Of a stretch of 64,000 nt of DNA, positions 1 to 64,000 are shown piece by piece. Under the pieces are notes generated by a model. It had not been told where the DNA came from and did no database searches. It saw only the letters and a list, made by a program, of their open reading frames with translations. How positions within the stretch are numbered: position 1 is the stretch's first letter; every line of letters starts with the position of its first letter. The translations under genes were made by a program, and so were the position numbers. Source of the stretch: Halorarum salinum (lineage in GTDB: Archaea; Halobacteriota; Halobacteria; Halobacteriales; Haloferacaceae); NCBI RefSeq assembly GCF_013402875.1, contig NZ_CP058579.1:2356001-2420000 (forward strand), in the 5' to 3' direction.

Positions 1-544
1 CAGGCTCGAGGACGGCGACGAACTCGCCGACGTGGAGGTCACCCACGGCGACCACGACCTCGTCGTCGGGACCCGCGGCGGGATGGCCATCCGGTTCGAC
101 GAGTCCGAGGTGCGGGCGATGGGCCGCTCGGCCCGCGGCGTCCGCGGCATCGAACTGACCGGGGACGACACCGTCGCCGGTCTCGCTGCCATCGACGGGA
201 CCCAGCACGACTGGGTGCTCACCGTCACGGCGAACGGATACGGCAAGCGGACCGACCTCGACGAGTACCGGACCCAGAGCAGGAACGGGAAGGGGCTCAT
301 CGACATCAAGACGAACGAGCGAAACGGCCCCTCGTGCGCGGTCGAGGCCGTCTCGTCGGGCGACCACCTCTTCGCCATGAGCGCCGGGGGCCAGATCATG
401 CGGACCCGCGTCGAGGACGTCTCGACCATCGGTCGGAACACGATGGGCGTGAAGGTGATGGATCTCGACCCCGACGACCTGGTCGCGTCCGTGGACGTGC
501 TCCCCGCCGCGCGCGTCGAGGACGGGGACGAGTCCGGGGCGTAA
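1..544 (+). CDS. gyrA: DNA gyrase subunit A, C-terminal part (gene starts left of window)
   Basis: The last 180 residues of gyrase A are visible; the reading frame is already open at base 2. GyrA carries the DNA-cutting tyrosine, and its C-terminal beta-pinwheel wraps DNA so the enzyme can add negative supercoils. What is seen are successive pinwheel blades with the family pattern of a G-rich strand followed by R-x-x-[37 protein letters not shown] and [18 protein letters not shown]. It ends in a short acidic tail (EDGDESGA). The catalytic region lies outside the window, and gyrB probably does too. The family call is firm. Confidence 0.93.
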
Positions 545-563
545 CCGCTCCCGCGGAACCGTT

Positions 564-1058
564 CTAGCGATCCGGCGGCCGCGACGGTCCGTCGGGGTTC
601 GATCGCGACCCGACCTCGCGTCCGTCGGCGGTGCGGATCGTCACCTCGACCGACCAGTCGGGAACCGACGTGGACGGGAACGACAGCGTCCAGGTACCGG
701 CCGGGTCGGCCAGGTCCTGCTCGGCGTAGGCGGCGAGGATCAGGTCCGAGAGCCCCGCCTCGAACGCGGCGCGGCGACCGGCCGGTTCGCCCGTCCCCGC
801 GGCGGCCCGCTCGGCCGGTCCCGGCTCCCCCGCCCGTTCCGATTCCGCCGTCGGCTCCGCCTTCCCGGTCGACTCCGCCGCGTCCGTCGGTCCAGACCCG
901 ATCGCGGTGATCACGACCTCCACGTCCGGGACCCCGGGATCCTCGTGCGTGAGCAGGCGTCGTCCGGCCACGTCGACGTCGTGGGCGAACGCTTCGAGAA
1001 CGGTCCGGCCGAGCCTGCCCTCGAAGTCGTCCTCGTACATCCGTTTCGGAGGCGTCAC
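564..1058 (-). CDS. Uncharacterised acidic protein, translationally coupled to upstream regulator gene
   Basis: I do not recognise this 164-residue protein. It begins with a compact segment (MYEDDFEGRLGRTVLEAF), has a low-complexity Glu/Ala/Gly/Pro stretch in the middle (about residues 55-90) and ends with a beta-rich part (GTWTLSFPSTSVPDWSVEVTI). The GTG start at 1058 overlaps the stop of the upstream gene in a GTGA, which is typical of translational coupling; an in-frame ATG at 1040 is the alternative start. The gene order suggests it works with, or is controlled together with, the winged-helix protein encoded just upstream. No signal peptide or membrane segment is seen. Confidence 0.7.
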   Translation of the reverse strand: MTPPKRMYEDDFEGRLGRTVLEAFAHDVDVAGRRLLTHEDPGVPDVEVVITAIGSGPTDAAESTGKAEPTAESERAGEPGPAERAAAGTGEPAGRRAAFEAGLSDLILAAYAEQDLADPAGTWTLSFPSTSVPDWSVEVTIRTADGREVGSRSNPDGPSRPPDR

Positions 1059-1939
1059 GTCGGGTTCGCCCCGACGAGCGTCAGGAACGGTTCGACGGCC
1101 GCGATCCGGTCCCTCGGATCCACGACGGCACGGTCCGAGCCGACGGTGACGAACCCCAGCCGTTCGAGCGACGGGAGGTCGCTGTGAACGAGGCCGACGT
1201 GTCGCTTGCGGACGGCCTCCCCGTCGCCGTCGGCGTCCGCGAGCGCCCACGCCAGATCCGCGATCGCGGTCGGTTCGTCCCGGTGGGCAAGGAGATACCG
1301 GAGCACCTCCCTCCGTCGGCGGGTGCCCAACGCTTCGAACAGTTCACCCGCGGACGGGGACTCGCTCCCCCCCAACGGGCGGCTCTCGCGCGACCGAACG
1401 TCGACGACCACGTCGAACCGCGGTCGGAGCGCGGGAAACGCGGTCTCGTCCGGCGGGAGGCGGAACACCCCGACGGCCTCGCAGGCCGAGACGGCCCCCG
1501 TGAGCCGATCGACGAGCTCCGCGTACGAGGTCGCGTCGTACCGCTCGACCATCGCGTCCACGAACACCGCGTGACGGTCGCACCCCTCGTCCAGGTCGCG
1601 CAGCTGCTCCTCGACGCGGGAGACGAGTTCCGGTATCGTGACCGCGTCGTCGACGGGCCGGACCAGCCCGGGGTCCGGCCCGCCCTCGACGGTCGCGGCG
1701 GCCGATCGAACGTCGCTCCCGATCGCGACCAGCGACGCGTCGTGGAACCGTCCCCGATCGCGGCGACGCCAGCAGTCGACCATTGCGAGCGGGTCTCGAT
1801 CGGCCGTCACCGCCACCACCCCGACCGCCTGCCCGCCTCCGATCAGGAGGTCGGTACAGAGGCTCCCGACTGCGTCGTTCCCAGCTGCCGCGATCAGCGC
1901 GTTGTCCCCTCGATCCAATAGCGACGGATTCGCACCCAT
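1055..1939 (-). CDS. Sensor-like protein with C-terminal winged-helix domain
   Basis: This 294-residue protein has two parts. Residues 1 to about 190 form an alpha/beta domain that resembles haloarchaeal DUF7504-type proteins, with no obvious Walker A motif. Residues about 200-290 form a winged helix (ELFEALGTRRRREVLRYLL followed by RKRHVGLVHSDLPSLERLGFV), the pattern of the haloarchaeal DUF7344 DNA-binding domain. It is probably a transcription regulator with a sensory N-terminus; the ligand is unknown. The ATG at 1939 is preferred over a GTG at 1951 because a TATA box sits about 26 bases upstream of it, which fits a leaderless message. It is the first gene of a two-gene operon. Confidence 0.75.
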   Translation of the reverse strand: MGANPSLLDRGDNALIAAAGNDAVGSLCTDLLIGGGQAVGVVAVTADRDPLAMVDCWRRRDRGRFHDASLVAIGSDVRSAAATVEGGPDPGLVRPVDDAVTIPELVSRVEEQLRDLDEGCDRHAVFVDAMVERYDATSYAELVDRLTGAVSACEAVGVFRLPPDETAFPALRPRFDVVVDVRSRESRPLGGSESPSAGELFEALGTRRRREVLRYLLAHRDEPTAIADLAWALADADGDGEAVRKRHVGLVHSDLPSLERLGFVTVGSDRAVVDPRDRIAAVEPFLTLVGANPT

Positions 1940-1960
1940 ATTATTCGACACCGGTTACGG

Positions 1961-1970
1961 GTAATAAACG
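1961..1970 (-). promoter_or_regulatory. TATA box of the winged-helix gene
   Basis: On the minus strand this reads CGTTTATTAC, centred about 26 bases before the ATG at 1939. A second AT-rich block (TATTATACGT, 1971-1980) lies directly upstream. The spacing predicts transcription starting at or next to the start codon. The remaining bases up to 2230 show no gene that I can support. Confidence 0.6.
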
Positions 1971-2230
1971 ACGTATAATAAATCACACTGGCGGTACTCG
2001 GCGGTTCGGGACGGCGATGTGACACGTCAGTGGCTCGCGCACCCGCTTCGCGGCGAGACGCTTCGACGAGGCGCCTTCGCGTCGACGCCTGCGGCTACCC
2101 TCCGCCTACCCGGCCCGCCGGGATCGCGTCGCTCGAACGCGCCCCGGTACGCGATCCATAACGATACGGCCCTCGCCGAAACCGGAAGCCGTGTTCGGGC
2201 GGACGCCCGGACACGTCCAGGTGACCACCC

Positions 2231-2365
2231 ATGAGAACACACCAGCTCCCCACGAGACCCGCGGACGACCCACGACTGATCGGCGCGCTGTTCGTGCTCT
2301 CGATCTTCGGCTCCCGGACGGGGACGGCGTCCGCGGCCGGTTGCGGGGCGTATCACGGTCCCTGA
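2231..2365 (+). CDS. 44-residue hydrophobic small protein
   Basis: This short ORF encodes 44 residues: a polar N-terminus with PADDPRLIG, a hydrophobic core (LIGALFVLSIFG), then a small-residue segment ending in CGAYHGP. The pattern, D/N-P-R-L-x-G-x-L-F-x-L with a Gly-Pro end, resembles tiny haloarchaeal proteins that carry only DUF labels (DUF7503-like as I recall, not verified). The single hydrophobic stretch could be a short membrane anchor or an export signal. It converges on the CHAT protease gene and their ends overlap by 13 bases. No good TATA box lies at leaderless distance, so expression is uncertain. Confidence 0.5.
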   Translation: MRTHQLPTRPADDPRLIGALFVLSIFGSRTGTASAAGCGAYHGP

Positions 2366-4437
2366 GCGTCGAGCCGGTCGGGGACGCCCTCCACCACCAG
2401 CTCCCCGTCGATCACGGCGGGGCTCGTGAACCGCTCGAAGAACCGGACTGCCTCCTCGGCGTCGAGCCGGAAGGGGCCGGACGACCCCGGCGCGAGCGAG
2501 TGGCGGTCGTTCGAGGGGACGAGCGGGTACGCGGCCGTCCCCATCCCTCCCTCCGACGGGAGGAACGTGTGGGCCGTCAGTTCCACGGTCCCATCGCCGA
2601 GCGGCTCCACCTCGCAGGCCATCGGGGCGCCGTTCTCGCTCTGGGCGACGTCGACGGTCCCGTCCCCGACGACGAGGTAGTAGCCGCCGAGGACGTGGCC
2701 GACGCGGGCGAGCGAGAGCGCCGCCCGGAGCGGGAACCCGCGGTTCAACAGCCCCGCCATCGCCCGGCCGACGTCGACCGCGCCGTCGTTTATCACGTCG
2801 CTCAGCGTGACGACTCCGCCGAGGGCGCCCCGTTCGACGAGCGCCACCCCCTGTTCGTACGAGCGGCAGCCGTTGAGGAGGAACGCGTCGACGCCCACGT
2901 CGTCGATGCTCCCGGCGTCGAGGGTCCCGTCCGGGCACCGGAACCCGCCCGGGTCGACGTGGCCGACGTAGTGGAGGTAGTCGGTCCCCGCCTCGAGGGT
3001 CCGACGGAGTTCGACCGTCGAGAGTCCCGTCTCGATGGAGACGGACGAGGGGAGCCACTCCCAGTCGCGGTAGACGTCCGCGGCCGCCCTCGACTCCTCG
3101 TCCATCCCGGCGCCGTTCACCACGACGGTGATGTCGATCGGCCCCCCGTCCGGCTCCCTGCCGAGCGCGTTCCGGTACGACGCGGGGACCCCCTTGCTCG
3201 CGTTCCACGGCGTCCCGGGGCCGAACCACACCTGCTCGACCGCGTCGGACTCCGGGAGCGCGACGACCGGTTCGGCGGGCGCGTCCACGGCGCTCGACCG
3301 CCGGACGAACGGGCGGCTCCCCCCGTCCGCGAGGTACTCGGAGACCACCCGCCCCCGGAGCCCCGACGCGGGGACGCGCTCCGGCGTCCTGACCCGGACC
3401 GCGGCGAGTTCGTCGAGGACGAACGGGAGCGTCTCGACGCCAGCGGGGTCCGGCGGGAAGCACGCGACGAGACGCCACCTCGGGAGCCGTTCGGCGACCT
3501 CCCCGTGTTCGACGTCGAGGTACGCCGGGAGCCGTTCGGCGAGCGGTTCGTCGTACAGCCGTTCGAACTCGGGGCCGACGACCGACTCGACGGCCGCTCG
3601 CTCGTGGAGGTCGACGCCGGCGTACCCCTCGCCCCGGAGCAGGCAGTCGAGGAAGAACGTCCGTTCGAGGACGCGCCGAACCGTCGACTCGAGCCCGCCC
3701 TCCGCGGTCAGGTCGAACTCGACGCCCGCGTCGGTGACCAGGCGGGGCTGCTCGCCGTCGACGACGTCCGCGCCGAGGTAGTAGGCGAGCGGAGCGGCCG
3801 TGAACAGCGCCTCGAGCGTCGGCGGGAGCTCCAGACGGACGCCCGTCTCCGGACGGGCGATCCCGTCGGGGATCGAGAGCGACTCCCCGAGTTCGATCAG
3901 GGGCGGGTGGCCCCTGAGGGTGGGATAGGACCGCTCGGGGCCAGTCGTCTTCAGCGCGGACGAGAGCGCGGAGACGGCGGCCCGGAGGTCGTCCGGGTCC
4001 GTCGTCGTCGTGATCGTCCCCGAGGGGCGGTCGTGGTAGGACCGGGCGCCGACGACGACGTCGGTCGCCTCCGGGAACCCGATCCGGACCCCGTCCGGCC
4101 CGGCGACGAGTTCGAGCGCGGACTCGGCGGTGAGATACACCTTGATCGGCGCGGTGACCTCGACGACGTACTCGGCCTCCGGGAGCGTCCGCACCGGCGC
4201 GGAGTTGGCGTCCACGACCACCTCGCCGTCCGCGTCCCGCACGAGTAGGTCGACGAGTCGGGAGAGCACCAGCTCGCGAACGGTGACGAGCGCGGCGGCC
4301 CCGACCGGCACGCGGAGCCCCGCGGGGTCGACGTCGGCCGGACGGACCGCGCGGTCGGTTCCCAGGCTCACCCGCCGGCGCTCGATCGGATCCCGGATCT
4401 CGATCCCCCCTTCCTCCCCCTCGATCGTCGGGTCCAT
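2353..4437 (-). CDS. CHAT-domain (caspase-like) protease
   Basis: This 694-residue protein has a large N-terminal region (about 1-420) with no recognised motif and a C-terminal CHAT peptidase domain (about 430-640). The catalytic His/Cys pair is visible: DYLHYVGH with His489 and His493, and LLNGCRSYEQG with Cys524, each at the end of a hydrophobic beta strand as in caspase-fold enzymes. CHAT proteases in other organisms cut specific partner proteins, sometimes in immune or cell-death systems. No TPR repeats, signal peptide or clear membrane segment are seen. It lies 90 bases downstream of the SprT gene but has its own TATA box and an inverted repeat. The substrate is unknown. Confidence 0.85.
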   Translation of the reverse strand: MDPTIEGEEGGIEIRDPIERRRVSLGTDRAVRPADVDPAGLRVPVGAAALVTVRELVLSRLVDLLVRDADGEVVVDANSAPVRTLPEAEYVVEVTAPIKVYLTAESALELVAGPDGVRIGFPEATDVVVGARSYHDRPSGTITTTTDPDDLRAAVSALSSALKTTGPERSYPTLRGHPPLIELGESLSIPDGIARPETGVRLELPPTLEALFTAAPLAYYLGADVVDGEQPRLVTDAGVEFDLTAEGGLESTVRRVLERTFFLDCLLRGEGYAGVDLHERAAVESVVGPEFERLYDEPLAERLPAYLDVEHGEVAERLPRWRLVACFPPDPAGVETLPFVLDELAAVRVRTPERVPASGLRGRVVSEYLADGGSRPFVRRSSAVDAPAEPVVALPESDAVEQVWFGPGTPWNASKGVPASYRNALGREPDGGPIDITVVVNGAGMDEESRAAADVYRDWEWLPSSVSIETGLSTVELRRTLEAGTDYLHYVGHVDPGGFRCPDGTLDAGSIDDVGVDAFLLNGCRSYEQGVALVERGALGGVVTLSDVINDGAVDVGRAMAGLLNRGFPLRAALSLARVGHVLGGYYLVVGDGTVDVAQSENGAPMACEVEPLGDGTVELTAHTFLPSEGGMGTAAYPLVPSNDRHSLAPGSSGPFRLDAEEAVRFFERFTSPAVIDGELVVEGVPDRLDAQGP

Positions 4438-4469
4438 GCGTCCTCGTCCCCGGAACGGTCGACGGTCGG

Positions 4470-4500
4470 CTTATAATTTCCCTTAAAACAGATGGGAAAT
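4470..4500 (-). promoter_or_regulatory. Promoter of CHAT gene with operator-like inverted repeat
   Basis: On the minus strand AATTATAAG (4478-4470) is a TATA box about 37 bases before the ATG at 4437. Overlapping and just upstream of it is a 7-bp inverted repeat, ATTTCCC (4476-4482) and GGGAAAT (4494-4500), separated by 11 bases. A repeat placed over the BRE/TATA entry site is a typical position for an archaeal repressor or activator site. No factor has been identified. Confidence 0.55.
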
Positions 4501-4526
4501 AAACATGTCCGGCGGCGTCAACGAAC

Positions 4527-5117
4527 TCACCCCGAGCGTGTGTCCTCCAGTTCGTAGTAGGCGCCACAGCACGCGGTCGACTCGACCCGACGGGCCTGCT
4601 CCGACGGCGGTAGCTCCGCCAGCCGCGTCGTCTCGCACTCCCGGCACCTGTCGAACAGCACGTCGCCGCAGTCGCGACACCGGAGGAGGTAGCGACCCCG
4701 GTGGAACGCAGGGCAGCGGTGGTCCGCGTCGACCGCCTCCGCGCGCTCCCGGAACCATGCGCCGTGGCCCGTCGTTCCGAACCGCTGGAACTGCTCGAGG
4801 TGGATCAGTTCGTGTCGGATCGTCCGGCGCCACTCGGCCTCGTCGTAGGCGTCCACCGCACGCCGGGAGCAGACCACCTCGCAGGCGTCGAGGTCGTCGA
4901 ACCGGGACCGGGAGAGCGCCGACCCGTGCTCCCGCCTCGCTGCGGTCCAGTCGAGCGGGACGCCGACCTCCGCGCCGGGGACCGTCGGGTGCCGCACGGC
5001 CGCCGCGCGGCGCTTCGCCCGGCGGGAGACGCGCCACTCGACGTTCCGGTCGAGGTTCGCGTCGAAGCCGAACTCGACGACGGCGACCCGGGCGTAGCGG
5101 CGGCTGTAGGCCAGCAC
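4527..5117 (-). CDS. SprT-like zinc metalloprotease
   Basis: This SprT/Spartan-type protein has the zinc-binding HELIHLEQ at residues 102-109 and a third His in GTTGHG near 118, followed by a Cys-rich zinc ribbon (CRDC at 147-150, CREC at 158-161, CC near 183). Bacterial and eukaryotic relatives include proteases that remove DNA-protein crosslinks; the archaeal role is inferred only from fold. The GTG at 5117 is the first possible start in frame, yet the frame stays open for another 21 codons upstream and reads like protein (VDIDFDAIRTDED). An ATG at 5176 would join it after a one-base shift, so the N-terminus is uncertain. Confidence 0.8.
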   Translation of the reverse strand: MLAYSRRYARVAVVEFGFDANLDRNVEWRVSRRAKRRAAAVRHPTVPGAEVGVPLDWTAARREHGSALSRSRFDDLDACEVVCSRRAVDAYDEAEWRRTIRHELIHLEQFQRFGTTGHGAWFRERAEAVDADHRCPAFHRGRYLLRCRDCGDVLFDRCRECETTRLAELPPSEQARRVESTACCGAYYELEDTRSG

Positions 5118-5243
5118 GTCCTCGTCCGTCCGGATGGCGTCGAAGTCGATGTCGACCGTGACGGCGGGGAAACCATCGTTCTATCGGTACGAAGGACCCG
5201 ACGGCGAACGGCCGACCCGTCCACGGCGGTAGGCACCAGCGCA

Positions 5244-5484
5244 CCCACCGCGAGGGTGGGAGGCGGGGCGAAGCCCCGCCGACCGAGCGAGCGGCCTTTT
5301 GGCACTGACGAGCGGAGCTCGTCATGTGGCCAGAAACCGTCGGTTTCCGGCAGCATTACGGGAAATCGAAGGTCTCCCGTCAGCAGTGGGATTCCGGAGG
5401 AATCCCCCAACAGGAACGGGTTTTGCGGGGGTCCGGCCGCAGCGCGTCGGCGGAGCCGACGCGCGAGGACGCGCCCCCGCAAAA
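5244..5484. other. Cluster of perfect stem-loops, several with C(GNA)G triloops
   Basis: At least six stem-loops lie in 240 bases of intergenic DNA. CCCACC/GGTGGG spans 5244-5260. GGCGGGGC-GAA-GCCCCGCC spans 5262-5280. TGACGAGC-GGA-GCTCGTCA spans 5306-5324. GAAACC-GTC-GGTTTC spans 5333-5347. ACGGGA/TCCCGT spans 5358-5380. GGGATTCC-GGA-GGAATCCC spans 5388-5406. Last comes a nested structure: a 10-bp stem with loop GGA (5442-5464) inside an 11-bp stem pairing TTTTGCGGGGG (5421-5431) with its complement (5474-5484). The final structure begins 7 bases after the arginase stop and may serve as its terminator; the rest is unexplained. Confidence 0.75.
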
Positions 5485-5490
5485 GGGGTT

Positions 5491-6396
5491 CTATAGGATC
5501 CGCTTCCCGAACGCGCTCGCGGCCAGTTCGGTCGCCAGTTCCGCGGTCTCGTTGTGCTCGTCGAGCACCGGGTTCACCTCGACGACCTCCATCGATCGGA
5601 GGACGTCCGACTCCGCGACCCGCTCCATCGCGTAGTGGGCCTCGCGGTAGGTGACGCCGCCGCGCACGGGGGTCCCGACGCCCGGCGCGATTCCGGGGTC
5701 GAGCCAGTCGAGGTCGAGGCTCACGTGGACGCCGTCGACGCCGTCGCCGGCCACCGTGATGGCCGCCTCCACCACGTCGGTGATGCCGCGCTCGTCGATG
5801 TCCGACATCGTGTAGGCCGTCATCTCGCTGCCGCGGATCGCCGCCCGTTCGGTGTCGTCGAGCGCCCGGAGGCCGACGTAGACGACGTTCTCCTCGCGCA
5901 GCCGCGGGGCGTTCGCCCACTCGACGCCCGCCCACTCAGCGTGGCCGAGCGCCGCGGCGAGCGGCATCCCGTGGACGTTGCCCGAGGGCGAGGTGGTCGG
6001 CGTGTTGTAGTCGCCGTGGGCGTCGAACCAGACGGCGCCGACGTCGGCGTCCCTCGCGCTCCCGCGGAGGCTTCCGATGGCGACCGAGTGGTCGCCGCCG
6101 AGCACGAGCGGGGTCGCGCCGTCCGCGACGGTGTCTGCCACCGCGTCGGCGAGTCGATCGCTCACGTCCTCCGTCTCGCGGAGGAACTTCGCGTTCCCCT
6201 CGCTCGGCGTCCGGTAGTCGGGGTCGCGCTCCTCCGCGCGCGGGACGGGCAGGTCGCCGGCGTCCTCGACCTCCACGCCGGCGGCCGCCAGTTCGCGCGC
6301 CAGCCCCGCGTACCTGATGGCCGAGGGGCCCATGTCGACGCCGCGCCGGTCCTGGCCGTAGTCCGTCGGCACGCCGATGATGTGGACGGCGGTCAT
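5491..6396 (-). CDS. rocF: Arginase
   Basis: Arginase (ureohydrolase family) splits arginine into ornithine and urea using two manganese ions in the cytoplasm. All metal ligands are seen: His103 in GGDHS, Asp125, His127 and Asp129 in DAHGDYN, and Asp228 and Asp230 in SLDLDWLDP. The stretch NTPTTSPSGNVHGMP (131-145) and the C-terminal EVNPVLDEHNETAELA are characteristic of arginase rather than agmatinase. The length of 301 residues is normal. A TATA-like ACTTTACCC (minus strand, 6430-6422) lies about 30 bases before the ATG. It is transcribed alone and ends at the hairpin cluster. Confidence 0.9.
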   Translation of the reverse strand: MTAVHIIGVPTDYGQDRRGVDMGPSAIRYAGLARELAAAGVEVEDAGDLPVPRAEERDPDYRTPSEGNAKFLRETEDVSDRLADAVADTVADGATPLVLGGDHSVAIGSLRGSARDADVGAVWFDAHGDYNTPTTSPSGNVHGMPLAAALGHAEWAGVEWANAPRLREENVVYVGLRALDDTERAAIRGSEMTAYTMSDIDERGITDVVEAAITVAGDGVDGVHVSLDLDWLDPGIAPGVGTPVRGGVTYREAHYAMERVAESDVLRSMEVVEVNPVLDEHNETAELATELAASAFGKRIL

Positions 6397-6525
6397 GTCT
6401 CGAGTGTTCGGCGACGCGGGTAAAGTGATGTCGAAGCGGGCGGTGGTCGGCCGGCGCGACCGGAGCCCCGGCGTGGGCGGGTTACCCGGTCGCTAACAAA
6501 TCCCCCGTTCCGGCTACCCTCGCCC

Positions 6526-8250
6526 GTGCGCCACACACGGAGAGCGGTAGTCGCGAGCGCGTTCGGGCTGTTGAGCGGCTGTGCCGTCTCGGGGGGCTTC
6601 GGCGCGACGTCCCCGACGGGGACCCGAACCGGCACGTCGGGGACCGGGCCGACCGAGCCGACCCCGTCCCCCACCCCCGGACCGGTCGACTCCGGGCGAA
6701 CGATCCCGCCGGTCTCCCACCCGGGGACCCGGGCCCCGCCGCTCCCGGCCGGCCCCCTCCCGGGCGTGGAGAACCCCGTCCTGACCCCGGACGACGTCAC
6801 GGACTTCGGCGACGTCACGCTCGTCGCCGACCCCTTCCTGTTCGTCGAGGACGGGGAGTGGCACCTCTTCTTCGAGGTGTACAACGAGGACCGCGATCCC
6901 GACGCGGTCATCGGACACGCGCGCAGTTCCGAGGGGCGCGACTGGGAGTACACGGGCGTGGTGCTCGAGAAGGACGCCCACACGTCGTTCCCGCTCGTCT
7001 GGAAGTGGGAAGGGGAGTACTACATGTGCCCACCCACGGGCCGGAACGTCGAACTCTGGCGAGCGCGGTCGTTCCCCGACGACTGGGAACTCCTCGGGAA
7101 CCTCCTCGAGGCCGAGTACTACCCGCACGACCCGGTCATCTTCCGCTACGAGGGACGATGGTGGCTGTTCACCGACCGGGGAAACGACGCCGTGATGGCC
7201 TTCCACAGCGAGGACCTGGAGTCCACGGGCTGGAAACCACACGCGGGGAACCCCGTAGTGACCGACCGGCTGAAGGGGGCGCGACACGCCGGACGGCCCG
7301 TCGTCGTCGGCGATCGGCCCTACCTCTTCCGCATGGACCTGCGTGACGAGTACGGGGACAAGGTCCGGGGCTACGAGGTCACGGAGCTCACGACGACGAC
7401 GTACGCCGACCGCGAACTCCCCGAGTCGCCCGTCCTCTCCGAGAGCGGCGTCGGCTGGAACGCGGAGGCCATGCACCACTTCGACCACTGGTGGGACGGC
7501 GACGGCTGGCTCTGTGCGGTCGACGGCGAACGCGGCGGGTCGCCGGAGGGGCGGTACGCCATCGGCCTCTACTACGTGCCGGCGGACGCGTCGCCGCGGC
7601 AGTCCAGCCTCCCCGCCGACCGCTCGCGGACGGCCGCCTACTACACGTTCGACGGGCACGATGGAGTCGCCGTCGACCAGCGGGGGAACCGGCGCCCGGG
7701 CGTCGTCTTCGACGCGGAGGCGGGGTCGGTCGACGGGGTTCCCGGCCGGACGTTCGCCGAGGGGACGAGCAGGGTCGTGTTCCCGTACACGTACGTGTCG
7801 ACGCTGGACGGCGACGCGTTCTCGCTCGTGACGTACGTACGACCCGCGGTCCGTAGCCGGAAACGGACGCTCCTCGAGTACGGGAAGCACGACGGCGAGA
7901 CCAACCTCCGGGTCGAACGGAACGGGAACGCGTCGTGGACGGTTACGGCAGCGGGTCGGGACGACGACGTCTCGTTCACCGCCGAGGGAGGTCCCGACGA
8001 CGCGACGCTGGTGCAGGTGGCGCTGACGTACGTCAGGGGGAGCGGGTTCGGCTTCCACACGAACGGGGTCGAACGTGGCCGGGGAGGCGACCCCGGTTCG
8101 GTCGTCGAGTACAACGACTACCTCGTCCTCGGCGCCGACCGGCGGGGCGAGTCGCCGTGGACCGGGTGGATCGGCCCGTTCGGCGTCCACGACGCCGCGC
8201 TGACGGGGCCGGAACTCGACGCGATGGACGCGGAACTCCGGGCCGGCTAG
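6526..8250 (+). CDS. Secreted lipoprotein with GH43-like beta-propeller and LamG domain
   Basis: This 574-residue protein starts at a GTG. Its N-terminus has twin arginines (R5 R6) and a lipobox ending at Cys19 (LLSGC), so it is probably exported by Tat and lipid-anchored outside the cell. A Thr/Pro/Gly linker (about 25-70) leads to a five-bladed-propeller-like domain (about 75-350) with repeats such as VADPFLFVEDGEWHLFFEVYN and HDPVIFRYEGRWWLFT, the signature of the family that includes the glucosamine inositolphosphorylceramide transferase N-terminal domain and GH43-like enzymes. Residues about 365-570 look like a LamG/concanavalin fold. It may bind or trim a surface glycan; the substrate is unknown. 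Confidence 0.75.
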   Translation: MRHTRRAVVASAFGLLSGCAVSGGFGATSPTGTRTGTSGTGPTEPTPSPTPGPVDSGRTIPPVSHPGTRAPPLPAGPLPGVENPVLTPDDVTDFGDVTLVADPFLFVEDGEWHLFFEVYNEDRDPDAVIGHARSSEGRDWEYTGVVLEKDAHTSFPLVWKWEGEYYMCPPTGRNVELWRARSFPDDWELLGNLLEAEYYPHDPVIFRYEGRWWLFTDRGNDAVMAFHSEDLESTGWKPHAGNPVVTDRLKGARHAGRPVVVGDRPYLFRMDLRDEYGDKVRGYEVTELTTTTYADRELPESPVLSESGVGWNAEAMHHFDHWWDGDGWLCAVDGERGGSPEGRYAIGLYYVPADASPRQSSLPADRSRTAAYYTFDGHDGVAVDQRGNRRPGVVFDAEAGSVDGVPGRTFAEGTSRVVFPYTYVSTLDGDAFSLVTYVRPAVRSRKRTLLEYGKHDGETNLRVERNGNASWTVTAAGRDDDVSFTAEGGPDDATLVQVALTYVRGSGFGFHTNGVERGRGGDPGSVVEYNDYLVLGADRRGESPWTGWIGPFGVHDAALTGPELDAMDAELRAG

Positions 8251-8356
8251 CGGATCGTCCGCGTTCGCCTCCGGGCACCGACGGACTCCCCGACGAGGTG
8301 AACCCCGGCCGACGGGTCGACGGAAGGTATTTTGGCCCCCTTACAGTCGCCACCGT

Positions 8357-9640
8357 ATGCGACTCGTGCAGTTGCGCGTTCCGGCGGACGACCGCGAGCC
8401 CGTTCTGGACGCGCTCGACGAGCATGGGGTTGACTTCGTCGACACGCCCGAGGCGGACGGGGACGCGACGCTCGTCCACTTCCCGTTGCCGACCGAGGCC
8501 GTCGAGAGCGTCGTCGACGCCGTCCACGAGGCGGGCCTCAACGACGACGACTACGTCGTGGTCGCCAGCGCCGAGACGGCTCGCTCGCCTCGGTTCGACG
8601 AACTCGAAGAGGAGTACGTCAACGGGTCGGGCGAGGAGGACGCCATCACGGAGGCGGAACTCCGGTCGAAGACGCTGAACCTCACGCCGAGCAGGCTGGT
8701 GTACTACGCGATGACGCTTCTCAGCGTGCTCGTCGCGACCGCGGGGCTCGTGCTCGACGCCCCGTCGGTCGTCGTGGGCGCGATGGTCATCTCCCCGCAG
8801 GTGGGCGCCTCGCTCACCGCCGCCGTGGGCGCGACCATCGACGACCGACCGATGCTCCGGGACGGGATCAGGATGCAGGTGTACGCGCTCGCCGGGTCGG
8901 TGCTCGCGGCCGCCGCGTTCGGCTGGGCGCTCCGTAACGCCGGCTTCGTCCCGCCGGTCCTCGACATCTCCACGGTGGACCAGATCAGCACCCGGACCTC
9001 GCCGGGGCTGCTCACCCTGTTGGTGGGACTGTGTGCCGGCGCGGCCGGCGGGTTCAGCCTCGCGTCCGACGTCCCGGAGTCGCTGGTCGGCGTCGCGGTC
9101 GCCGTGGCGCTCGTCCCCGCGGCGGCCGCCTCGGGCATCGGGGTCGCGTGGGGCTACACCGGCGTCGCGGTCGGCGCGGGGGTGCTGTTGCTCGTCAACG
9201 CCGTCTCCATCAACGCCGCCGCGGTCGGCGTCCTCTGGTACCTCGGCTACCGGCCCTGGTCGGACCACGCGGGGCCGGTCAGGGACCTGGCCCGCGCGGC
9301 GCGCTCGCGGCGCTTCCTCGTCGCCGCGACGGTCACCGCCGTGCTCGTCCTCGCGCCCGGCCTCCTCATCGCGGACCACGTCGCCTTCGAGAACGAGGCC
9401 AACGACGCCGTCGAGGCGACGCTCGAGGAGCCCCGCTACCAGGAACTCGAACTGGTGTCGACGCACGTCGAGTTCGTCTCCGGGACGTCCGAGTCGGAGT
9501 CGTTCATGGTCGTCGTCGCCCGGCCGGCCGGCGAGCCGTACCCCGAACTCGCGGATCGGTTGCGCGATGCCGTGCGCGAGCGGACCGGGGAGACCCCGAC
9601 GGTGGAGGTGGAGTTCGTCGACAGGAACCGGTCCGGGTGA
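8357..9640 (+). CDS. DUF389 (TIGR00341) family membrane protein
   Basis: This 427-residue protein has a soluble N-terminal domain (about 1-100, beginning MRLVQLRVPADDREPVLDAL), a core of about seven to eight membrane helices (about 112-355) and a soluble C-terminal tail. The first helices contain the family's conserved VVVGAMVISPQVGASLTAAVGA and ASDVPESLVGVAVAVALVPAAA segments. Members occur widely in archaea and bacteria, and their function has not been established as far as I know. It stands alone between the lipoprotein gene and a convergent epimerase gene. Confidence 0.85.
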   Translation: MRLVQLRVPADDREPVLDALDEHGVDFVDTPEADGDATLVHFPLPTEAVESVVDAVHEAGLNDDDYVVVASAETARSPRFDELEEEYVNGSGEEDAITEAELRSKTLNLTPSRLVYYAMTLLSVLVATAGLVLDAPSVVVGAMVISPQVGASLTAAVGATIDDRPMLRDGIRMQVYALAGSVLAAAAFGWALRNAGFVPPVLDISTVDQISTRTSPGLLTLLVGLCAGAAGGFSLASDVPESLVGVAVAVALVPAAAASGIGVAWGYTGVAVGAGVLLLVNAVSINAAAVGVLWYLGYRPWSDHAGPVRDLARAARSRRFLVAATVTAVLVLAPGLLIADHVAFENEANDAVEATLEEPRYQELELVSTHVEFVSGTSESESFMVVVARPAGEPYPELADRLRDAVRERTGETPTVEVEFVDRNRSG

Positions 9641-9725
9641 TCGACGCTGGGATCCCGGTCGGATGGTCGGAGTTCGGCCACGGTCGGGAGCCGACCCGGA
9701 CCGTGGCCGGGGCGTCCTGCCGGGC

Positions 9726-10640
9726 TCAGTCGAGGTACGGGGCACACACCCGCCGGACGCCCTCCTCGAAGCCGATCTCGGGCTCCCAGCCGGTCGCCCG
9801 GTGGACCTTCGAGACGTCGGCCTTCGTGTCGTGGACGTAATCGTCGAACGGCGTCTCGACGTACTCGGGCTCGATGTCGGTGCCCAGCGCGTCGTTGATC
9901 ATCGCGACCATCTCGTTGAAGCTGTAGCTCTCGCCAGTTCCGAGGTTGTAGATGCCGTTGAGCCGGTGGTCAGCCACCGCCTCGATGCCGCGGACGACGT
10001 CGTCGACGTGGGTGAAATCGCGGGTCTGTGAGCCGTCGCCGAACAGTTCGGGCGCCTCGCCGTTCGCGATCAGGTCGGCGAACTGCGCGACCGTGTTCGC
10101 GTACTCGCCCTTGTGCTCCTCGGCGCCGCCGAACCCCTGGTAGACGGAGAAGAACCGGAGACCCGCGACGTCCATGCCGTGGTGGTTGCGGTAGTAGTCC
10201 CCGTAGTGCTCGCGGGCGAGCTTCGACGCCTCGTAGCCCGTGCGGGCCTCCACCTCCATGTCCTCGGGGGACGGCTCGGTCCGGCTGCCGTAGATGGATG
10301 AGGTCGAGGCGTAGACGACGAGGTCACAGCCGGCCCGCTGCGCCTGTTCGACCGTGTTGACGAACCCCTCGACGTTGACCCGCGCGCCGCGGGCGGGGTC
10401 CTCCTCGTGCATGTTCCGGGAGGACATCGCCGCGAGGTGGAAGACGGCGTCCACGTCCGCCGGGAGGTCGTCGTCGAGCACCGACCCCTCGACGAACTCC
10501 ACGTCGTCGCCCAGGTTGTCGGGCGTGCCGAGGTAGAGGTCGTCCAGCGCGACGACCTCGTTCCGCTCGGCGAGTCGGTTCGCCAGGTTCGAGCCGATGA
10601 AGCCGGCGCCGCCGGTGACGAGCACGCGCTTTCCCTGCAT
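9726..10640 (-). CDS. NAD-dependent epimerase/dehydratase
   Basis: This 304-residue extended short-chain dehydrogenase acts on nucleotide sugars (UDP-glucose 4-epimerase type). It has the NAD-binding GGAGFIGS near the start, the serine-containing STSSIYG and the catalytic YEASK, followed by RFFSVYQGFG. The ATG at 10640 places the Rossmann motif at the expected position; an open frame extends further upstream but has non-protein composition. Such enzymes supply sugars for S-layer glycosylation or exopolysaccharide. The exact substrate cannot be read from sequence. The gene is divergent from the HTH regulator at 10769. Confidence 0.88.
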   Translation of the reverse strand: MQGKRVLVTGGAGFIGSNLANRLAERNEVVALDDLYLGTPDNLGDDVEFVEGSVLDDDLPADVDAVFHLAAMSSRNMHEEDPARGARVNVEGFVNTVEQAQRAGCDLVVYASTSSIYGSRTEPSPEDMEVEARTGYEASKLAREHYGDYYRNHHGMDVAGLRFFSVYQGFGGAEEHKGEYANTVAQFADLIANGEAPELFGDGSQTRDFTHVDDVVRGIEAVADHRLNGIYNLGTGESYSFNEMVAMINDALGTDIEPEYVETPFDDYVHDTKADVSKVHRATGWEPEIGFEEGVRRVCAPYLD

Positions 10641-10735
10641 GGGTTCCCAAGCAGTTCGCTCCCGCAAAGGGGTGTCGGTCCCGGGCCCGGCGGGCGTTCG
10701 TCCGGACCGCCCCGCCGCCGTCCCGGGTTCCGTGG

Positions 10736-10755
10736 TTTTATGCACGTTCCGGAAC
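10736..10755 (+). promoter_or_regulatory. TATA box and palindromic operator candidate for HTH gene
   Basis: TTTTAT (10736-10741) lies about 30 bases before the ATG at 10769. The perfect 10-bp palindrome GTTCCGGAAC (10746-10755) sits between the TATA box and the start, where a bound protein would block transcription. Because the downstream gene encodes an HTH protein, self-repression is a natural guess. Confidence 0.5.
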
Positions 10756-10768
10756 ATTGTCCACTTAA

Positions 10769-11302
10769 ATGTCGTCCATCGAACTCACGGACAGTCAGCG
10801 GAAGATCCTCAACGAACTCGTGAACATCTTCCGCGAGGAGGAGGACGCCGTAAAGGGCGAGACGATCGCGGAGGCCGTCGGGCGCAACCCCGGCACCATC
10901 CGCAACCAGATGCAGAGCCTGAAGGCGCTCCAACTGGTCGAGGGCGTCCCCGGCCCGAAGGGCGGGTACAAGCCGACCGCGAACGCCTTCGAGGCGCTGG
11001 ACCTCCAGAGCCTCGACGAGCCGGCGGCGACGCCGCTGTTCCACGAGGGCGAGCGGCTGGACAACGTCAACGTCCAGGAGATCAACCTGACGTCGGTCCA
11101 CCACCCGGAACTGTGCCGCGCGGAGGTCCACCTCCAGGGATCGGTTCTCGACTTCCACGAGGGCGACTCGGTGACCGTCGGCCCGACGCCGCTGTCGAAG
11201 CTCTCCATCGAGGGGACCGTCGACGGGAAGGACGAGACCTCGAGCGTGCTCATCCTGAAGATCGTCGGGATGCGCGCGCCGACAGAGGAGCCGGCCCACT
11301 GA
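10769..11302 (+). CDS. Winged-helix transcriptional regulator (archaeal Rrf2/TrmB-like N-terminus)
   Basis: This 177-residue protein starts with a winged helix (about 1-70) of the type LTDSQRKILNELV..GETIAEAVGRNPGTIRNQMQSLKALQLVEGVPGPKGGY. The same N-terminus precedes CBS domains in a group of archaeal regulators, but here the C-terminal part (about 90-172) is a different beta-rich domain, possibly for ligand sensing. The message is probably nearly leaderless, with a TATA box about 30 bases upstream and a palindrome in between. The target genes are unknown; the divergent epimerase gene is one candidate. Confidence 0.8.
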   Translation: MSSIELTDSQRKILNELVNIFREEEDAVKGETIAEAVGRNPGTIRNQMQSLKALQLVEGVPGPKGGYKPTANAFEALDLQSLDEPAATPLFHEGERLDNVNVQEINLTSVHHPELCRAEVHLQGSVLDFHEGDSVTVGPTPLSKLSIEGTVDGKDETSSVLILKIVGMRAPTEEPAH

Positions 11303-11549
11303 ACGGCCGGCCTCCCGACCGCGGACCCGCGACGACCCGCCCCCTCGACGGGTTCGGACGGCACCCGGCACGGTCGCTCCGCGCGTCCCAACTGCGGCGG
11401 CGGCGCGCGGACGTGGAGCGACGACCCCGCTCCGTCCGGCTCGCCCCCGGTTCGGCTCCGGCGACGCCGCTCCCGGAACCGATGTAGCCGAAAATCGCCC
11501 GCAATCTACCCCTTCGCCCTGCTCACGGTGACCCCCGTCTCCCCCGCCC

Positions 11550-12731
11550 TCACATGTCGCTCCACGCGCTGAGCGCCCGCCCGTGCGAGGAGACGGAGCT
11601 GATCCAGCGCGCGGCGATCGCCTTCTTCAGCATCTTCGCGCCGGGGCCGCCGAAGGTGTTGATCGGCACGACCGGCACGTCGTGGGCGACCGCCTCGTCA
11701 CCGACCGAGATGACCGTCCCCTTGTCCTCGTGGTGCCACGAGCGGAGCGGCGCACCGCGGACGGCGCGCGCGAGGTTCTCGCCGGCGACCTCGGCGGCCT
11801 GCCAGGCCGCCTGCGCGGTCGGGGGCGCGACCTCGTCGTCGCCCTGGTCAACCAGCGCGGTGTCGCCGATGGCGAACACGCGGTCCGCGCTCGTCTCGAA
11901 GGTGGCGTCGGCGAACACGCGGTTGGAGCGTTCGTCCTTCTCCACGTCGACCGCGGCGATCTCCTCCTGGCCGGTGATGCCGCCGGTCCAGAGCAGGACG
12001 TCGTAGGCCAGTTCCTCGGACTCCTCGTCCTCGCCGCCGCCGAGGTACACCGTCTCCTCGTCGACCTTCGAGATGAAGTCGCCCGTGAGGATCTCCACGT
12101 CCAACTCCTGCAGGCGCTTGCGGAGCGCCCCCTGCACCTCGGGGTCGTTCCCGGGGAACACCTCGTCGAGCCCCTCGACGAGGGTGACGTCGATCGGCGA
12201 GCGCGTGTCGTCGCGGTACTCCGCGATCTCGCCCGCCGACTGGATGCCCGAGAGGCCCGCCCCGCCGACGAGCACCTGCGCGGGCTCCATCTCGGTGGCC
12301 TCCTCGGCGGCGTCCTCGAGCGCCCGGTGGATCTCGCGGGCGTCGTCGAGTCCCTTCAGCGTGAGCGAGTGCTCGCGGAGCCCCTCGATGCCGTAGAACG
12401 CCGTCGCGGAGCCCACCGCGACGAGCAGGTAGTCGTAGTCGACGTCCTCCCCGTCCTCGACCTCGACGGTTCGTTCGTCGGTGTCGACGCCGGTGACCCG
12501 CCCCTTCACGAACGTCGTCGCGTCGTCCTTGATCTCGTCGACCGGGATGGCGACCTTCGACTCCACCGCGGGGGTCCGGATGCAGCGGTGGACCTCGTGG
12601 AGCACCAGGTGGTAGTCGTGTTCGGAGACCCACGTCAGGTTCGCCTCGCCGGCTTCGATCTCGTCCTCGAACGCCTTCACTGCGCCTGCACCGGCGTAGC
12701 CCGAGCCGATGACGACGACGTCCGTACTCAT
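11550..12731 (-). CDS. Type II NADH dehydrogenase (NDH-2-like)
   Basis: This 393-residue FAD/NAD(P)-binding oxidoreductase has two dinucleotide motifs, VVIGSGYAGAG at the N-terminus (FAD) and VGGAGLSG around residue 160 (NADH), plus the FAD-ribityl motif VFAIGDTA. The C-terminus (KMLKKAIAARWISS) looks like the amphipathic helix that holds NDH-2 on the inner membrane face. NDH-2 passes electrons from NADH to quinone without pumping protons. The ATG at 12731 gives the motif at residues 6-11. It runs in the same direction as the uridine phosphorylase gene, 114 bases downstream of it. Confidence 0.83.
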   Translation of the reverse strand: MSTDVVVIGSGYAGAGAVKAFEDEIEAGEANLTWVSEHDYHLVLHEVHRCIRTPAVESKVAIPVDEIKDDATTFVKGRVTGVDTDERTVEVEDGEDVDYDYLLVAVGSATAFYGIEGLREHSLTLKGLDDAREIHRALEDAAEEATEMEPAQVLVGGAGLSGIQSAGEIAEYRDDTRSPIDVTLVEGLDEVFPGNDPEVQGALRKRLQELDVEILTGDFISKVDEETVYLGGGEDEESEELAYDVLLWTGGITGQEEIAAVDVEKDERSNRVFADATFETSADRVFAIGDTALVDQGDDEVAPPTAQAAWQAAEVAGENLARAVRGAPLRSWHHEDKGTVISVGDEAVAHDVPVVPINTFGGPGAKMLKKAIAARWISSVSSHGRALSAWSDM

Positions 12732-12845
12732 GGACGGCGGTTCCGTGTCGGGGGATAAAGGGGTATTGAAACGGTCTCCGACTGTCAACCGTCCCGAACG
12801 AGTTGGACGACGGCCGCCCGACGGATCGCCGACTCCCGCGGCCGC

Positions 12846-13667
12846 CTACTCCAGCGACAGGCCGGCGTGCCAGCGGTCGACGCCGGCCTCGGCTTTCACC
12901 TCGTCCATCCGCGCGAGCAGCGCCGCCGCGAGGCTCGCGCACTCGACGGCCCGCGACTCGCCCTCGGTGCGGAACTCGCCGGTGATCCGGTTCGCGTACA
13001 CCGTACACACCGCGCCGGCGCGGAGGCCGTACACGTTCGCGATGGTTATGATGGCCGAGGCCTCCATCTCGATGTTCTTCACGTTCGCCTCCCGGAGTTC
13101 CTTGACGAGCGAGGCCGCGCCGGCGGCCTCGAACCCCTCGAACCCGGGCCGTCCCTGCCCGGCGTAGAAGGAGTCGGCCGACATCGTCAGTCCGACGTGG
13201 TAGTCGTGGTCGAGCCGCTCGGCGGCGGCGACGAGCGCCGAGACGACCTCGTGGTCGGCCGTCGCGGGGTAGTCCTCCCGGACGTACTCCTTGCTCGTCC
13301 CCTCCTGGCGGACGCCGCCCGAGGTGACGACGAGGTCGCCCACGTCCATCCCCTCCTGGATGGCCCCGCAGGAGCCGACGCGGATGAAGGTGTCCACGCC
13401 GACGCGCGCCAGTTCCTCGACCGCGATGGCCGCCGAGGGCGACCCGATGCCGGTGGAGGTCACCGAGAGCGGCTCGCCGTCGTACGTTCCCGTCGCGGTT
13501 CGGTACTCGCGGTGCTGGCCGACCTCCTCGTGCTCGTCCCACAGCGCGGTCACCTTGTCCACGCGCTCCGGGTTGCCGGGCAGAAGCACCGTGTCGGCCA
13601 CGTCCTCGGGCCCGACCTCGACGTGGTACTGGACGTCGTCGTTCGGGTCCTCGCTCGCGTCGGTCAT
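12846..13667 (-). CDS. udp: Uridine phosphorylase
   Basis: This 273-residue nucleoside phosphorylase cleaves uridine with phosphate to uracil and ribose-1-phosphate. It has the family's phosphate-binding LLPGNPERVDKV, the STGIGSPSAAIAVEEL and FIRVGSCGAIQ segments, and the C-terminal NIEMEASAI with the ribose-binding Glu. The cytidine deaminase gene lies about 0.8 kb away, which supports a pyrimidine salvage role. The specificity for uridine rather than another nucleoside is inferred from family resemblance. Confidence 0.88.
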   Translation of the reverse strand: MTDASEDPNDDVQYHVEVGPEDVADTVLLPGNPERVDKVTALWDEHEEVGQHREYRTATGTYDGEPLSVTSTGIGSPSAAIAVEELARVGVDTFIRVGSCGAIQEGMDVGDLVVTSGGVRQEGTSKEYVREDYPATADHEVVSALVAAAERLDHDYHVGLTMSADSFYAGQGRPGFEGFEAAGAASLVKELREANVKNIEMEASAIITIANVYGLRAGAVCTVYANRITGEFRTEGESRAVECASLAAALLARMDEVKAEAGVDRWHAGLSLE

Positions 13668-13814
13668 GCCGCGTGGATTCGGCGACTCGGATGTTAGTCC
13701 TTCCGCGTTCCGCTCGCCCGGACGGCGTCACGACGCCCCGGTCGGTGGACCGTACCGCCGAGGTGACCGTCCCGATGGCCCCGTCGGCGCCGCACCGTCG
13801 ATCCCCGCCCGAGA

Positions 13815-13820
13815 CTTAAG
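13815..13820 (+). promoter_or_regulatory. TATA box of methyltransferase gene
   Basis: CTTAAG within GAGACTTAAGCGGG lies about 27 bases upstream of the GTG at 13844, the spacing expected for a leaderless haloarchaeal message. This supports the GTG start. Confidence 0.6.
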
Positions 13821-13843
13821 CGGGCGCCGAGAGAACGTACTCC

Positions 13844-14476
13844 GTGAGCACCCAAGCGGACCCCGGCCTCCCCCCCGAGAACCCCGCGGCGGCCTACGGG
13901 TTCGACGCGGCCTACCGTGGGGCGCCCCCGAACTGGGACATCGGCCGCCCGCAGCGGGCGTTCGTCCACCTGGAGGAGGCCGGCCGCATCGGCCGTCGGG
14001 TGCTGGAGGTCGGCTGTGGAACCGGCGAACTGTCGCTGTTCCTCGCGCGTCGGGGACACGAGGTGCTCGGCATCGACTTCGCGCCGAGCGCCGTCGCGCA
14101 GGCGCGCCTGAAGGCACGCTGGCGCCGGGTTCGGGCGCACTTCCTCGTCTGGGACGCGCTGAAGCTCCCCGAACTCGGCGTCCGCGTCGACGCCGTCGTC
14201 GACTCCGCGATGCTCCACTGTCTCGGCGACGACGAGCAGGTTCGCCTGGTGGACGGCCTCGCAGAGGTACTCGACCCCGACGGCTACTACTACCTGCTCT
14301 GTGACGCGCGACCGGACGGCGGCCCCAACCACGGGGCGTCGCTCTCCCGGGGTGAGATCCGGAAGCTGTTCGCCGGCCGGGAGTGGGACCTCGAGTTCGT
14401 GCTCGACACGGTGTTCGAGCGGCGGGCGTCCTGGAACCCGGCCTACCTCGTCGGCGTCCGCCGGACCGGACGTTGA
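13844..14476 (+). CDS. Class I SAM-dependent methyltransferase
   Basis: This 210-residue protein has the S-adenosylmethionine motif VLEVGCGTGELSLFLARRG (about 50-68), the acidic motif II GIDFAPSAV and the post-II segment DAVVDSAMLHCL. An N-terminal PPNWDIGRPQ resembles thiopurine methyltransferase-like enzymes. The substrate is unknown. It is transcribed opposite to udp and cdd, whose genes flank it, and converges with cdd after 17 bases. Confidence 0.85.
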   Translation: MSTQADPGLPPENPAAAYGFDAAYRGAPPNWDIGRPQRAFVHLEEAGRIGRRVLEVGCGTGELSLFLARRGHEVLGIDFAPSAVAQARLKARWRRVRAHFLVWDALKLPELGVRVDAVVDSAMLHCLGDDEQVRLVDGLAEVLDPDGYYYLLCDARPDGGPNHGASLSRGEIRKLFAGREWDLEFVLDTVFERRASWNPAYLVGVRRTGR

Positions 14477-14493
14477 TGCGGGGAGCCGACCGC

Positions 14494-14961
14494 TCAGTCG
14501 TCGGCGTCGCGGGCGGCCTCGGCCGCCTCCAGCGTCTCGAGGCTGATGGCGTTCGGGAGCAGTTCGCCGAGCGTGTACTCGGTCACGCAGTCGCCCTCGT
14601 CACAGACGACCGTCGTCGACTCGGCGCCGAACTCCGCGAGCGTCTGCCGGCACATTCCGCAGGGGGTGACGCCGTCGCGGGCGGCCGAGGAGACGGCCAC
14701 GCGCTCGAACTCGTCGTGGCCGTTCTTCACCGCCTCCGCGATCGCGACCTCCTCGGCGTGCAGCGAGTTGGAGTAGTTCGCGTTCTCGATGTTGCAGCCG
14801 ACGAAGACGGAGCCGTCGCCGGTCCGGACGGCGGCGCCGACGGCGTACTCCGAGTACGGGACGTACGCGTCCTCGTGCGCCTCGCGCGCCTTCGCCACCA
14901 GCGGGTCCGCGGCCGGGGCGCCGGCGTCCGTCCGCGGCTCCGGGTCGTTCGGGTCGGTCAT
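14494..14961 (-). CDS. cdd: Cytidine deaminase
   Basis: This 155-residue enzyme hydrolyses cytidine and deoxycytidine to uridine and deoxyuridine in pyrimidine salvage. The zinc site is clear: HAEEVAIAEA with His68 and catalytic Glu70, and PCGMCRQ with Cys101 and Cys104. Small tetrameric enzymes usually use three cysteines, so the His-Cys-Cys set here is closer to the large dimeric form. PYSEYAVGAAV (substrate binding) is also present. The ATG at 14961 is chosen because upstream codons are non-protein in composition. It fits functionally with udp nearby. Confidence 0.92.
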   Translation of the reverse strand: MTDPNDPEPRTDAGAPAADPLVAKAREAHEDAYVPYSEYAVGAAVRTGDGSVFVGCNIENANYSNSLHAEEVAIAEAVKNGHDEFERVAVSSAARDGVTPCGMCRQTLAEFGAESTTVVCDEGDCVTEYTLGELLPNAISLETLEAAEAARDADD

Positions 14962-15082
14962 GGCGTCCACCTCGCCCGCGCCGGACCATAAATCCCGCCA
15001 GACCGACGCCCGGGGACGCTCCGCCGGACCGAGTCGGGGGCGACCCCGACAGACCCATGTCCGGGGGCGACCAACTCCGGCC

Positions 15083-15463
15083 GTGAGCGATCCGGGGGCG
15101 GGCCACGACGCAACTGGAGGCGGCAGCGGCGCGCCGGGCGCCGGAGACACGCCGGCCGACGACGGCACGGGGGACGGCGACGCGCGACCCGTCGACCGCC
15201 ACGACGGCCGGGTCGGCGCGGACGCCGACGGCCGACCGTACCTCGCGGGGGCCGGAGCGGCGGTGACGGCGTTCGCCGCTGCGGCGGGATACGTCGTCGC
15301 GGCGAACAACGCCGTGGGCACCGTGAGCGTGTTCGGACTGGCGCGGCTTCCGGGAACGTCCGCGGCGATGGCGCTGTACGGCGCCGTCCTGTCGCTGTTC
15401 CTGGTGGGGGTCCTGTTCGGACTCGTCACGATCGCCTCCCGCTACGACGACGGGGCCGTCTAG
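15083..15463 (+). CDS. Small membrane protein with two predicted helices
   Basis: I do not recognise this 126-residue protein. Residues 1 to about 55 are Gly/Asp-rich and disordered-looking; two hydrophobic helices follow (AGAAVTAFAAAAGYVVAA and AAMALYGAVLSLFLVGVLFGLV). It probably sits in the cytoplasmic membrane. The GTG at 15083 is the first start in the non-shadow part of the frame. A second small membrane protein gene follows in the same direction 36 bases later, so the two may form an operon. Confidence 0.65.
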   Translation: MSDPGAGHDATGGGSGAPGAGDTPADDGTGDGDARPVDRHDGRVGADADGRPYLAGAGAAVTAFAAAAGYVVAANNAVGTVSVFGLARLPGTSAAMALYGAVLSLFLVGVLFGLVTIASRYDDGAV

Positions 15464-15499
15464 CGGTCGGTTTTTGTGCCCGGGTGGCCCACTGTCGGT

Positions 15500-15808
15500 A
15501 TGGTCACGACGCCGGACGGGGGCGCGGCCGCCGACGCCGACGGCGCCGCCGGGGCCGGCAGGGACGGGCCGCGGGAGCCCCCCGCCGGCGTCGACGGGAA
15601 CCGTCCCGACGAGGCCGGCACGCGGAACCGGAAACGCGGCGTGCTGTCGACGCTCCCGTTCCTCGCCATCGGCCTCGCGGACGTGATACTCCTGCTCCGC
15701 TGGGGCATCGAGCCGCTGTGGGGCTTCGCCATCCTCCCGCCGATCCTGTTCTGTTCGGTGCTCGCGTACCTCGTGTTCTCGACGGACTTCCTCGAGGGGC
15801 GGACGTAG
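15500..15808 (+). CDS. Small two-helix membrane protein
   Basis: This 102-residue protein has a disordered, Gly/Asp-rich N-terminus (about 1-45) and two membrane helices (LSTLPFLAIGLADVILLLRWG and FAILPPILFCSVLAYLVFS) ending in a short tail. The domain plan matches the protein encoded just upstream, and the two are probably co-transcribed. The function is unknown. The ATG at 15500 is preferred to an upstream GTG at 15476, which would lie almost on the preceding gene. Confidence 0.65.
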   Translation: MVTTPDGGAAADADGAAGAGRDGPREPPAGVDGNRPDEAGTRNRKRGVLSTLPFLAIGLADVILLLRWGIEPLWGFAILPPILFCSVLAYLVFSTDFLEGRT

Positions 15809-15853
15809 CGACCGCTCGACGCTCCTCCCGGACGGCGGCTGGCTTCCCCGTTC

Positions 15854-16438
15854 TCACCGGCCGGTGTCGTACTTGTACGTCGCCTCGTCGGGGTCGATCC
15901 CGAAGTCCTCGGCGGTGTCCTCCGGCTCCGGGGCGGGCTCGCCGCCCTGCGGCGAGGCGACCTTGAACGACTCCCGTAGCTCGTCGGGCATCTCGAACCG
16001 CTCGCGGTCGAGCGCCAGCGGAACGACGTCGGGGTGGTCCTCGCGAACCGACTCGAGGCGGTCGCGCATCGGGCCCGGGAGCGCGTCCTCGCTCACGCGC
16101 TCGAAGCCGAACTGCGTGAGGTACTCCGGCGTCGCCGTGAAGCAGAAGATGACCTCGAAGCCGTCGTCGCCGGCCTCGTCGACCAGGCGTTCGAGCACGT
16201 GCGCGCCGACGCCCTGGTCGCGCCAGTCTTCGAGCACCCCGATGCTCGTCAGCTCGCAGAACTCGCCCTCGTCGGTCTTGTGGAGGCGGACGCGGCCGAA
16301 CCCGGCCCGCTCGTTCGTCCCCTCCTCGACCGCGATGACGTAGTCCCGGGAGCGGAACGAGCCCTCGTCGAGCCCCATGGCTTCGATGTGGTCGAGCAGC
16401 CAGACCTCGTCCCGGTTCCTGGCATCGCGGACGTACAT
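15854..16438 (-). CDS. GNAT family N-acetyltransferase
   Basis: This 194-residue protein has a GNAT acetyl-CoA motif, LTSIGVLEDWRDQGVGAHVLERL (about 64-86), with the R/Q-x-x-G-x-G signature, preceded by the strand AGFGRVRL. The first half resembles N-acetyltransferases of the amino-acid or arginine-pathway type. Residues about 130-194 form an acidic tail that is not part of the GNAT fold. The substrate is unknown. It converges with the small membrane protein genes. Confidence 0.82.
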   Translation of the reverse strand: MYVRDARNRDEVWLLDHIEAMGLDEGSFRSRDYVIAVEEGTNERAGFGRVRLHKTDEGEFCELTSIGVLEDWRDQGVGAHVLERLVDEAGDDGFEVIFCFTATPEYLTQFGFERVSEDALPGPMRDRLESVREDHPDVVPLALDRERFEMPDELRESFKVASPQGGEPAPEPEDTAEDFGIDPDEATYKYDTGR

Positions 16439-16540
16439 ACGTATCAGTACGTGGGGGGGTGGAAAGTCGTTTTGGGGCCGCGGGTCCCGCGGGCAGTGCG
16501 GCGACGGTCCCCCTCGGCCGAGGGGCCGGTGGCGCCGGGG

Positions 16541-17323
16541 CTACCGCGCCGTCCAGCCACCGTCGACGGCGAGACACGCGCCGGTGACGTACGACGCCGC
16601 CTCGGAGGCGAGGAAGACGACCGGCCCGGCGACCTCCTCCGGTTCGGCGAACCGGCCGAGCGGGGTGCGTCCCAGGACCGACTCCCGGAGGTCGTCGTCC
16701 GCGGCGACACCCTCGGTCAGGTCGGTGAGCACGTAGCCGGGTGCGACCGCGTTCACCCGGACGTCGGGCGCCCAGTCGAGCGCCATGCTCCGCGTGACGC
16801 CGACGAGCCCGTGTTTCGAGGCGACGTACGGGTGCTGGCGCGGCAGGCCGACGAGTCCGCCGACGCTGGCGACGTTCACGAGCGACCCTCCGCCGTCGGC
16901 CCGGAGCGCCGGGGCCGCCGCCCGGGCACACCGGAGCGCCCCCTCCAGGTTCACGTCCAGCACCGACCGGATCCCCTCCTCGGTCGTCGATTCGGGGAGT
17001 CCGAGCGCCCCGTCTGGGTTGACGCCGGCGTCGTTCACGACGACGTCCAGCCGACCGAACTCCGCCTCGACGGCCGCCATCAGCCCGTCGACCGCCTCGG
17101 GGTCGGTCACGTCCGTCGGCCGGGCGAGCGAGTCCACTCCCTCGGCTTCGACGGCAGAAACCGCGTCCTTGACGTCCTCCGGCGTCCGGGAGGTGGGCAC
17201 CACGTCCGCACCCGCCCGGGCCAGACCGAGAGCGACCGCCCTGCCGATCCCACGCGTGCCGCCGGTCACGACGGAGACCCGGTCCGACAGGTCGAGCGCC
17301 GATACCGGGTCGAATTGGTCCAT
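16541..17323 (-). CDS. Short-chain dehydrogenase/reductase
   Basis: This 260-residue SDR has the cofactor motif VVTGGTRGIGRAVALGLA (about 18-35), the NNAG-like VVVNDAGVN, the catalytic serine in LVNVASVGG and YVASK with catalytic Tyr and Lys. The C-terminal PLGRFAEPEEVAGPVVFLAS is typical of the classical FabG-like group. It may reduce or oxidise a small keto or hydroxy compound; the substrate is unknown. The 293 bases upstream of it hold no gene that I can support. Confidence 0.87.
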   Translation of the reverse strand: MDQFDPVSALDLSDRVSVVTGGTRGIGRAVALGLARAGADVVPTSRTPEDVKDAVSAVEAEGVDSLARPTDVTDPEAVDGLMAAVEAEFGRLDVVVNDAGVNPDGALGLPESTTEEGIRSVLDVNLEGALRCARAAAPALRADGGGSLVNVASVGGLVGLPRQHPYVASKHGLVGVTRSMALDWAPDVRVNAVAPGYVLTDLTEGVAADDDLRESVLGRTPLGRFAEPEEVAGPVVFLASEAASYVTGACLAVDGGWTAR

Positions 17324-17616
17324 GCGGACGGGTGCGTGCGAGCTGACTTACTCCTTGCCGTCGTGAGCAGGGGAGACGATCGTACCCGATGGGGTTGTGG
17401 TGTCGTGGAACGGGGGATGACTGCGAAAGCCACCGCGACTCTCGACTCGGGGGACCGCGTCCGCGCTTGCCCTCGGGCACACACCTCGGAAGTCGTTATT
17501 TCCCCGCTCGCGTGTCCCTCGGTCGCTCGCCGCGCGTCCGGTTCCCGCTCCGGCGTCCGGATCGGCCGCGCGACACGTCGATGAACCGAATCGGACCCCG
17601 CAGTGAGAAACGCCGC

Positions 17617-19227
17617 TCAGTACTCCTCGGGGGCGTGCGGCGTGGGAGCGTCAGCCAGTTCCTTGCGCAGCGCCTTCTTGTCGAACTTCCCGGTCGCGGT
17701 CTTCGGGATCGACTCACGGACGTGAACGTCGTCGGGGAGCCACCAGCGCGGGAACGACCCCGAGAGGTGGTCCCGGAGTTCCCCCTCGTCGACCGCGCCG
17801 GAGGTGACGACGGCGGCGACGGGCCGTTCACGCCACCGATCGTGCGGAACCGCGACGACCGCGGCCTGGACCACGTCGTCGTGTTCCATCAGGGCGTTCT
17901 CCAGGCGGATGCTGGAGATCCACTCGCCGCCGGACTTGATCACGTCCTTCGCGCGGTCGACGATCTCGAAGTAACCCTCCTCGTCGACGGTCGCGATGTC
18001 GCCCGTCCTGAGCCAGCCGTCCTCGAAGCTCTCCTCGGTGGCCTCGGGCCGGTCGTAGTACTCGTCCACGACGGTCGGCCCGCGCACCCGGAGTTCGCCG
18101 AAGGACTCCCCGTCCCACGGCACGTCCTCGCCGTCGTCGTCGACGACGGACATCTCCAGGCCGGGCGAGAGGAGCCCCTGTTTGGCCCGGAGGTCCAGTT
18201 CCCCGTCGCCGTCGAGATCCATCCCCCGCTTGGGTCGGGAGATCGAGGCGATGGACATCGTCTCGGTCATCCCCCAGGCGTGGTCGACGGTCACGTCGTA
18301 CTCCTCGGCGTACCGGCGCATGACCCCCTTCGGCGCCGCCGACCCGCCGACGACGATGCGCTCCAGCGACGAGAAGTCCACGTCGTTCCGGTCGGCGTAC
18401 TCCAGCAGGTCGATGAACACGGTCGGGACGCCCGCCGTCAGCGTCACCCCCTCCGATTCGACGAGGGACGCGAGCGTCTCGGTGTCGGGCGAGGGGCCGG
18501 GGTACACCTGTTTCGCCCCCGCGACGGTGGCTGCGTACGGGAAGTTCCACGAGTTGACGTGGTACATCGGCACGACGTGCATGACGACGTCCGACTGGCC
18601 GATGCCGATCGCGGAGGGGGTCTGGACCATCATCGCGTGGGCGTGCATCATCGCCTGCGTGTACTCGACCCCCTTCGGCGTCCCGGTCGTGCCCGAGGTG
18701 TAGCACATCCCGGCCGGCGCGTCGGGGTCGACGTCCGGCCACTCCTCGACGGGGTCGGCCCCCACGAGGAGTTCGTCGTAGGCGCGGACGGGCAGGTCGC
18801 TCTCGGGGGCCTCCTCGTCCATGACGACGACGTGCTCGACGGAGTCGAAGCGCTCGAACAGTCGCTCGACCGTCTCGAACGGCTCGCCAGGGTCGACGAG
18901 GAGCACGTCGTCGGCCGCGTCCCCGACGATGAACTCCACGTCGTCGTCCGGGAGGACGACGTTGATCGTGTGCAACTGTGCGCCGAGGAGCGGCGGCGCG
19001 TAGTACGCCTCCATGTGCCGGTGGGTGTTCCAGCCGAACGTCCCGACCCGATCGCCCGGTTCCACGCCCAAGTCGCGGAGCGCTCCGGCGAGCCGTGCGA
19101 CCCGGTCGCCGAACGCCGCGTAGTCGTGGCGCGTCCGGCCGCCCCTCGTCCGGGAGACGATCTCCTGCTCGGGGAACAGCGTCGTCGCCCGCCAGTAGAA
19201 CGGGCGGAGTGTCTGTCCGCGTGTCAT
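17617..19227 (-). CDS. Fatty-acid-type acyl-CoA synthetase (AMP-forming)
   Basis: This 536-residue adenylate-forming ligase joins a carboxylic acid to CoA through an acyl-AMP. It has the phosphate loop CYTSGTTGTPKGV, the adenine-binding WGMTETMS, the hinge/ATP motif GWLRTGDIATVDEEGYFEIVDRAKDVI and the C-terminal catalytic Lys in PKTATGKFDKKAL. The overall order resembles medium/long-chain acyl-CoA ligases. The ATG at 19227 begins recognisable family sequence (MTRGQTLRPFYWRATTLFPEQEIV). It is divergent from the other ligase gene at 19406, so the two share a 178-bp promoter region. Confidence 0.88.
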   Translation of the reverse strand: MTRGQTLRPFYWRATTLFPEQEIVSRTRGGRTRHDYAAFGDRVARLAGALRDLGVEPGDRVGTFGWNTHRHMEAYYAPPLLGAQLHTINVVLPDDDVEFIVGDAADDVLLVDPGEPFETVERLFERFDSVEHVVVMDEEAPESDLPVRAYDELLVGADPVEEWPDVDPDAPAGMCYTSGTTGTPKGVEYTQAMMHAHAMMVQTPSAIGIGQSDVVMHVVPMYHVNSWNFPYAATVAGAKQVYPGPSPDTETLASLVESEGVTLTAGVPTVFIDLLEYADRNDVDFSSLERIVVGGSAAPKGVMRRYAEEYDVTVDHAWGMTETMSIASISRPKRGMDLDGDGELDLRAKQGLLSPGLEMSVVDDDGEDVPWDGESFGELRVRGPTVVDEYYDRPEATEESFEDGWLRTGDIATVDEEGYFEIVDRAKDVIKSGGEWISSIRLENALMEHDDVVQAAVVAVPHDRWRERPVAAVVTSGAVDEGELRDHLSGSFPRWWLPDDVHVRESIPKTATGKFDKKALRKELADAPTPHAPEEY

Positions 19228-19375
19228 GGTCGAACGGTGTCGCGTGGTGCCAAATGACTTTCCACGACGAGCCCGGTCGTCCGGTCCTCGCGACGCCCCC
19301 CTCCGCCCCGCTCGGGCGATCTCCGCGACACCCGTTCGCTCCGACCTCCCTTCCCGCCCGGGACTCGCAAACCTA

Positions 19376-19380
19376 CTTAT
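19376..19380 (+). promoter_or_regulatory. TATA box of second acyl-CoA synthetase
   Basis: CTTAT within ACCTACTTATCCCC is centred about 28 bases before the ATG at 19406, consistent with a leaderless transcript. It lies in the region shared with the divergent ligase gene. Confidence 0.55.
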
Positions 19381-19405
19381 CCCCACACGAAAATTCCTGC
19401 ACGAG

Positions 19406-21430
19406 ATGACGCCCACGGAGGTCGGCACGGACGAGGTGGTCCACGAACCGGACGAAGCCTTCGCGGAGGCCACCAACGTCCGCGAGTTCATGCGCGCGTA
19501 CGGCATCGACGACTACGACGAACTCATCCAGCGCACCTGCCACGGGATCGAGGGCGTCGAGGCGTCGGGCGTCGACTGGTTCTGGGACGAACTCGTCGAC
19601 TACCTGGGTGTCGAGTTCTACGAACCCTACGAGGCCGTCCGGGACGACACGGACGGCCCGCAGTTCTCCGACTGGTACCCCGGCGGGGAACTCAACGTCG
19701 CGCACAACGTCCTCGACCGCCACGCCGCACTCGACTCGCCCGCCCGCAACAGTGTGGCGTGCATCTGGGAGGGCGAACCGGGCGACGAGCGCCACGTCAC
19801 CTACCACGACCTCCACCGGCAGGCCAACCGGGTGGCGAACTACCTCGAATCGGTCGGGATCGAAACGGGGGACACCGTCGGCCTGTACATGGCGATGGTG
19901 CCCGAGGTCATCTCCATCCTGTACGGCTGTTTCAAGGTCGGCGCGATCGCGGTACCCATCTTCTCGGGCTTCGGCGTCGACGCGACCGCCACGAGGATCG
20001 ACGACTCGGAGTGCTCGGTGCTGTTCACGGGCGACGGCTTCCACCGCCGCGGGGGCGAGGTCACCCTGAAGGACACCGCCGACGAGGCCATCGCACAGGC
20101 CGGCCACGTCGAGCACACGGTGGTGTACGACCGGTTCGGAACTCGGGACGGAGCCGACGGGAACGGCGTCGACGTCCCCTGGGACGGGGACCGCGACGAG
20201 TGGTGGGTCGACGCCGTGGAACCGCAGTCCAGCGCGTACGACACCAAGTCGCTTCCGTCGAACCAGGAGTCGATGCTGCTGTACTCCTCGGGCACCACGG
20301 GGACCCCGAAGGGCATCGTGCACACCCACGCGGGCGTGCAGTTGCAGTGCGCGAAGGAACTGTACTTCGGCTTCGACCACAAGCCCGAGGACCGCTTCTT
20401 CTGGGTGAGCGACATCGGCTGGATGATGGGCCCGTGGACGCTCATCGGCAACCACACGTTCGGCGGCACGATCGTCATGTACGAGGGCGCGCCCGACCAC
20501 CCCGGACCGGACCGCTTCTGGGACGTGATCGAACGGCACGGCATCACCGCGTTCGGCATCTCCCCGACCGCCATCCGCGCGCTCCGCAAGCACGGCGACG
20601 CGCACGTCCACGAACACGACCTGTCGAGCCTCCGCCTGCTCGGGTCGACCGGCGAGCCCTGGGACCCCGAGTCCTGGCTGTGGTTCTACGAGAACGTCGG
20701 CGGCGGCGAGTGCCCGATCATCAACATCTCGGGCGGCACCGAGATCTGCGGCTGCTTCCTCATGCCGATGCCGGACCAGCCGCTGAAACCCTGCACGCTC
20801 GGCGGGCCGGGGCTGGGGATGGACGTCGACGTCGTGGACGTGGAGGGCAACTCCATCGCGGACTCCCACGAGCGGGGCTACCTCGTCGCGCGCGACTCCT
20901 GCCCGTCGATGACCAGGAGCCTGTGGTCGGGCGACGAGCGGTACCTGCGGGAGTACTGGTCGACGTTCCGGGACCCCCCGCTGTGGAACCACGGCGACTG
21001 GGCCCAGAAGGACGAGGACGGCTTCTGGTTCCTCCACGGCCGTGCGGACGACGCGCTCAACGTCGCGGGCCGGAAGATCGGGCCGGCCGAGATCGAGGGC
21101 GTGCTCATCGACCACGACGCGGTGAACCAGGCGGCCGCAGTCGGGGTCCCCGACGAGACGACCGGTACCGCGGTCGTCGCCTACGTCGTGCTGGAGGACG
21201 GGGTCGACCCGAGCGAGGACCTCCGGGGCGAACTCACGACGCTGGTGGGCGCAGAGCACGGCAAGCCGTTCCGGCCCCGCGAGATCCTGTTCGTCGAGGA
21301 GTTCCCGAAGACGCAGTCGGGCAAGATCATCCGGCGGGCGATCTCGGCGGTCCACGAGGGCGAGGACCCGGGCGACCTCTCCTCGATGGAGAACCCGGAG
21401 GCGCTCGAGAGCCTGAAGGACGCGCGGTGA
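19406..21430 (+). CDS. Acetyl-CoA synthetase-like ligase (AMP-forming)
   Basis: This 674-residue ligase has the longer acetyl/propionyl-CoA synthetase plan: an N-terminal extension with SDWYPGGELNVAHNVLDRHA (family W-x-GG-x-LN-x-x-x-N-x-x-D-R motif), YSSGTTGTPKGIVHTHAG, GGTEICGCF, the hinge region HGRADDALNVAGRKIGPAEIE and the catalytic Lys in KTQSGKIIRRAI. It probably activates a short-chain organic acid in the cytoplasm. Lying between another ligase and a Liv-type importer, it may act on the imported compound or a breakdown product of it. Exact specificity is not readable. Confidence 0.85.
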   Translation: MTPTEVGTDEVVHEPDEAFAEATNVREFMRAYGIDDYDELIQRTCHGIEGVEASGVDWFWDELVDYLGVEFYEPYEAVRDDTDGPQFSDWYPGGELNVAHNVLDRHAALDSPARNSVACIWEGEPGDERHVTYHDLHRQANRVANYLESVGIETGDTVGLYMAMVPEVISILYGCFKVGAIAVPIFSGFGVDATATRIDDSECSVLFTGDGFHRRGGEVTLKDTADEAIAQAGHVEHTVVYDRFGTRDGADGNGVDVPWDGDRDEWWVDAVEPQSSAYDTKSLPSNQESMLLYSSGTTGTPKGIVHTHAGVQLQCAKELYFGFDHKPEDRFFWVSDIGWMMGPWTLIGNHTFGGTIVMYEGAPDHPGPDRFWDVIERHGITAFGISPTAIRALRKHGDAHVHEHDLSSLRLLGSTGEPWDPESWLWFYENVGGGECPIINISGGTEICGCFLMPMPDQPLKPCTLGGPGLGMDVDVVDVEGNSIADSHERGYLVARDSCPSMTRSLWSGDERYLREYWSTFRDPPLWNHGDWAQKDEDGFWFLHGRADDALNVAGRKIGPAEIEGVLIDHDAVNQAAAVGVPDETTGTAVVAYVVLEDGVDPSEDLRGELTTLVGAEHGKPFRPREILFVEEFPKTQSGKIIRRAISAVHEGEDPGDLSSMENPEALESLKDAR

Positions 21431-21518
21431 ACCGGCCGACCGGACCCGTCGGATTTGCGGGCCGACGGGCCGCCGGCACGGGAACTGCGCGAGGGCCGGA
21501 ATCGCCGATCCGGCCCGC

Positions 21519-21549
21519 CGGTTTACACGTCAACCTGCGGTTATTCGGG
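21519..21549 (+). promoter_or_regulatory. Promoter element shared with the SDR gene at 27811
   Basis: The element reads CGGTTTACACGTCAACCT (21519-21536), then GCGG, then TTATTCGGG. A closely matching element lies at 27758-27788 before the dehydrogenase gene, with about 23 of 31 positions identical. TTATT is the probable TATA core, which predicts a leader of roughly 80 bases before the importer operon. Its reuse suggests a common activator. Confidence 0.5.
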
Positions 21550-21652
21550 AACCTGGACCGTCGGTAACGATCGTGACAGTTGGGACCACGGCCGACGCGA
21601 CCGAACACACGGCCGTGCGCCCGGTCGGAGACGTCACGGAGACGACGAACCC

Positions 21653-22990
21653 ATGAGCCAGGACACACCGACGGACGAACGAAACGGCGGCATGAACAGG
21701 CGAACGATGCTGGCGGCGGCCGGCGGGACGGCCGTCGCGACGGCGCTCGCCGGCTGTAGCACGCTGCTCGGCGGCTCCCAGAGCGACGTCGAGGGGGAGG
21801 CCGACGTCCCGGACGAGCCGATCCAGGCCGGCCTGCAGACGTTCACCGAGGGTGCGGCGGCGGTCCTCGGCCTCCAGGCCCAGCACGGCGCCGAACTCGC
21901 GGTCCGGCGGATCAACGACGCCGGCGGCATCGCCGGCCGGGAGATGGAACTCGACACGGTCCACGAGGCCGACGCCCACGTCGAGAACTACACGCAGTTC
22001 GTCGACGAGGGCAAGGACGTCACCTTCGGCCCCATCTCCAGCGGCGGGCACGCGGCGATGGCCCCGGAGGTCGAGTCCCAGGGCGTGGTCAACGTCTCGA
22101 CGGACGGGACGGTCACGACGCTGTACGAGGGGACGGTCGAGGACCCCACCTACTCGTTCCGCTTCCAGAACTACGACGTGATGGAGTGTGTCACGGCCGC
22201 CCGCGAGGCGGTCTCGCGCGTGGGCGCCGACGAGATCGACACCATCGCCGGCATCAACCCGAACTACGCGTTCGGCCAGGACGAGTGGAAGTTCTTCGAA
22301 CTCGCGATGAACCAGCTCGTCGACGGCGGCGTCGACTCCGTCTACGAGGGGTTCCCGGACCTCGGGGCGACGGACATGGCCACCCACATCACAGAGATCA
22401 ACAACGTCCAGCCGGACGTGACCTTCTCCAGCCAGTGGGGCGGCGACGTGACGACGATGATGAACCAGGCGTCGGCCAACGGCATGTTCGGGAACACCCA
22501 GCTCGTCGGCAGCGTCCTCTACAGCGCGGTCGACGAACTCGAACGGAACGTCGTCGAGGAGGCCGACGCGATCTCCGGGTCGCGAAACTGGTACTGGGGG
22601 TTCCCGGACCGCTCGCGCTGGGCGCCCAACGACGACACGTTCGGGGCCGCACGGGACGAGTGGGACATCGTCCCCACCGCCCACTTCATGAGCGGCTACG
22701 GGGCGGTCACCGCCTGGGCGACCGCGGTCGCGAAACTGGTCGACGTCATCGGCGGCTGGCCGAGCCAGGACCAGATCGCGCGCGGACTCGAGGGACACGG
22801 CTTCTACACGCCGGCCGGCTACCACGTCATGAGCGCCGGCCACCAGGGCAAGTCCAACGCGTTCTCGGGCCGGATGGCCTGGTCGGAGGAAGTCGGCGCC
22901 GCGGTGCTGGAGGACGTGAACGCCTACGCGCCCCAGGAGGTGTCGCCGCCGGAGGGGACGACCGCGGAGGAGTGGGTGAACGGCTGGTGA
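21653..22990 (+). CDS. livK: Liv-type ABC importer, substrate-binding lipoprotein
   Basis: This 445-residue solute-binding protein (Peripla_BP_6 group) has a Tat signal (NRRTMLAAAGGTAVATALAGC) ending in a lipobox Cys, so it is exported folded and lipid-anchored. The mature part has the family's IQAGLQTFTEGAAAVLGLQAQHGAELAVRRINDAGGIAGREMEL. Relatives bind branched-chain amino acids, amides, urea or aromatic acids; the ligand cannot be told here. It is the first gene of a five-gene operon with both permeases and both ATPases. Confidence 0.88.
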   Translation: MSQDTPTDERNGGMNRRTMLAAAGGTAVATALAGCSTLLGGSQSDVEGEADVPDEPIQAGLQTFTEGAAAVLGLQAQHGAELAVRRINDAGGIAGREMELDTVHEADAHVENYTQFVDEGKDVTFGPISSGGHAAMAPEVESQGVVNVSTDGTVTTLYEGTVEDPTYSFRFQNYDVMECVTAAREAVSRVGADEIDTIAGINPNYAFGQDEWKFFELAMNQLVDGGVDSVYEGFPDLGATDMATHITEINNVQPDVTFSSQWGGDVTTMMNQASANGMFGNTQLVGSVLYSAVDELERNVVEEADAISGSRNWYWGFPDRSRWAPNDDTFGAARDEWDIVPTAHFMSGYGAVTAWATAVAKLVDVIGGWPSQDQIARGLEGHGFYTPAGYHVMSAGHQGKSNAFSGRMAWSEEVGAAVLEDVNAYAPQEVSPPEGTTAEEWVNGW

Positions 22991-23066
22991 GCCGGCTGGA
23001 CCCCCCGGAACCGCACGATCGCCGGTGGTACCGATAACGACCGTCACCGTTCCCAACCATCCTCAC

Positions 23067-24008
23067 ATGCAGATAGAACTCGCAAACCTGCTCACGCACA
23101 CGCTCAACGGGATCCAGTACGGGTTCATCCTGTTTCTCATCGCCTCGGGGCTGACCGTCATCCTGGGCATCCTGGACGTGTTGAACCTCGCACACGGGGA
23201 ACTGTTCGCGCTCGGCGCCTACGTCGCCTTCTCGGTGTTCGGCTACGTCTCGGGCGTCGTCGTGGCCCCCGAGGGTCCGGTCCAGCTCGGCCTGTACCTC
23301 GGGCTCGCGCTCGTGGCCGCCGTCGTCGCCGCGCTCGTGCTCGTGCCGGTCGGCGCGATCGTCGAGTCCGTGTTCCTCAGGCCGCTCTACGAGCGGGACG
23401 AGGTGTACCAGCTCGTGTTGACGTTCGGGCTCCTGTTGATCATCAAGGACTTCAACAAGCTCGCCTGGGGCCCGACGCCCGTTCGCGCCCAGAACGTGTA
23501 CAGCGGCATCAACCGGATCCCGGCCGCGGAACTGGTCGGCCTGAACTTCCCGACGTACAAGCTCGTCATCATCGCGGTCGGCGCGGTCGTCGTGGTCGCG
23601 CTGTTCTGGTTCTTCGACCGGACGCGGACCGGGCGGCTCATCCGCGCGACCGCGATCGACCGGGAGATGGCGACCGCCATCGGCGTCAGCCCGGACCGGA
23701 CGTTCACGCTCGTGTTCGCGCTCGGCGCGTTCCTCGCGGGCTTTGCCGGCGCCATCGCGCTCCCGCAGAGCACGGCGAACCTGGCGATGGGGACGAACCC
23801 GCTCGTGCTCTCGTTCGTCGTCATCGTCATCGGCGGGCTGGGCAGCCTTCGCGGCGCGTTCGTCGCCGCCATGCTCGTCGGCGTGCTCAGCCGCTGGGCG
23901 ATCTGGCAGTACCCGCCGGCGGAGCTGGCCGCCCCGTTCGCCATCATGATCCTCGTCCTGCTCGTCAAACCCGACGGGCTGTTCGGAACGTGGGGTGAGA
24001 CGGCGTGA
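23067..24008 (+). CDS. livH: Liv-type ABC importer permease (LivH)
   Basis: This 313-residue membrane protein has about eight helices. It starts with LLTHTLNGIQYGFILFLIASGLTVILGILDVLNLAHGELFALGAYVAF, the standard LivH opening, and carries the cytoplasmic loop TRTGRLIRATAIDREMATAIGV that contacts the ATPase. The ATG at 23067 lies 76 bases after livK. The stop overlaps the livM start by four bases. Confidence 0.9.
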   Translation: MQIELANLLTHTLNGIQYGFILFLIASGLTVILGILDVLNLAHGELFALGAYVAFSVFGYVSGVVVAPEGPVQLGLYLGLALVAAVVAALVLVPVGAIVESVFLRPLYERDEVYQLVLTFGLLLIIKDFNKLAWGPTPVRAQNVYSGINRIPAAELVGLNFPTYKLVIIAVGAVVVVALFWFFDRTRTGRLIRATAIDREMATAIGVSPDRTFTLVFALGAFLAGFAGAIALPQSTANLAMGTNPLVLSFVVIVIGGLGSLRGAFVAAMLVGVLSRWAIWQYPPAELAAPFAIMILVLLVKPDGLFGTWGETA

Positions 24009-25279
24009 GCGAGGACGGATCGGCCGACGCGGGCCGGACCCCCGAGCACCGACGGGCCGCAGATGACGGCCCCGTCGAGCGGTCGGCCGCTGAGCGGGAG
24101 GCCCGCACCCGGTCCCGCGAGGGGCGGCTTCCCGGGCTGGTCACCCGCGACGGCAGCCGGTACGTGCGCGTCACACGGGGGATGGAGCTACCGCCCCGCC
24201 GGGCCGCGCTGGGGCTCCTTGGGCTCCTCCTGCTGGTCGCCGTCCCGGACCTCGCGAAGCTCTCGCCGGGACTCCAGCTCCGGGTCGTCCACGAGGGCGT
24301 GCTGTTCGGGCTGGCGGCGGTCGGGCTGAACCTCCTGTTGCGGCACACGCGGCTCGTCTCGTTCGGTCACGCGGCGTTCTTCGGGACCGGGGCCTACACG
24401 GCCGCGGTGCTGGCGAGCCACTTCGACGTGACGAGCATGCTGGTCCTGCTGGCGGCGGCGACGCTGTTCGGGACGCTGATGGCCGGCGTCGTCGGCTACC
24501 TCTCGCTCCGGCACACCGGGCTGTACTTCTCGCTCCTGACGCTCGCGTTCGGGCAGTTGCTGTACGCGGTCGTCATCGGGAGGGGCTACTTCGGCTCCAG
24601 CGACGGGCTGGCGGTGCGACCAGGGGAGGCGAACCAGGCGCTGCTGTTCGGCGTCGAGTTCGGCTCCGAGGTGTACAGCGTCGTCGTCTACTACCTGACG
24701 GTGCTCGTCGTGCTGCTCTCGCTGCTGGTGATGTGGCGGGTGGCCAACTCCCCGTTCGGCGACGCGCTGGACGCCATCGGGCAGAACCGGACCCGGGCGC
24801 GGTTCATCGGGATCCCCGTCCGGAGGTACGTGCTCGCCGCGTTCGTCGTCTCGGGCATCTACGGCGGGGTCGCCGGCGGGATGTACGGGCTCGTCCAGCA
24901 GCACGTCCGCCCGGAGCCGACGCTGTACTTCCTCCGCTCGGGCGACATCCTGTTCATGGCCATCCTGGGCGGCTTTCGGACGCTCGTCGGCCCGCTCGTC
25001 GGCGGCATCGTCCTGGTGTTCCTGCAGGACGTCGGCCGCGACGTGACGAACTACTTCGACGCGCTGACCGGGATCGTGCTCGTCGCGCTCGTGTACGGGT
25101 TCCCGCGCGGCATCGTCGGCTCGCTGAAGGCCGGGAGCCCGTTCCGCCGGCGGCTCGCGAGCCTCCGGGCGGACCCGTCGGTCGCCGGCGCGTGGCTCCG
25201 CGGCGCGTGGAACGCCGTCGTCGACGCCGCGGCCCGCGCGGGCGAGAACCTGCGGATCATCATCTTCGGGGTGAACTGA
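24005..25279 (+). CDS. livM: Liv-type ABC importer permease (LivM)
   Basis: This 424-residue permease starts with GTG inside the end of livH. The first ~65 residues are charged and look disordered, an extension beyond the usual LivM. About nine to ten helices follow, with AAVGLNLLLRHTRLVSFGHAAFFGTGAY and the ATPase-contact loop VANSPFGDALDAIGQNRTRARFIGI. It pairs with LivH to form the membrane channel. The stop overlaps the livG start by one base. Confidence 0.9.
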   Translation: MSEDGSADAGRTPEHRRAADDGPVERSAAEREARTRSREGRLPGLVTRDGSRYVRVTRGMELPPRRAALGLLGLLLLVAVPDLAKLSPGLQLRVVHEGVLFGLAAVGLNLLLRHTRLVSFGHAAFFGTGAYTAAVLASHFDVTSMLVLLAAATLFGTLMAGVVGYLSLRHTGLYFSLLTLAFGQLLYAVVIGRGYFGSSDGLAVRPGEANQALLFGVEFGSEVYSVVVYYLTVLVVLLSLLVMWRVANSPFGDALDAIGQNRTRARFIGIPVRRYVLAAFVVSGIYGGVAGGMYGLVQQHVRPEPTLYFLRSGDILFMAILGGFRTLVGPLVGGIVLVFLQDVGRDVTNYFDALTGIVLVALVYGFPRGIVGSLKAGSPFRRRLASLRADPSVAGAWLRGAWNAVVDAAARAGENLRIIIFGVN

Positions 25280-26028
25280 TGCTCGAAGCACGCAACCTCA
25301 CCAAACGGTTCGGCGAACTGGTCGCGACCGACGACGTCACCGTGGAGTTCGGCCGCGAGGACGGCGAGACGACGTTCATCGTCGGCCCCAACGGCGCGGG
25401 GAAGACGACGCTGGTCAACCTCCTGACGGGGCTGCTCGAGCCGGATTCGGGCAGCATCGTCCTCGACGGCACCGACATCGGCGGGCTGACCCCGGACGAG
25501 CGCGTCCACGAGGGGCTCGTCCGCAGCTTCCAGGTCGTCCACGTGTTCGAGGAGATGAGCGTCCGCGAGAACCTCCGGACCGCCGTGCTCTCGAAGCGGG
25601 GGCTGACCCGCAGCGCGTTCAGCTTCAGCGACGAGCACGAGGGCGTCGAGGCGACCGTCGACGGCCTCCTCGACCGGTTCCGGCTCGACGGCCGCGGGCG
25701 CGTCGTCGCGGAGACGCTCCCGCACGGCGACCGGAAACTGCTCGACGTCGCGATGGCGTTCGGGCTCGACCCCGAGTACCTGCTGCTCGACGAACCGACG
25801 GCGGGCGTCTCCGCCGAGGAGACCGAACACGTCATCGAGACGATCGTCGACGTGAGCAGGGCCCGGGCCGTCACGACCGTCGCCATCGAGCACGACATGG
25901 ACATCGTGACCGAGTACGCCGACCGCGTGCTCGCGCTCCACCAGGGGGGCGTCCTCGGGCAGGGCGGGCCGTCCATCCTGAAGACCGACGACCGGCTTCG
26001 CCGGGTCCTGCTGGGGGTGGACGAATGA
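25279..26028 (+). CDS. livG: Liv-type ABC importer ATPase (LivG)
   Basis: This 249-residue ATPase powers the importer. Walker A is GPNGAGKTT (near 36), Walker B is YLLLDEPTAG, and the switch His is in TTVAIEHDMD. The signature motif is unusual: LPHGDRKLLDVAMA replaces the common LSGGQ/LSYGQ, though the Gly and hydrophobic spacing remain. The ATG overlaps the livM stop and its own stop overlaps livF by four bases, showing a tightly coupled operon. Confidence 0.9.
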   Translation: MLEARNLTKRFGELVATDDVTVEFGREDGETTFIVGPNGAGKTTLVNLLTGLLEPDSGSIVLDGTDIGGLTPDERVHEGLVRSFQVVHVFEEMSVRENLRTAVLSKRGLTRSAFSFSDEHEGVEATVDGLLDRFRLDGRGRVVAETLPHGDRKLLDVAMAFGLDPEYLLLDEPTAGVSAEETEHVIETIVDVSRARAVTTVAIEHDMDIVTEYADRVLALHQGGVLGQGGPSILKTDDRLRRVLLGVDE

Positions 26029-26837
26029 CCGACGCCGGCGCGGGCGAGGGCGTTCCCGGGGGCGGCGCCGACGAAGCCGAACCCGGGACCGGGACGGACG
26101 GAACCGCCGCCCCCCTCCTCGCCGTCAGGGGGCTGGACGCCGCCGTCGAGGGGTTCCAGGTCACCGAGGGCGTCTCCCTGACCGTCGACCGCGGCGAGGC
26201 GGTCGGGCTTGTCGGCCGGAACGGGGCGGGGAAGACGACGACGTTCCGCGGGATCATGGGGCTCGCCGAGGTGCTCGGCGGATCGGTCGAGTTCCGGGGC
26301 GAGGAGCTCACGGCCCTCCGGCCGGAACTCGTCCCGAAGCGGGGAATCGGCTACCAGCCCGAGGACCGGAAGCTGTTCTCCGGGATGTCGGTCGACGAGA
26401 ACTTCCGGCTGCCGATCTGGTCCGCGGGCGACGCCCGCGGCATCGACGACGAGGACGCGGTCGTCGAGGGCGTCTACGACCTGCTCGACGAACTCGACGA
26501 CCGTCGCGACGCGAACGTCGAGAACCTGAGCGGCGGGCAGGCGAAGATGGTCGCGATCGGCCGGGCGCTCGCGCTCGACCCGGACCTGCTCGTCCTCGAC
26601 GAGCCGCTCGAGGGGCTCGCGCCCATCGTCGTCGAGAAGCTGAAGGGGTACATCGAGGACATCAACGACCGGGGCATCGCGGTGCTGATCGCGGAGTCGA
26701 ACGTCACGCACGTCCCCGAGATCGTCGACCGCCTCGCGGTCATCGAGCGCGGGGAGATCGTCGCCCGCGGCGACCCGGAGGCGGTCGTCGACGACGATGA
26801 ACTCACGAAGCTGATGCAGGGGAGCGGCCGGGAGTGA
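26025..26837 (+). CDS. livF: Liv-type ABC importer ATPase (LivF)
   Basis: This is the second ATPase, 270 residues. After a Gly/Asp-rich N-terminal extension of about 35 residues come Walker A GRNGAGKTT, the ABC signature LSGGQAKMVAIGRAL and Walker B LLVLDEPLEGLAP, the last being characteristic of LivF proteins. It forms a heterodimer with LivG. It is the last gene of the importer operon and converges with the Bat-like regulator gene 63 bases later. Confidence 0.9.
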   Translation: MTDAGAGEGVPGGGADEAEPGTGTDGTAAPLLAVRGLDAAVEGFQVTEGVSLTVDRGEAVGLVGRNGAGKTTTFRGIMGLAEVLGGSVEFRGEELTALRPELVPKRGIGYQPEDRKLFSGMSVDENFRLPIWSAGDARGIDDEDAVVEGVYDLLDELDDRRDANVENLSGGQAKMVAIGRALALDPDLLVLDEPLEGLAPIVVEKLKGYIEDINDRGIAVLIAESNVTHVPEIVDRLAVIERGEIVARGDPEAVVDDDELTKLMQGSGRE

Positions 26838-26900
26838 GCGGCGGGAACGCGGGCATTCCCCGACCCCGGCCGTGAACCGTCCCCTGCGACGCGCCGCGGG

Positions 26901-27617
26901 TCAGCCGCGATCGTCCGCGTCGAGCTCCTCCATCGCCTCCATCACCCGCCCGAGGAGCTTCCGCTCGCCCCTGCGGAGGTTCTTCGAGACGGCCATCTTG
27001 GAGACGCCGAACTCCTCCGCGAGCGTGGAGAGCGTCGCGTCCCGCGGGGTCGTGAAGTACCCCCCGGTGACGGCCTTCCGCAGGGTGTCTCGCTCGACCG
27101 CCGACAGTTCGCGGCAGCCGTCGAGCAGGGTCGTCGCGGCGTCGACGTTCCGCATCAGGTCCGAGTACTCCTCGAGGTCCATCGAGTCGCGCGACTCGAC
27201 GGTGAAGTCGTTGTTCCGGGAGAGCGCCGAGAGGGCGCCGTCGGCGACGCTCCGGCGGTCGAAGCCGACGTGCCAGGTCTCGCTGCCGTCCGCGATTTCG
27301 AACGGCCCGGTGATGTAGCCGTCCCGGTCGCGGATCACCCGCATCGCGTCCGTCTGGCCGATGCGCGAGCGGATCAACGCCACGTCGCCCTCCCGCCGGA
27401 TGAGTTCGTACCCCCGCATGTTGTCGTGCTCCTGGAGGGTCGCGAGCCCGTTGTCGAGCGCGCCGCCGTCGTCCCCGCGGACCATGATGCGGGTCTCCAG
27501 CAACTCCCTCGCCGGGTTGAAATCCCACTGCTTCGCGGAGAAGGACACGTCGTTCTCGACGGTCGTGTCGATGTACGGACAGTCGTACTGGACCATGTCC
27601 ATCTGCAGTGATATCAT
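26901..27617 (-). CDS. Bat-type HTH (HTH_10) transcriptional regulator
   Basis: This 238-residue protein resembles bacterio-opsin-activator-like regulators. Residues 1 to about 160 form a ligand- or signal-sensing region (MDMVQYDCPYIDTT at the start). The C-terminal HTH_10 domain is about 165-225: LSAVERDTLRKAVTGGYFTTPRDATLSTLAEEFGVSKMAVSKNLRRGERKLL. A TATA box (TCTTTAACCC, minus strand 27660-27651) precedes the ATG by about 39 bases. It lies between the importer operon and the divergently transcribed dehydrogenase, which share a promoter motif, so it is the best candidate for their regulator. Confidence 0.87.
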   Translation of the reverse strand: MISLQMDMVQYDCPYIDTTVENDVSFSAKQWDFNPARELLETRIMVRGDDGGALDNGLATLQEHDNMRGYELIRREGDVALIRSRIGQTDAMRVIRDRDGYITGPFEIADGSETWHVGFDRRSVADGALSALSRNNDFTVESRDSMDLEEYSDLMRNVDAATTLLDGCRELSAVERDTLRKAVTGGYFTTPRDATLSTLAEEFGVSKMAVSKNLRRGERKLLGRVMEAMEELDADDRG

Positions 27618-27757
27618 TCACCACACCTCGGGTGGAGTCTCGACCACCGCGGGTTAAAGATACCCCTCGTGGCGGGTTCGGCGACGGCGCGTCGGGGTCG
27701 GTGGCTCGACGGCCTCGACGTCGACGACCCGACTGAACGGCGACACGTTCCGGCGGA

Positions 27758-27788
27758 CGGTGTACATATCAACCTCCGGCTTTTGGGG
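27758..27788 (+). promoter_or_regulatory. Promoter element of SDR gene, matching the livK promoter
   Basis: The element reads CGGTGTACATATCAACCT (27758-27775), then CCGG, then CTTTTGGGG. It parallels the element at 21519-21549 with gap-free alignment. CTTTTGG lies about 27 bases before the ATG at 27811 and probably acts as TATA box, placing TACAYRTCAACCT just upstream as a BRE/activator site. Confidence 0.5.
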
Positions 27789-27810
27789 GGCGGGCGGCGA
27801 GGTTCGACGC

Positions 27811-28680
27811 ATGGCAGAGTCCGACACGCGGGACAGGCTCGAGGCGCGGCCGGTGACCGACGAGACGGTGCTGACCGTCGACGACGACCGCTTCACCCCC
27901 GGATCGGTCTGTCTCGTGACCGGCGGGGGCTCGGGCATCGGACGGGCGACGGCGCTCGCGATGGCGGCCAACGGCCTGACCGCCGTGGCGACCGACGTCG
28001 ACGGGGACGGACTCGCCGGGACGGCCGACCTGGCGGCGTCGCTCGAGGGGGACGGCCGCGTGGAGACTGTCGCCGGCGACCTGACCGACGACGCGGACGT
28101 CGAGCGGGTCGTCGAGACGGCCGCCGACCACGGGACGCTCCGGTACCTCGCCAACGTCGCCGGCATGCAGCACATCGACGCCGTCGAGGAGTTCCCGATG
28201 GACCGGTACGACCGGATGCACGACGTGATGCTCCGGGCGCCGCTGTACCTCGCGAAGCTCACGATCCCGCACGTTCGGGCGACCGAGGACGGCGTCGGCG
28301 CCGTCGGCAACATGGCGTCGGTCCACGGCCGCTACGTCACCGCCGACAAGGTCGGCTACAACGTCTCGAAGTTCGGGCTCCGGGGGTTGACCCAGTCGAT
28401 CGCGGCGGAGGGCGGCGACGGCCTCCGCTCGTTCTCGGTCAGCACCGGCTACGTGAAGACGCCGCTCGTCACCGACCAGATCCCCGACACGGCCGAACAG
28501 CGGGGCATCACGGTCGACGAGGTCGTCGACGACGTCATGCTCGGCCAGTCGCGCGTGAAGGAGATGATGGACCCGGTCGACGTCGCCAACCTGTTCGTGT
28601 TCGGCTTCTCCTCGCACGCCCGCCACCTGAACGGGGGCGACCTGCTGTTCGACGGGGGGATGACGCTCACCTACGAGTGA
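27811..28680 (+). CDS. SDR dehydrogenase, 3-hydroxybutyrate dehydrogenase-like
   Basis: This 289-residue short-chain dehydrogenase has VTGGGSGIGRATALAMA (about 37-53), the NVAG motif in YLANVAGMQHI, the catalytic Ser in NMASVHGRYV and Tyr/Lys in GYNVSKFG. The segment STGYVKTPLVTDQIPDTAEQRGI is typical of 3-hydroxybutyrate dehydrogenases, as is the end HLNGGDLLFDGGMTL. An N-terminal extension of about 30 residues precedes the fold. It may oxidise a hydroxy acid linked to the neighbouring ligases and importer. It is divergent from the Bat-like regulator gene. Confidence 0.8.
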   Translation: MAESDTRDRLEARPVTDETVLTVDDDRFTPGSVCLVTGGGSGIGRATALAMAANGLTAVATDVDGDGLAGTADLAASLEGDGRVETVAGDLTDDADVERVVETAADHGTLRYLANVAGMQHIDAVEEFPMDRYDRMHDVMLRAPLYLAKLTIPHVRATEDGVGAVGNMASVHGRYVTADKVGYNVSKFGLRGLTQSIAAEGGDGLRSFSVSTGYVKTPLVTDQIPDTAEQRGITVDEVVDDVMLGQSRVKEMMDPVDVANLFVFGFSSHARHLNGGDLLFDGGMTLTYE

Positions 28681-28772
28681 AGCGGCGCCCCCGACCGGGA
28701 CGTCACCCGATAGGCGGGCCACGATCCTCATCGTCGACGCCGCGTACCGGTCGCGTTCACGACCGGGGCGCC

Positions 28773-29513
28773 TCAGAGGCGGACGTCGGTCAGGTCCAGC
28801 GTCCCATCCCCGGTCCCCGCGTCGCCGTCCGTGACCGCGACCGTCCCCGCACCGTCCTCCCCGCCGCTGGGGAGCCGAATCGCCCCGCCGACGAGAAGCG
28901 GCGCCAGCACGCCGGCGGCGACGGCCCGCGGGTCGGACAGCGGCGCGCGCGGAGTCACCGACGACTCCCCGTCGAGGTCGAGCGAGTCGACGACGCCGGA
29001 CGCGACCTCCAGCAGGTCCCGATGGGGGAACGTCTCCCCCTCGGCGACCAGAACGGCATCGGTCGGGTCGTACTCGGTCGGCGGGAACGCCGGGTTCTCG
29101 CTCCACACCTCCGCCTCCCAGTGGGTGGTCGTGGGGCGGTCGGGTTCGCCGCCGAACGCGAGGAGTCGCGAACCGGGCGGGAGCGCGAGCCCCGCCTCGC
29201 GGTCGACGTGCACGAGCACCGCGCGGGCGTCCGTCCCGTCGTCGACACGGAACCCGGCCGTCGCGCCGAGCAGCGCCGCCCCGAGGAACGTCAGAACCGG
29301 CTCGGGGGCCCGACGCGGTTCGATCGCGACGCGGTCGCCGCGCCGCACGCCCAGGTGACTCAGCACGTTCCCGACCTTGTACGCGGTCGTACAGAGGTCG
29401 TGGTAGCTGTAGGTCCGGTCCGACTCGCTCGCGTGGAGCGCGGGGGCGCCGTCCCGGCGGTCGCGCGCGAGGAGGTCCGGGACGTCGGTCGCGTCGGACG
29501 CGGGGTCGGGCAT
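28773..29513 (-). CDS. Truncated AMP-ligase-like protein (N-terminal region only)
   Basis: These 246 residues match only the beginning of the acyl-CoA synthetase fold: ALHASESDRTYSYHDLCTTAYKVGNVLSHLGVRRGDRVAIEPRRAPEPVLTFLGAALLGA. The phosphate loop (TSGTTGxPKG), the adenine motif and the C-terminal lysine domain are all absent, so it cannot be a normal ligase. The frame is intact and acidic throughout, which argues against recent decay. It may be a regulatory or binding protein derived from a ligase, or an old remnant that is still kept. The ATG at 29513 is used; a GTG nine codons upstream is possible. Confidence 0.7.
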   Translation of the reverse strand: MPDPASDATDVPDLLARDRRDGAPALHASESDRTYSYHDLCTTAYKVGNVLSHLGVRRGDRVAIEPRRAPEPVLTFLGAALLGATAGFRVDDGTDARAVLVHVDREAGLALPPGSRLLAFGGEPDRPTTTHWEAEVWSENPAFPPTEYDPTDAVLVAEGETFPHRDLLEVASGVVDSLDLDGESSVTPRAPLSDPRAVAAGVLAPLLVGGAIRLPSGGEDGAGTVAVTDGDAGTGDGTLDLTDVRL

Positions 29514-29827
29514 GCTACCCGCTTTGCCGTCGGCCACCAAGAGTGGCGCGGGACCGACCCGGCCGACGTCGGCGAAAAGATCGCTTCAGTTACATCTCAT
29601 GCCCGCGTCGACGCGGGCGTGACTGCCGAACCCGAGACCATCCGGTCGCCGGGGGCATCGCGTGGGTCCACGGCGCCGCCGTGACGTGGGCGCCGTCGCT
29701 CGCCTACTTCGCAATCGTCCTCGTCGACGGCTTCCCCGTCGTCGTGGGGTCGGCTCCCTCGTTCCGTCCCGGCCGGTAGCTCGGCTGCTCCACGGACGTG
29801 TCCAGGGGTCGGGGACCGGTCGGGCGC
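29514..29827. other. Intergenic region with 18-bp perfect palindrome
   Basis: I find no convincing gene here; the short frames have non-protein composition, although a 32-residue frame starting at the GTG of GTGACGTGGGCGCC near 29680 encodes a hydrophobic stretch. The perfect palindrome GCCCGCGTCGACGCGGGC covers 29601-29618 and can be extended by three more pairs, one of them G-T. It may be a terminator or protein site. Confidence 0.4.
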
Positions 29828-30310
29828 TTACTCCCCGAACGGGTCCTCGTACCCGTTCCGGATGAAGTACCTGACCCAGTTGCCGTACGTCCTGTCGGCG
29901 GGGCGGTCGGCGACCTGCTCGTACCGGACCGTGCCGTCCTCGTCGACGACGTACGTCGCGGCGATGCCCGTGACCCCGTGGCTCGTCTCCTCGGTACCGC
30001 TGTATCGCTCGGCCACGTCGCCCTCCGGGTCGGCGAGCAGCTGGAAGTCGAGGTCGAACCGGTCGCGCATCTCCCGGAGCTTCGGAACGGCGTCGGTAAC
30101 GACGGGGAGGACGTCGACGCCGTCGTTGAACCAGAGGTCGTACGCGACCTCGTCGAACGTCCCCAGCTGTTCGGCACAGAAGCTACACCAGTGGCCCCGA
30201 TTGACGAGCGCCACCGTCGGCCCGTCCTCAAGGGTCTCCGAGAGGGTGACCGATCCGCCGGCCGTACTCTCGAGCGTGAACCCCGGCGCCGACTCGCCTT
30301 CGAGTGTCAT
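29828..30310 (-). CDS. Peroxiredoxin-like redoxin
   Basis: This 160-residue thioredoxin-fold protein of the AhpC/TSA group has the reactive site NRGHWCSFCAEQL (Cys42, Cys45), strands VALV and VLPVVTDA, and GIAATYVVDEDGTVRYEQ towards the end. Such proteins reduce peroxides or disulfides. A C-x-x-C pair rather than a lone peroxidatic Cys suggests a thioredoxin-like cycle. The ATG at 30310 is chosen because codons upstream look non-coding. It lies near the chaperone cluster, which fits stress response. Confidence 0.83.
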   Translation of the reverse strand: MTLEGESAPGFTLESTAGGSVTLSETLEDGPTVALVNRGHWCSFCAEQLGTFDEVAYDLWFNDGVDVLPVVTDAVPKLREMRDRFDLDFQLLADPEGDVAERYSGTEETSHGVTGIAATYVVDEDGTVRYEQVADRPADRTYGNWVRYFIRNGYEDPFGE

Positions 30311-30544
30311 CGTCGGAACCTCGACGGCGACGGGAAAAGCGATTGGGCAGTTTCGTGCGAGCACCGCACTCCCGGCAGGCCCCCGGACGGATCCTCGGGA
30401 CGCCGGGCGGGACCGACCGGGATCCGTCCGGCGTCCTCGAGACCGCCCGATTCGGCCGGTCAGTACGGGACGAACGCGAGAAGTACGCCGGACGAGCGGT
30501 CGCGAGTTCGAGGGACGCCGGGATCGGACGGGGGTCCCGGACGG

Positions 30545-31711
30545 TCAGAACGAGTTCCTGATCTTCTCGAAGAACCCCTCGCTCACGTCGATCTCCTCGC
30601 CGCCGGCCTCCGCGAACGCCCGCAGGGCCTCCCGCTGCTCGTCGTTCAGGTCCTCGGGGGTCACGACCTGCACCTGGACGTAGAGGTCGCCGTTGCCGCG
30701 CCCCCGAAGGCGGGGCATCCCCTTCCCGCGCAGGCGGAACGTCTCGCCCGACTGGGTGCCCGCGGGTACGTCGAACTCCACGGCGCCGTCGAGCGTCTCC
30801 AGTTCGATCGCGTCGCCGAACGTGGCCTGCGGGAACGAGATGGGCTGGGTGAGCTGCAGGTCGGCGCCGTCGCGGTCGAACCGTTCGTCGTCCTCGATCC
30901 GGATCTCGATGAGCAGGTCGCCGTCGGGGGCGCCGGGTTCGCCGGGCGCGCCCTCGCGCTCCATCCGGAGGCTCTGTCCCTCGCGGATGCCCGCCGGCAC
31001 GTCGACGGTGAGGGTGGACTCCTCGCGCACCACGCCGCCGCCGTCACACCGCGGGCAGTCCTCGGAGTACAGTTCGCCCTCGCCCTCACAGCGCGGGCAG
31101 GTGCTCGCCTGCTGAACGCGTCCCAGCGGCGTCTGCTGGACGCGGGTCACCTGTCCCTGGCCGTTGCACTCGGGGCAGGTCCGCACGTCGGCGTCGGGCG
31201 GGTGTCCCTCGCCGTCGCAGTCGGGACACCGCTGTGGCCGGGTCGCCGTGAACTGCTTGGTGACGCCGTCGTACGCCTCCTGAAGCGTGATGTCGAGGCT
31301 CGTCCGCAGGTCCTTCCCGGGCCGCGGGCCGCCGCGACCGCGTCCCCCGCCGCCGCCGAAGAACTCCTCGAAGATGTCGCCGAGGCCGCCGCCCATGCCG
31401 CCGCCGCCCATGCCGCCGAAGGGGTTGCCCTGGCCGCCCATCCCCCCGGCGCCGCCCGGGCCGCCGTCGAACCCGCCGCGCTTCTCGGCCTGTTCGAAGC
31501 GGTCGTGACCCATCTGGTCGTACGCCTGGCGCTTCTCCTCGTCGGTCAGCACCTCCTTGGCCTTCTTGACCGTCTTGAACCTCTCCTCGGCGTTCGGGTC
31601 GTCGCTGACGTCGGGGTGGTACTCGGTCGCCTTCTGGCGGTACGCCTGCTTGATCTCCTCCTCGGAGGCGTCGCGCGAGACCCCCAGAGCCTCGTAGAAG
31701 TCCTCGCTCAT
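30545..31711 (-). CDS. dnaJ: Chaperone DnaJ (Hsp40)
   Basis: This 388-residue type I DnaJ stimulates the DnaK ATPase and delivers unfolded clients. The J domain (about 1-70) carries the HPD triad in EYHPDVSDD; a Gly/Phe/Met-rich region follows (about 75-130). Then come four zinc motifs: CPDCDGEG, CPECNGQG, CPRCEGEG and CPRCDGGG. Two beta-sandwich client-binding domains complete the protein. It is the third gene of grpE-dnaK-dnaJ, all on the minus strand, but 311 bases separate it from dnaK, so it may have its own promoter. Confidence 0.96.
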   Translation of the reverse strand: MSEDFYEALGVSRDASEEEIKQAYRQKATEYHPDVSDDPNAEERFKTVKKAKEVLTDEEKRQAYDQMGHDRFEQAEKRGGFDGGPGGAGGMGGQGNPFGGMGGGGMGGGLGDIFEEFFGGGGGRGRGGPRPGKDLRTSLDITLQEAYDGVTKQFTATRPQRCPDCDGEGHPPDADVRTCPECNGQGQVTRVQQTPLGRVQQASTCPRCEGEGELYSEDCPRCDGGGVVREESTLTVDVPAGIREGQSLRMEREGAPGEPGAPDGDLLIEIRIEDDERFDRDGADLQLTQPISFPQATFGDAIELETLDGAVEFDVPAGTQSGETFRLRGKGMPRLRGRGNGDLYVQVQVVTPEDLNDEQREALRAFAEAGGEEIDVSEGFFEKIRNSF

Positions 31712-32022
31712 GGTCGTCTTGTAGGTGGTATGTCCGTCGGGCTATTTGAAACGCGTGACTCGCTATCCGTTTCGGTCGGTAGGTTCGGTCGGTTCGGTGG
31801 ACGTTTTGGGGGTGCACCCTGAGTCGGTTGGGCCGGATAGCAGACCACTGCTACTTGCCCACTGGGTCCACCAGCCTCCCCAGCCGATTCGCTCCCGTTC
31901 GGCGCGCCATGAAGGCGCGCCGGTTCGCTCATCCCTCGCGCGCGTTGCTCGCGCGCGCCACCGCACCGGCTGTCGTAACTGTAGTCGAGTCGGCGGAGAC
32001 GGGGAGAAGTCGGCGGTCGGGG
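31712..32022. other. dnaK-dnaJ intergenic region with hairpins and TTCGGT repeats
   Basis: No gene is seen. Two perfect 8-bp stem-loops lie downstream of dnaK: GGCGCGCC-ATGAA-GGCGCGCC (31901-31921) and CGCGCGCG with loop TTGCT (31937-31957). Nearer dnaJ, 31770-31800 holds an imperfect tandem of TTCGGTCGG units. On the transcribed (minus) strand these would fold after the dnaK stop and could act as terminator or mRNA-stability structures. Confidence 0.55.
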
Positions 32023-33945
32023 CTACTCGTCGTCGTCCTCGTCGTCCACGTCCTCGAAGTCGGCGTCGACGTACTCGTCGTCGTCGCCGCCGTCACCAGC
32101 CGCACCGCCGGGACCGGCCTGGCCGCCCATGCCGCCCATCCCGCCCGGACCGGCGCCCTCGGGGCCGCCCGCGCCGCCGGGGCCGGCCTGGGCCTGCTGG
32201 GCCTGCTGGTACATCTGCTTGCCGATCTCCTGGAGCTCCGTCGAGAGCGACTCGGTCGCGTCGCGGAGCTCCTCGGTCTCGGCGTCCTCGTCGGCGAGGA
32301 CCTCCTCGACGTCCTCGATGGCCGCCTCGATGCCGTCACGGAGGTCGTCGTCCACCTGCTCCTCGTTCTCCTCGAGGAGGGTGTTCGCGCGCTGGACCGC
32401 GCTCTCGGCCTCGTTCCGGGCCTCGATGTGCTCGCGGCGGGCCTCGTCCTCCTCGGCGTGCTCCTCGGCCTCCTCCTGCATCCGCTCGATCTGTTCGTCC
32501 GAGAGGCCGGCGCCGCCCTCGATGGTGATCGACTCGGCGTTGCCGGAGCCCTGGTCCTCGGCCTCGACGTTGACGATGCCGTTCTCGTCGATGTTGAACG
32601 ACACCTCGATCTGGGGCGTGCCGGCCGGCGCGGGCGGGATGCCCGACAGCTGGAACTCGCCGAGCAGCTCGTTCTCCTCGGCGATCTCGCGCTCGCCCTG
32701 GAACACGCGCACCTGGACGGACGTCTGGTTCGCGGCCGCCGTGGTGAACACCTTCGACTCCTCGGTCGGGATGGTGGTGTTCTTGTCGATGAGCCGCTCG
32801 AACAGCCCGCCCTTCACCTCGATGCCGAGCGAGAGCGGCGTCACGTCGAGCAGCACGAGGTCGTCGACGTCGCCCGAGAGCACGCCGCCCTGGATGGCCG
32901 CGCCGAGCGCGACCGCCTCGTCGGGGTTGACGTTCTTCTTCGGCTCCTGGCCGACCAGCTCCTCGACCTGATCCTGGACCTGCGGCATCCGGGTCGACCC
33001 GCCGACGAGGATCACCTCGTCGATGTCGTCGGCGTCGTAGCCCGCGTCCGAGAGCGCCTGCTCGGTCGGGCCGACGGTCCGCTCGACGAGGTCGGACGTG
33101 AGCGACTCGAACGTCGCGCGCGTCAGCTCGGTCTCGAGGTGGACCGGGCCGGAGTCGGTCGCCGTGATGAACGGCAGGTTGATGCTGGTCTGCTTGCGCG
33201 AGGAGAGCTCGATCTTCGCCTCCTCGGCGGCGTCCTTCAGCCGCTGGAGCGCCTGCCGGTCCTCGCGCAGGTCGATGCCGTGCTCGTTCCCGAACTCCTC
33301 GGCGAGGTGGTCGATGACCGCCTCGTCCCAGTCGTCGCCGCCGAGGTCGTTGTCGCCGTTCGTCGCGACGACCTCGTAGACGCCGCCGCCGAGATCGAGC
33401 ACGGAGACGTCGAAGGTGCCGCCCCCGAGGTCGTACACGAGCACGGTCTGGTCGGAATCGTCGTCGAGCCCGTACGCCATCGACGCCGCGGTCGGCTCGT
33501 TGACGATGCGCTCGACCTCGAAGCCGGCGATCTCGCCGGCGTCCTTCGTCGCCTGGCGCTGCTTGTCGTTGAAGTAGGCTGGCACCGTGATGACCGCCTT
33601 CTCCACGTCGTCGCCGAGGTACTCCTCGGCGTCGCGCTTGATCTTCTGGAGGATCATCGCCGAGAGCTGCTCGGGCGTGTACTCCTCCCCGTCGATCTCG
33701 ACGGCGTAGTCCTCCTCGCCCATGTGCCGCTTGATGGACTGGACGGTGCGGTCGGGGTTCTGGACCGCCTGGTTCTTCGCCGGTTTGCCGACGAGGCGCT
33801 CGCCGTCGTCGGAGAACGCAACGACTGACGGCGTGGTTCGGTCGCCTTCGGCGTTCACGATTATCTCGGGGTCGCCCCCCTCCATCACCGCGAACGCGGA
33901 GTTCGTCGTTCCGAGGTCGACCCCCAGAATCTTGTCACTCGCCAT
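32023..33945 (-). CDS. dnaK: Chaperone DnaK (Hsp70)
   Basis: This 640-residue ATP-driven chaperone binds exposed hydrophobic segments. Its nucleotide domain (about 1-365) shows [11 protein letters not shown] at the start, [32 protein letters not shown] and [16 protein letters not shown]. The substrate domain (about 370-490) contains [14 protein letters not shown], and the helical lid ends in a Gly/Met/Pro-rich, strongly acidic tail. Length and order are standard. A TATA box lies about 31 bases upstream and a GGTGG is close before the ATG. Confidence 0.97.
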
Positions 33946-33970
33946 CTTGCATCCACCTACGAGGCCCGAT

Positions 33971-33980
33971 TCCGTTAAAG
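33971..33980 (-). promoter_or_regulatory. TATA box of dnaK
   Basis: On the minus strand this reads CTTTAACGGA, centred about 31 bases before the dnaK ATG at 33945. It shows that dnaK has a promoter separate from grpE, which ends 275 bases upstream. Confidence 0.55.
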
Positions 33981-34138
33981 GTTACTAGATACGGCGTCAC
34001 ACGCGAATTCTACACGTCGGCGCCCTCTCCCGGTTTTCGCCACTGCCTCCCGTCGGAGGTGACAACGCTTATCACGAACCGCGATTCAAGCCGGAACGCT
34101 CCGCCGGGCACGCGGCGGTCGACCCGATGGAACCGCGA

Positions 34139-34156
34139 GGTGGATGGCCATCCACC
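34139..34156 (-). terminator. 18-bp palindrome after grpE, possible terminator
   Basis: GGTGGATGGCCATCCACC is a perfect palindrome 65 bases downstream of the grpE stop. The position suits a transcript end, but there is no following T-run on the minus strand, so a protein-binding role is equally possible. Confidence 0.35.
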
Positions 34157-34220
34157 CCGCGCCGCCAATTCCCGCACGTCGTCGACTCACTCGTCGCCGG
34201 CGTTCCCTCGTCGTCGCCTC

Positions 34221-34862
34221 TCACTCGTCGCCGTCGCTGACGGTGACCTGCGCGGCCTCTATTACCTTGCCCGCCATCTCGTAGCCCGGCTTGTACACCT
34301 CCGCGACCGTCCCGTCCGGCCGGTCGCTGTCGACTCGCATCATCACCTCGTGGCGCTCGGGGTCGACGTCCTCACCCGGTTCGGGCGCGATGACCTCGAC
34401 GTTCTCCTCCGCGAGCACCCGGTCGAACGTCTCCAGCGTCGACTCGACGCCCGGCCGGATGTCGGCGTCCTCGTCCTGGTCGAGCGCGCGCACGAGGTTG
34501 TCGCGCACCTCGGTGAGCCGCGACACGAGGTCCTCGGTCGCCCGCTCCCTCTGCTGCTCTTGCCGCTTCTTCGCCCGCTTCTTGTAGTTCTGGAAGTCGG
34601 CCTTCGTCCTGGCGAGGTTCGACTCCAGTTCGTCGGCCCGTTCCTCGGCCTCCTCGGCGCGCGCTTCCGCCTCGTCGGCCCGGTCGGCCGCGTCCGCCGC
34701 CCGTTCCTCGAGGGCGGCGACCCGGTCGGCGAGATTCTCGTCGTGCTCTGCGACCTCGTCGGCGAGGGTCGGCTCCCCCGGTTCCGCGTCCGAACCCGCC
34801 GACTCGTCCCCGGTCTCGACCGTCTCCGGTTCCTCCTGCTCGGTCCCGGCGTCGTCGCTCAT
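34221..34862 (-). CDS. grpE: Nucleotide exchange factor GrpE
   Basis: This 213-residue protein exchanges ADP for ATP on DnaK. Residues 1 to about 45 are very acidic and probably disordered. A long coiled coil covers about 45-110 (heptads in EHDENLADRVAALEERAADAADRADEAEARAEE). The family core RTKADFQNYKKRAKKRQEQ leads into the beta domain, with VEVIAPEPGEDVDPERHEVM and GYEMAGKVIEAAQVTV. It is the first of the three chaperone genes on this strand. Confidence 0.95.
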   Translation of the reverse strand: MSDDAGTEQEEPETVETGDESAGSDAEPGEPTLADEVAEHDENLADRVAALEERAADAADRADEAEARAEEAEERADELESNLARTKADFQNYKKRAKKRQEQQRERATEDLVSRLTEVRDNLVRALDQDEDADIRPGVESTLETFDRVLAEENVEVIAPEPGEDVDPERHEVMMRVDSDRPDGTVAEVYKPGYEMAGKVIEAAQVTVSDGDE

Positions 34863-34987
34863 ACCCGTGGGGAGTCGGCCGTCGGGGATAAGGGTTGTAG
34901 AATCCGTCCGGGTCGCCGGGGCGTCCGGCGGCGTCCGTCACCGACGTCGCGGGCGTCGGCGCCCCCCATCGCCCGGCGTCGGGTCGC

Positions 34988-36415
34988 TCACCCGGGTTCC
35001 GAGGCGGGGCGATACGCCCGGCTGATTCCCTTCCACCGGTTCGTCCGGAACCGCCGCAGGTTGAGCACCCCGGGGACGAGCGTCTCGAGCAGGAGCGCGA
35101 GGTAGAGGCCGACGACCCCGAGCGGCGTGGCCGTCGCGAGCAGCGCGACCGGGAGCGCGAACGCGTACCGGCCGATCAGCGAGGCGAGGAAGGGCCAGCG
35201 GGTGTCGCCCGCCCCGCGGAGCACCCCCGTCGCGGAGCCGTCGACGCCGAGCGCGACCGCGCTCACCGCCGCCACGCGGACGAACGTCGCCGCGGCGCCG
35301 ACCGCCTCCGGGCCGCCGACGAAGACGCCCGCGATCGGCGTCGCGAACGCGACGACGAGCGCGACGACGACGAGGTAGACGACCGCGGACAGGCGGACGA
35401 TCGCCGCGCCGTACGCCTCGGCCTCCCGCTCCTCGCCGGCGCCGAGCCGCTGGCCGACGAGCGTGCTCGCGGCGATCGAGAACCCCCAGCTGAAGCAGTT
35501 GACGAGCGCCCGTACCCGGCGACCGACCTCGATGGCCGCGACGACGACGGGGCCGAACGACGAGGCGATCCACAGGAGCGGGAACACGAGCAGCCCCTCG
35601 GCGGCCCGCCGCCCCATGAGCGGCGTCGACACCTCGATCAGCTGCCGGACCAGCACGCCGTCGAACCGGGGTCCCTCGCGGACGAGCGGGACCGGACTGG
35701 CCCCGAGTCGGGGGAGCCCGTACTCGCGCCCGAGCATTCCCCAGGCGAGCAGGCACAACACGACGCCGGTCGAGACGGTGGTCCCGATGGCCGCGCCGGC
35801 GACGCCGAGCCCCGCGCCGAAGATGAGCGCCGCGCTGAGCACGACGTTGAGGAGGGCCCCGCCGGCGCGCATGGCCATCGGCGTGAACGTGTCCCCGACG
35901 CCGGCGTACGTCCGGCTCGCGATCAGGTTCAGGAACTCGAACAGGACGCCGGGCGCGACGAACGCGAGGTACGTGCTTCCGTAGCGGACCGCGTCCGGGT
36001 CCGAGCCCAGGAGCCCGACGAGCGGCGTCGCGAACAGCCAGTAGCCGGCGACGATGGGGATCGAGAGCACGAGCGCCAGCCAGACGCTCTGCTCGACCAC
36101 GAGCGACGCGCGGTCCCCCTCCCCGCCCCCGTAGTTCTGGGAGACGAGGCTCACCGTGCCGCCGGCGAGCCCGATGCCGACGAACTTGGCGACCTGCCAG
36201 TACGCGCCGGCGTACGCCAGCCCGGCGACGGCGGTCGCCCCGACCGCCAGCCCCACGAGCGCGAGGTCGACCGCCTGCTTCGACATGATGGCGAAGCCGG
36301 TGAGCACCCGGGGCCAGGCCAGCGCGACCGTCTCGTCGAGCCGCTCGGCGTCGATGACGCCGAACCGTTCCAGCACCCCCGCGATCGCGTCGAGGGGGCG
36401 CGCGAACCCTCCCAT
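34988..36415 (-). CDS. MATE family multidrug/cation antiporter
   Basis: This 475-residue membrane protein has about twelve helices in two similar halves. It shows the first-half motif LAYAGAYWQVAKFVGIGLAGGTVSLVSQNYGG and a matching second-half VVVAAIEVGRRVRALVNCFSWGFSIAASTLVGQRLGAG, as in MATE exporters, which expel organic cations using Na+ or H+. The ATG at 36415 is chosen because codons upstream turn Arg/Pro-rich and non-protein. Substrate and coupling ion are unknown. Confidence 0.88.
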   Translation of the reverse strand: MGGFARPLDAIAGVLERFGVIDAERLDETVALAWPRVLTGFAIMSKQAVDLALVGLAVGATAVAGLAYAGAYWQVAKFVGIGLAGGTVSLVSQNYGGGEGDRASLVVEQSVWLALVLSIPIVAGYWLFATPLVGLLGSDPDAVRYGSTYLAFVAPGVLFEFLNLIASRTYAGVGDTFTPMAMRAGGALLNVVLSAALIFGAGLGVAGAAIGTTVSTGVVLCLLAWGMLGREYGLPRLGASPVPLVREGPRFDGVLVRQLIEVSTPLMGRRAAEGLLVFPLLWIASSFGPVVVAAIEVGRRVRALVNCFSWGFSIAASTLVGQRLGAGEEREAEAYGAAIVRLSAVVYLVVVALVVAFATPIAGVFVGGPEAVGAAATFVRVAAVSAVALGVDGSATGVLRGAGDTRWPFLASLIGRYAFALPVALLATATPLGVVGLYLALLLETLVPGVLNLRRFRTNRWKGISRAYRPASEPG

Positions 36416-36554
36416 CACGGTCGGGGAGCCACGGGGAGGGCTTCGGTCCGCCGTCTCACGCGACCGGCGGCGGGTACGACGGGGTGCCGTTCCGCCGGTG
36501 CACCGCCCGCCCGTTCGGCCGTCGGGTGGCCGGAACCCGGGCGCGGCCTCGCGG

Positions 36555-37319
36555 TCACTGGTACATCCGGAGTCGCTGGGCCTGCGAGGAGTTCTCGTCC
36601 TCCTCCCGGACCTGCCGGGCGAGCCGCTCCTTCGCGCGCTGGATGCGACCGGCGTGCTCCTCGAGGTCGTCGGTCGGCACGTCGACGCCCGTGATGGGGG
36701 CGACGCCCTCCTCCAGCACGGCCCTGGCGGCCAGGGGGTCCGGGAACTGGGGGTCGCAGTCGGCAACGAGGCCGACGGCGGTGAGGTTCGTCGCCAGCGC
36801 GTGGTTCAACAGCGCCCCCGTGGGGCCCGAGACGATGCCGGCGTCGTCGGGTTCGGGGACCTCCGTCCGGTCCAGGATCGCCGCCCCGCTCCCCGACGCG
36901 ATGCCGAAGACCTTCCGCTGCTTCTCGTCCGCCTCCCCGGCCGTCCCCTCCACGGGCCGTTCCCGCGTCAGCCCCGCGACGTACACCGGGACGACCGACT
37001 CCTCGCGGAACCAGTCGGCGATGCACTCCGCGAACTCCGTCGCCGCCCGCGGCGGGACGGGAACGTCGGACTGGAGCACCAGCAGGTCCCGTCCCTGGTC
37101 GGCGTACAGGCGGACGGGCGTCCGGATCCCCCTGTCGTCCGGGCCGAACGCGGCCGACCTCGGGAGCGACTCGCAGTGGACGTCCGCGTAGTGAGTCATC
37201 CCGAACGCCTCGACGAGGTGGTCCGCGGCGATCTTCCCCACGAGGCCGACGCCCGGGAGCCCCTCCACGAGCACCGGGTCGGCGAGTGCGACGTCGGTTC
37301 GTACGTCGATCCGTGCCAT
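36555..37319 (-). CDS. PAC2 family proteasome-assembly chaperone-like protein
   Basis: This 254-residue PAC2 protein has the family's VLVEGLPGVGLVGKIAADHLVEAFG (about 16-40) and GIVSGPTGALLNHALATNLTAVGLVADC. Archaeal relatives (PbaA/PbaB) help assemble or bind the 20S proteasome. The last three residues are Met-Tyr-Gln, which fits the HbYX (hydrophobic-Tyr-any) tail that docks into the proteasome alpha ring. A TATA box (minus-strand ATATTTACGG near 37347) lies about 28 bases before the ATG. A paralogue lies at 48783-49526. Confidence 0.87.
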   Translation of the reverse strand: MARIDVRTDVALADPVLVEGLPGVGLVGKIAADHLVEAFGMTHYADVHCESLPRSAAFGPDDRGIRTPVRLYADQGRDLLVLQSDVPVPPRAATEFAECIADWFREESVVPVYVAGLTRERPVEGTAGEADEKQRKVFGIASGSGAAILDRTEVPEPDDAGIVSGPTGALLNHALATNLTAVGLVADCDPQFPDPLAARAVLEEGVAPITGVDVPTDDLEEHAGRIQRAKERLARQVREEDENSSQAQRLRMYQ

Positions 37320-37477
37320 GTCGTGACCCACGCGTGAGGCGACCGTAAATATGCGCCACGTGCGGTCGGCCGCGACCGCCGCCTCGACCCCGCGCCCGTT
37401 CGCCGACCGTCGGTCGACGGCCGCCCCACGGCCGCCGTGTCGAAACCGACAAACGGTCCCCCGTCGAACCCCGGGCC

Positions 37478-38407
37478 ATGAACCCGCTCGACCGTTACGC
37501 GCCCCTCGTCGGGGACGAGGCGGCGTTCCGGGCCGCCTGCGAGCGGCCGCTCCCCTCGGTCGTCCGGACGAACTCCATCCGGGCCGACCCGGCCCGCGTC
37601 GCCAGGGCGTTCGACGAGGAGGGGACCGGCTACGAGCGCGCGGACTGGCACGACGGGGTCTTCCGCCTCGAGGGGCGTTCCCCGGGGACGACGTGGCCGT
37701 ACACCCACGGCTGGGTCCACGGGCAGGAGGAGGTCTCCGCGCTCCCCGCGCTCGCGCTCGACCCGCGACCGGGGGAGCGGGTGCTCGACACCTGCGCGGC
37801 GCCGGGGAGCAAGACGAGCCAGCTCGCCGGGCTGATGGAGGACCGCGGCACCCTGGTCGGCAACGACACGAACCTCGGGCGCATCTCGGCGCTCCGGCAC
37901 AACGCCGAACGCCTCGGCGTGACGAACCTCGTCGTCGACCACCAGGACGCGCGCAACTACTCGTTGAACGGCTTCGACTTCGACGAGTTCGACCGGGTGC
38001 TCGTGGACGCGCCCTGCTCGTGTGAGGGCACCGTCCGCAAGAACCCGGACGCGCTGGACGCGTGGACGCTCGATCACGTCCGCCGGGTCGCGGGGATCCA
38101 GAAGGGCATCCTGCGGCGCGCCGTGCAGGCGACGAGACCCGGCGGAGCGGTCATCTACTCCACCTGCACCTTCGCCCCGGAGGAGAACGAGGCCGTCCTG
38201 GACCACGTGCTCGCCGAGGAGGACTGCGAGGTCCTCGAGTGGGACTCCCCGCTGGAGTCGGCGCCGGGCGTCACCGAGTGGGAGGACGAGACGTACGACC
38301 CGCAGGTGCGGCGGGCGACCCGGGTGTACCCCCACCTGAACGACACGGGCGGGTTCTTCCTGGCGAAGCTCCGCGTGGGCGGCGGCGGGGAGGGGGTGGC
38401 GGGCTGA
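37478..38407 (+). CDS. RNA m5C methyltransferase (NSUN/RsmB-NOP family)
   Basis: This 309-residue enzyme puts a methyl group on C5 of cytosine in tRNA or rRNA. The SAM motif is DTCAAPGSKT (104-113). Motif IV DAPCSCEG has Cys180, and motif VI STCTFAPEENE has Cys230; these are the two cysteines used by NSUN enzymes for catalysis and release. An N-terminal RNA-binding segment (about 1-95) is present, but the usual C-terminal PUA-like domain is missing from this protein and is encoded by the next gene, whose ATG overlaps this stop. Confidence 0.92.
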   Translation: MNPLDRYAPLVGDEAAFRAACERPLPSVVRTNSIRADPARVARAFDEEGTGYERADWHDGVFRLEGRSPGTTWPYTHGWVHGQEEVSALPALALDPRPGERVLDTCAAPGSKTSQLAGLMEDRGTLVGNDTNLGRISALRHNAERLGVTNLVVDHQDARNYSLNGFDFDEFDRVLVDAPCSCEGTVRKNPDALDAWTLDHVRRVAGIQKGILRRAVQATRPGGAVIYSTCTFAPEENEAVLDHVLAEEDCEVLEWDSPLESAPGVTEWEDETYDPQVRRATRVYPHLNDTGGFFLAKLRVGGGGEGVAG

Positions 38408-38940
38408 TGGCCCCCGACGGAAACGACGGCCAGCGGTTCGACCGCCTCCCAGCCACCGCCGCCGAGCGCGAGGTCGAGGGCCGCGCGACGCGCGCGGAGG
38501 TGCTCGACTGGTGGGAGGAGCGGTTCGACATCCCGCCGGGAACGTTCGACGGCTACACCTTCTGGGAGAAGGGAGCCGGCAAGCTCTGGGCGTTCGCGGC
38601 CGACCTCCCGACCCCCCAGGCGCGCGAGGGCGTCGGCATCACCTTCCTCAGGACGAGACAGGAGCACTGGAAGCCGACGACGACGGCGGCGATGCGCTGG
38701 GGCCGGCTGGCGACGCGGAACGTGATCGAACTCCCGCCCGGCGAGGCCCGGGCGTTCGCGGCCGGCCACGACCAGGACCTTCCCGACTGGGACGGCGACT
38801 GGGGCTACCTGATCGCGACCCACGACATCGCGGGCGGGCGGGAACCGATCGGCGTCGGACTGTACCTCTACGACGAACTCCGCTCCGTGGTTCCGAAGGG
38901 GTACCAGGAGGAGTTGCCGGAGCGCCACCGCCGTCGGTAG
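38407..38940 (+). CDS. PUA-like RNA-binding partner of the m5C methyltransferase
   Basis: This 177-residue protein shows the plan of the methyltransferase-associated PUA domain: FTxWEKGxGKLW (GYTFWEKGAGKLWAF), GITFLRTRQEHWKPTTTAAMRWG, ATRNVIEL and GVGLYLYDELRSVVPKGY near the end, a pattern like the ...GCGLYxxGxLKSxIPK ending of RsmF-type enzymes. It overlaps the methyltransferase stop codon by one base (TGATG), so the two are made together. I infer that it supplies RNA binding in trans. Confidence 0.78.
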   Translation: MAPDGNDGQRFDRLPATAAEREVEGRATRAEVLDWWEERFDIPPGTFDGYTFWEKGAGKLWAFAADLPTPQAREGVGITFLRTRQEHWKPTTTAAMRWGRLATRNVIELPPGEARAFAAGHDQDLPDWDGDWGYLIATHDIAGGREPIGVGLYLYDELRSVVPKGYQEELPERHRRR

Positions 38941-39085
38941 CGCGACGGTCGGGCGCGAGCGCCGCCTCGTCCGTTCGATCCGTGACTCCGGGCCGACGGG
39001 ATCGCCCGTACAGGAAGCCGCGTGTGGGACGCCCCGTGGCTACTGCCGGCACTACGCTTTTCCGCGATTTCACCGTGGTTCCAGT

Positions 39086-39649
39086 ATGGACGACCCCGAG
39101 GGGACGTGGCTGGGGCTACGGCGACGCGCGAAACCGCTCGTCCAGGCCGGGGTCCTTCTCGGTCTGGGGCTGGGCGGGTTCTTCGACGGGATCGTCCTCC
39201 ACCAGATCCTCCAGTGGCACCACATGGTTTCGTCCCACCCGGACCCGACCGTCGCGGGCGACCTCGAACTGAACGTGATGGCCGACGGCCTCTTCCACGC
39301 CGTGACGTACGTCCTCACGGTCCTGGGGGTCGGATTCCTCTGGCGGGCGTGGCGACGGCCGGCCGTCCCCGCGTCGGGTCGCACGCTGTTCGGGTCGACG
39401 ATTATCGGGTGGGGCCTCTTCAACCTGATCGAAGGGATCGTGGACCACCACCTCCTCGGCATCCACCACGTGTGGCCGGCCGGCCCCGGCCCGGTGATCC
39501 TCTGGGACGTCGCGTTTCTGGCGTGGGGCGCGCTGTTCGTCGCCGGCGGATACGCCGTCGTTCGGGGCGACGACGCCGCCTCCCCGACGAGGGGGGCCGA
39601 CCGAGAGGAAGCCGGCCGTGAGGAACCCGAACGGGAGGAAGTCGACTGA
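39086..39649 (+). CDS. DUF2243 family membrane protein
   Basis: This 187-residue protein has four hydrophobic helices. It shows the family's GxGxGGFFDGIVLHQILQWHHM (about 26-48), a second His-containing NLIEGIVDHHLLGIHHV, and FHAVTYVLTVLGVGFLW. The conserved histidines at membrane edges suggest metal or haem contact, but no function is established to my knowledge. A Glu/Arg-rich tail follows the last helix. Confidence 0.83.
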   Translation: MDDPEGTWLGLRRRAKPLVQAGVLLGLGLGGFFDGIVLHQILQWHHMVSSHPDPTVAGDLELNVMADGLFHAVTYVLTVLGVGFLWRAWRRPAVPASGRTLFGSTIIGWGLFNLIEGIVDHHLLGIHHVWPAGPGPVILWDVAFLAWGALFVAGGYAVVRGDDAASPTRGADREEAGREEPEREEVD

Positions 39650-39716
39650 GATCCGGGGCGCGTGCGGGCGGACGGCGCCTCGGACCCGACTCCGCGGACA
39701 GCGGCTCGACGACCGA

Positions 39717-41252
39717 CTACCGCCGTTCGTCCGTACCGTCGCCAGCCTTCTCCCGCAGCGTCCCGCCGCCGAGCCCCTCCCATTCGACCCGGTAGCCGAG
39801 CGCCGAGAGCGCGGCGCTCGAATCCGCGATGCCCCGCTCCGCGAGGACCGATTCCGCCTCCGCGTAGGCCATTCCGGCGTCGAGTTCGTCGCCGACCGAC
39901 CGCAGCACGGCCGGCCGGACGAGCGTCCCCCCGACGCGCTCGTGGTCCGGGAACGACACGTCCTCGAGCGCGTCGGCGGGGACGCCGTGGTCGGCCGCGA
40001 CCGCCTCGAGCGCGACCACGTCGGCGTCGGGCGCGAGCGTCCCGGGGAGGTCCGCGGTCACCTCGGCCTCGAGTTCCGATTCGTACTCCCGCAGGACGTC
40101 GACCACGTCCTTCACCCGGACGGTACCCGAGTAGGGGACGGCCCGGTGGTCCCGCGCCTCGACCGCCTCGCCGGCGCCGAGCGACTCGTCCACCGCGACG
40201 AGGAGGTCGACGTCCTCCACGGCCTCGAGCTGGGAGAGCTTCTTCTCGACGTACTCGGGCGTCCAGAACCCCATCACTTCAAAAAACACGTGGTAGTCCG
40301 CGTGGCGGTACTCGAAGGAGAAGTCGGGGATCATGACCCGGTTCCCCGTCTCCAGCGGCTCCGGCTCCCGAACCAGCGTCCAGTCCAGATCGAGCGCGCG
40401 GAACCGCGCGGCGAAGTCGGCCTCGACGCCCGAGTCGAACGCCGGCTCCGCCAGGGGTTCGGTCCCCGGGACGGACACGTCCGCGTCCGTGAGCCGGAGC
40501 TCCCGCTCGGTTCCCCGGTCGTCGACGGTCGCGGTCAGCGTCCAGTCGGTCGTGCCCCCGGCGACCGTCCGGAGGAGGCGGGCGAACGCGGTCCCGTAGC
40601 GCCTGCTACGGCGGAACAACGCGTCCGGCCCGGTGACGACTAGCTCCCGCCCCTCGTCGGTGCGCACCACCTCGTACAGCAACCCGAGCCGCTTGGCCGC
40701 CGAGACGAGCGCCTTCGGGTCCGCCGAACGCACCCGAACCTCCGTCGCGTCGAACAGCGCCGTCTGTGCGAGCGAGAGGTCGTACTGCTCGCACAGCGAG
40801 TCCGGGTCCCATCGCGCGTCGAACGCCGCGAGCACCCGCTCGGGCTCCCGGTCGGCGAACAGCGACGACTCGACGGCCTCCGCGTCGGTCCCGAGGCGGT
40901 CCGCGGCCGCCGCGAGCGCCGCCGCGCGCTCGGACTCGTCCGCGGCGCCGACGCGTTCGGCCGCCTCGAAGGCGGCCCGGCGGGCGCGCTCGGGCGGGAG
41001 CGGGGCCCGCGTCTCGAACGTCGCCTCCCGCTCCAGCAGGGCGGCGAACCCCCTGACGAGCTTGAAGTCCGGCGCGTCCCGTTCGAGGTCGGTCAGCGCG
41101 GCCTCCAGCGCGCGTCGTGGCTCCCCGACGTGACCCTGGAACGTCCCGAGGACGCGGGCCGCGAGCGCCCGGGCGTCGTCGTCGCCGGCGACGAACTCCG
41201 GCCGGTAGCTCCCGCCGCGGCGGGAGACGCGCAGGAGGTCCTTTCGCAGCAC
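39717..41252 (-). CDS. Bax1-like nuclease (DUF790), partner of XPB helicase
   Basis: This 511-residue DUF790 protein opens with MLRKDLLRVSRRGGSYRPEFV, the usual Bax1 start. The nuclease is a PD-(D/E)xK type at about 300-345: IPDFSFEY with Asp310, FFEVMGFW with Glu325 and EKK with Lys337-338. In other archaea Bax1 binds the helicase XPB and cuts DNA bubbles in a repair reaction like nucleotide excision repair. The XPB gene is on the same strand upstream at 43051-44394, separated by an exchanger gene and an opposite-strand lipoprotein gene. Confidence 0.87.
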   Translation of the reverse strand: MLRKDLLRVSRRGGSYRPEFVAGDDDARALAARVLGTFQGHVGEPRRALEAALTDLERDAPDFKLVRGFAALLEREATFETRAPLPPERARRAAFEAAERVGAADESERAAALAAAADRLGTDAEAVESSLFADREPERVLAAFDARWDPDSLCEQYDLSLAQTALFDATEVRVRSADPKALVSAAKRLGLLYEVVRTDEGRELVVTGPDALFRRSRRYGTAFARLLRTVAGGTTDWTLTATVDDRGTERELRLTDADVSVPGTEPLAEPAFDSGVEADFAARFRALDLDWTLVREPEPLETGNRVMIPDFSFEYRHADYHVFFEVMGFWTPEYVEKKLSQLEAVEDVDLLVAVDESLGAGEAVEARDHRAVPYSGTVRVKDVVDVLREYESELEAEVTADLPGTLAPDADVVALEAVAADHGVPADALEDVSFPDHERVGGTLVRPAVLRSVGDELDAGMAYAEAESVLAERGIADSSAALSALGYRVEWEGLGGGTLREKAGDGTDERR

Positions 41253-41383
41253 GCCCGCGGGTAGCCGGCCGGGGGGTAAAGTCGCCGCGGTCCGGGCTCC
41301 GTAGCGGCCGCCGGCCCGGAGCCCGATGCGCCCGTCGGGCGCGAATGGACAAGGCTCATGCCGGGTGCGAATCAGTGGCCGGT

Positions 41384-41767
41384 ATGAAGCGCCGCGGCGT
41401 GCTCGTCGGCCTCGCGGGACTGGTCGCCGGCGCCGGCTGTACCGACGTCACCCGGCCGTCCGGTCCCCGGACGCCCCCGCCCTCCCCCGAACCGACCAGC
41501 GCTTCCCCCGAGGGGCTCGTGATCGCCGAACTGGTCGACGAGGAGGGCGACGACGGGAGCCTCGTCGTCCGCGTGACCGTCGAGAACCGGACAGGCGAGG
41601 CCCGAACCGGAACCGTCGTCGCGGAGGCGAGCGCGGGCGGGGAGGGGACGACCGTCAGCGCGGAGGTCACCGTCGAACCGGGCGAGTCGGAGGAGCTGTC
41701 GCTCGCGACGGAACTCGACTACGGGGAGTTCGCCCGGGACGGCTCGCTCCGCGTCGACGTCGAGTGA
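41384..41767 (+). CDS. Small lipoprotein with CARDB-like beta domain
   Basis: This 127-residue protein starts with an export signal MKRRGVLVGLAGLVAGAGC (twin Arg at residues 3-4, lipobox Cys near 19), a Pro/Ser/Thr linker (about 22-45) and a single beta-sandwich-like segment (GSLVVRVTVENRTGEARTGTVVAEA..VTVEPGESEELSL), which resembles CARDB/Ig-like domains. It is probably anchored on the outer face of the membrane. The function is unknown. It sits between bax1 and the exchanger gene on the opposite strand. Confidence 0.72.
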   Translation: MKRRGVLVGLAGLVAGAGCTDVTRPSGPRTPPPSPEPTSASPEGLVIAELVDEEGDDGSLVVRVTVENRTGEARTGTVVAEASAGGEGTTVSAEVTVEPGESEELSLATELDYGEFARDGSLRVDVE

Positions 41768-41874
41768 GCGCCCGCTCCCGGTGTGGCGTCTGTGGCGTCC
41801 TTCGGACGGTCCGCCCGCATCGATCCGGGGCGGACCCCCATTCCCGCCGTGCCCGGGCGACCGGACGGTCGTCG

Positions 41875-42867
41875 CTACCCGGGTGGGCCCAGCAGCCCCA
41901 GCGTCCACCGGGCGACCTCGGAGAGCGCGAACAGCCCGCCCTCCGCGCGCGAGAGCGCACGGCCCGTCCAGAGGGCGGCGACCATCACCGTCGCGACGGC
42001 GGTCAGCCAGGCCATGCTCCCGAGGACGGCGTCGCCGACCGCGAGCGGGCGGATGGCCGCCGCGGCCCCCAGCACGCCCAGCAGGTTGAAGACGTTGCTC
42101 CCGACGACGTTCCCCACCGAGACGCCGAGGCTGCCGCGGCGAATCGCGACGAGCGAGACGGCGAACTCGGGGGTCGAGGTGCCCGCCGCGACGATCGTCC
42201 CGCCGATCACCCAATCGGAGACGCCGGCGGTCCGCGCGAGTTCGGTCGCCGTACCCACCATGACGTCGCCGCTGACGAGGACCAGCCCGAGGCCGGCCGC
42301 GAGCGACAGCGCGTCGCGACCGGTCCCGCGCTCCGGTAGCGGAACACGTCCCATCAGTCCGCCAGGCGGGTCCGCCGGCACGGTCGGACTCGCCCCCGGG
42401 GGCGTCGGGTCGGTTCCGGTGCGTATCAGGTACCCCGTGTACAGCGCGAAGAGCGCGAGGAGGACGACGCCCTCGGCACGCGACACCCGGAGATCCGACA
42501 CGACCGCGAACCCGATCAGCGTGCTGGCGATCAGCGCGACGCCGTCCCGGTGCACGAGCGACCGATCGATCGGAACGACCCTGACCAGCGAGACGACCCC
42601 GAGGATGAACGCGAGGTTGTAGACGTTCGAGCCGATGACGTTCCCGACCGCGATCTCCCCGAACCCCTTGAGGGCGGCGTCGGTCGTCACCACCAGCTCC
42701 GGCGTCGACGTTCCGGCCGCAACGACTGTGAGTCCGATCGTGAGCTCGGAGAGCCCGACCCGTCGGGCGAGCCGGACGGCCGCATCGACCAGCAGGCGAG
42801 CCCCGATCCAGAGCCCCGCCACCGTCACGAGGAGGACGCCGAGGTGGACGAGCGGTGCTTGAAGCAT
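41875..42867 (-). CDS. CaCA family Ca2+/cation exchanger
   Basis: This 330-residue membrane antiporter has ten or so helices in two inverted halves. Each half holds an alpha repeat: GLTVVAAGTSTPELVVTTDAAL..GNVIGSNVYNLA in the first and GGTIVAAGTSTPEFAVSLVAI..GNVVGSNVFNLLG in the second, with the ion-binding Glu in each TPE. It exchanges Ca2+ (or K+) against Na+ or H+. A cytoplasmic loop of about 30 residues separates the halves. The ATG at 42867 starts immediately before the first helix. Confidence 0.9.
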   Translation of the reverse strand: MLQAPLVHLGVLLVTVAGLWIGARLLVDAAVRLARRVGLSELTIGLTVVAAGTSTPELVVTTDAALKGFGEIAVGNVIGSNVYNLAFILGVVSLVRVVPIDRSLVHRDGVALIASTLIGFAVVSDLRVSRAEGVVLLALFALYTGYLIRTGTDPTPPGASPTVPADPPGGLMGRVPLPERGTGRDALSLAAGLGLVLVSGDVMVGTATELARTAGVSDWVIGGTIVAAGTSTPEFAVSLVAIRRGSLGVSVGNVVGSNVFNLLGVLGAAAAIRPLAVGDAVLGSMAWLTAVATVMVAALWTGRALSRAEGGLFALSEVARWTLGLLGPPG

Positions 42868-43050
42868 CTCCGTACGGTGTCCACAGTCGCCGGACTGATA
42901 ACTGTGGCATCGGGGAGGCGGTTCGAATGCGCGAACGACCGAGGATCCCGTCGTGACGGGGGGTCCCCGCGGTGGAGTCGTACACCGAGGTGAGCTCACA
43001 GCTCCCGTGACGCCGGGTCCCGCAGAACGGTGATCCCGAACCCTTCCCGG

Positions 43051-44394
43051 CTACCGCCGCCGTTCGGCGACGCTCTCCTCGGCCGTGTCCGCGGTCACGA
43101 GCTCGTAGAGGACCGCCCCCCCGCCGTCGTCCGTCGGGCGGAGAATCCGCCCGAGCCGCTGGGTGAACTGCCGCTCGGAGCCGGTGCCCGAGATGACGAC
43201 TCCGACGCTCGCGTCCGGCACGTCGACGCCCTCGTCAAGCACGTTCGCGGAGACGACGCGGGTGTACTCCCCCTCGCGGAACCGCCGGAGGTTCTCGCGT
43301 CGCTCGGCCGCGCCCGTCTCGCCGGTGATGGCGGGCAGCAGGAAGCGCTCGGAGAGCCGGTAGACGAGGTCGGTGTGGGCCGTGAAGACGATGACCCGTT
43401 CGCCGCGGTGGCGGTCCAGGATCCGTTCCAGCTCCGCGAGCTTCGCGTCGGCGTTCATCATCACCTCGCGGGCGCGCTGCTTGGCGAGCAGCGCCTCCCT
43501 GGCCCGCGGGTCGCCCCCCGAGCGGTACACGAGTTCCTGGTAGTCGCTCCCCGAGGAGAACGTGATGCCCGCCTCGCGGACGTAGTCGACGAACGTCCCC
43601 TGCTCGCGCTCGTACGCCTCTCGCTCCGATTCGGAGAGCCGTACCTCGATCCTCCTGACTTCGTACTCCGCGAGATGCTCCCCGGCGAGGGCGTCGGCGT
43701 CCAGTTCGAACGCCACGGGGCCGACGAGGTCCGCGACGACCTCGTGTGCGCCGTCCGGCCGTTCGAACGTCGCGGTCAGGCCGAGCCTCGCCGGCGCCGA
43801 GAGCAGCCGCGCGACGTCGCGGTAGCCCTCGCCGCCGAGGTGGTGAACCTCGTCGAAGACGACGAGGCCGAAGTCGCCGCCCACGTCCTCCGCGCGGAGG
43901 TACGCCGAGTCGTAGGTGGCGACGGTCAGCGCCTCCGCGCGCTGCTCGCCCCCGCCGAACCGTCCCACCGGGACGCCGAACTCCGACTCGAGTTCGCGGC
44001 GCCACTGGTCGAGCAGGTCGACCGTTGGGACGACGACGAGCGTCGGCACCCCGAGTTCGGCCGTCGCCGCGAGCGCTAGCACGGTCTTCCCGCTGCCCGT
44101 CGGGAGTTCGACGACGCCCCGCTCGCCGGCCCCGTGCCACGCGGCGAGCGCGTCCGCCTGGTAGTCCCGGAGGTCGTAGCGGAGCGTGAGGTCGAGGGAG
44201 TCGGCGGGGCGGACCCGGTCGTCCACGTGGACGCCCCGTTCGTCGAGGGCCTCGCGGACCTCGCGGTAGCGGTGGGCGGGGGCGCGGTGGCTCCCCGTCC
44301 GGCCGTCGTACTCGACGCCGGGGAGCGTGCTCGGGTCGACGTCGTCGCCGTCCACGACGACGGCCCCCTCCTCGAACCGGAGCGTGACGGTCAC
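43051..44394 (-). CDS. rad25: XPB/Rad25-type DNA helicase
   Basis: This 447-residue SF2 helicase has the damage-recognition-like N-terminus (1-70), Walker A LPTGSGKT (97-104), the DEVHH box (181-185), LTATF (206-210) and a C-terminal half with VIVFTAH, VVSANVLDEGVDVPDASVGVVISGTGSERQFTQRLGRILRP. The RED and thumb elements typical of XPB lie between. It unwinds DNA, probably with the Bax1 nuclease encoded downstream. The GTG at 44394 is used since codons further upstream look non-coding. A small gene is divergent from it. Confidence 0.9.
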   Translation of the reverse strand: MTVTLRFEEGAVVVDGDDVDPSTLPGVEYDGRTGSHRAPAHRYREVREALDERGVHVDDRVRPADSLDLTLRYDLRDYQADALAAWHGAGERGVVELPTGSGKTVLALAATAELGVPTLVVVPTVDLLDQWRRELESEFGVPVGRFGGGEQRAEALTVATYDSAYLRAEDVGGDFGLVVFDEVHHLGGEGYRDVARLLSAPARLGLTATFERPDGAHEVVADLVGPVAFELDADALAGEHLAEYEVRRIEVRLSESEREAYEREQGTFVDYVREAGITFSSGSDYQELVYRSGGDPRAREALLAKQRAREVMMNADAKLAELERILDRHRGERVIVFTAHTDLVYRLSERFLLPAITGETGAAERRENLRRFREGEYTRVVSANVLDEGVDVPDASVGVVISGTGSERQFTQRLGRILRPTDDGGGAVLYELVTADTAEESVAERRR

Positions 44395-44522
44395 TGCCGG
44401 CGGTAGTCGGCGTCGGCGCTTATTCCCTCCGGGTGATGGACGGGTCGGTCGGCTTTCCCGAGCGGAACCCGGCCTCGGCGTTCGAGCACAACATCCACGT
44501 ACCACCCGGTCGAAATCCGCCC

Positions 44523-44675
44523 ATGAGCGACGACGAGGCGGTCGAGGCGTTCCTCGCGGAAGCGGACGACGTGCTCGGCGAGTACGAGCAGGGGTACATG
44601 GACGCGGACGCGGCGCTGTCGCGGCTCTCGAACGCCGTCGAGGACCTCCGCGACGCCACGGTCGAGGGGGAGTGA
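44523..44675 (+). CDS. 50-residue acidic helical protein
   Basis: This small protein (MSDDEAVEAFLAEADDVLGE and on to VEGE) is very acidic and seems all-helical, with an Asp/Ala-rich middle (YMDADAALSRLSNAVEDLRDA). I do not recognise the family. Composition and codon use match haloarchaeal coding sequence, unlike the frame upstream of the ATG. It starts 128 bases from the divergent XPB gene. Confidence 0.6.
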   Translation: MSDDEAVEAFLAEADDVLGEYEQGYMDADAALSRLSNAVEDLRDATVEGE

Positions 44676-44871
44676 GACGAACGGACGACGAACAGGAAAC
44701 ATCTACCGATACCTCGGACGGGGGCTGGGTCGCGGGCCCCCGCCGACGGTACGCCTACCGGGGCGTTCGCTCCAAACGCCCCCGCGAGCGGCGTCTGGGG
44801 CCGCGGAACCGATTTCCGACACCTCGCGACGGTTAAACGTGGGGCCGCTATGGCCCGGTATCAGAGTCCTC

Positions 44872-45984
44872 ATGAACCGATCGACCGGACCCCCCGACGG
44901 ACGGGCCGACGCCGCGGCGGACGGCCGGACCGATTCGACCCCGAGCGGACGACCGCGACGGCGGGACCTGCTCAGGTCCGTCGGCGGCGCGGCAGCGGCC
45001 TCGTTCGCGGGCCTCGGGGGCTGTCTCGGCCTCGGTGGCGGCGGCACGCCCGACAGCATCACCCTCGGCACGCTGAACGTCTTCCCGATGATGCAGTGGT
45101 TCGTCATCGAACAGCAGGGCTGGTACGACGCCGCGCTCGACGTCGACGTGAACGTGGAGACGTTCAGCGGCGGTCCGGGCGTCATCCAGGCGTTCTCCAG
45201 CGGCGAGATCGACTTCGCGTACGTCGGCATCAGCCCGGGAACGATCGCCATCGGGAAGGGGGTTCCCGCGAAGGTCGTCGCGGCGAACGTGCTCGAACCG
45301 AACGTGATGGTCGCCGACTCGCGGTTCCGGGGCTACTGGGACGAGCACGGCGAGGACGCGTTCCGCGTGTTCCGCGAGGAGGAGGGCCGCAAGCCGACGT
45401 TCGCGACCCTCCCCAGCGGCTCCACGCCCGACGTGTTCTTCCGCTACTGGATCGAGGAGCGACTCGGCCTCCCGCTCGAGGAGGCCGTCGACGTCAAGCG
45501 GATGGGCGCGAGCGCGCTCCGCTCGACGCTCGTCGCGGGGGAGGTCGACGGCGGCAGCGTCATCGAGCCCATCCGGACGGTGCTTCACGGCGAGACCGAC
45601 GGGATGCGGACGATTCGCTACGCCGGGGACATCATGCCCGGCCAGCCCGGGGCGGTGCTCCAGCCGAGCCAGCGACTCGTCGACGAACACCCGGACCTCG
45701 TCTCCTCGCTCGTCGAACAGCACGTTCGCGCCACGGACTTCATCCACGGGAACCGCGAGCGGGCGGCCGATATGGCCAGCGCGTCCGTCGGCGAGGACGT
45801 CCTCCCGCCCGAGGTGGCTAGACGGGCCATCCGCTCGGACGCCTCGACGTTCGTCGCCGACCCGCACGAAATAGTCGACAAGACGCTCGTGTACAACGAC
45901 TACCACCGGGAGATCGGGAAGGTGGACGGGGACCTCTCCGAGGACGACGTGTTCGACCACAGCTTCTACGAGGAGCTCGAGTGA
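44872..45984 (+). CDS. SsuA/TauA-type ABC importer, substrate-binding lipoprotein
   Basis: This 370-residue protein of the NMT1/SsuA type has a long Tat signal: RRRDLLRSVGGAAAASFAGLGGC with twin Arg and lipobox Cys near residue 49. The mature part begins SITLGTLNVFPMMQWFVIEQQGWYDAALDVDVNVETFSGGPGVIQAFSSGEIDFAYVG, a typical opening for sulfonate, nitrate or thiamine-precursor binding proteins. The ligand is not readable. GGTTAAAC at 44831-44838 may be the TATA box. It is the first of three importer genes. Confidence 0.85.
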   Translation: MNRSTGPPDGRADAAADGRTDSTPSGRPRRRDLLRSVGGAAAASFAGLGGCLGLGGGGTPDSITLGTLNVFPMMQWFVIEQQGWYDAALDVDVNVETFSGGPGVIQAFSSGEIDFAYVGISPGTIAIGKGVPAKVVAANVLEPNVMVADSRFRGYWDEHGEDAFRVFREEEGRKPTFATLPSGSTPDVFFRYWIEERLGLPLEEAVDVKRMGASALRSTLVAGEVDGGSVIEPIRTVLHGETDGMRTIRYAGDIMPGQPGAVLQPSQRLVDEHPDLVSSLVEQHVRATDFIHGNRERAADMASASVGEDVLPPEVARRAIRSDASTFVADPHEIVDKTLVYNDYHREIGKVDGDLSEDDVFDHSFYEELE

Positions 45985-46781
45985 TGGCCCAGCGAACCGA
46001 CAGCACTTGGGGGAACGTCCCCGACGCGGTGTGGGACCTCGACGACGTGCACGGGCTCCTCCTGCAGGTCGGCGCGCTCGCCGCGTTCGTCGCGGTCTGG
46101 TGGGTGGTCGCGCTCGCCAGCCCGGCGCGAATCCTGCCGGAGCCGCCGGCGGTCGCGCGGGTGCTCGCGTCGGACGTCGCCTCCGGCCAGCTGTTCCTGC
46201 TCGTCGGCCAGAGCCTCCGCCACTACGTCCCCGGGCTCCTCGTCGGCAGCGGCCTCGGCATCGCCGCCGGCGTCGCCGTGGGGTGGAGCCGGACCGCCGA
46301 ACTCACGCTCGGAACCGTCGCGCAGGTGCTCCGGCCGGTGCCGCCGCTGGCGTGGATTCCGTTCGCCATCATCTGGTTCGGGCTCGACCACGCCAGCGCG
46401 GCCTTCCTCGTGAGCATCGTCGCCTTCTGGATCTCGTACTACAACGCCGAGGGAGGCGTCCACGGCATCGACCCGGAGCTGCTGGAGGTAGCCCGGTCGC
46501 TCGGGACGAACTCGGGCCAGGGGCTGATCCGGCGGGTCGTTCTTCCCGGCGCACTCCCGGACCTGTTCACGGGGTTCCGGACCGCGGCGGGCCAGGCGTG
46601 GATGGTGGTGGTCGCGGCCGAACTCATCGGCGCGCCCGGAATCGGACGGCACCTCTGGGAGGCGTCGAACTTCCTCTCGACTGACGTGGTCGTCGCCTAC
46701 ATGCTCGTCATCGGGGTGCTGTTCCTGCTCACCGACAGGCTGGTGCTGCTCGTCCAGCGGAGGGCACTCCGATGGCGCTGA
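45984..46781 (+). CDS. SsuC/TauC-type ABC importer permease
   Basis: This 265-residue membrane protein has about six helices and the EAA loop LLEVARSLGTNSGQGLIRRVVLPGALPDLFTGFRTAAGQAWMVVVAAELIGAPGIG, characteristic of the sulfonate/nitrate/taurine class. Its ATG overlaps the stop of the binding-protein gene; a GTG one codon earlier is also possible. The ATPase gene begins inside its end. Confidence 0.88.
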   Translation: MAQRTDSTWGNVPDAVWDLDDVHGLLLQVGALAAFVAVWWVVALASPARILPEPPAVARVLASDVASGQLFLLVGQSLRHYVPGLLVGSGLGIAAGVAVGWSRTAELTLGTVAQVLRPVPPLAWIPFAIIWFGLDHASAAFLVSIVAFWISYYNAEGGVHGIDPELLEVARSLGTNSGQGLIRRVVLPGALPDLFTGFRTAAGQAWMVVVAAELIGAPGIGRHLWEASNFLSTDVVVAYMLVIGVLFLLTDRLVLLVQRRALRWR

Positions 46782-47554
46782 CGTCGGACGCGGGCCGGGA
46801 GGAGGCCGCCCCGGCGGTCGAGTTCGACGGCGTCTCGAAGGTGTACGATCCCGAGGGCGAGGCGCTTCGGGCCCTCGACGGCGTGGAGTTCGCGGTCGAC
46901 CGCGGCGAGTTCGTCTGCATCGTCGGGCCGTCAGGTTGTGGCAAGAGCACCCTGTTCCGCATCGTCGCCGGCCTCGAGAACGCGACGTCGGGCGAGGTGA
47001 CCGTGGACGGGCGGCCGGTCGAGGGGCCCGGCCCCGACCGCGGGATGGTGTTCCAGGACGACGCGCTGTTCCCCTGGCGGACGGTCCTCGGGAACGTCAC
47101 CTACGGACTCGAGGAGGTGGGGACACCCGGTGACGACACCGTCGAGGGGCGCGCCCGTCACTGTCTGGACCTCGTCGGCCTCTCGGAGTTCGCGGACGCC
47201 TATCCGAAGAGTCTCTCGGGCGGTCAGCGCCAGCGCGTCGGCATCGCCCGCGCGCTCGCGGTCGACCCGCCGATCCTGCTCATGGACGAACCGTTCGCCA
47301 GCGTCGACGAGCGAACCAAGGCGACGCTCCACGCCGAACTGCTCGACATCTGGGAGGGAACCGAGAAGACCGTCCTCTTCGTCACCCACGACGTGGAGGA
47401 GGCCGTCTACCTCGCCGACCGCATCGTGGTGCTCACCGACCGCCCCGGATCGGTCGCGGAGCTCGTTCCGGTCGACCGGCCGCGGCCGCGCGACCGGACC
47501 GGCGAGGCGTTCACCGCGGTCGAGGATCGGGTGCTTTCGCACTTCCGCGACTGA
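46772..47554 (+). CDS. SsuB/TauB-type ABC importer ATPase
   Basis: This 260-residue ATPase drives the importer. It has Walker A GPSGCGKST, the Q loop MVFQDDALFPWRTV, signature LSGGQRQRVGIARAL, Walker B ILLMDEPFAS and switch FVTHDVEEA, all typical of the nitrate/sulfonate class. It overlaps the permease gene by ten bases and ends the three-gene operon; the aminotransferase gene follows 52 bases later. Confidence 0.9.
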   Translation: MALTSDAGREEAAPAVEFDGVSKVYDPEGEALRALDGVEFAVDRGEFVCIVGPSGCGKSTLFRIVAGLENATSGEVTVDGRPVEGPGPDRGMVFQDDALFPWRTVLGNVTYGLEEVGTPGDDTVEGRARHCLDLVGLSEFADAYPKSLSGGQRQRVGIARALAVDPPILLMDEPFASVDERTKATLHAELLDIWEGTEKTVLFVTHDVEEAVYLADRIVVLTDRPGSVAELVPVDRPRPRDRTGEAFTAVEDRVLSHFRD

Positions 47555-47606
47555 GCGGCGGCGAACGGGAGCTTAATGCGGCTGGGCTCCACCCATCTGG
47601 TAGCAC

Positions 47607-48725
47607 ATGACGGGATTCTCTTCGCGCGTCGAACGGATCTCCATCAGCGGCATCCGCGAGGTGTTCGAGGCGGCCGGCGAGGACGCAATCAACCTGGGGC
47701 TCGGCCAGCCCGACTTCCCGACGCCGGCCCACGCGAGGGAGGCGGCGATCGAGGCCATCCGCGACGGCCGCACCGACGGCTACACGTCGAACAAGGGGAC
47801 GCTCGAACTCCGCGAGGCCATCGCCGCCAAGCACGAGCGCGACCAGGACGTCGCGGTCGACCCCGGCGACGTCGTCGCCACCTCCGGCGGCTCCGAGGCG
47901 CTCCACCTCGCGCTGGAGGCCCACGTCGACGTCGGCGAGGAGGTCGTGATCCCCGACCCCGGGTTCGTCTCCTACGACGCGCTGACGAAACTCGCCGGCG
48001 GCGAGCCCGTTCCGGTGCCGCTCCGGGAGGACCTCACGCTCGACCCCGCGACCGTGGAGGAGGCCCTCACCGAGGACACGGCGGCGTTCGTGGTCAACTC
48101 GCCCGCGAACCCGACGGGGGCGGTCGCGAGCGAGGCGGACGTGCGGGAGTTCGCCCGCATCGCGCGCGAGCACGACGTGCTGTGCGTCTCCGACGAGGTG
48201 TACGAGCACTTCGTCTTCGACGGCACGCATCGCTCCCCGCTGGAGTACGAGCGCGAGAACGTCGTCGTCGTCAACGCCTGCTCCAAGGCGTACTCGATGA
48301 CGGGGTGGCGGCTCGGATGGGTGACGGGCGCGTCGGACCGGATCGAACGGATGCTGCGGGTCCACCAGTACGCGCAGGCCTGCGCGTCCGCCCCGGCACA
48401 GTTCGCCGCCGAGGCGGCGCTCTCGGGCCCCCAGGGCGTCGTCGGGGAGATGCGCGACTCGTTCGAGCGCCGTCGCGACGTCGTCCTCGACGGCCTCGCC
48501 GAGGCCGGCCTCGAGTGCCCGACCCCGCAGGGTGCCTTCTACGCGATGCCGAGGGTCCCGGACGGGTTCGTCGAGGAGTGCATCGAACGCGGCGTCGTGA
48601 TCGTCCCGGGCGAGGCGTTCGGCGCCCGCGGCGCGGGCCACGCGCGGATCTCCTACGCGACCGCCGAGGCGGACCTCCGGGAGGCGCTCGACGTCATGGG
48701 GGACGCGGCGTCGGCCGTTCGATAG
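47607..48725 (+). CDS. Class I/II aminotransferase (PLP-dependent)
   Basis: This 372-residue enzyme has NSPANPTGAV (Asn that contacts the cofactor), VSDEVYEHFVFDGTH (Asp) and NACSKAYSMTGWRLGW with the PLP-binding Lys, plus a C-terminal GAGHARISYA with the carboxylate-binding Arg. It is close to archaeal aspartate/aromatic aminotransferases. It moves amino groups between amino and keto acids. A CTTAAT TATA-like box (47572-47577) lies about 32 bases before the ATG, so it may be transcribed separately from the importer. Confidence 0.88.
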   Translation: MTGFSSRVERISISGIREVFEAAGEDAINLGLGQPDFPTPAHAREAAIEAIRDGRTDGYTSNKGTLELREAIAAKHERDQDVAVDPGDVVATSGGSEALHLALEAHVDVGEEVVIPDPGFVSYDALTKLAGGEPVPVPLREDLTLDPATVEEALTEDTAAFVVNSPANPTGAVASEADVREFARIAREHDVLCVSDEVYEHFVFDGTHRSPLEYERENVVVVNACSKAYSMTGWRLGWVTGASDRIERMLRVHQYAQACASAPAQFAAEAALSGPQGVVGEMRDSFERRRDVVLDGLAEAGLECPTPQGAFYAMPRVPDGFVEECIERGVVIVPGEAFGARGAGHARISYATAEADLREALDVMGDAASAVR

Positions 48726-48782
48726 GCGGCCGCCCCCGCCGGGCCGCCCCGACGGCCGGCGTACTGGACGCTTCCCGGTCGC

Positions 48783-49526
48783 TCACTGGAACATCCCGGT
48801 CGTCGACGCGCGCGACTGGTCGTCCCCGGAGGCCTGCTGGATGCGCTGGGCGAGCTGTTGGCGCTGCTCCATGATCTCGTCGGCGCGCTCGACCAGCGGG
48901 TCTGTGTCGATCTCCACGCCCGCGAGCGGCGCGATCCCGTCCCGGACGAGCACGTGTGCGCCCTCCGGGTCGGGGAACTTGGGGGTGGTCTCCACCATCA
49001 GCCCGCAGGCGTCCCGCCCGCGGTCCTTCGCGGCGCTCAACAGCGCGCCGGCCGGCCCGTGGATGAGGCCGTCGGCCGCCGGGCTCGACACGCCGGTCTC
49101 CTCCAGCAGGTCGCCCCCGTCGCCGGTCGCCACGCCGTAGAGTTCGGGGACGTCGTCCGGTTCGCGCTGTGTGGGGAGGCCGCTCAGGTACAGCGGCGTC
49201 GCGCCCACCTCGTCGAGCCAGTCGGTGAGCGCGGCCGCGAGCGCGTCGGCGTCGATGGTCTCGAGGGGCACGTCCCCGGAGAGCACGAGCAGGTCGTTCG
49301 CCTCGTCGACGAACAGCCGCACCGGCGAGTGCAGTTCGCGGTCGCCCTCGGTGAAGACGGCCGCCGAGGGGAGGTCCTCCCCCGTCAGCTCGCCGTAGTA
49401 GCGGGCGTCCGACTGGTCGCGGACGTGGTCGGCCGCGATCTTTCCGGCGAGTCCGACGCCGGGGAGCCCCTCCACGAGCAACGGGTTCTCGAGCGATGCG
49501 TCGCCCTCGGTCCTGACCTCGACCAT
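48783..49526 (-). CDS. PAC2 family proteasome-assembly chaperone-like protein (paralogue)
   Basis: This 247-residue second PAC2 protein has PLLVEGLPGVGLAGKIAADHV (about 15-35) and GLIHGPAGALLSAAKDRGRDACGLMVET, closely parallel to the protein at 36555-37319. A Gln-rich helix (EIMEQRQQLAQRIQQ) precedes a flexible tail ending Met-Phe-Gln, an HbYX-like end with Phe in place of Tyr. It probably assists or docks onto the 20S proteasome. It converges with the aminotransferase gene. Confidence 0.86.
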   Translation of the reverse strand: MVEVRTEGDASLENPLLVEGLPGVGLAGKIAADHVRDQSDARYYGELTGEDLPSAAVFTEGDRELHSPVRLFVDEANDLLVLSGDVPLETIDADALAAALTDWLDEVGATPLYLSGLPTQREPDDVPELYGVATGDGGDLLEETGVSSPAADGLIHGPAGALLSAAKDRGRDACGLMVETTPKFPDPEGAHVLVRDGIAPLAGVEIDTDPLVERADEIMEQRQQLAQRIQQASGDDQSRASTTGMFQ

Positions 49527-49663
49527 ACAGACGGTTCGGTCACTGGACGAAAAGAGCTACCGGCCAGTCCGTCGATTCACGGCCCGCCGGGTGCTCGGTT
49601 CGCCGTGGGGACGTCGTCCGCCGCCGGGCCGTCGTTCCACCACCGTCCGTCGACCGACCGGCG

Positions 49664-50845
49664 TCAGTTCGCCGTCGAGACGACCTTGATCACGTCGCCC
49701 TCCGCCAGTTCGTAGTCCTCGCCGATCCGGCGGTCCGTGCGGGCGTTCACCGCGTGGAGGTACCCGTCCCCGATGTCCGTGTGGACCGCGTAAGCCAGGT
49801 CGCGCGGGCCGCTCCCGCGGGGCAGGAGGAACGCGTCCGGGAGGACGTTCCCCCGCGCGTCGGTCCAGCGCGTCTCGTTCTGGACCGGGTACGCCGTAAC
49901 CCGGTCGAGGAGGCCGTAGACGGCCTCGTCGAGGGCGGTCTGGACGCCCGTCCCCCCGAACTCGGCCATCACCTCGCGGATGCGTTCGAGCCCCGCCGCC
50001 TGCGCGTCGCTCACCTCGCCGACCACTTCGAAGTCCTCGTCGCCGGGGTCGTAGTCGACGACGCCGGCCTCGGCGGCCTTCCGCAGCGCGAGTTCCCCGT
50101 CGGCCGTGGTCGGGATCACCGGCTTGTCGGTCCCGCGGAGCCGTTCGACGTTCCCCTCCGGGGCGATGTCGGCCTTGTTCGCCACGAGCACGATGGGCTT
50201 CGTCCGCGCGCGCACCTCGCGCGCGAGGTGCTCACGGTGCTCGTCGGTCCACTGGATGGGGTCCTCCGGGTACTCCATCCCCCGGAGCACCGCCGTCACG
50301 TCGTACTCGGTCGCGCCGAACCCGGTGAGCAGTTCCGTCAGGGACTCGTCGACGTCGAAGTCCGGCGAGCGCGACTTCCGCTCGATCGACTCCCAGTTCC
50401 GGTCGACGATGCCGGCGAGCCACTGGTCCATCTCCTCCTCGACGAAGTCGACCTCCTCGACCGGGTCGTACTCGCCGACTTCGACGGGTTCCCCCTCGGC
50501 GTTCGTCGCGCCCGCGGCGTCGACGACCTGGAGGATGACGTCCGCGTCGGTGAGCGCGTCGAGGAACTGGTTGCCCAGCCCTCGTCCCTCGTGGGCGCCG
50601 GGAACCAGCCCCGCGACGTCGAGCAACTCGACCGCCACGTACCGCTTCCCGTCGCGGCAGTTCTCGTTGCCGCAGCGCTCCTCGCGGCTCAGGCACGGAC
50701 ACTCCGTGCGGACGTGGGTCACGCCGCGGTTCGCGTCGATGGTGGTGAACGGGTAGTTGCCGACGTCCACGTCCGCCATCGTGGCCGCCTTGTAGAACGT
50801 GGACTTACCGGCGTTCGGCTTGCCCGCGAGCGCGACCGAGAGCAT
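49664..50845 (-). CDS. YchF/Obg-related GTPase with TGS domain
   Basis: This 393-residue translation-associated P-loop protein starts with MLSVALAGKPNAGKSTFYKAAT (G1). It shows TTIDANRGVTHVRTECPC, a Cys-containing insert (CGNENC), G3 in LLDVAGLVPGAHEGRGLGNQFLDAL, and G4 VANKAD. A helical middle domain is followed by a C-terminal TGS domain (about 320-393) ending YELAEGDVIKVVS. Archaeal members of COG0012 bind ribosomes and hydrolyse nucleotide; the precise role is unsettled. The ATG at 50845 places G1 at residue 9. Confidence 0.88.
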   Translation of the reverse strand: MLSVALAGKPNAGKSTFYKAATMADVDVGNYPFTTIDANRGVTHVRTECPCLSREERCGNENCRDGKRYVAVELLDVAGLVPGAHEGRGLGNQFLDALTDADVILQVVDAAGATNAEGEPVEVGEYDPVEEVDFVEEEMDQWLAGIVDRNWESIERKSRSPDFDVDESLTELLTGFGATEYDVTAVLRGMEYPEDPIQWTDEHREHLAREVRARTKPIVLVANKADIAPEGNVERLRGTDKPVIPTTADGELALRKAAEAGVVDYDPGDEDFEVVGEVSDAQAAGLERIREVMAEFGGTGVQTALDEAVYGLLDRVTAYPVQNETRWTDARGNVLPDAFLLPRGSGPRDLAYAVHTDIGDGYLHAVNARTDRRIGEDYELAEGDVIKVVSTAN

Positions 50846-50936
50846 GCCCCGGAGTAGGCCCCCGCCCGGAGAAGCGCCTTTCGGTCGGCGGCGACGAACC
50901 GCAACCCCCACGGGGGCGCGCCCCGAACCCGTCGCC

Positions 50937-51641
50937 GTGACTCCCCCCGACCGACGCCGGTTGGCGCGTCACGTGGCCGCGCGAGCGACGGCGGTCGTCC
51001 TCGCGCTGGCCGTCTCGGCCGGCCGGGCGGCGGCACACCCGGGCCACGACGGCGCGTCCTCGGAGCCGAGCACCTGGCTGGCGGTCGGACCGATCCTGCT
51101 CGGCGCCGTCGCGACCGCGACCGCGGCGGGGCTCCGGCGGGAGGGACTCGCATCCGGATGGGCGGCGCTCGCCGGCGTCGGACTCGGAGCGCTCCTGCTG
51201 GCCACCGGCCTGTACGTCCACCTGACCCGAGAACCCGACCTCGTTCACCGCTCGCTGAACAGGTGCCGCACCGCGGCCGCCGTCTCCCCCGTCCGCGCGT
51301 ACTCGATGGCGAGCTCGTGGACCGAGAACGCGGTCCCCTCGAAGGTGGGGAGCCCGCGGGTCGCCGCGTACGCCCGGAGCCAGTCGTTGAGCGCCCCCTC
51401 GAGGAGCGACCGCTCGACGGAGGAGAGCCGAACGTCCTCCCGTCGACACCGGACGTACTCGGTGAGTAGCGGTTCGATCCCCTCGCCGACGGCGTCCGCG
51501 GGCGTCGCCGCCTCCGGGTCGAACTCCCGGCAGTCCCGCCGGGACCGCTCGGCGAGCGTCGTCACCGACCGCCAGCGGAGCGAGCGCCCCTCGGTCAAGT
51601 CGCCGTCCATACTGCCGAGAGGCAGTGTTCCAGTGACATAA
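50937..51641 (+). CDS. Small membrane protein; frame runs through an opposite-strand gene
   Basis: The first ~100 residues look real: an export-signal-like start (VAARATAVVLALAVSAGRAAAHPGHDG) and two hydrophobic helices (WLAVGPILLGAVATATAAGL and WAALAGVGLGALLLATGLYV). After about residue 105 the frame turns Ser/Arg-rich and lies exactly antisense to the 121-residue gene at 51245-51610, finally stopping at 51641. The tail has shadow composition. Either the true stop was lost by a small indel near 51230 or the two genes overlap completely. The N-terminal gene is likely; the 3' end is not. Confidence 0.45.
   Translation: MTPPDRRRLARHVAARATAVVLALAVSAGRAAAHPGHDGASSEPSTWLAVGPILLGAVATATAAGLRREGLASGWAALAGVGLGALLLATGLYVHLTREPDLVHRSLNRCRTAAAVSPVRAYSMASSWTENAVPSKVGSPRVAAYARSQSLSAPSRSDRSTEESRTSSRRHRTYSVSSGSIPSPTASAGVAASGSNSRQSRRDRSASVVTDRQRSERPSVKSPSILPRGSVPVT
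51245..51610 (-). CDS. Uncharacterised 121-residue protein with operator-like repeat at its start
   Basis: This is a helical, acidic protein I do not recognise (ends with FSVHELAIEYARTGETAAAVRHLFSER). The family of haloarchaeal proteins with such ends is unnamed to me. Composition is clearly coding on this strand. A TATA box (minus AGTTATGTC, 51643-51635) lies about 29 bases before the ATG, so the message is probably leaderless, and an inverted repeat abuts the start codon. It is wholly overlapped by an opposite-strand open frame. Confidence 0.68.
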   Translation of the reverse strand: MDGDLTEGRSLRWRSVTTLAERSRRDCREFDPEAATPADAVGEGIEPLLTEYVRCRREDVRLSSVERSLLEGALNDWLRAYAATRGLPTFEGTAFSVHELAIEYARTGETAAAVRHLFSER

Positions 51642-51643
51642 CT
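51611..51643 (-). promoter_or_regulatory. TATA box and inverted repeat at start of 121-residue protein gene
   Basis: ACTGCC-GAGA-GGCAGT (51611-51626) is a perfect 6-bp inverted repeat with a 4-base spacer directly before the ATG, between it and the TATA box AGTTATGTC (51643-51635). A protein bound here would cover the transcription start, so it is a repressor-site candidate. CAGTG is repeated again at 51623-51635. Confidence 0.5.
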
Positions 51644-51708
51644 GTAGGTGGCTCCGGCCGACCTGTCGTCTCACGCGCCGATCCGCCGCCGGGATCCGGA
51701 CGGCCGTG

Positions 51709-51716
51709 CTTTTAAG
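51709..51716 (+). promoter_or_regulatory. TATA box of DUF5800 gene
   Basis: CTTTTAAG is centred about 26 bases before the ATG at 51739, the classic leaderless spacing, and supports that start over one 11 codons earlier. Confidence 0.65.
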
Positions 51717-51738
51717 CGACGGCTCCCAATCGGGGGGC

Positions 51739-51933
51739 ATGACCGCACTTTCGTTCGACGAGACCGGGGTCGACGTCGCCTACGAGGGGACCGAGTTCAG
51801 GCTCGAAAAGGAACTCGTCGAGGAGGCGACCGGGAAGCCCTACGTGGACGTGACCGACCACGAGGTGTTGAAGCTGATCGAGGAGGGGCCGTCCCTCTCC
51901 GGGGAACCGCGCCGCATCGGGGACATCCTGTAG
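51739..51933 (+). CDS. DUF5800 family small protein
   Basis: This 64-residue acidic protein contains FDETGVDVAYEGTEFRLEKELVEEATGKPYVDVTDHEVLKLIEE and ends in RRIGDIL, the pattern I associate with DUF5800 of haloarchaea. The function is unknown. It is probably cytoplasmic, with no membrane segment. The strong TATA box and leaderless spacing make expression likely. Confidence 0.8.
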   Translation: MTALSFDETGVDVAYEGTEFRLEKELVEEATGKPYVDVTDHEVLKLIEEGPSLSGEPRRIGDIL

Positions 51934-51987
51934 CGCCCGACCGCGACCGTCCGTCTCTCGCGTACCGCCCACGCCGTGGCCGTCCCG

Positions 51988-52743
51988 TCAGCCGTCGACC
52001 GACGGGAACGTCTCGCGGTGGAGACGGCTCGTCACCTCGTCCGCGATCGTCCGGAGGTTCACGGTGTCGTCGCGGTTGTACGAGACGAGCGTCTCCAGGG
52101 CCGACTCGTCGCCGTCCTCGTACTCGTACCAGAGCCTGACGGCGTCCCGGCCGGTGACGTCCGGCCCCTCGCGGGCCACGCCGAGTTCCCGCTCGACGGG
52201 CTTGAGCCCGCCCGTGAGTTCGAGCGCCCGGCACGGGTACATGAGATCGAGGTGGGGCGTGTCCACGTCGAGGTCGAACGACGCCTCGAGGAACGGCGCG
52301 TCGAACCGTTTGCCGTTGAACGAGACGAGCAGGTCCGCGTCGTCCAGCCTGTCGCGGACGGCCTCGCGCGTCAGGTCGCGCCCGCGGACGAGCGTCGTCG
52401 TCCCGCCGGCGCCGTGGAACGTGACCGTCGTGACCCGGTCCCGGTCCTGGGAGAGCCCCGTCGTCTCGATGTCGAAGAAGCAGGCCGACTCCCGGAAGTT
52501 CTCGTAGAGCCGCCAGCGCTCGCCGCTCGGGAAGGCGGCGTCGAAGAACCGGGCGTCGCCGTCGTCCAGCCGCTCGGCCGCCTCGTCGATGAACGACTCG
52601 ATGCGACCCGCGGTGGTGGCCCCGACTCCCCGGACGGAAGCACCGCCGAACTCGTCCCACTCGGTGACGCCGCTCTCCCACAGGCGCCGCTCGGTCGCCG
52701 TTCCGACCCCTCGAACCGGTATGAAGCTGTTTTCGATTCGCAT
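51988..52743 (-). CDS. RNase H-fold exonuclease with helix-hairpin-helix N-terminus
   Basis: This 251-residue protein has an N-terminal helix-hairpin-helix-like DNA-binding part (about 8-55: PVRGVGTATERRLW and RGVGATTAGRIESFI). A DEDD-type nuclease of the YprB/RNase_H_2 group follows: FFDIETTGLS (Asp, Glu), LVSFNGKRFDAPFLE (Asp), HLDLMYPC and YNRDDTVNL (Asp). It probably trims 3' ends of DNA or RNA using two metal ions. The ATG at 52743 is used; the frame upstream has non-coding character. Its neighbour katG points away from it. Confidence 0.85.
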   Translation of the reverse strand: MRIENSFIPVRGVGTATERRLWESGVTEWDEFGGASVRGVGATTAGRIESFIDEAAERLDDGDARFFDAAFPSGERWRLYENFRESACFFDIETTGLSQDRDRVTTVTFHGAGGTTTLVRGRDLTREAVRDRLDDADLLVSFNGKRFDAPFLEASFDLDVDTPHLDLMYPCRALELTGGLKPVERELGVAREGPDVTGRDAVRLWYEYEDGDESALETLVSYNRDDTVNLRTIADEVTSRLHRETFPSVDG

Positions 52744-52925
52744 TCGTCCTCCCACGCGACCGCGCGTGGCGTACTCGGAGCGTGGGTCCCTCTCGCTCGT
52801 AAACGTTCGGGACCGGCCCGGCGGCGGTGCCCCGACCGGCCGGCGCGGGACCGTCGGTGCTGGCCCCTCGTCCGCACCACGCGAGCGATGACCCGCTGGT
52901 CCTCGATCGTCTCCGACACGGGTGA

Positions 52926-55328
<2,403 letters not shown>

Positions 55329-55638
55329 TCCCGGTCGGGAGCCTCCGCGAGGCCACCTGGCGCTTCGGCGACCGCGACGTCCCGCGACCCGGCGCCACGT
55401 GAACGACTACTCCAGCCACACGCTCTGCAGTACGACGACCTGATCCCCGTCGGGGACGGGGTCCCCGGCGCCGACGTCGTCGCCGACCTCGTCGACCGAC
55501 GCGGCGTCGCGACCCGGTTTCCGGCTCCTCCTTCGCGTTCCCGTTTCCTCGACGCGCGTACGAGCGCCGGCCGGTCGCGTCGGACGGGACGGACCCGACC
55601 GACGTGGTTATCCCGCCGCTCGCCCACTCCCGCACGGA
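55329..55638. other. Intergenic region with a short coding-like remnant
   Basis: No intact gene is found. The stretch 55434-55520 has strong haloarchaeal codon pattern in one frame (YDDLIPVGDGVPGADVVADL) but lacks a start and soon turns into Arg/Ser-rich sequence, so it may be a decayed gene end. Confidence 0.3.
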
Positions 55639-56373
55639 ATGGCGGACCGATCGTTGTGCACGCGGCGTCGGCTCCTCGGGGGGCTCGGCGCGGTCGGTAC
55701 GGCCGGCGTGATCGGTCACGTCGCCCCCGGAGGGTCCCCCGCCCCCGACCGAGCCGGCGAGGCGGCTTCCACGAGCGAACGCGCGGCTGGCGGGCCCGAC
55801 CGCCCCACGCCGGCGGTCGTCACCGACCGGGACGCGGGGACGACGTATCCGCTGGTGACGTACAACGACCGCACGGGCGAGTACGACGTCACGATGCCGG
55901 TGAACGTCCGCTTCGACCTGACCGGCTCCGCGTACGACCCGTCGGACGTACTGGACGCCGTCGGGATCGGCGACGGCTGGACGCAGGTCGTCGCGGCCGT
56001 GGGGGAGCACTGGCCGACGAAGGACGCGAAACCGCCCGAGGTCTGGTCCGGGGGGACGAGCGGACTCGTCCCGCCCGTCCGCAACTACCGGAAACCGATC
56101 GATCCCCTCGGACCGCGGCTCTGCCATCACCTGTACCTCTGGCCGGTCCGGAGCGGGGGCGAACTCGTCGGCGTCGCCGGTCAGGCGCACGTGGACGTCG
56201 GCACCGTCGCCGACCACGTCGGTGGAGGGTTCGACGAGGCCGCCGGGGCCGTGGCCTCGGTTTACTCGGCGGCGGGGTGGCGCGTGGTGGACGCCGACTT
56301 CGACTACGGGGTCTCCCCCGGACGGCTCGACTTCTGGGGGCCGACGGGCGACCGTTGGCTCCGTCCGCCGTGA
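55639..56373 (+). CDS. Tat-exported protein of unknown function
   Basis: This 244-residue protein has a twin-arginine signal (CTRRRLLGGLGAVGTAGVIGHVAPGG, about 7-32) without a lipobox Cys, so it is probably released outside the cell. The mature region (about 60-240) mixes beta strands with aromatic residues (VTYNDRTGEYDVTMPVNVRFDL, LCHHLYLWPVRSGGELVGVAGQAHVDVG, RLDFWGPTGDRWL). I do not recognise the family. It runs in the same direction as katG but 310 bases away and converges with the glycosyltransferase gene. Confidence 0.72.
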   Translation: MADRSLCTRRRLLGGLGAVGTAGVIGHVAPGGSPAPDRAGEAASTSERAAGGPDRPTPAVVTDRDAGTTYPLVTYNDRTGEYDVTMPVNVRFDLTGSAYDPSDVLDAVGIGDGWTQVVAAVGEHWPTKDAKPPEVWSGGTSGLVPPVRNYRKPIDPLGPRLCHHLYLWPVRSGGELVGVAGQAHVDVGTVADHVGGGFDEAAGAVASVYSAAGWRVVDADFDYGVSPGRLDFWGPTGDRWLRPP

Positions 56374-56453
56374 ACGCGGGCCGTGCGCCGAACCGGCGGC
56401 GCGAACCCGGACCGTCAGTCTCGAACCGTCCCGCGTTCCGGCCCCGGCGACGG

Positions 56454-57956
56454 TCAGTCGTCGTGGAGCCCGGCGTCCGGGTCGTGTGGCCGCTTTTCGG
56501 GCGTCGGCCCGTCGATGCTCGCCGACGTGTACCGGAGGATGAACGGCGTCGACAGGAACGACGCCGCCCACAGTCCGACGAGCAATCCGACGCTCGGATC
56601 GTCACCGTTCCGGAGGACGGCCGCCGCGAGGAGGAGCCCGACCCCTAGCTCGGGGAGCGTTTCGGCGACGCTCTCGGACCAACTGAACTCGCGGGACGTC
56701 TTCCGGGATGGTTTCCAGACCGTCGCGCCGAACAGGAGCGCGACCGTGACCCGGATGCTCATCCCGAGCACGACGAGCGTTTCCAGCGTCGCGGTCGCGA
56801 GGAAATCGCCGACCTCGCGACCGGCGGCGACGCTCCGGTGGAGAAAGACGAAGGCGAAGACCCCGGCCGCGAACGCGACGCTGGGGGCGGCGGCGGTCGC
56901 GACCCGCGACTCCACGGACGCGAGCAGGACCAGGCTCAGGAGGACCGGCGTCACGCCGTAGAACATGACCGGCGTGAGGCAGTTCAGCCTCGTTCCGACG
57001 CTGACGCCGCGGCCGGCCAGAAGCGGGAGCATCTGCCGGTTCGCCCGCACCCACCGCACGGTTCGTGCCCGGAGCGCGTGGAGGTCGAGCGGGAACCCCT
57101 CGTACGAGCGGTCGTCCACGACGACGGCCCGCCAGCCCGCCCGGTCGAACTTCACGGTGAGCACGAAGTCCTCGCAGATCAGGTGCTCGTCGTACCCGCC
57201 GGCGTCCCGAACCGCCTCAGTGCGGATCAGCCCGGCCGATCCCCAGTAGGTGTTCCGCCCGTAGACGAGCTTCATGACCGGCGGCGAGATGCGCGTCGAC
57301 CACTTCACGCCTCGGCCGACGATCCGCGCGAACGGTGTCGTCGCCAGGTCCGGGTGGACCTCCTTGAGCAGTTGGAAGATCCCGACGTCGTCGTTCCCGG
57401 CGTGTTCGGCGTGCTCCACGAGCCGGGTCACGTTCCCCGGTGCGAGCATCGTGTCCGCATCCAGCGTGACGAAGTACTCGTACCCGCCCCCGTGGTCCGC
57501 GAGCCAGTCGTTGATGATGCCCGACTTCCCGCCCCGCGCCACCCCGCGCGTGTACCGACGCCATCCGTCGAACCTCCGCTCGGTCGCGACCGCCTCCGGA
57601 ACGTCGCTGTCCGACAGGATCCAGAGGTCAACCGGGTGTTCGACGGCCTCGGCCGTCCTCTCGACGCACAACGGAACGACGTCGTTACGCGTGGTGTAGA
57701 GGACGGCGACGCGTGGTCTCTCCCCGCCGATCGGTTCCCGGGGAAGCGTCTCGCCCGGGTACGCGAAGTGGTAGGCGAAGTTCGTCAGGAGGAGCGCGAA
57801 CGGGAGGAACGCGATCGACGCCAACGCGTAGTAGGCGTAGTCGACGGCCGTCGCGGGAGAAACCAGCAGCCACTCGACGACCACCAGCAGCGTCCAGACG
57901 CCGCCGGTCGCGGCGACGTGCGCCGGCGGACGAAGCAGTGGGTTTCGGCTGGTCAC
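56454..57956 (-). CDS. Membrane-bound GT2 glycosyltransferase
   Basis: This 500-residue protein has two N-terminal helices (about 14-60), a cytoplasmic GT-A domain (about 80-330) and four or five C-terminal helices (about 340-470), as in hyaluronan/cellulose synthase-like processive enzymes. Key motifs: VAVLYTTRND, LWILSDSD, metal-binding DADT (166-169), CEDFVLTVKF and RTVRWVRANRQM in the acceptor-site position of Q/R-x-x-RW. It probably makes a surface polysaccharide or glycolipid. The GTG at 57956 is used; codons further upstream look non-coding. Confidence 0.85.
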   Translation of the reverse strand: MTSRNPLLRPPAHVAATGGVWTLLVVVEWLLVSPATAVDYAYYALASIAFLPFALLLTNFAYHFAYPGETLPREPIGGERPRVAVLYTTRNDVVPLCVERTAEAVEHPVDLWILSDSDVPEAVATERRFDGWRRYTRGVARGGKSGIINDWLADHGGGYEYFVTLDADTMLAPGNVTRLVEHAEHAGNDDVGIFQLLKEVHPDLATTPFARIVGRGVKWSTRISPPVMKLVYGRNTYWGSAGLIRTEAVRDAGGYDEHLICEDFVLTVKFDRAGWRAVVVDDRSYEGFPLDLHALRARTVRWVRANRQMLPLLAGRGVSVGTRLNCLTPVMFYGVTPVLLSLVLLASVESRVATAAAPSVAFAAGVFAFVFLHRSVAAGREVGDFLATATLETLVVLGMSIRVTVALLFGATVWKPSRKTSREFSWSESVAETLPELGVGLLLAAAVLRNGDDPSVGLLVGLWAASFLSTPFILRYTSASIDGPTPEKRPHDPDAGLHDD

Positions 57957-59062
57957 TGGCGGATCGTGTCGTACGACGCCCGCTCGACGGATTGGTAGGC
58001 GGCGCTTACCGGGGCCCGGGCGGTCCCGCCGGATGAACGGGGGAGTTCGTTGCCGCGTCGACCCTCGCCGGCGCGGTGAGTTCGCCGGATCGTTTCGATC
58101 CGCCGGTCGATCGTCCAGGGCCCGGTCCGGGAGCATGGCCGCGCGATGAGCGTCCGGGAACTGAAACGGGGCACCGTTCGGGCGGTCCTCGATGGTGGCC
58201 GGGGGGCGCCGTCGCCGGTCGATGCCCCGCCCGGACCGAACCTGCCGCCCGAGCGAGGCACGCGCTGCGACGACGCCGCTGGCGGCCCTCCGACCGCCGA
58301 TTACGGCCAACGGGGCGGTGATCGCGGTCGTGAGCCACGATCCCCATTTGCTATTGCGACATACGGTTTATATGTTGCCGTTCGGGCACCGCCGAGGTAC
58401 TGGATTACGGACAGTCGTAGTAAACCGAGCGGACGGAAACCCGCCGAAAGCGGCAATCGAGCGGTCCGACCGACGCCGTCTGGGCGGCGTCCATCGCTCG
58501 TCGGTTTGGACGCGAACGGCGAGACGACCCGGCACAACCGGCGGATCCGGGGGTTCGACGCGGCGACGCGCCGTATCGGCGGTGCGTCCGGAGTCGCCGT
58601 GAGCGGAACTCCGCCCCCGTCGTTCGGGCCGATTGGGTTCGCGTGCGCACCCGGACGCGACCTCCTCACGACCCCACGGGCCCGGCCGAACGAGGACGGC
58701 CACGATGCCGTCGAGTCCGACGTGAGCGGACGAAGGGGAGTTCCTTTCGGCGGGTTCGTCGAACTCCAGCGGCTCCTTCCTGTCCGTCCCGTCCCAGGGA
58801 ACTGCGGTGTCCGCGCTTTCCGGGCGGACTCCCCGACGAGCGGACGCGTCCTCCCGTCACTGGAGATTCCGGTCTCGGACGCGTAACGGTCGGACCGCGG
58901 AAAACGCCCTCCGGAACGGTGGGGTCGTCCGGTCGGGAAGACGACTTTCGGGCGGCAGGCGGTCACGAGGACGGACGGCCGGCGCGTGATCTGCTTCCCA
59001 CCGTGGGAGGTGGGTTCCCGCCGGTCGCCCTCCTCGACCGCCGTCGGCTCGGCTGACGGGGC
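57957..59062. other. 1.1-kb region without a supported gene
   Basis: All frames here are Arg/Ser/Pro-rich and lack haloarchaeal acidic composition. The one distinctive feature is an AT-rich promoter-like patch around 58349-58377 containing GGTTTATATG and the left copy of a 16-bp inverted repeat. Transcription rightward from it would give an RNA with no recognisable product. The region borders the integrase gene and may be decayed mobile DNA. Confidence 0.5.
58352..58367 (+). repeat. Left copy of 16-bp inverted repeat flanking the integrase region
   Basis: TATTGCGACATACGGT here is repeated exactly, in opposite orientation, at 61019-61034. Similarity continues for TAT after one mismatch. The copy is followed by TTTATATG, which resembles a TATA box. 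Confidence 0.65.
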
Positions 59063-60118
59063 TCAGGCCGGGCCGTACAGCGAGTAGACGTGCCGTTCGT
59101 ACGTCTCGCGGACGTTGTCGCCCCAGTTGTGGGTGTAGGTGTCGACGATGTCGTCGGCGACGTCGCCGCGGAGGTACTTCACGACCCCCCGGTCGCCGGT
59201 CCGCTCCCGGAGGTGCGTCGTGAAGAAGTGTCGGAAGTAGTGGGGCGTGACGTTCTCGGCGGCGCCCGCCCCCGGTTCGTACCAGCCCATCTCGGTCGCG
59301 TGGCGCCGCACGATCCGCTGGACCTGCTCGGGCGTGAGCCGTTCGCCCCAGCCGCTCGCCGTCCCGACGAACAGGGGTTCGGCGGGGGAGACGGCGTCCG
59401 GACGGACGGCGAGCCAGCGGAGCAGCGTCCGTTCGAGCTCGTCGTCGACAGGGACGACGGTCCCCCGCTTTCGCTTGTTCGACGCCGAGCGCGTCTCGCC
59501 GTTGTACGACTCGCCGACGGACGGCTCCGCGGCGACGTACAGCGAGTCGGGGCGGCCGTCGAGCTGTGCGCGCGAGCCGACGTCGTACCCCGGGAGCTCC
59601 CTCGAGAGCGCCAGGTCACGGAGGTCGAGGTTGCAGAGCTCCCCGACACGCATCCCCGTCTTGAGGAGCGCCACGACGAGTGCCCGCTCCAGCGGGTGGC
59701 GGATGCCGGAGACGAACGTGCGCATCCTCGCCACCGGGATCTCCCGGCGCGTCGGGTCCGTGTCGATCCGCTCGTCGAGTTCCTCCATGACGAGCGCCAT
59801 CGGGTTCGCCTCGAACGCCCCGACCTGGGTCATGTAGGCGTAGAACCGGTGGAGGTAGGCGGCGTAGGTCGCGACCGTCGAGTCGGCCAGGTCGGGGTCC
59901 TGCCGGAGGTCGTGGACGAACGCCATGCAGTCCCGGTGGGAGGCTCCGGCCGGGCCGACCTCCCCGCTCGGAGCCGTGCCCGCCGCGAGGAACGACTCGA
60001 ACCGTTCGAGCAGCCTGCCGTACTCCCGCCGGGTCCGCCGGCTCTTCCCGTGGAGCTCCATGTCCTGGAGGAAGTAGCCGATCGGGTCCTCCGGGTCCGC
60101 GGTCTCGGCGCTACTCAT
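59063..60118 (-). CDS. Tyrosine recombinase/integrase (XerC/D-like)
   Basis: This 351-residue site-specific recombinase has an N-terminal SAM-like core-binding domain (about 10-110) and a catalytic domain (about 125-345). The catalytic residues are Arg157 in KTGMRVGELC, a basic strand NKRKRGTVVPV, His293 and Arg296 in PHYFRHFF, and the nucleophile Tyr328 in DTYTHNW. The usual second His/Trp region reads LRGDVADD, so that residue may be replaced. It is the second gene of an operon: its ATG overlaps the end of the ribbon-helix-helix gene by eight bases. It may move a small element or resolve replicons. Confidence 0.87.
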   Translation of the reverse strand: MSSAETADPEDPIGYFLQDMELHGKSRRTRREYGRLLERFESFLAAGTAPSGEVGPAGASHRDCMAFVHDLRQDPDLADSTVATYAAYLHRFYAYMTQVGAFEANPMALVMEELDERIDTDPTRREIPVARMRTFVSGIRHPLERALVVALLKTGMRVGELCNLDLRDLALSRELPGYDVGSRAQLDGRPDSLYVAAEPSVGESYNGETRSASNKRKRGTVVPVDDELERTLLRWLAVRPDAVSPAEPLFVGTASGWGERLTPEQVQRIVRRHATEMGWYEPGAGAAENVTPHYFRHFFTTHLRERTGDRGVVKYLRGDVADDIVDTYTHNWGDNVRETYERHVYSLYGPA

Positions 60119-60572
60119 CGGTCAGCACGTACCCCCCGTCGCGGCCGCTGTAGATGACGAGTCCTCCCTCCTGAACCTCCCCGAGCGCCTCGTCGAGGCG
60201 GTCCTCGACGTCCCCCGCGACGAACTCGAGGAGTTCGTCCCAGTCCATCGCCCCCTCGCGTCGAAGAACCTCGAGGACCCGGTCTTCGAGGCCGCCACCC
60301 CTGGGGTCGACGCCCTCGGAAGGGGGTTCCTCGGAGGCGTCCTCGCCGGCGCCCCCCGAACCCTCGAGTCCGAGCTCGTTCCGGCCGGCCTGGACCATCG
60401 TGCGGACGAACTCGGCCTGTGACATGCCGACTTCCTCGGCGTCCTCGATCCACGCCTCCTTCTGGTAGCGGGGGAGTTTCACGCGCACCTCGGTCCGTTC
60501 CGTGTCGAGTTCGCTCACGATGCATCGCTGGTAGGCCTCCCTTATCAATTCCACCGTTCCGTGTCCTATCAT
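60111..60572 (-). CDS. Ribbon-helix-helix protein with C-terminal winged-helix-like region
   Basis: This 153-residue protein resembles the haloarchaeal DUF5805 type. A ribbon-helix-helix DNA-binding domain is at about 24-65 (TEVRVKLPRYQKEAWIEDAEEVGMSQAEFVRTMVQAGRNEL), then an acidic linker, then a winged-helix-like part (LEDRVLEVLRREGAMDWDELLEFV..GGLVIYSGRDGGYVLTDE). It probably controls, or guides DNA binding for, the integrase encoded with it. The ATG at 60572 has a TATA box at leaderless distance; a GTG at 60518 would match where homology starts. Confidence 0.8.
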   Translation of the reverse strand: MIGHGTVELIREAYQRCIVSELDTERTEVRVKLPRYQKEAWIEDAEEVGMSQAEFVRTMVQAGRNELGLEGSGGAGEDASEEPPSEGVDPRGGGLEDRVLEVLRREGAMDWDELLEFVAGDVEDRLDEALGEVQEGGLVIYSGRDGGYVLTDE

Positions 60573-60590
60573 ACTAAGACAGAGGTGAGG

Positions 60591-60600
60591 GGATAAAAAT
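60591..60600 (-). promoter_or_regulatory. TATA box of the RHH-integrase operon
   Basis: On the minus strand this reads ATTTTTATCC, centred about 24-26 bases before the ATG at 60572. The surrounding 60580-60660 is the most AT-rich stretch in this part of the window. It supports the 60572 start. Confidence 0.6.
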
Positions 60601-61018
60601 CACCGATCAGTTCCTCTAAAAGCATCCTTATCCAGTATCGGGGCACAATTTCGCGCCTTAATCGAACCGGATTCATTCCCCGATCGAATGTCTTACCTTC
60701 TCCACGGTCCGGGTGGGTCTCCCCGATCGCTCGATCGGTTCTCGTCGACTCCGCACGGACGACTCCGCCGGTTCCGTCGGCCTCCCGACCGAACTTGGCA
60801 CGTACCGCCCCACTCCCAACTGCCCGGCGCGGGAGGGGCAGTTGCCCCGGGCGTCCGATTCCGGCGTCGGCTCTCGCCGCAACGAGCGGGCCTCATCCGT
60901 CCCGGAACCGGTCGAGGTCGTCGCCGGGCGTCACCCTCCACCTTCACGCTGGCTCCCACCTGGTCGAAATATGTACTCGGTATCGAGGCAACGTTCGTGG
61001 CTCGTGCCGGTCCCATAC

Positions 61019-61034
61019 ACCGTATGTCGCAATA
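61019..61034 (-). repeat. Right copy of 16-bp inverted repeat flanking the integrase region
   Basis: The plus strand reads ACCGTATGTCGCAATA, the exact reverse complement of the copy at 58352-58367. On the minus strand it is followed by GTATGG, a weaker TATA-like match. The two copies point toward each other across the integrase operon. Confidence 0.65.
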
Positions 61035-61561
61035 CGTTGGCATCCTCCCTCGGGGCCGTCCGCAGTCCCCCGGCCCCGAGTTTCCAGGCCTCCGGTCTCC
61101 GGTTCGAACTCGACCGGCTGGGGTTCACCGGGATATCTCGGATACGGGGCGACCGCTCCCGGAGAGGGGCGGAGCGACTCCGGCCGTTCGAAGCGTCGTC
61201 GTTTTGGGTTCGGGGCCGAAGCCGACCGTATGGGTCCAGTCGTCGAGATCGTCGAAGGTCGGCGGGAGGTGCCCCGACCACAACAGCACGCCCCAAGAGA
61301 GGCCCAGCGGCCGGGTCCACGGTCGAGCCGGGGCGCCCGTCCCGCGCCGACGTGGGCCAGGATCGTTGTCCTCGCGGGACGCCGGACTACTCCCGTCAGC
61401 GCCTCCGTTTCGGGTCGTCGTCCACGTGTCTGGGCGAGATCCGTGGATCCCGCCCGTCCGTCGCCGACTGGCCGACTGGACGGACGCCGAACGGGCGGCG
61501 TTCGTCGAGCGAACCGGATCGTCGATTCGGGGCGGGCGACCGACGCGGAGGGACCGTCGCC

Positions 61562-62491
61562 GTGACGCCGGAGGTCGTCACGATCGGCGCCGCGACGGTC
61601 GACCGGCAGTACCTCGTCTCGAACCACCCGGAACCCGACGGCGGCGCGTTCGCGAACGACGTCGAGGAGTCGTTCGGCGGCGTCGCCGCGAACGTAGCGA
61701 CGGCGTGTGCGCGGTTCGGTCGCGAGGCGGGACTCGTCGCCAGACTCGGGGAGGACGACGTGGCGGACCGCGTTCTCGAGGAACTCCGCCGCTCCGCGCT
61801 GGACGTCTCCCGCGTGCGGCGAGAACCTGGGACGAGCACGCACTGCGTGATTCTCCGTGACGGGGACGGGAGACGGAGCATCGTGACGGCCGGCGACAGC
61901 ACGAAACGGCTCCGGCTGGACGACGCCGACCTGGCGTACCTGGCGGACGCCGACGCCATGTTCGTCACCGCCTACGCGCCGGATCCCGTCCACGAGGCGC
62001 TGCTCTCCCGTGCGCGGGAGGACGCGTTTCCGCCCGTCGCGTTCGATCTCTCGGGGCGACCCGCAGAACTCGAGGGGCGCGGCGCCCGCGTCGCGACCGT
62101 CGACGCCTGGGTCGAGGCGGCGTCGCTGTTCGTCGTCGGCGAGGTCGCGGCGGAGGCCTACCTGGGCTGTTCCGGCCGCGAGGCGGCCGAGCGGCTACGC
62201 GAGCGCGGAGCCGACGGGGTCGCGTCCACCGTCGGCGACGACGGTGCGACGCTGCTCGGCCCGGAGGCCGACCTCGACGTCCCGGCCCTCGACGTCGACG
62301 TGGTCGACGAGACGGGCGCGGGGGACGCGTTCGTCGCGGGGCTGATCGACGCCTGGGTGCTCGGGGACGCGTCCGCCGCCGACGCGGGCCGGTTCGCCGC
62401 CGCGGCGGCGGGCCTCAACTGCGAGTCCGCGGGCGCTCGTGGGGGTCTCCCGACGCGCGAGGAGGTCGAGGCGGCTCTCGCCGCCCGGTAG
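61562..62491 (+). CDS. PfkB family carbohydrate kinase
   Basis: This 309-residue ribokinase-fold enzyme phosphorylates a sugar, nucleoside or related alcohol. It has the N-terminal PfkB signature FGGVAANVATACARFG (about 38-53), GEDDVADRVLEEL, and the C-terminal DETGAGDAFVAGLIDAW with the catalytic Asp near 245. The GTG at 61562 is the start because upstream codons are non-protein. It converges with a BtpA-like gene 68 bases later, a pairing that suggests a shared sugar or nucleoside pathway. The substrate is unknown. Confidence 0.86.
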   Translation: MTPEVVTIGAATVDRQYLVSNHPEPDGGAFANDVEESFGGVAANVATACARFGREAGLVARLGEDDVADRVLEELRRSALDVSRVRREPGTSTHCVILRDGDGRRSIVTAGDSTKRLRLDDADLAYLADADAMFVTAYAPDPVHEALLSRAREDAFPPVAFDLSGRPAELEGRGARVATVDAWVEAASLFVVGEVAAEAYLGCSGREAAERLRERGADGVASTVGDDGATLLGPEADLDVPALDVDVVDETGAGDAFVAGLIDAWVLGDASAADAGRFAAAAAGLNCESAGARGGLPTREEVEAALAAR

Positions 62492-62559
62492 CTCCGATCC
62501 GCGTCGCCCTCCGACGGTTTTCGACCGTACGCTGGAGTCCGGCCGTTCCCGCGGAGGGC

Positions 62560-63366
62560 CTACCGATCGGCAGCCTCGACCAGTTCGCGGACGCGGCGTT
62601 CGGACACCGGGTTCGCCACCTCGCCGTCCTCCTTCAGCGCCGTGCCGACGACGACGCCGTCCGCGACGGAGAGGACGTCCCCGACCGTTCCCGCGGTGAC
62701 GCCGCTTCCGACGAGAATCGGCACGTCCAGCCCGAACTCCTCGCGCGTCTCGACCGCGGCTTCCAGCTCCGACAGGTCCACGCCGTGGCCGGTCCCGGCG
62801 CCCGAGACGACCGTCGCGTCGGCGAGGCCGCGTTCGACGGCGTCGGCCATCGACGCGGCCGAACCGTCGCCCGACGCGAGCGGCGCGGAGTGTTTCACGT
62901 CGTGGTCGGCGAGGACGCGGAGGTCCGCGTCGATCCGGTCACACAGCCGCAGCGTCTCGTGGGCGCGCCCCTCGAGCACCCCCTGGTCGGTGACCCTGGC
63001 GCCGGTGTGGACGTTCACGCGGACGAACTCGGCATCCGCCGCGGCGGCGACCGAGACGGCGGCGTCGGCATCGTTGCGGAGGACGTTGACGCCGACCGGG
63101 AGGTCGGCGGCCTCGACGACCTCGCGGGTCGCGCGGGTCATCGTCGCGACGACGTGCTTGGGGACGTCGTCGGGGTAGAACGGGACGTCCCCGAAGTTCT
63201 CCACCATGATTCCGTCCACGCCGCCCGCCTCGAGCGCGCGGGCGTCGCGGCGGGCGTCGGCCAGGATCCGCTCGCGGGACCCGCCGTAGTTCGGCGCGCC
63301 GGGCAGCGGCGGGAGATGGACCATCCCGACGATCGGGCGATCGGCGTCGAAGGTGGATTCGAGCAC
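62560..63366 (-). CDS. BtpA/SgcQ family TIM-barrel protein
   Basis: This 268-residue protein has the family's opening RPIVGMVHLPPLPGAPNYGG, the DGIMVENFGDVPFY segment, GVNVLRNDADAAVSVAAAADAEFVRVNVHTG and a barrel end VPILVGSGVTAGTVGDVLSVADGVVVGTALKEDG. BtpA affects photosystem I stability in cyanobacteria; SgcQ is linked to sugar metabolism. In an archaeon, a sugar-related enzyme working with the facing PfkB kinase is the likelier role. The GTG at 63366 is used because upstream codons look non-coding. Confidence 0.85.
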   Translation of the reverse strand: MLESTFDADRPIVGMVHLPPLPGAPNYGGSRERILADARRDARALEAGGVDGIMVENFGDVPFYPDDVPKHVVATMTRATREVVEAADLPVGVNVLRNDADAAVSVAAAADAEFVRVNVHTGARVTDQGVLEGRAHETLRLCDRIDADLRVLADHDVKHSAPLASGDGSAASMADAVERGLADATVVSGAGTGHGVDLSELEAAVETREEFGLDVPILVGSGVTAGTVGDVLSVADGVVVGTALKEDGEVANPVSERRVRELVEAADR

Positions 63367-63433
63367 GCTCCACGGTTCCGGCGACGAGGGGTAAAGTCCG
63401 CCGTTCGAGCCGACGTCGGCTCTCGATCGCACA

Positions 63434-63458
63434 TTTCGTCCTTTTGTATACGACGAAA
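63434..63458. promoter_or_regulatory. Inverted repeat with internal TATA-like sequence
   Basis: TTTCGTC (63434-63440) and GACGAAA (63452-63458) flank CTTTTGTATAC. A second AT-rich box, CTTTATAACG, lies at 63483-63492. It is the likely promoter/operator region for the BtpA-like gene, whose start lies about 70-80 bases away. The remaining bases to 63619 show no gene. Confidence 0.45.
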
Positions 63459-63619
63459 AGACGCTCGCACCGCGACCCATACACTTTATAACGCTATAGG
63501 GATTGTCGAATGGCTTCGCCGGCTCTCGATGGGGCCCCTCCCCGCGAAAACCGACTCGACGCGGCCGCTCGTCGGTTCGAACGGCCGTCGGGAGAACGTC
63601 GGACGAGTCCGCCCCGGGG

Positions 63620-64000
63620 TCAGTCGGCGCCGGCGCCGATCGCCGTCTCGACGCCCCTGGTGAGGTCGCGTTTCAGTTCCTCCGTCGGTCCGGTGGCCTC
63701 GGCCTCGTTCTCCAGTAACACGGTCTCGCTCGGGAACAGGTGTTCGCCGAGCACGAGTCCGTGGTCGCGGGCGGTGCCGCCGGTCACCGTGAGGTAGACG
63801 CCGAGGCCGGCCTCGGCGACGGCCGCCTCCTCGTCGACGCCGGCGTCGGGGTAGACGAACTCCACGCCGTCGAGCGTCTCCGTCCCGAGGACGGCCCGGA
63901 CGAGGCGCTCGTAGCGCGGGGAGATACAGAGCGGCCCCTCGTACTCCGCGACGAACGAGCGGTCGAGGCTGGTGCCGGCCGGGAGCGTCTCGGGGCGGGC
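63620..64000 (-). CDS. C-terminal part of an unidentified protein, weakly HisG/binding-protein-like
   Basis: The last 126 residues of a gene that begins right of the window. The frame is open at base 64000. The segment LVRAVLG..GVEFVYPDAGVDEEAAVAEAGLGVYLTVTGGTARDHGLVLGEHLFPSETVLLENEAEA resembles the end of the catalytic domain of ATP phosphoribosyltransferase (HisG) or a periplasmic-binding fold (GlAD..vdxvxTGxTlrxnGL). The HisG motif is imperfect and no extra regulatory domain follows. I would not name it beyond that resemblance. Confidence 0.6.
   Translation of the reverse strand, partial: ARPETLPAGTSLDRSFVAEYEGPLCISPRYERLVRAVLGTETLDGVEFVYPDAGVDEEAAVAEAGLGVYLTVTGGTARDHGLVLGEHLFPSETVLLENEAEATGPTEELKRDLTRGVETAIGAGAD

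Follow-up and report, generated by a model that had tools for sequence, protein, structure and literature searches.

The definition of transcript 3′ ends in archaea is still debated, with U-tracts and the factor aCPSF1/FttA as known components. In Haloferax, a T stretch is reported to give 95% termination and a single hairpin 59% (PMC7237163), and in Methanococcus aCPSF1 is reported to bind U4 tracts (PMC8716108). The element described here resembles such archaeal U-tract terminators (the T5C type of Haloferax and those dependent on aCPSF1/FttA) in carrying a U-tract soon after the stop codon, in gene sense, at many unrelated genes (PMC7237163, PMC8716108). It also resembles bacterial hairpin-cluster and Rho-independent terminators, in which hairpins are clustered just past stop codons (PMC8355165); haloarchaeal PATEs, MITEs and small mobile repeats, which are short, non-coding and dispersed, with near-end palindromes and a variable core (PMC3119063); and bacterial REP/BIME elements, i.e. 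dispersed extragenic palindromes at gene ends in modular arrays (PMC2817692, PMC3733652). Within the literature searched, no conserved structured archaeal 3′ element was found. Nor was a description of the present element, in a search that included few subscription papers, and it may be described elsewhere.

The window, i.e. the whole 64,000-nucleotide stretch of the Halorarum salinum genome that was analysed, contains an arginase-family gene and a SprT-like gene, both on the minus strand, separated by the element (Table 1). The first-pass annotation had marked a cluster of hairpins at 5244–5484. These hairpins are real, and they form only part of a larger element spanning ca. 5233–5491 on the minus strand, which exceeds the 240 bases noted before. 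Four hairpins with perfect stems were recovered where they had been placed, i.e. 5262–5280 (8 bp, loop GAA), 5306–5324 (8 bp, GGA), 5388–5406 (8 bp, GGA) and 5442–5464 (10 bp, GGA), as was the 11-bp outer stem formed by TTTTGCGGGGG and CCCCCGCAAAA (5421–5431 with 5474–5484). On folding, the outer stem was longer than 11 bp, with GAAC/GTTC pairing beyond a 3x3 internal loop (5414–5491), and the structure thus reaches into the arginase stop codon by its final base. The element starts in this base, and its minus-strand sequence opens with GAACCCCTTTTGCGGGGG. The C(GNA)G rule proposed for the triloops did not survive the comparison of copies: on the gene (minus) strand the loops read TNC, not GNA, and in other copies they vary or are reversed, so that the rule does not characterise the family.

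Table 1. Window coordinates of the element and its flanking genes.
Feature	Coordinates	Strand	Basis and remarks
Arginase-family gene	5491–6396	−	Pfam PF00491, E-value 2e-79; ORF and sequence
Arginase stop codon TAG	5491–5493	−	One-base overlap with the element
Hairpin A	5414–5491	−	GAAC, CCC internal loop, TTTTGCGGGGG stem, inner perfect hairpin, CCCCCGCAAAA, CCC, GTTC
U4 tract (TTTT on the minus strand)	5481–5484	−	Pairs with AAAA inside hairpin A
Perfect 10-bp hairpin inside hairpin A (type I interior)	5442–5464	−	
Module hairpin X, first two-hairpin unit	5388–5406	−	Unit grammar from other copies
Module hairpin Y, first two-hairpin unit	5358–5380	−	
Third inserted hairpin	5329–5351	−	Sequence, fold
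Fourth inserted hairpin	5306–5324	−	
Hairpin C	5248–5294	−	Perfect 5262–5280 hairpin at the tip
Variable 3′ tail of the element	5233–5247	−	Similarity between copies fades approximately here; far boundary approximate
SprT-like gene, next on the minus strand, outside the element	4527–5117	−	Pfam PF10263, E-value 2.7e-9

Segment 5244–5484 contains four perfect hairpins with stems of at least 8 bp, where 2000 dinucleotide shuffles averaged 0.027 and peaked at 1, which bears out the view that the cluster exceeds chance. No other 240-base stretch of the window contained more than two such hairpins, of which there were 31 in the whole window. RNA folding of 5244–5484 gave z-scores of −6.3 (plus strand) and −6.9 (minus strand), and the minus strand of 5224–5491 folded at −155.1 kcal/mol (z −7.5). 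Elsewhere in the neighbourhood, a 694-aa protein without a Pfam match is encoded at 2353–4437 (minus strand), parts of which (HYVGH, LNGC) we take to recall CHAT-type peptidases, and a putative lipoprotein-like protein with GINT1_N and Laminin_G_3 domains at 6526–8250 (plus strand).

Read on the gene strand, copies of the element begin with a short outer helix containing a pyrimidine internal loop or mismatch, continue with a U-tract paired to an A-tract, the two enclosing a GC-rich, variable hairpin, and proceed through a conserved linker to a second hairpin. Between hairpins A and C there are zero, two, four or more further hairpins, and in short copies hairpin A is joined straight to hairpin C. 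Hairpin A is supported by the fold, by matches of two covariance models (R1 and R2) to 5405–5491, and by compensatory changes across the family. In an alignment of 22 diverse copies (A4), both sides had changed in 7 of 15 pairs, and the covariation score was reached by none of 500 shuffles. In a larger alignment (A5, 98 distinct rows), which was aligned to the model in a manner favouring the model's structure and includes a few opposite-strand matches, the outer helix next to the stop codon was paired in 98.2% of cells; G-C was exchanged for C-G in 12 rows and A-U for G-C in 10, and the U-A pairs were retained in 89–94 of the 98 rows. By eye, copies of family f7 have a CAAC/GTTG outer helix, and in f17 copies the helix is CGAC/GTCG with a single C-C mismatch replacing the 3x3 loop. 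Conserved stems are thus present in relatives, as seen from compensatory changes across species and recurrence at the same genes, and on the basis of these alignments the structure is under selection.

The inserted hairpins come in variable number, as units of two hairpins whose linkers are fixed and whose mismatches are conserved. Among 30 distinct units, which are related by descent and do not count as independent events, one outer position was paired in all 30, the adjacent outer position was a pyrimidine-pyrimidine mismatch in 29, and at its base the second hairpin had A-G or G-A in 27; the search left all of these positions free and demanded an ATG following the linkers and a C inside them. 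The module stems vary widely between species. In the arginase copy, the linker preceding module hairpin X is degraded. Longer hairpin arrays with similar linkers and other stems were seen in one copy of the own genome (L030) and in the second copy of L096 in G002.

A BLAST-type search of the own genome identified the element as a dispersed repeat, in which some copies resemble the full element of the window and others fuse 5226–5304 to 5411–5491, without the middle. Covariance model R1, built on hairpin A, produced 44 matches in the genome, corresponding to 26 sites after merging the two strands of each palindrome; a weak 27th match inside coding sequence (window 47209–47290, plus strand) was judged to be chance and left out. 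At 24 of the 26 sites a stop codon on the same strand, as defined by the longest open frame, is overlapped by the element or lies at most 18 nt before its start, the exceptions being L020 and L100:1576. With codon-scored gene calls the number was 22 (binomial probability 3e-26), when a random intergenic point and strand in the window meets the stop-codon condition in 4.5% of cases. The L020 site, common to three congeners (L020, L094 and L114), lies away from a stop codon. In other genomes, 52 of 58 scored sites, at least one of them spurious, were at a same-strand stop by the open-frame criterion. The refuting condition named in the first-pass annotation, a lack of conserved stems in relatives, was not observed, given the compensatory changes and the recurrence at the same genes; the hairpin cluster is therefore part of a conserved structured element of dispersed occurrence.

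Carrier genes shared no evident pathway, which fits a general gene-end signal; they include arginase (Pfam) and the MenB and aCPSF1 genes (NCBIfam), and for the remainder we presume identities from reading their C-terminal sequences. The adjacent stop codon is TAA, TAG or TGA depending on the copy, and a readthrough or recoding signal was rejected on this ground. Convergent gene pairs may bear one facing element each (L016, L089), and hence the element serves one gene in one direction; the idea of a symmetric bidirectional terminator is weakened by the same facing pairs. Among 63 sites with a scored same-strand upstream gene and a scored downstream gene, 43 were followed by a convergent gene and 20 by a tandem one; the baseline for the genes of the window was 26 convergent and 32 tandem, and the convergent excess is only mild. 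Of the three options offered in the first-pass annotation (structured RNA, protein-binding array, mobile hairpin), a conserved, structured and dispersed element was upheld; a stand-alone non-coding RNA was left unsupported, since copies directly follow stop codons in gene orientation.

Sites and sequences follow different patterns. Matching by C-terminal peptides, not gene trees, pairs at least 17 of the 26 sites of the own genome with an element at the corresponding gene of a congener (G001 or G002); such shared-site counts are lower bounds, as 58 sites from the matches in other genomes were scored. Beyond these, in other genera, the MenB gene carries an element in G126 and G131, the AAA ATPase gene ending GGRIGFQ in G126, and the gene ending MDLVREFY in G020. 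Among copies of G000, G001 and G002, identity was 0.668 for orthologs (n = 34), 0.684 for paralogs within one genome (n = 264), and 0.665 for copies at different genes of different species (n = 522); orthologous copies were no closer than random ones, leaving no ortholog sequence signal. Numbers of inserted hairpins also differ, being four in G000 and two in G001 at arginase, whereas the gene ending TAPADD has none in G000 but four in G001. The syntenic arginase–SprT junction of G033 contains no element in its ca. 95 bases, and the arginase stop is without an element in G002, G126, G004 and G008, with one element further downstream of arginase in the opposite orientation in G126. Among eight relatives' arginase genes, one of which gave no clean 3′ end (G015) and one a wrong frame (G020), only that of G001 has an element at its own stop codon. 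Sites have thus in many cases been kept over speciation and in others been gained or lost, with sequence being exchanged between copies; we infer that copies exchange sequence by gene conversion and are homogenised within a genome while the sites stay.

Individual copies showed further irregularities. Two copies of the own genome, L015 and L018, have an inverted hairpin A interior of identical sequence, and this inverted version seems to have been copied between the sites. Five copies (L016, L018, L023, L028 and L103) have part of the GAACCTC start duplicated between the stop codon and the element, as if elements had been replaced or re-joined there.

Within the family, model R1 matched 29 of 148 genomes, in 9 of 28 genera; across the order, the broader model R2 matched 72 of 243 genomes, in 28 of 77 genera, at E ≤ 1e-4, a count that includes weaker matches, not all of them inspected. 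An exact 20-mer was present in 17 stretches, three bacterial ones of which were set aside as chance; carriers include Halolamina, Halobaculum, Candidatus Halobonum, Halorarius, Natronolimnohabitans and a Salinarchaeum MAG. Off the stop codons, short and nearly identical copies are repeated in f7, a family in which most copies are not at a stop, and in Halolamina salifodinae; some of these short copies are flanked on both sides by IS-like sequence. Copies beside or between the IS-end-like sequences TTGAAATCCTC and GGATTTCAACAG were seen at L140, L164, L177 and L134 (f7-type, Halolamina salifodinae), and in L131 (G020) an IS-like insertion breaks the element just past hairpin A. Because of these near-identical off-stop copies, some between IS-like sequence, capture by mobile elements probably moves the element between lineages. 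No element match was obtained in the phages, plasmids and viral contigs searched at the sensitivities used, and a virus or plasmid origin was discarded.

Deep recurrence, with its limits, is seen at a KaiC-like gene ending QANIF, which was followed by stop, short helix, U-tract, hairpin and A-tract in the own genus and in f17 (L205, L210), and by a looser form of this order in f6 and f12; these looser forms may be convergent. Of 30 KaiC-like loci, seven of which yielded no 3′ end and were left out of the comparison, two matched R2 at E ≤ 0.01 (L211 of the own genome, and L230), and nothing similar was found at several g11 and g14 loci. The aCPSF1/FttA gene itself ends with the element in several genera (L127, L118, L068, L071, L148, L256). 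In a separate set of 30 aCPSF1 loci only L256 (G040) matched, the copies of Halobaculum-like, Halolamina and Halobonum genomes having been found separately from that set. Autoregulation of aCPSF1/FttA through its own copy is possible.

Post-stop position, gene orientation, attachment to unrelated genes and the U-tract point to 3′-end definition, and the element probably has a gene-end function. Doubt had been raised over a terminator on account of the number and perfection of the hairpins; this was premature, as position, gene-sense orientation and U-tract suggest a 3′-end element. At arginase, the TTTT of the gene strand begins 7 nt past the stop codon, in agreement with the archaeal U-tract pattern of at least four T shortly past the stop. 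With moderate confidence, we favour a modular, copy-homogenised 3′-end element, with its U-tract in a stem just past the stop codon, probably acting in termination and/or 3′-end protection. As envisaged, the element would mark the 3′ end of its gene. RNA polymerase would reach the U-tract within ca. 20 nt of the stop codon and could terminate there intrinsically or via aCPSF1/FttA. Read-through transcripts would fold into hairpins that block 3′ exonucleases, and the hairpins might act as a second barrier to the polymerase. Unusually, the U-tract is part of the 5′ arm of the stem, and the polymerase meets the tract before the hairpin exists; complete termination at the tract would leave the hairpins untranscribed, and something else would have to explain why they are conserved. 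Further points against the termination reading are that the T4 tract is short and that a consensus terminator scan of 5000–5700 found none, and against a gene-end role that the L020 site and most f7-family copies lie off a stop codon and that most relatives end the same genes without the element.

Competing explanations account for parts of these data. Unselected GC-rich palindromic sequence is hardly credible and, on the conservation tests, refuted: short inverted repeats do abound in the GC-rich DNA of haloarchaea, as the 31 perfect hairpins of the window illustrate, but neither the density in the segment, nor the same genes carrying the element across species, nor the covariation unmatched by shuffles is expected of it. 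An element acting at the RNA level in the 3′-UTR, on mRNA stability, processing or small-RNA release and with no role in termination, would profit from the very stable fold, the conserved linkers and module mismatches, the variable hairpin number and the gene-sense orientation; however, an RNA-binding motif would hardly tolerate the inverted inner hairpins of L015 and L018 or the flipping of loops between copies, and we regard this account as rather improbable. No tRNA was found in the window, and no Rfam family matched it at gathering score, the best sub-threshold hits being eukaryotic microRNAs far below the cutoff; a known RNA family was thereby ruled out for the window.

Spread by transposition of a repeat that lacks its own transposase (MITE, PATE or small mobile repeat) and is tolerated at gene ends would account for dispersed similar copies with a variable core and hairpins near both ends, for gain and loss at orthologous sites (the arginase–SprT junction being empty in G033 and filled in G000 and G001), and for near-identical copies in different families, some between IS-like ends. 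We consider it unlikely, as nearly all own sites abut stop codons in one orientation, many are common to several species, and the helices keep compensatory changes. Moreover, aligning the own copies with their flanks, no MITE-type terminal inverted repeats or target duplications were recognised by eye, and the phage, plasmid and viral collections were without a match. The REP-associated Y1 transposase (PF01797) gave no match in the genome, when controls were positive in 5 of 14 genomes. In the test for a PATE/IS605 relationship, the own genome showed palindromes near both element ends, no Y1_Tnp and a single broken TnpB-type match that lies near none of the copies, and a REP/RAYT or IS605 origin is unsupported in this genome. 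In other genera, capture by MITEs is possible, because some copies there sit between IS-like ends.

Extending the favoured 3′-end element to the whole order is a more tentative step. The copies might represent an undescribed haloarchaeal gene-end class with a stop-anchored U-tract stem and add-on modules, a possible dedicated factor and concerted evolution. In such a class the module stems would be free to change while linkers and single mismatches are kept, with two pyrimidines opposed in one hairpin and A-G or G-A in its partner; the factor could be aCPSF1/FttA, so that a termination factor might regulate itself; and copies would stay at the same genes and swap sequence by concerted evolution. 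Natural variants with zero, two or four hairpins after the same gene could test whether structure beyond the U-tract matters in termination or mRNA lifetime, and the combination of site conservation with sequence turnover would amount to concerted evolution in the non-coding DNA of polyploid archaea.

Compared with the known systems, the element is longer than REP/BIME, has internal loops, and occurs in a genome without a Y1/RAYT transposase. It differs from PATEs and MITEs in being bound to stop codons in one orientation, in its cross-species sites and covarying stems, and in that no IS605-type partner was found. In Rho-independent terminators a GC-rich hairpin precedes a T-run on the gene strand, an order of which there was no instance at 5000–5700, whereas the element reads T-tract, hairpin, A-tract and has conserved linkers within a sequence family. 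Known archaeal terminators, finally, need no hairpin, whereas this element is a sequence family with extra hairpin modules, in which a large conserved stem holds the U-tract in its 5′ arm.

Follow-up and report, generated by a model that had tools for sequence, protein, structure and literature searches.

Putative inverted dif-like sites around a Xer-type recombinase operon point to an archaeal relative of bacterial dif modules in Halobacteria

Background

In Acinetobacter, gene modules lie between inversely oriented sites of the Xer type (dif/pdif, with XerC/XerD) on the chromosome and on plasmids (PMC6449649, PMC12907356, PMC13141974), and elements of the IS1202 family insert in one orientation at dif and pdif sites (PMC10132070). 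In Pyrococcus and Thermoplasma, the recombinase XerA has one distant dif (PMC2958812, PMC8371274), and the XerS protein of streptococci is a single recombinase genetically linked to its site, difSL (PMC2731167). Invertible switches such as Hin, FimB/fimS and Int1 of the haloarchaeal virus phiCh1 have a recombinase beside or inside a segment with inverted boundary sites. A review of Haloferax volcanii lists 12 XerC/D-like genes with no role established (PMC7776575), and within the limited literature covered neither a haloarchaeal dif assignment nor a paper naming the domain DUF5805 was found.

The locus studied here carries a Xer-like tyrosine recombinase (Int) in an operon with a ribbon-helix-helix (RHH) partner. 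By analogy, the nearest known organisation is the Acinetobacter dif module. In both cases modules are placed between inversely oriented sites on chromosome and plasmids and the sites are IS targets in one orientation (PMC10132070); the neighbours of the modules change in Acinetobacter and seem to do so in the haloarchaea. In contrast to Acinetobacter, the haloarchaeal system relies on one recombinase, which has an RHH partner and is itself placed in a module; core rather than accessory genes are found inside the modules; and the site, at which we infer recombination, is different, less symmetric and without XerC/XerD arms.

A near-universal chromosomal Xer-like recombinase is shared with XerA/dif, and XerA structures are the best solved matches of the haloarchaeal Int. 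However, Int scores below the XerA cut-off and has several inverted sites beside its gene instead of one distant dif; where the Xer/dif layout has a single site with 11-bp inverted arms and a spacer of 6-8 bp, several sites in inward pairs were found. The linkage of a single recombinase to its site recalls XerS/difSL, whereas the haloarchaeal operon is flanked by at least two inverted copies, includes an RHH partner and has further site pairs elsewhere. The likeness to invertible switches ends with the orientation of the cassette, which is fixed within genera, and with the flanking genes, which differ between genera; there is therefore no sign of a phase switch.

In nearly all haloarchaea examined the operon is bracketed by inward-facing sites, and together with the site pairs elsewhere this pattern suggests that Archaea have a relative of the bacterial dif-module system that has not been described before. 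If this is true, a dif-module-like organisation exists in Archaea with core genes (RIO2, L15e, gcvTH) inside the modules, and it would account for one class of breakpoints at which rearrangements recur and for one class of targeted transposon insertions. For Haloferax volcanii, a main model archaeon, the analysis nominates one recombinase, its partner and its site as candidates for chromosome resolution.

Methods

The window is the whole stretch of DNA analysed (64 kb). Sites at int were studied in a sample of 80 named int loci, each up to 21 kb in length. A 48-column matrix was built from the int-locus sites; position and orientation were not used in building it. A sequence-only model (R1) was run on 25 and then on 12 whole genomes, and genome-wide statements rest on model searches with E-value limits. 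RIO2 was assigned by its domains, and the remaining names of bracketed genes are readings of their sequences.

Results and discussion

The features of the window that are referred to below are the following.

58346..58371, + strand: left putative dif-like site, core (-6 to +19), containing the 16-mer at 58352-58367
58382-58388: YCGRACR-type block 3' of the left site
59063..60118, - strand: Xer-like tyrosine recombinase (int), PF00589, E 6e-16
60111..60572, - strand: RHH protein with C-terminal DUF5805, operon partner of int, PF19121, E 1.5e-24
61015..61040, - strand: right site copy with degenerate outer ATT arm, containing the 16-mer at 61019-61034
63479..63504, - strand: third inward-facing site, between btpA and hisG, 25.0 bits
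63620..64000, - strand: hisG (partial), found by tblastn with Haloferax HisG; conserved flank marker for scoring cassette orientation

The exact 16-bp inverted repeat reported in the preliminary description was confirmed at both places. The 16-mer TATTGCGACATACGGT occurs at 58352-58367 (+) and at 61019-61034 (-), and the genes enclosed are, as described there, a tyrosine recombinase (PF00589) and its RHH partner. The genome-wide search proposed there returned the same two exact copies, both at the integrase, from two contigs of together 4.26 Mb, the next best match having two mismatches. No third match was found in the window with up to three mismatches (0.12 such matches expected by shuffling). 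The length of 16 bp is correct for the exact repeat; the identity extends around it (19 of 20 bp), and the sites themselves are longer, about 26 bp. The TATA-like stretch noted after the left copy belongs to the conserved site.

The two copies differ in strength. With 39.4 bits on the core matrix, the left one has the full strength of a site; it was also found by model R1 (genome position 2414345-2414388, E 4e-8). The right one reaches 17.5 bits, a score at which about one chance match per 100 kb is expected; it is convincing mainly because it is identical with the left copy and because of its position. A site is present at the equivalent place in one sister genome (G001). The third site, better than the right copy, scores at a level of about one chance match in 3.4 Mb and is a probable alternative outer partner of the left site; a second sister genome (G002) has a site beyond btpA. 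Coincidence was considered for the repeat as a whole: it would not be surprising for 64 kb of sequence to contain an inverted repeat of 16 bp, and the right copy alone scores near noise. Against this, the left copy represents a site that is conserved across Halobacteria, and both copies obey the rule of position and orientation of all int loci, which leaves a chance match a practically negligible probability; the right copy is the only part that could still be coincidental.

The RHH gene overlaps int, and its start codon is uncertain (60524 or 60572). Of 60 relatives, 57 have a match to Int; within the family the figure is 166 of 170 genomes (144 of the 145 good ones), as a rule with one strong copy each. 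An RHH-type gene was located directly upstream of int at every locus inspected, including three lineages with an Int of 42-46% identity; an apparent absence of the RHH gene in these three was rejected after reading of the open reading frames. Among 197 genomes of the phylum, 32 had a DUF5805 match above cut-off, and every one of these belongs to the window's own order. The RHH-int pair is a near-universal haloarchaeal ortholog and no passing mobile element. No int homolog was found in phages, and a strict degenerate pattern of the 26-bp site gave 0 matches in 2.9 million viral contigs; a viral origin is therefore unsupported at this sensitivity.

Int belongs to the tyrosine recombinases (Phage_integrase) by a PF00589 score above cut-off and by its catalytic residues: R157, K215, H293, R296 and Y328, placed by alignment to XerA, are invariant in 14 aligned sequences. 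Among the best matches to solved structures were XerA of Thermoplasma and of Pyrococcus, and the score against the XerA equivalog NF040815 was 107.4 bits (curated cut-off, 220 bits). A canonical XerA above this cut-off was found in none of 25 haloarchaeal genomes. The usual catalytic His/Trp position of Xer recombinases is occupied by D319 in an invariant YLRGDVA motif.

Matches to the 16-mer with one mismatch had been found near orthologous int genes in other genera in an early search. A 19-mer with up to four mismatches gave 121 matches in 58 of the 80 int loci, compared with 2 for the reversed pattern. In the alignment of the int-locus copies, the conserved stretch runs from -6 to +19 relative to the 16-mer and reads ATT(Y)NRTATAGCGANATRCRRTWTAY, which gives a site of about 26 bp, RATTYGATATMGCGANATACRATTTAY, with the 16-mer as its centre. 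Sites at int additionally carry a G at +22 and a YCGRACR block at +30 to +36 on the 3' side. By eye, the left arm, ATTNNRTATAG, resembles what we take to be the Pyrococcus dif arm, ATTGGATATAA. Scores on the 48-column matrix reached 63, with a maximum of 16.6 for reversed sequence. Among the sites of at least 20 bits, 244 of 246 face the RHH-int pair from both sides, and the other two are reverse reads of a true site. They are usually placed shortly past the int stop codon and 0.8-2.5 kb before the int start; extra copies occur farther out, as in Halorubrum, where one is found beyond hisG near -4.7 kb. The sites remain beside int even where Int is only 42-46% identical. Dyad symmetry is weak (0.53-0.56 at best vs 0.27 expected). 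Partner sites at int match at the central position (8) more often than expected (0.51 vs 0.31), whereas those of most other modules do not (0.35 vs 0.34), so identity of the centre is limited to int loci.

In many genera the cassette is flanked by hisG and its neighbours on one side and by an RNase H-like gene on the other. Its orientation was one way in 28 and the other way in 17 of 45 loci. The reversed cassette with both flanks in place was found in most Haloferax loci and in genome G021, and the opposite state in Halobium, Halogranum, Haloprofundus and the window. Parsimony on the int tree required at least 3 changes of orientation, compared with a mean of 13.8 for shuffled labels; flips are thus rare and inherited. 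In loci with both flanks and both sites, the breakpoints fall inside the intervals that hold the sites. All typed Haloferax loci had a single orientation, and none of the typed Halorubrum loci was reversed. Flips this rare, on the scale of genera, argue against a fast phase switch, and a phase-variable switch fits the data worse, orientation being fixed within genera and both orientations not being seen among close relatives in the loci typed. Excision between the two copies, which the preliminary description had also proposed, is unsupported because the copies are inverted rather than direct.

Away from int, model R1 found few matches per genome. Neighbouring matches within 10 kb were convergent in 37 of 43 pairs, divergent in 5 and direct in 1, so the two inversely oriented boundary sites of a dif module were found here too; about 100 further matches, mostly weak, had no partner above threshold. 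The convergent pairs enclose 0.13-9 kb of varied content, namely DUF5783 and NifU-like genes, the RIO2 kinase gene with or without L15e, gcvT-gcvH, an HMG-CoA-synthase/S19e-like block, and gene-free segments of 0.13-0.8 kb. Of 30 genomes, 15 have a site on either side of RIO2 and 4 others have one on a single side, and the right site often overlaps its stop codon; in the window's own genus the search revealed none at this gene. These pairs have the core in common with the int-locus sites and are devoid of the YCGRACR block. Scattered copies away from the integrase had been named beforehand as evidence against a recombination role. Such copies do occur, but most of them form inward pairs that enclose other modules.

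Autoregulation is frequent among RHH proteins, and the sites could be operators or promoters to which this protein binds, with int and a small regulon (RIO2, gcvTH, others) under its control. This explanation would account for the distance of about 45 bp that often separates a site from the start codon downstream of it and for the restriction of the YCGRACR block to the int locus. It is very unlikely in view of the second, inverted copy at the 3' end of every module, the separate promoter-like sequences in the module interior, inside of the site, and the pairs that enclose gene-free DNA. The promoter reading lost favour once these inner sequences were found, and the suggestion that the repeat represents two copies of one promoter regulated by the RHH protein is unsupported, as the compared modules have promoter-like sequences of their own and gene-free pairs exist.

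Sites were also present at plasmid integrases of another family, where 7 of 11 records examined, including pNRC100, had one inward site upstream of the gene. The same arrangement, a single inward site upstream of an integrase, was found on the second contig of the window genome. Plasmid integrases with a single site pointing at the gene were seen at L222, L247, L257, L259 and L317-L324.

Transposon ends were found at near-fixed distances from the sites. Of the 20 occurrences of the terminus GTCTCAACTTCC near sites, 18 are located 7-11 bp outside the site window in one orientation, with next to none in the other orientation or inside. Transposases of the DDE_Tnp_1 type had their 3' end toward the site in all 9 outer copies, 6 of them at 196-206 bp, and a second type of terminus ends in GAAACTGTG, its distance being nearly constant. 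By analogy with the oriented insertions in Acinetobacter, these elements are best read as 'site-hunting' haloarchaeal transposons that use the sites as targets. At least two kinds of DDE transposon terminus (GTCTCAACTTCC, GAAACTGTG) were observed outside sites in one orientation, at L219, L241, L242, L247, L257, L259, L319 and others.

With recognisable transposons close by and inward pairs throughout, enclosing 0.13-9 kb of varied content, the sites might themselves be terminal inverted repeats of a family of transposable elements, the bracketed genes being passengers or neighbours. This is highly improbable: the ends of the nearby transposons lie outside the sites as sequences of their own, the contents are core genes whose arrangement is the same across many genera, pairs are few per genome, and plasmid integrases have single copies.

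In 12 genomes of one genus, the module interior, with its own promoter-like elements inside of the site, is conserved up to the site, and the outside sequence changes right at the site. Depending on the species, one and the same long outer flank with a dabA-like operon adjoins a pair around RIO2, a pair around gcvTH or a gene-free pair. Another shared flank, F29/F38, approaches five kinds of module end to about 4-80 bp; it was downgraded as a case of recombination and is weaker evidence because it ends in a transposon-like terminus. Flank exchange and inversion were thus seen between species, one exchanged flank ending in such a terminus.

Alternatively, the sites could be bound in an oriented manner by a protein that organises the chromosome or marks boundaries, possibly the RHH protein or a non-catalytic Int, which would bracket or loop modules without recombination; breakpoints and transposon insertions would then gather where DNA is bound or exposed. 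Ancient, tight brackets around single genes such as RIO2, gene-free pairs and the rarity of flips agree with such a protein, for which partner sites need no central match. It leaves unexplained why sites occur at two unrelated families of tyrosine recombinases and why the cassette was inverted with both flanks kept, and we consider it rather unlikely.

The two copies of the repeat are probably dif-like core sites at which the enclosed Xer-like enzyme recombines DNA. This explains best why oriented pairs accompany a Xer-type recombinase, why single sites are found at plasmid integrases, why inverted and relocated segments end at the sites and why oriented transposons are attracted to them. The original proposal of recombinase sites for inversion is accordingly supported, as the sites accompany the integrase in all families tested, point inward and mark rearrangement boundaries; their presence at unrelated plasmid integrases and the inversion of the cassette between fixed flanks in evolution are further support. 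Recombination at the sites, their cutting by Int, the position of crossover and the function of the RHH protein are what we infer from these patterns; no recombination product was seen in the assemblies, which were compared between different species. Mismatched centres in most modules, weak dyad symmetry, the Asp at the His/Trp position, the fixed orientation within genera and the boundary sites without a recognisable int in genome G156 were counted against the dif-like reading.

For the wider system we see an even balance of probability. It would be a near-universal Xer-type system (Int with RHH/DUF5805) with multiple paired, inverted dif-like sites, in which conserved genes, including the recombinase operon, form invertible or exchangeable modules that shape chromosome order and are parasitised by site-hunting transposons. 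Int would bind the site of about 26 bp, and the RHH/DUF5805 partner would regulate the operon or the reaction, possibly via the YCGRACR block specific to int-locus sites. Recombination of two inward-facing sites would invert the enclosed DNA; if the sites came from different pairs, larger chromosome segments would be inverted and the outside neighbours of modules exchanged. Every such event would leave the sites inward-facing. The predicted outcome is a set of chromosomal 'dif modules' (RHH-int, RIO2(-L15e), gcvT-gcvH, DUF5783/NifU-like and gene-free segments) that retain their content up to the site and vary in orientation and neighbours. The everyday role may, speculatively, be the resolution of chromosome multimers.

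Several minor observations were made. Genome G156 (locus L339; 98% complete) is without recognisable int or RHH gene and has kept boundary sites at the equivalent place; these enclose different genes, including antitoxin-like RHH genes and a tyrosine-recombinase-like fragment. Gene-free segments of 0.13-0.5 kb recur between L31e/eIF6 genes and their neighbours in one genus (L225, L228, L240, L246, L250, L258). Rfam and tRNA searches of intergenic DNA and gene-free pairs gave nothing convincing, only tRNA-Phe outside pairs. Locus L341 (G155:C1:75000-90000) has two same-direction sites with C-terminal int fragments, apparently relic duplications of the int end of the locus. In the small, AT-rich genome G076 (L272), three tandem sites about 50 bp apart are located 1020-1170 bp downstream of the int start, each followed by a GTTTTATTTAAAAC palindrome.
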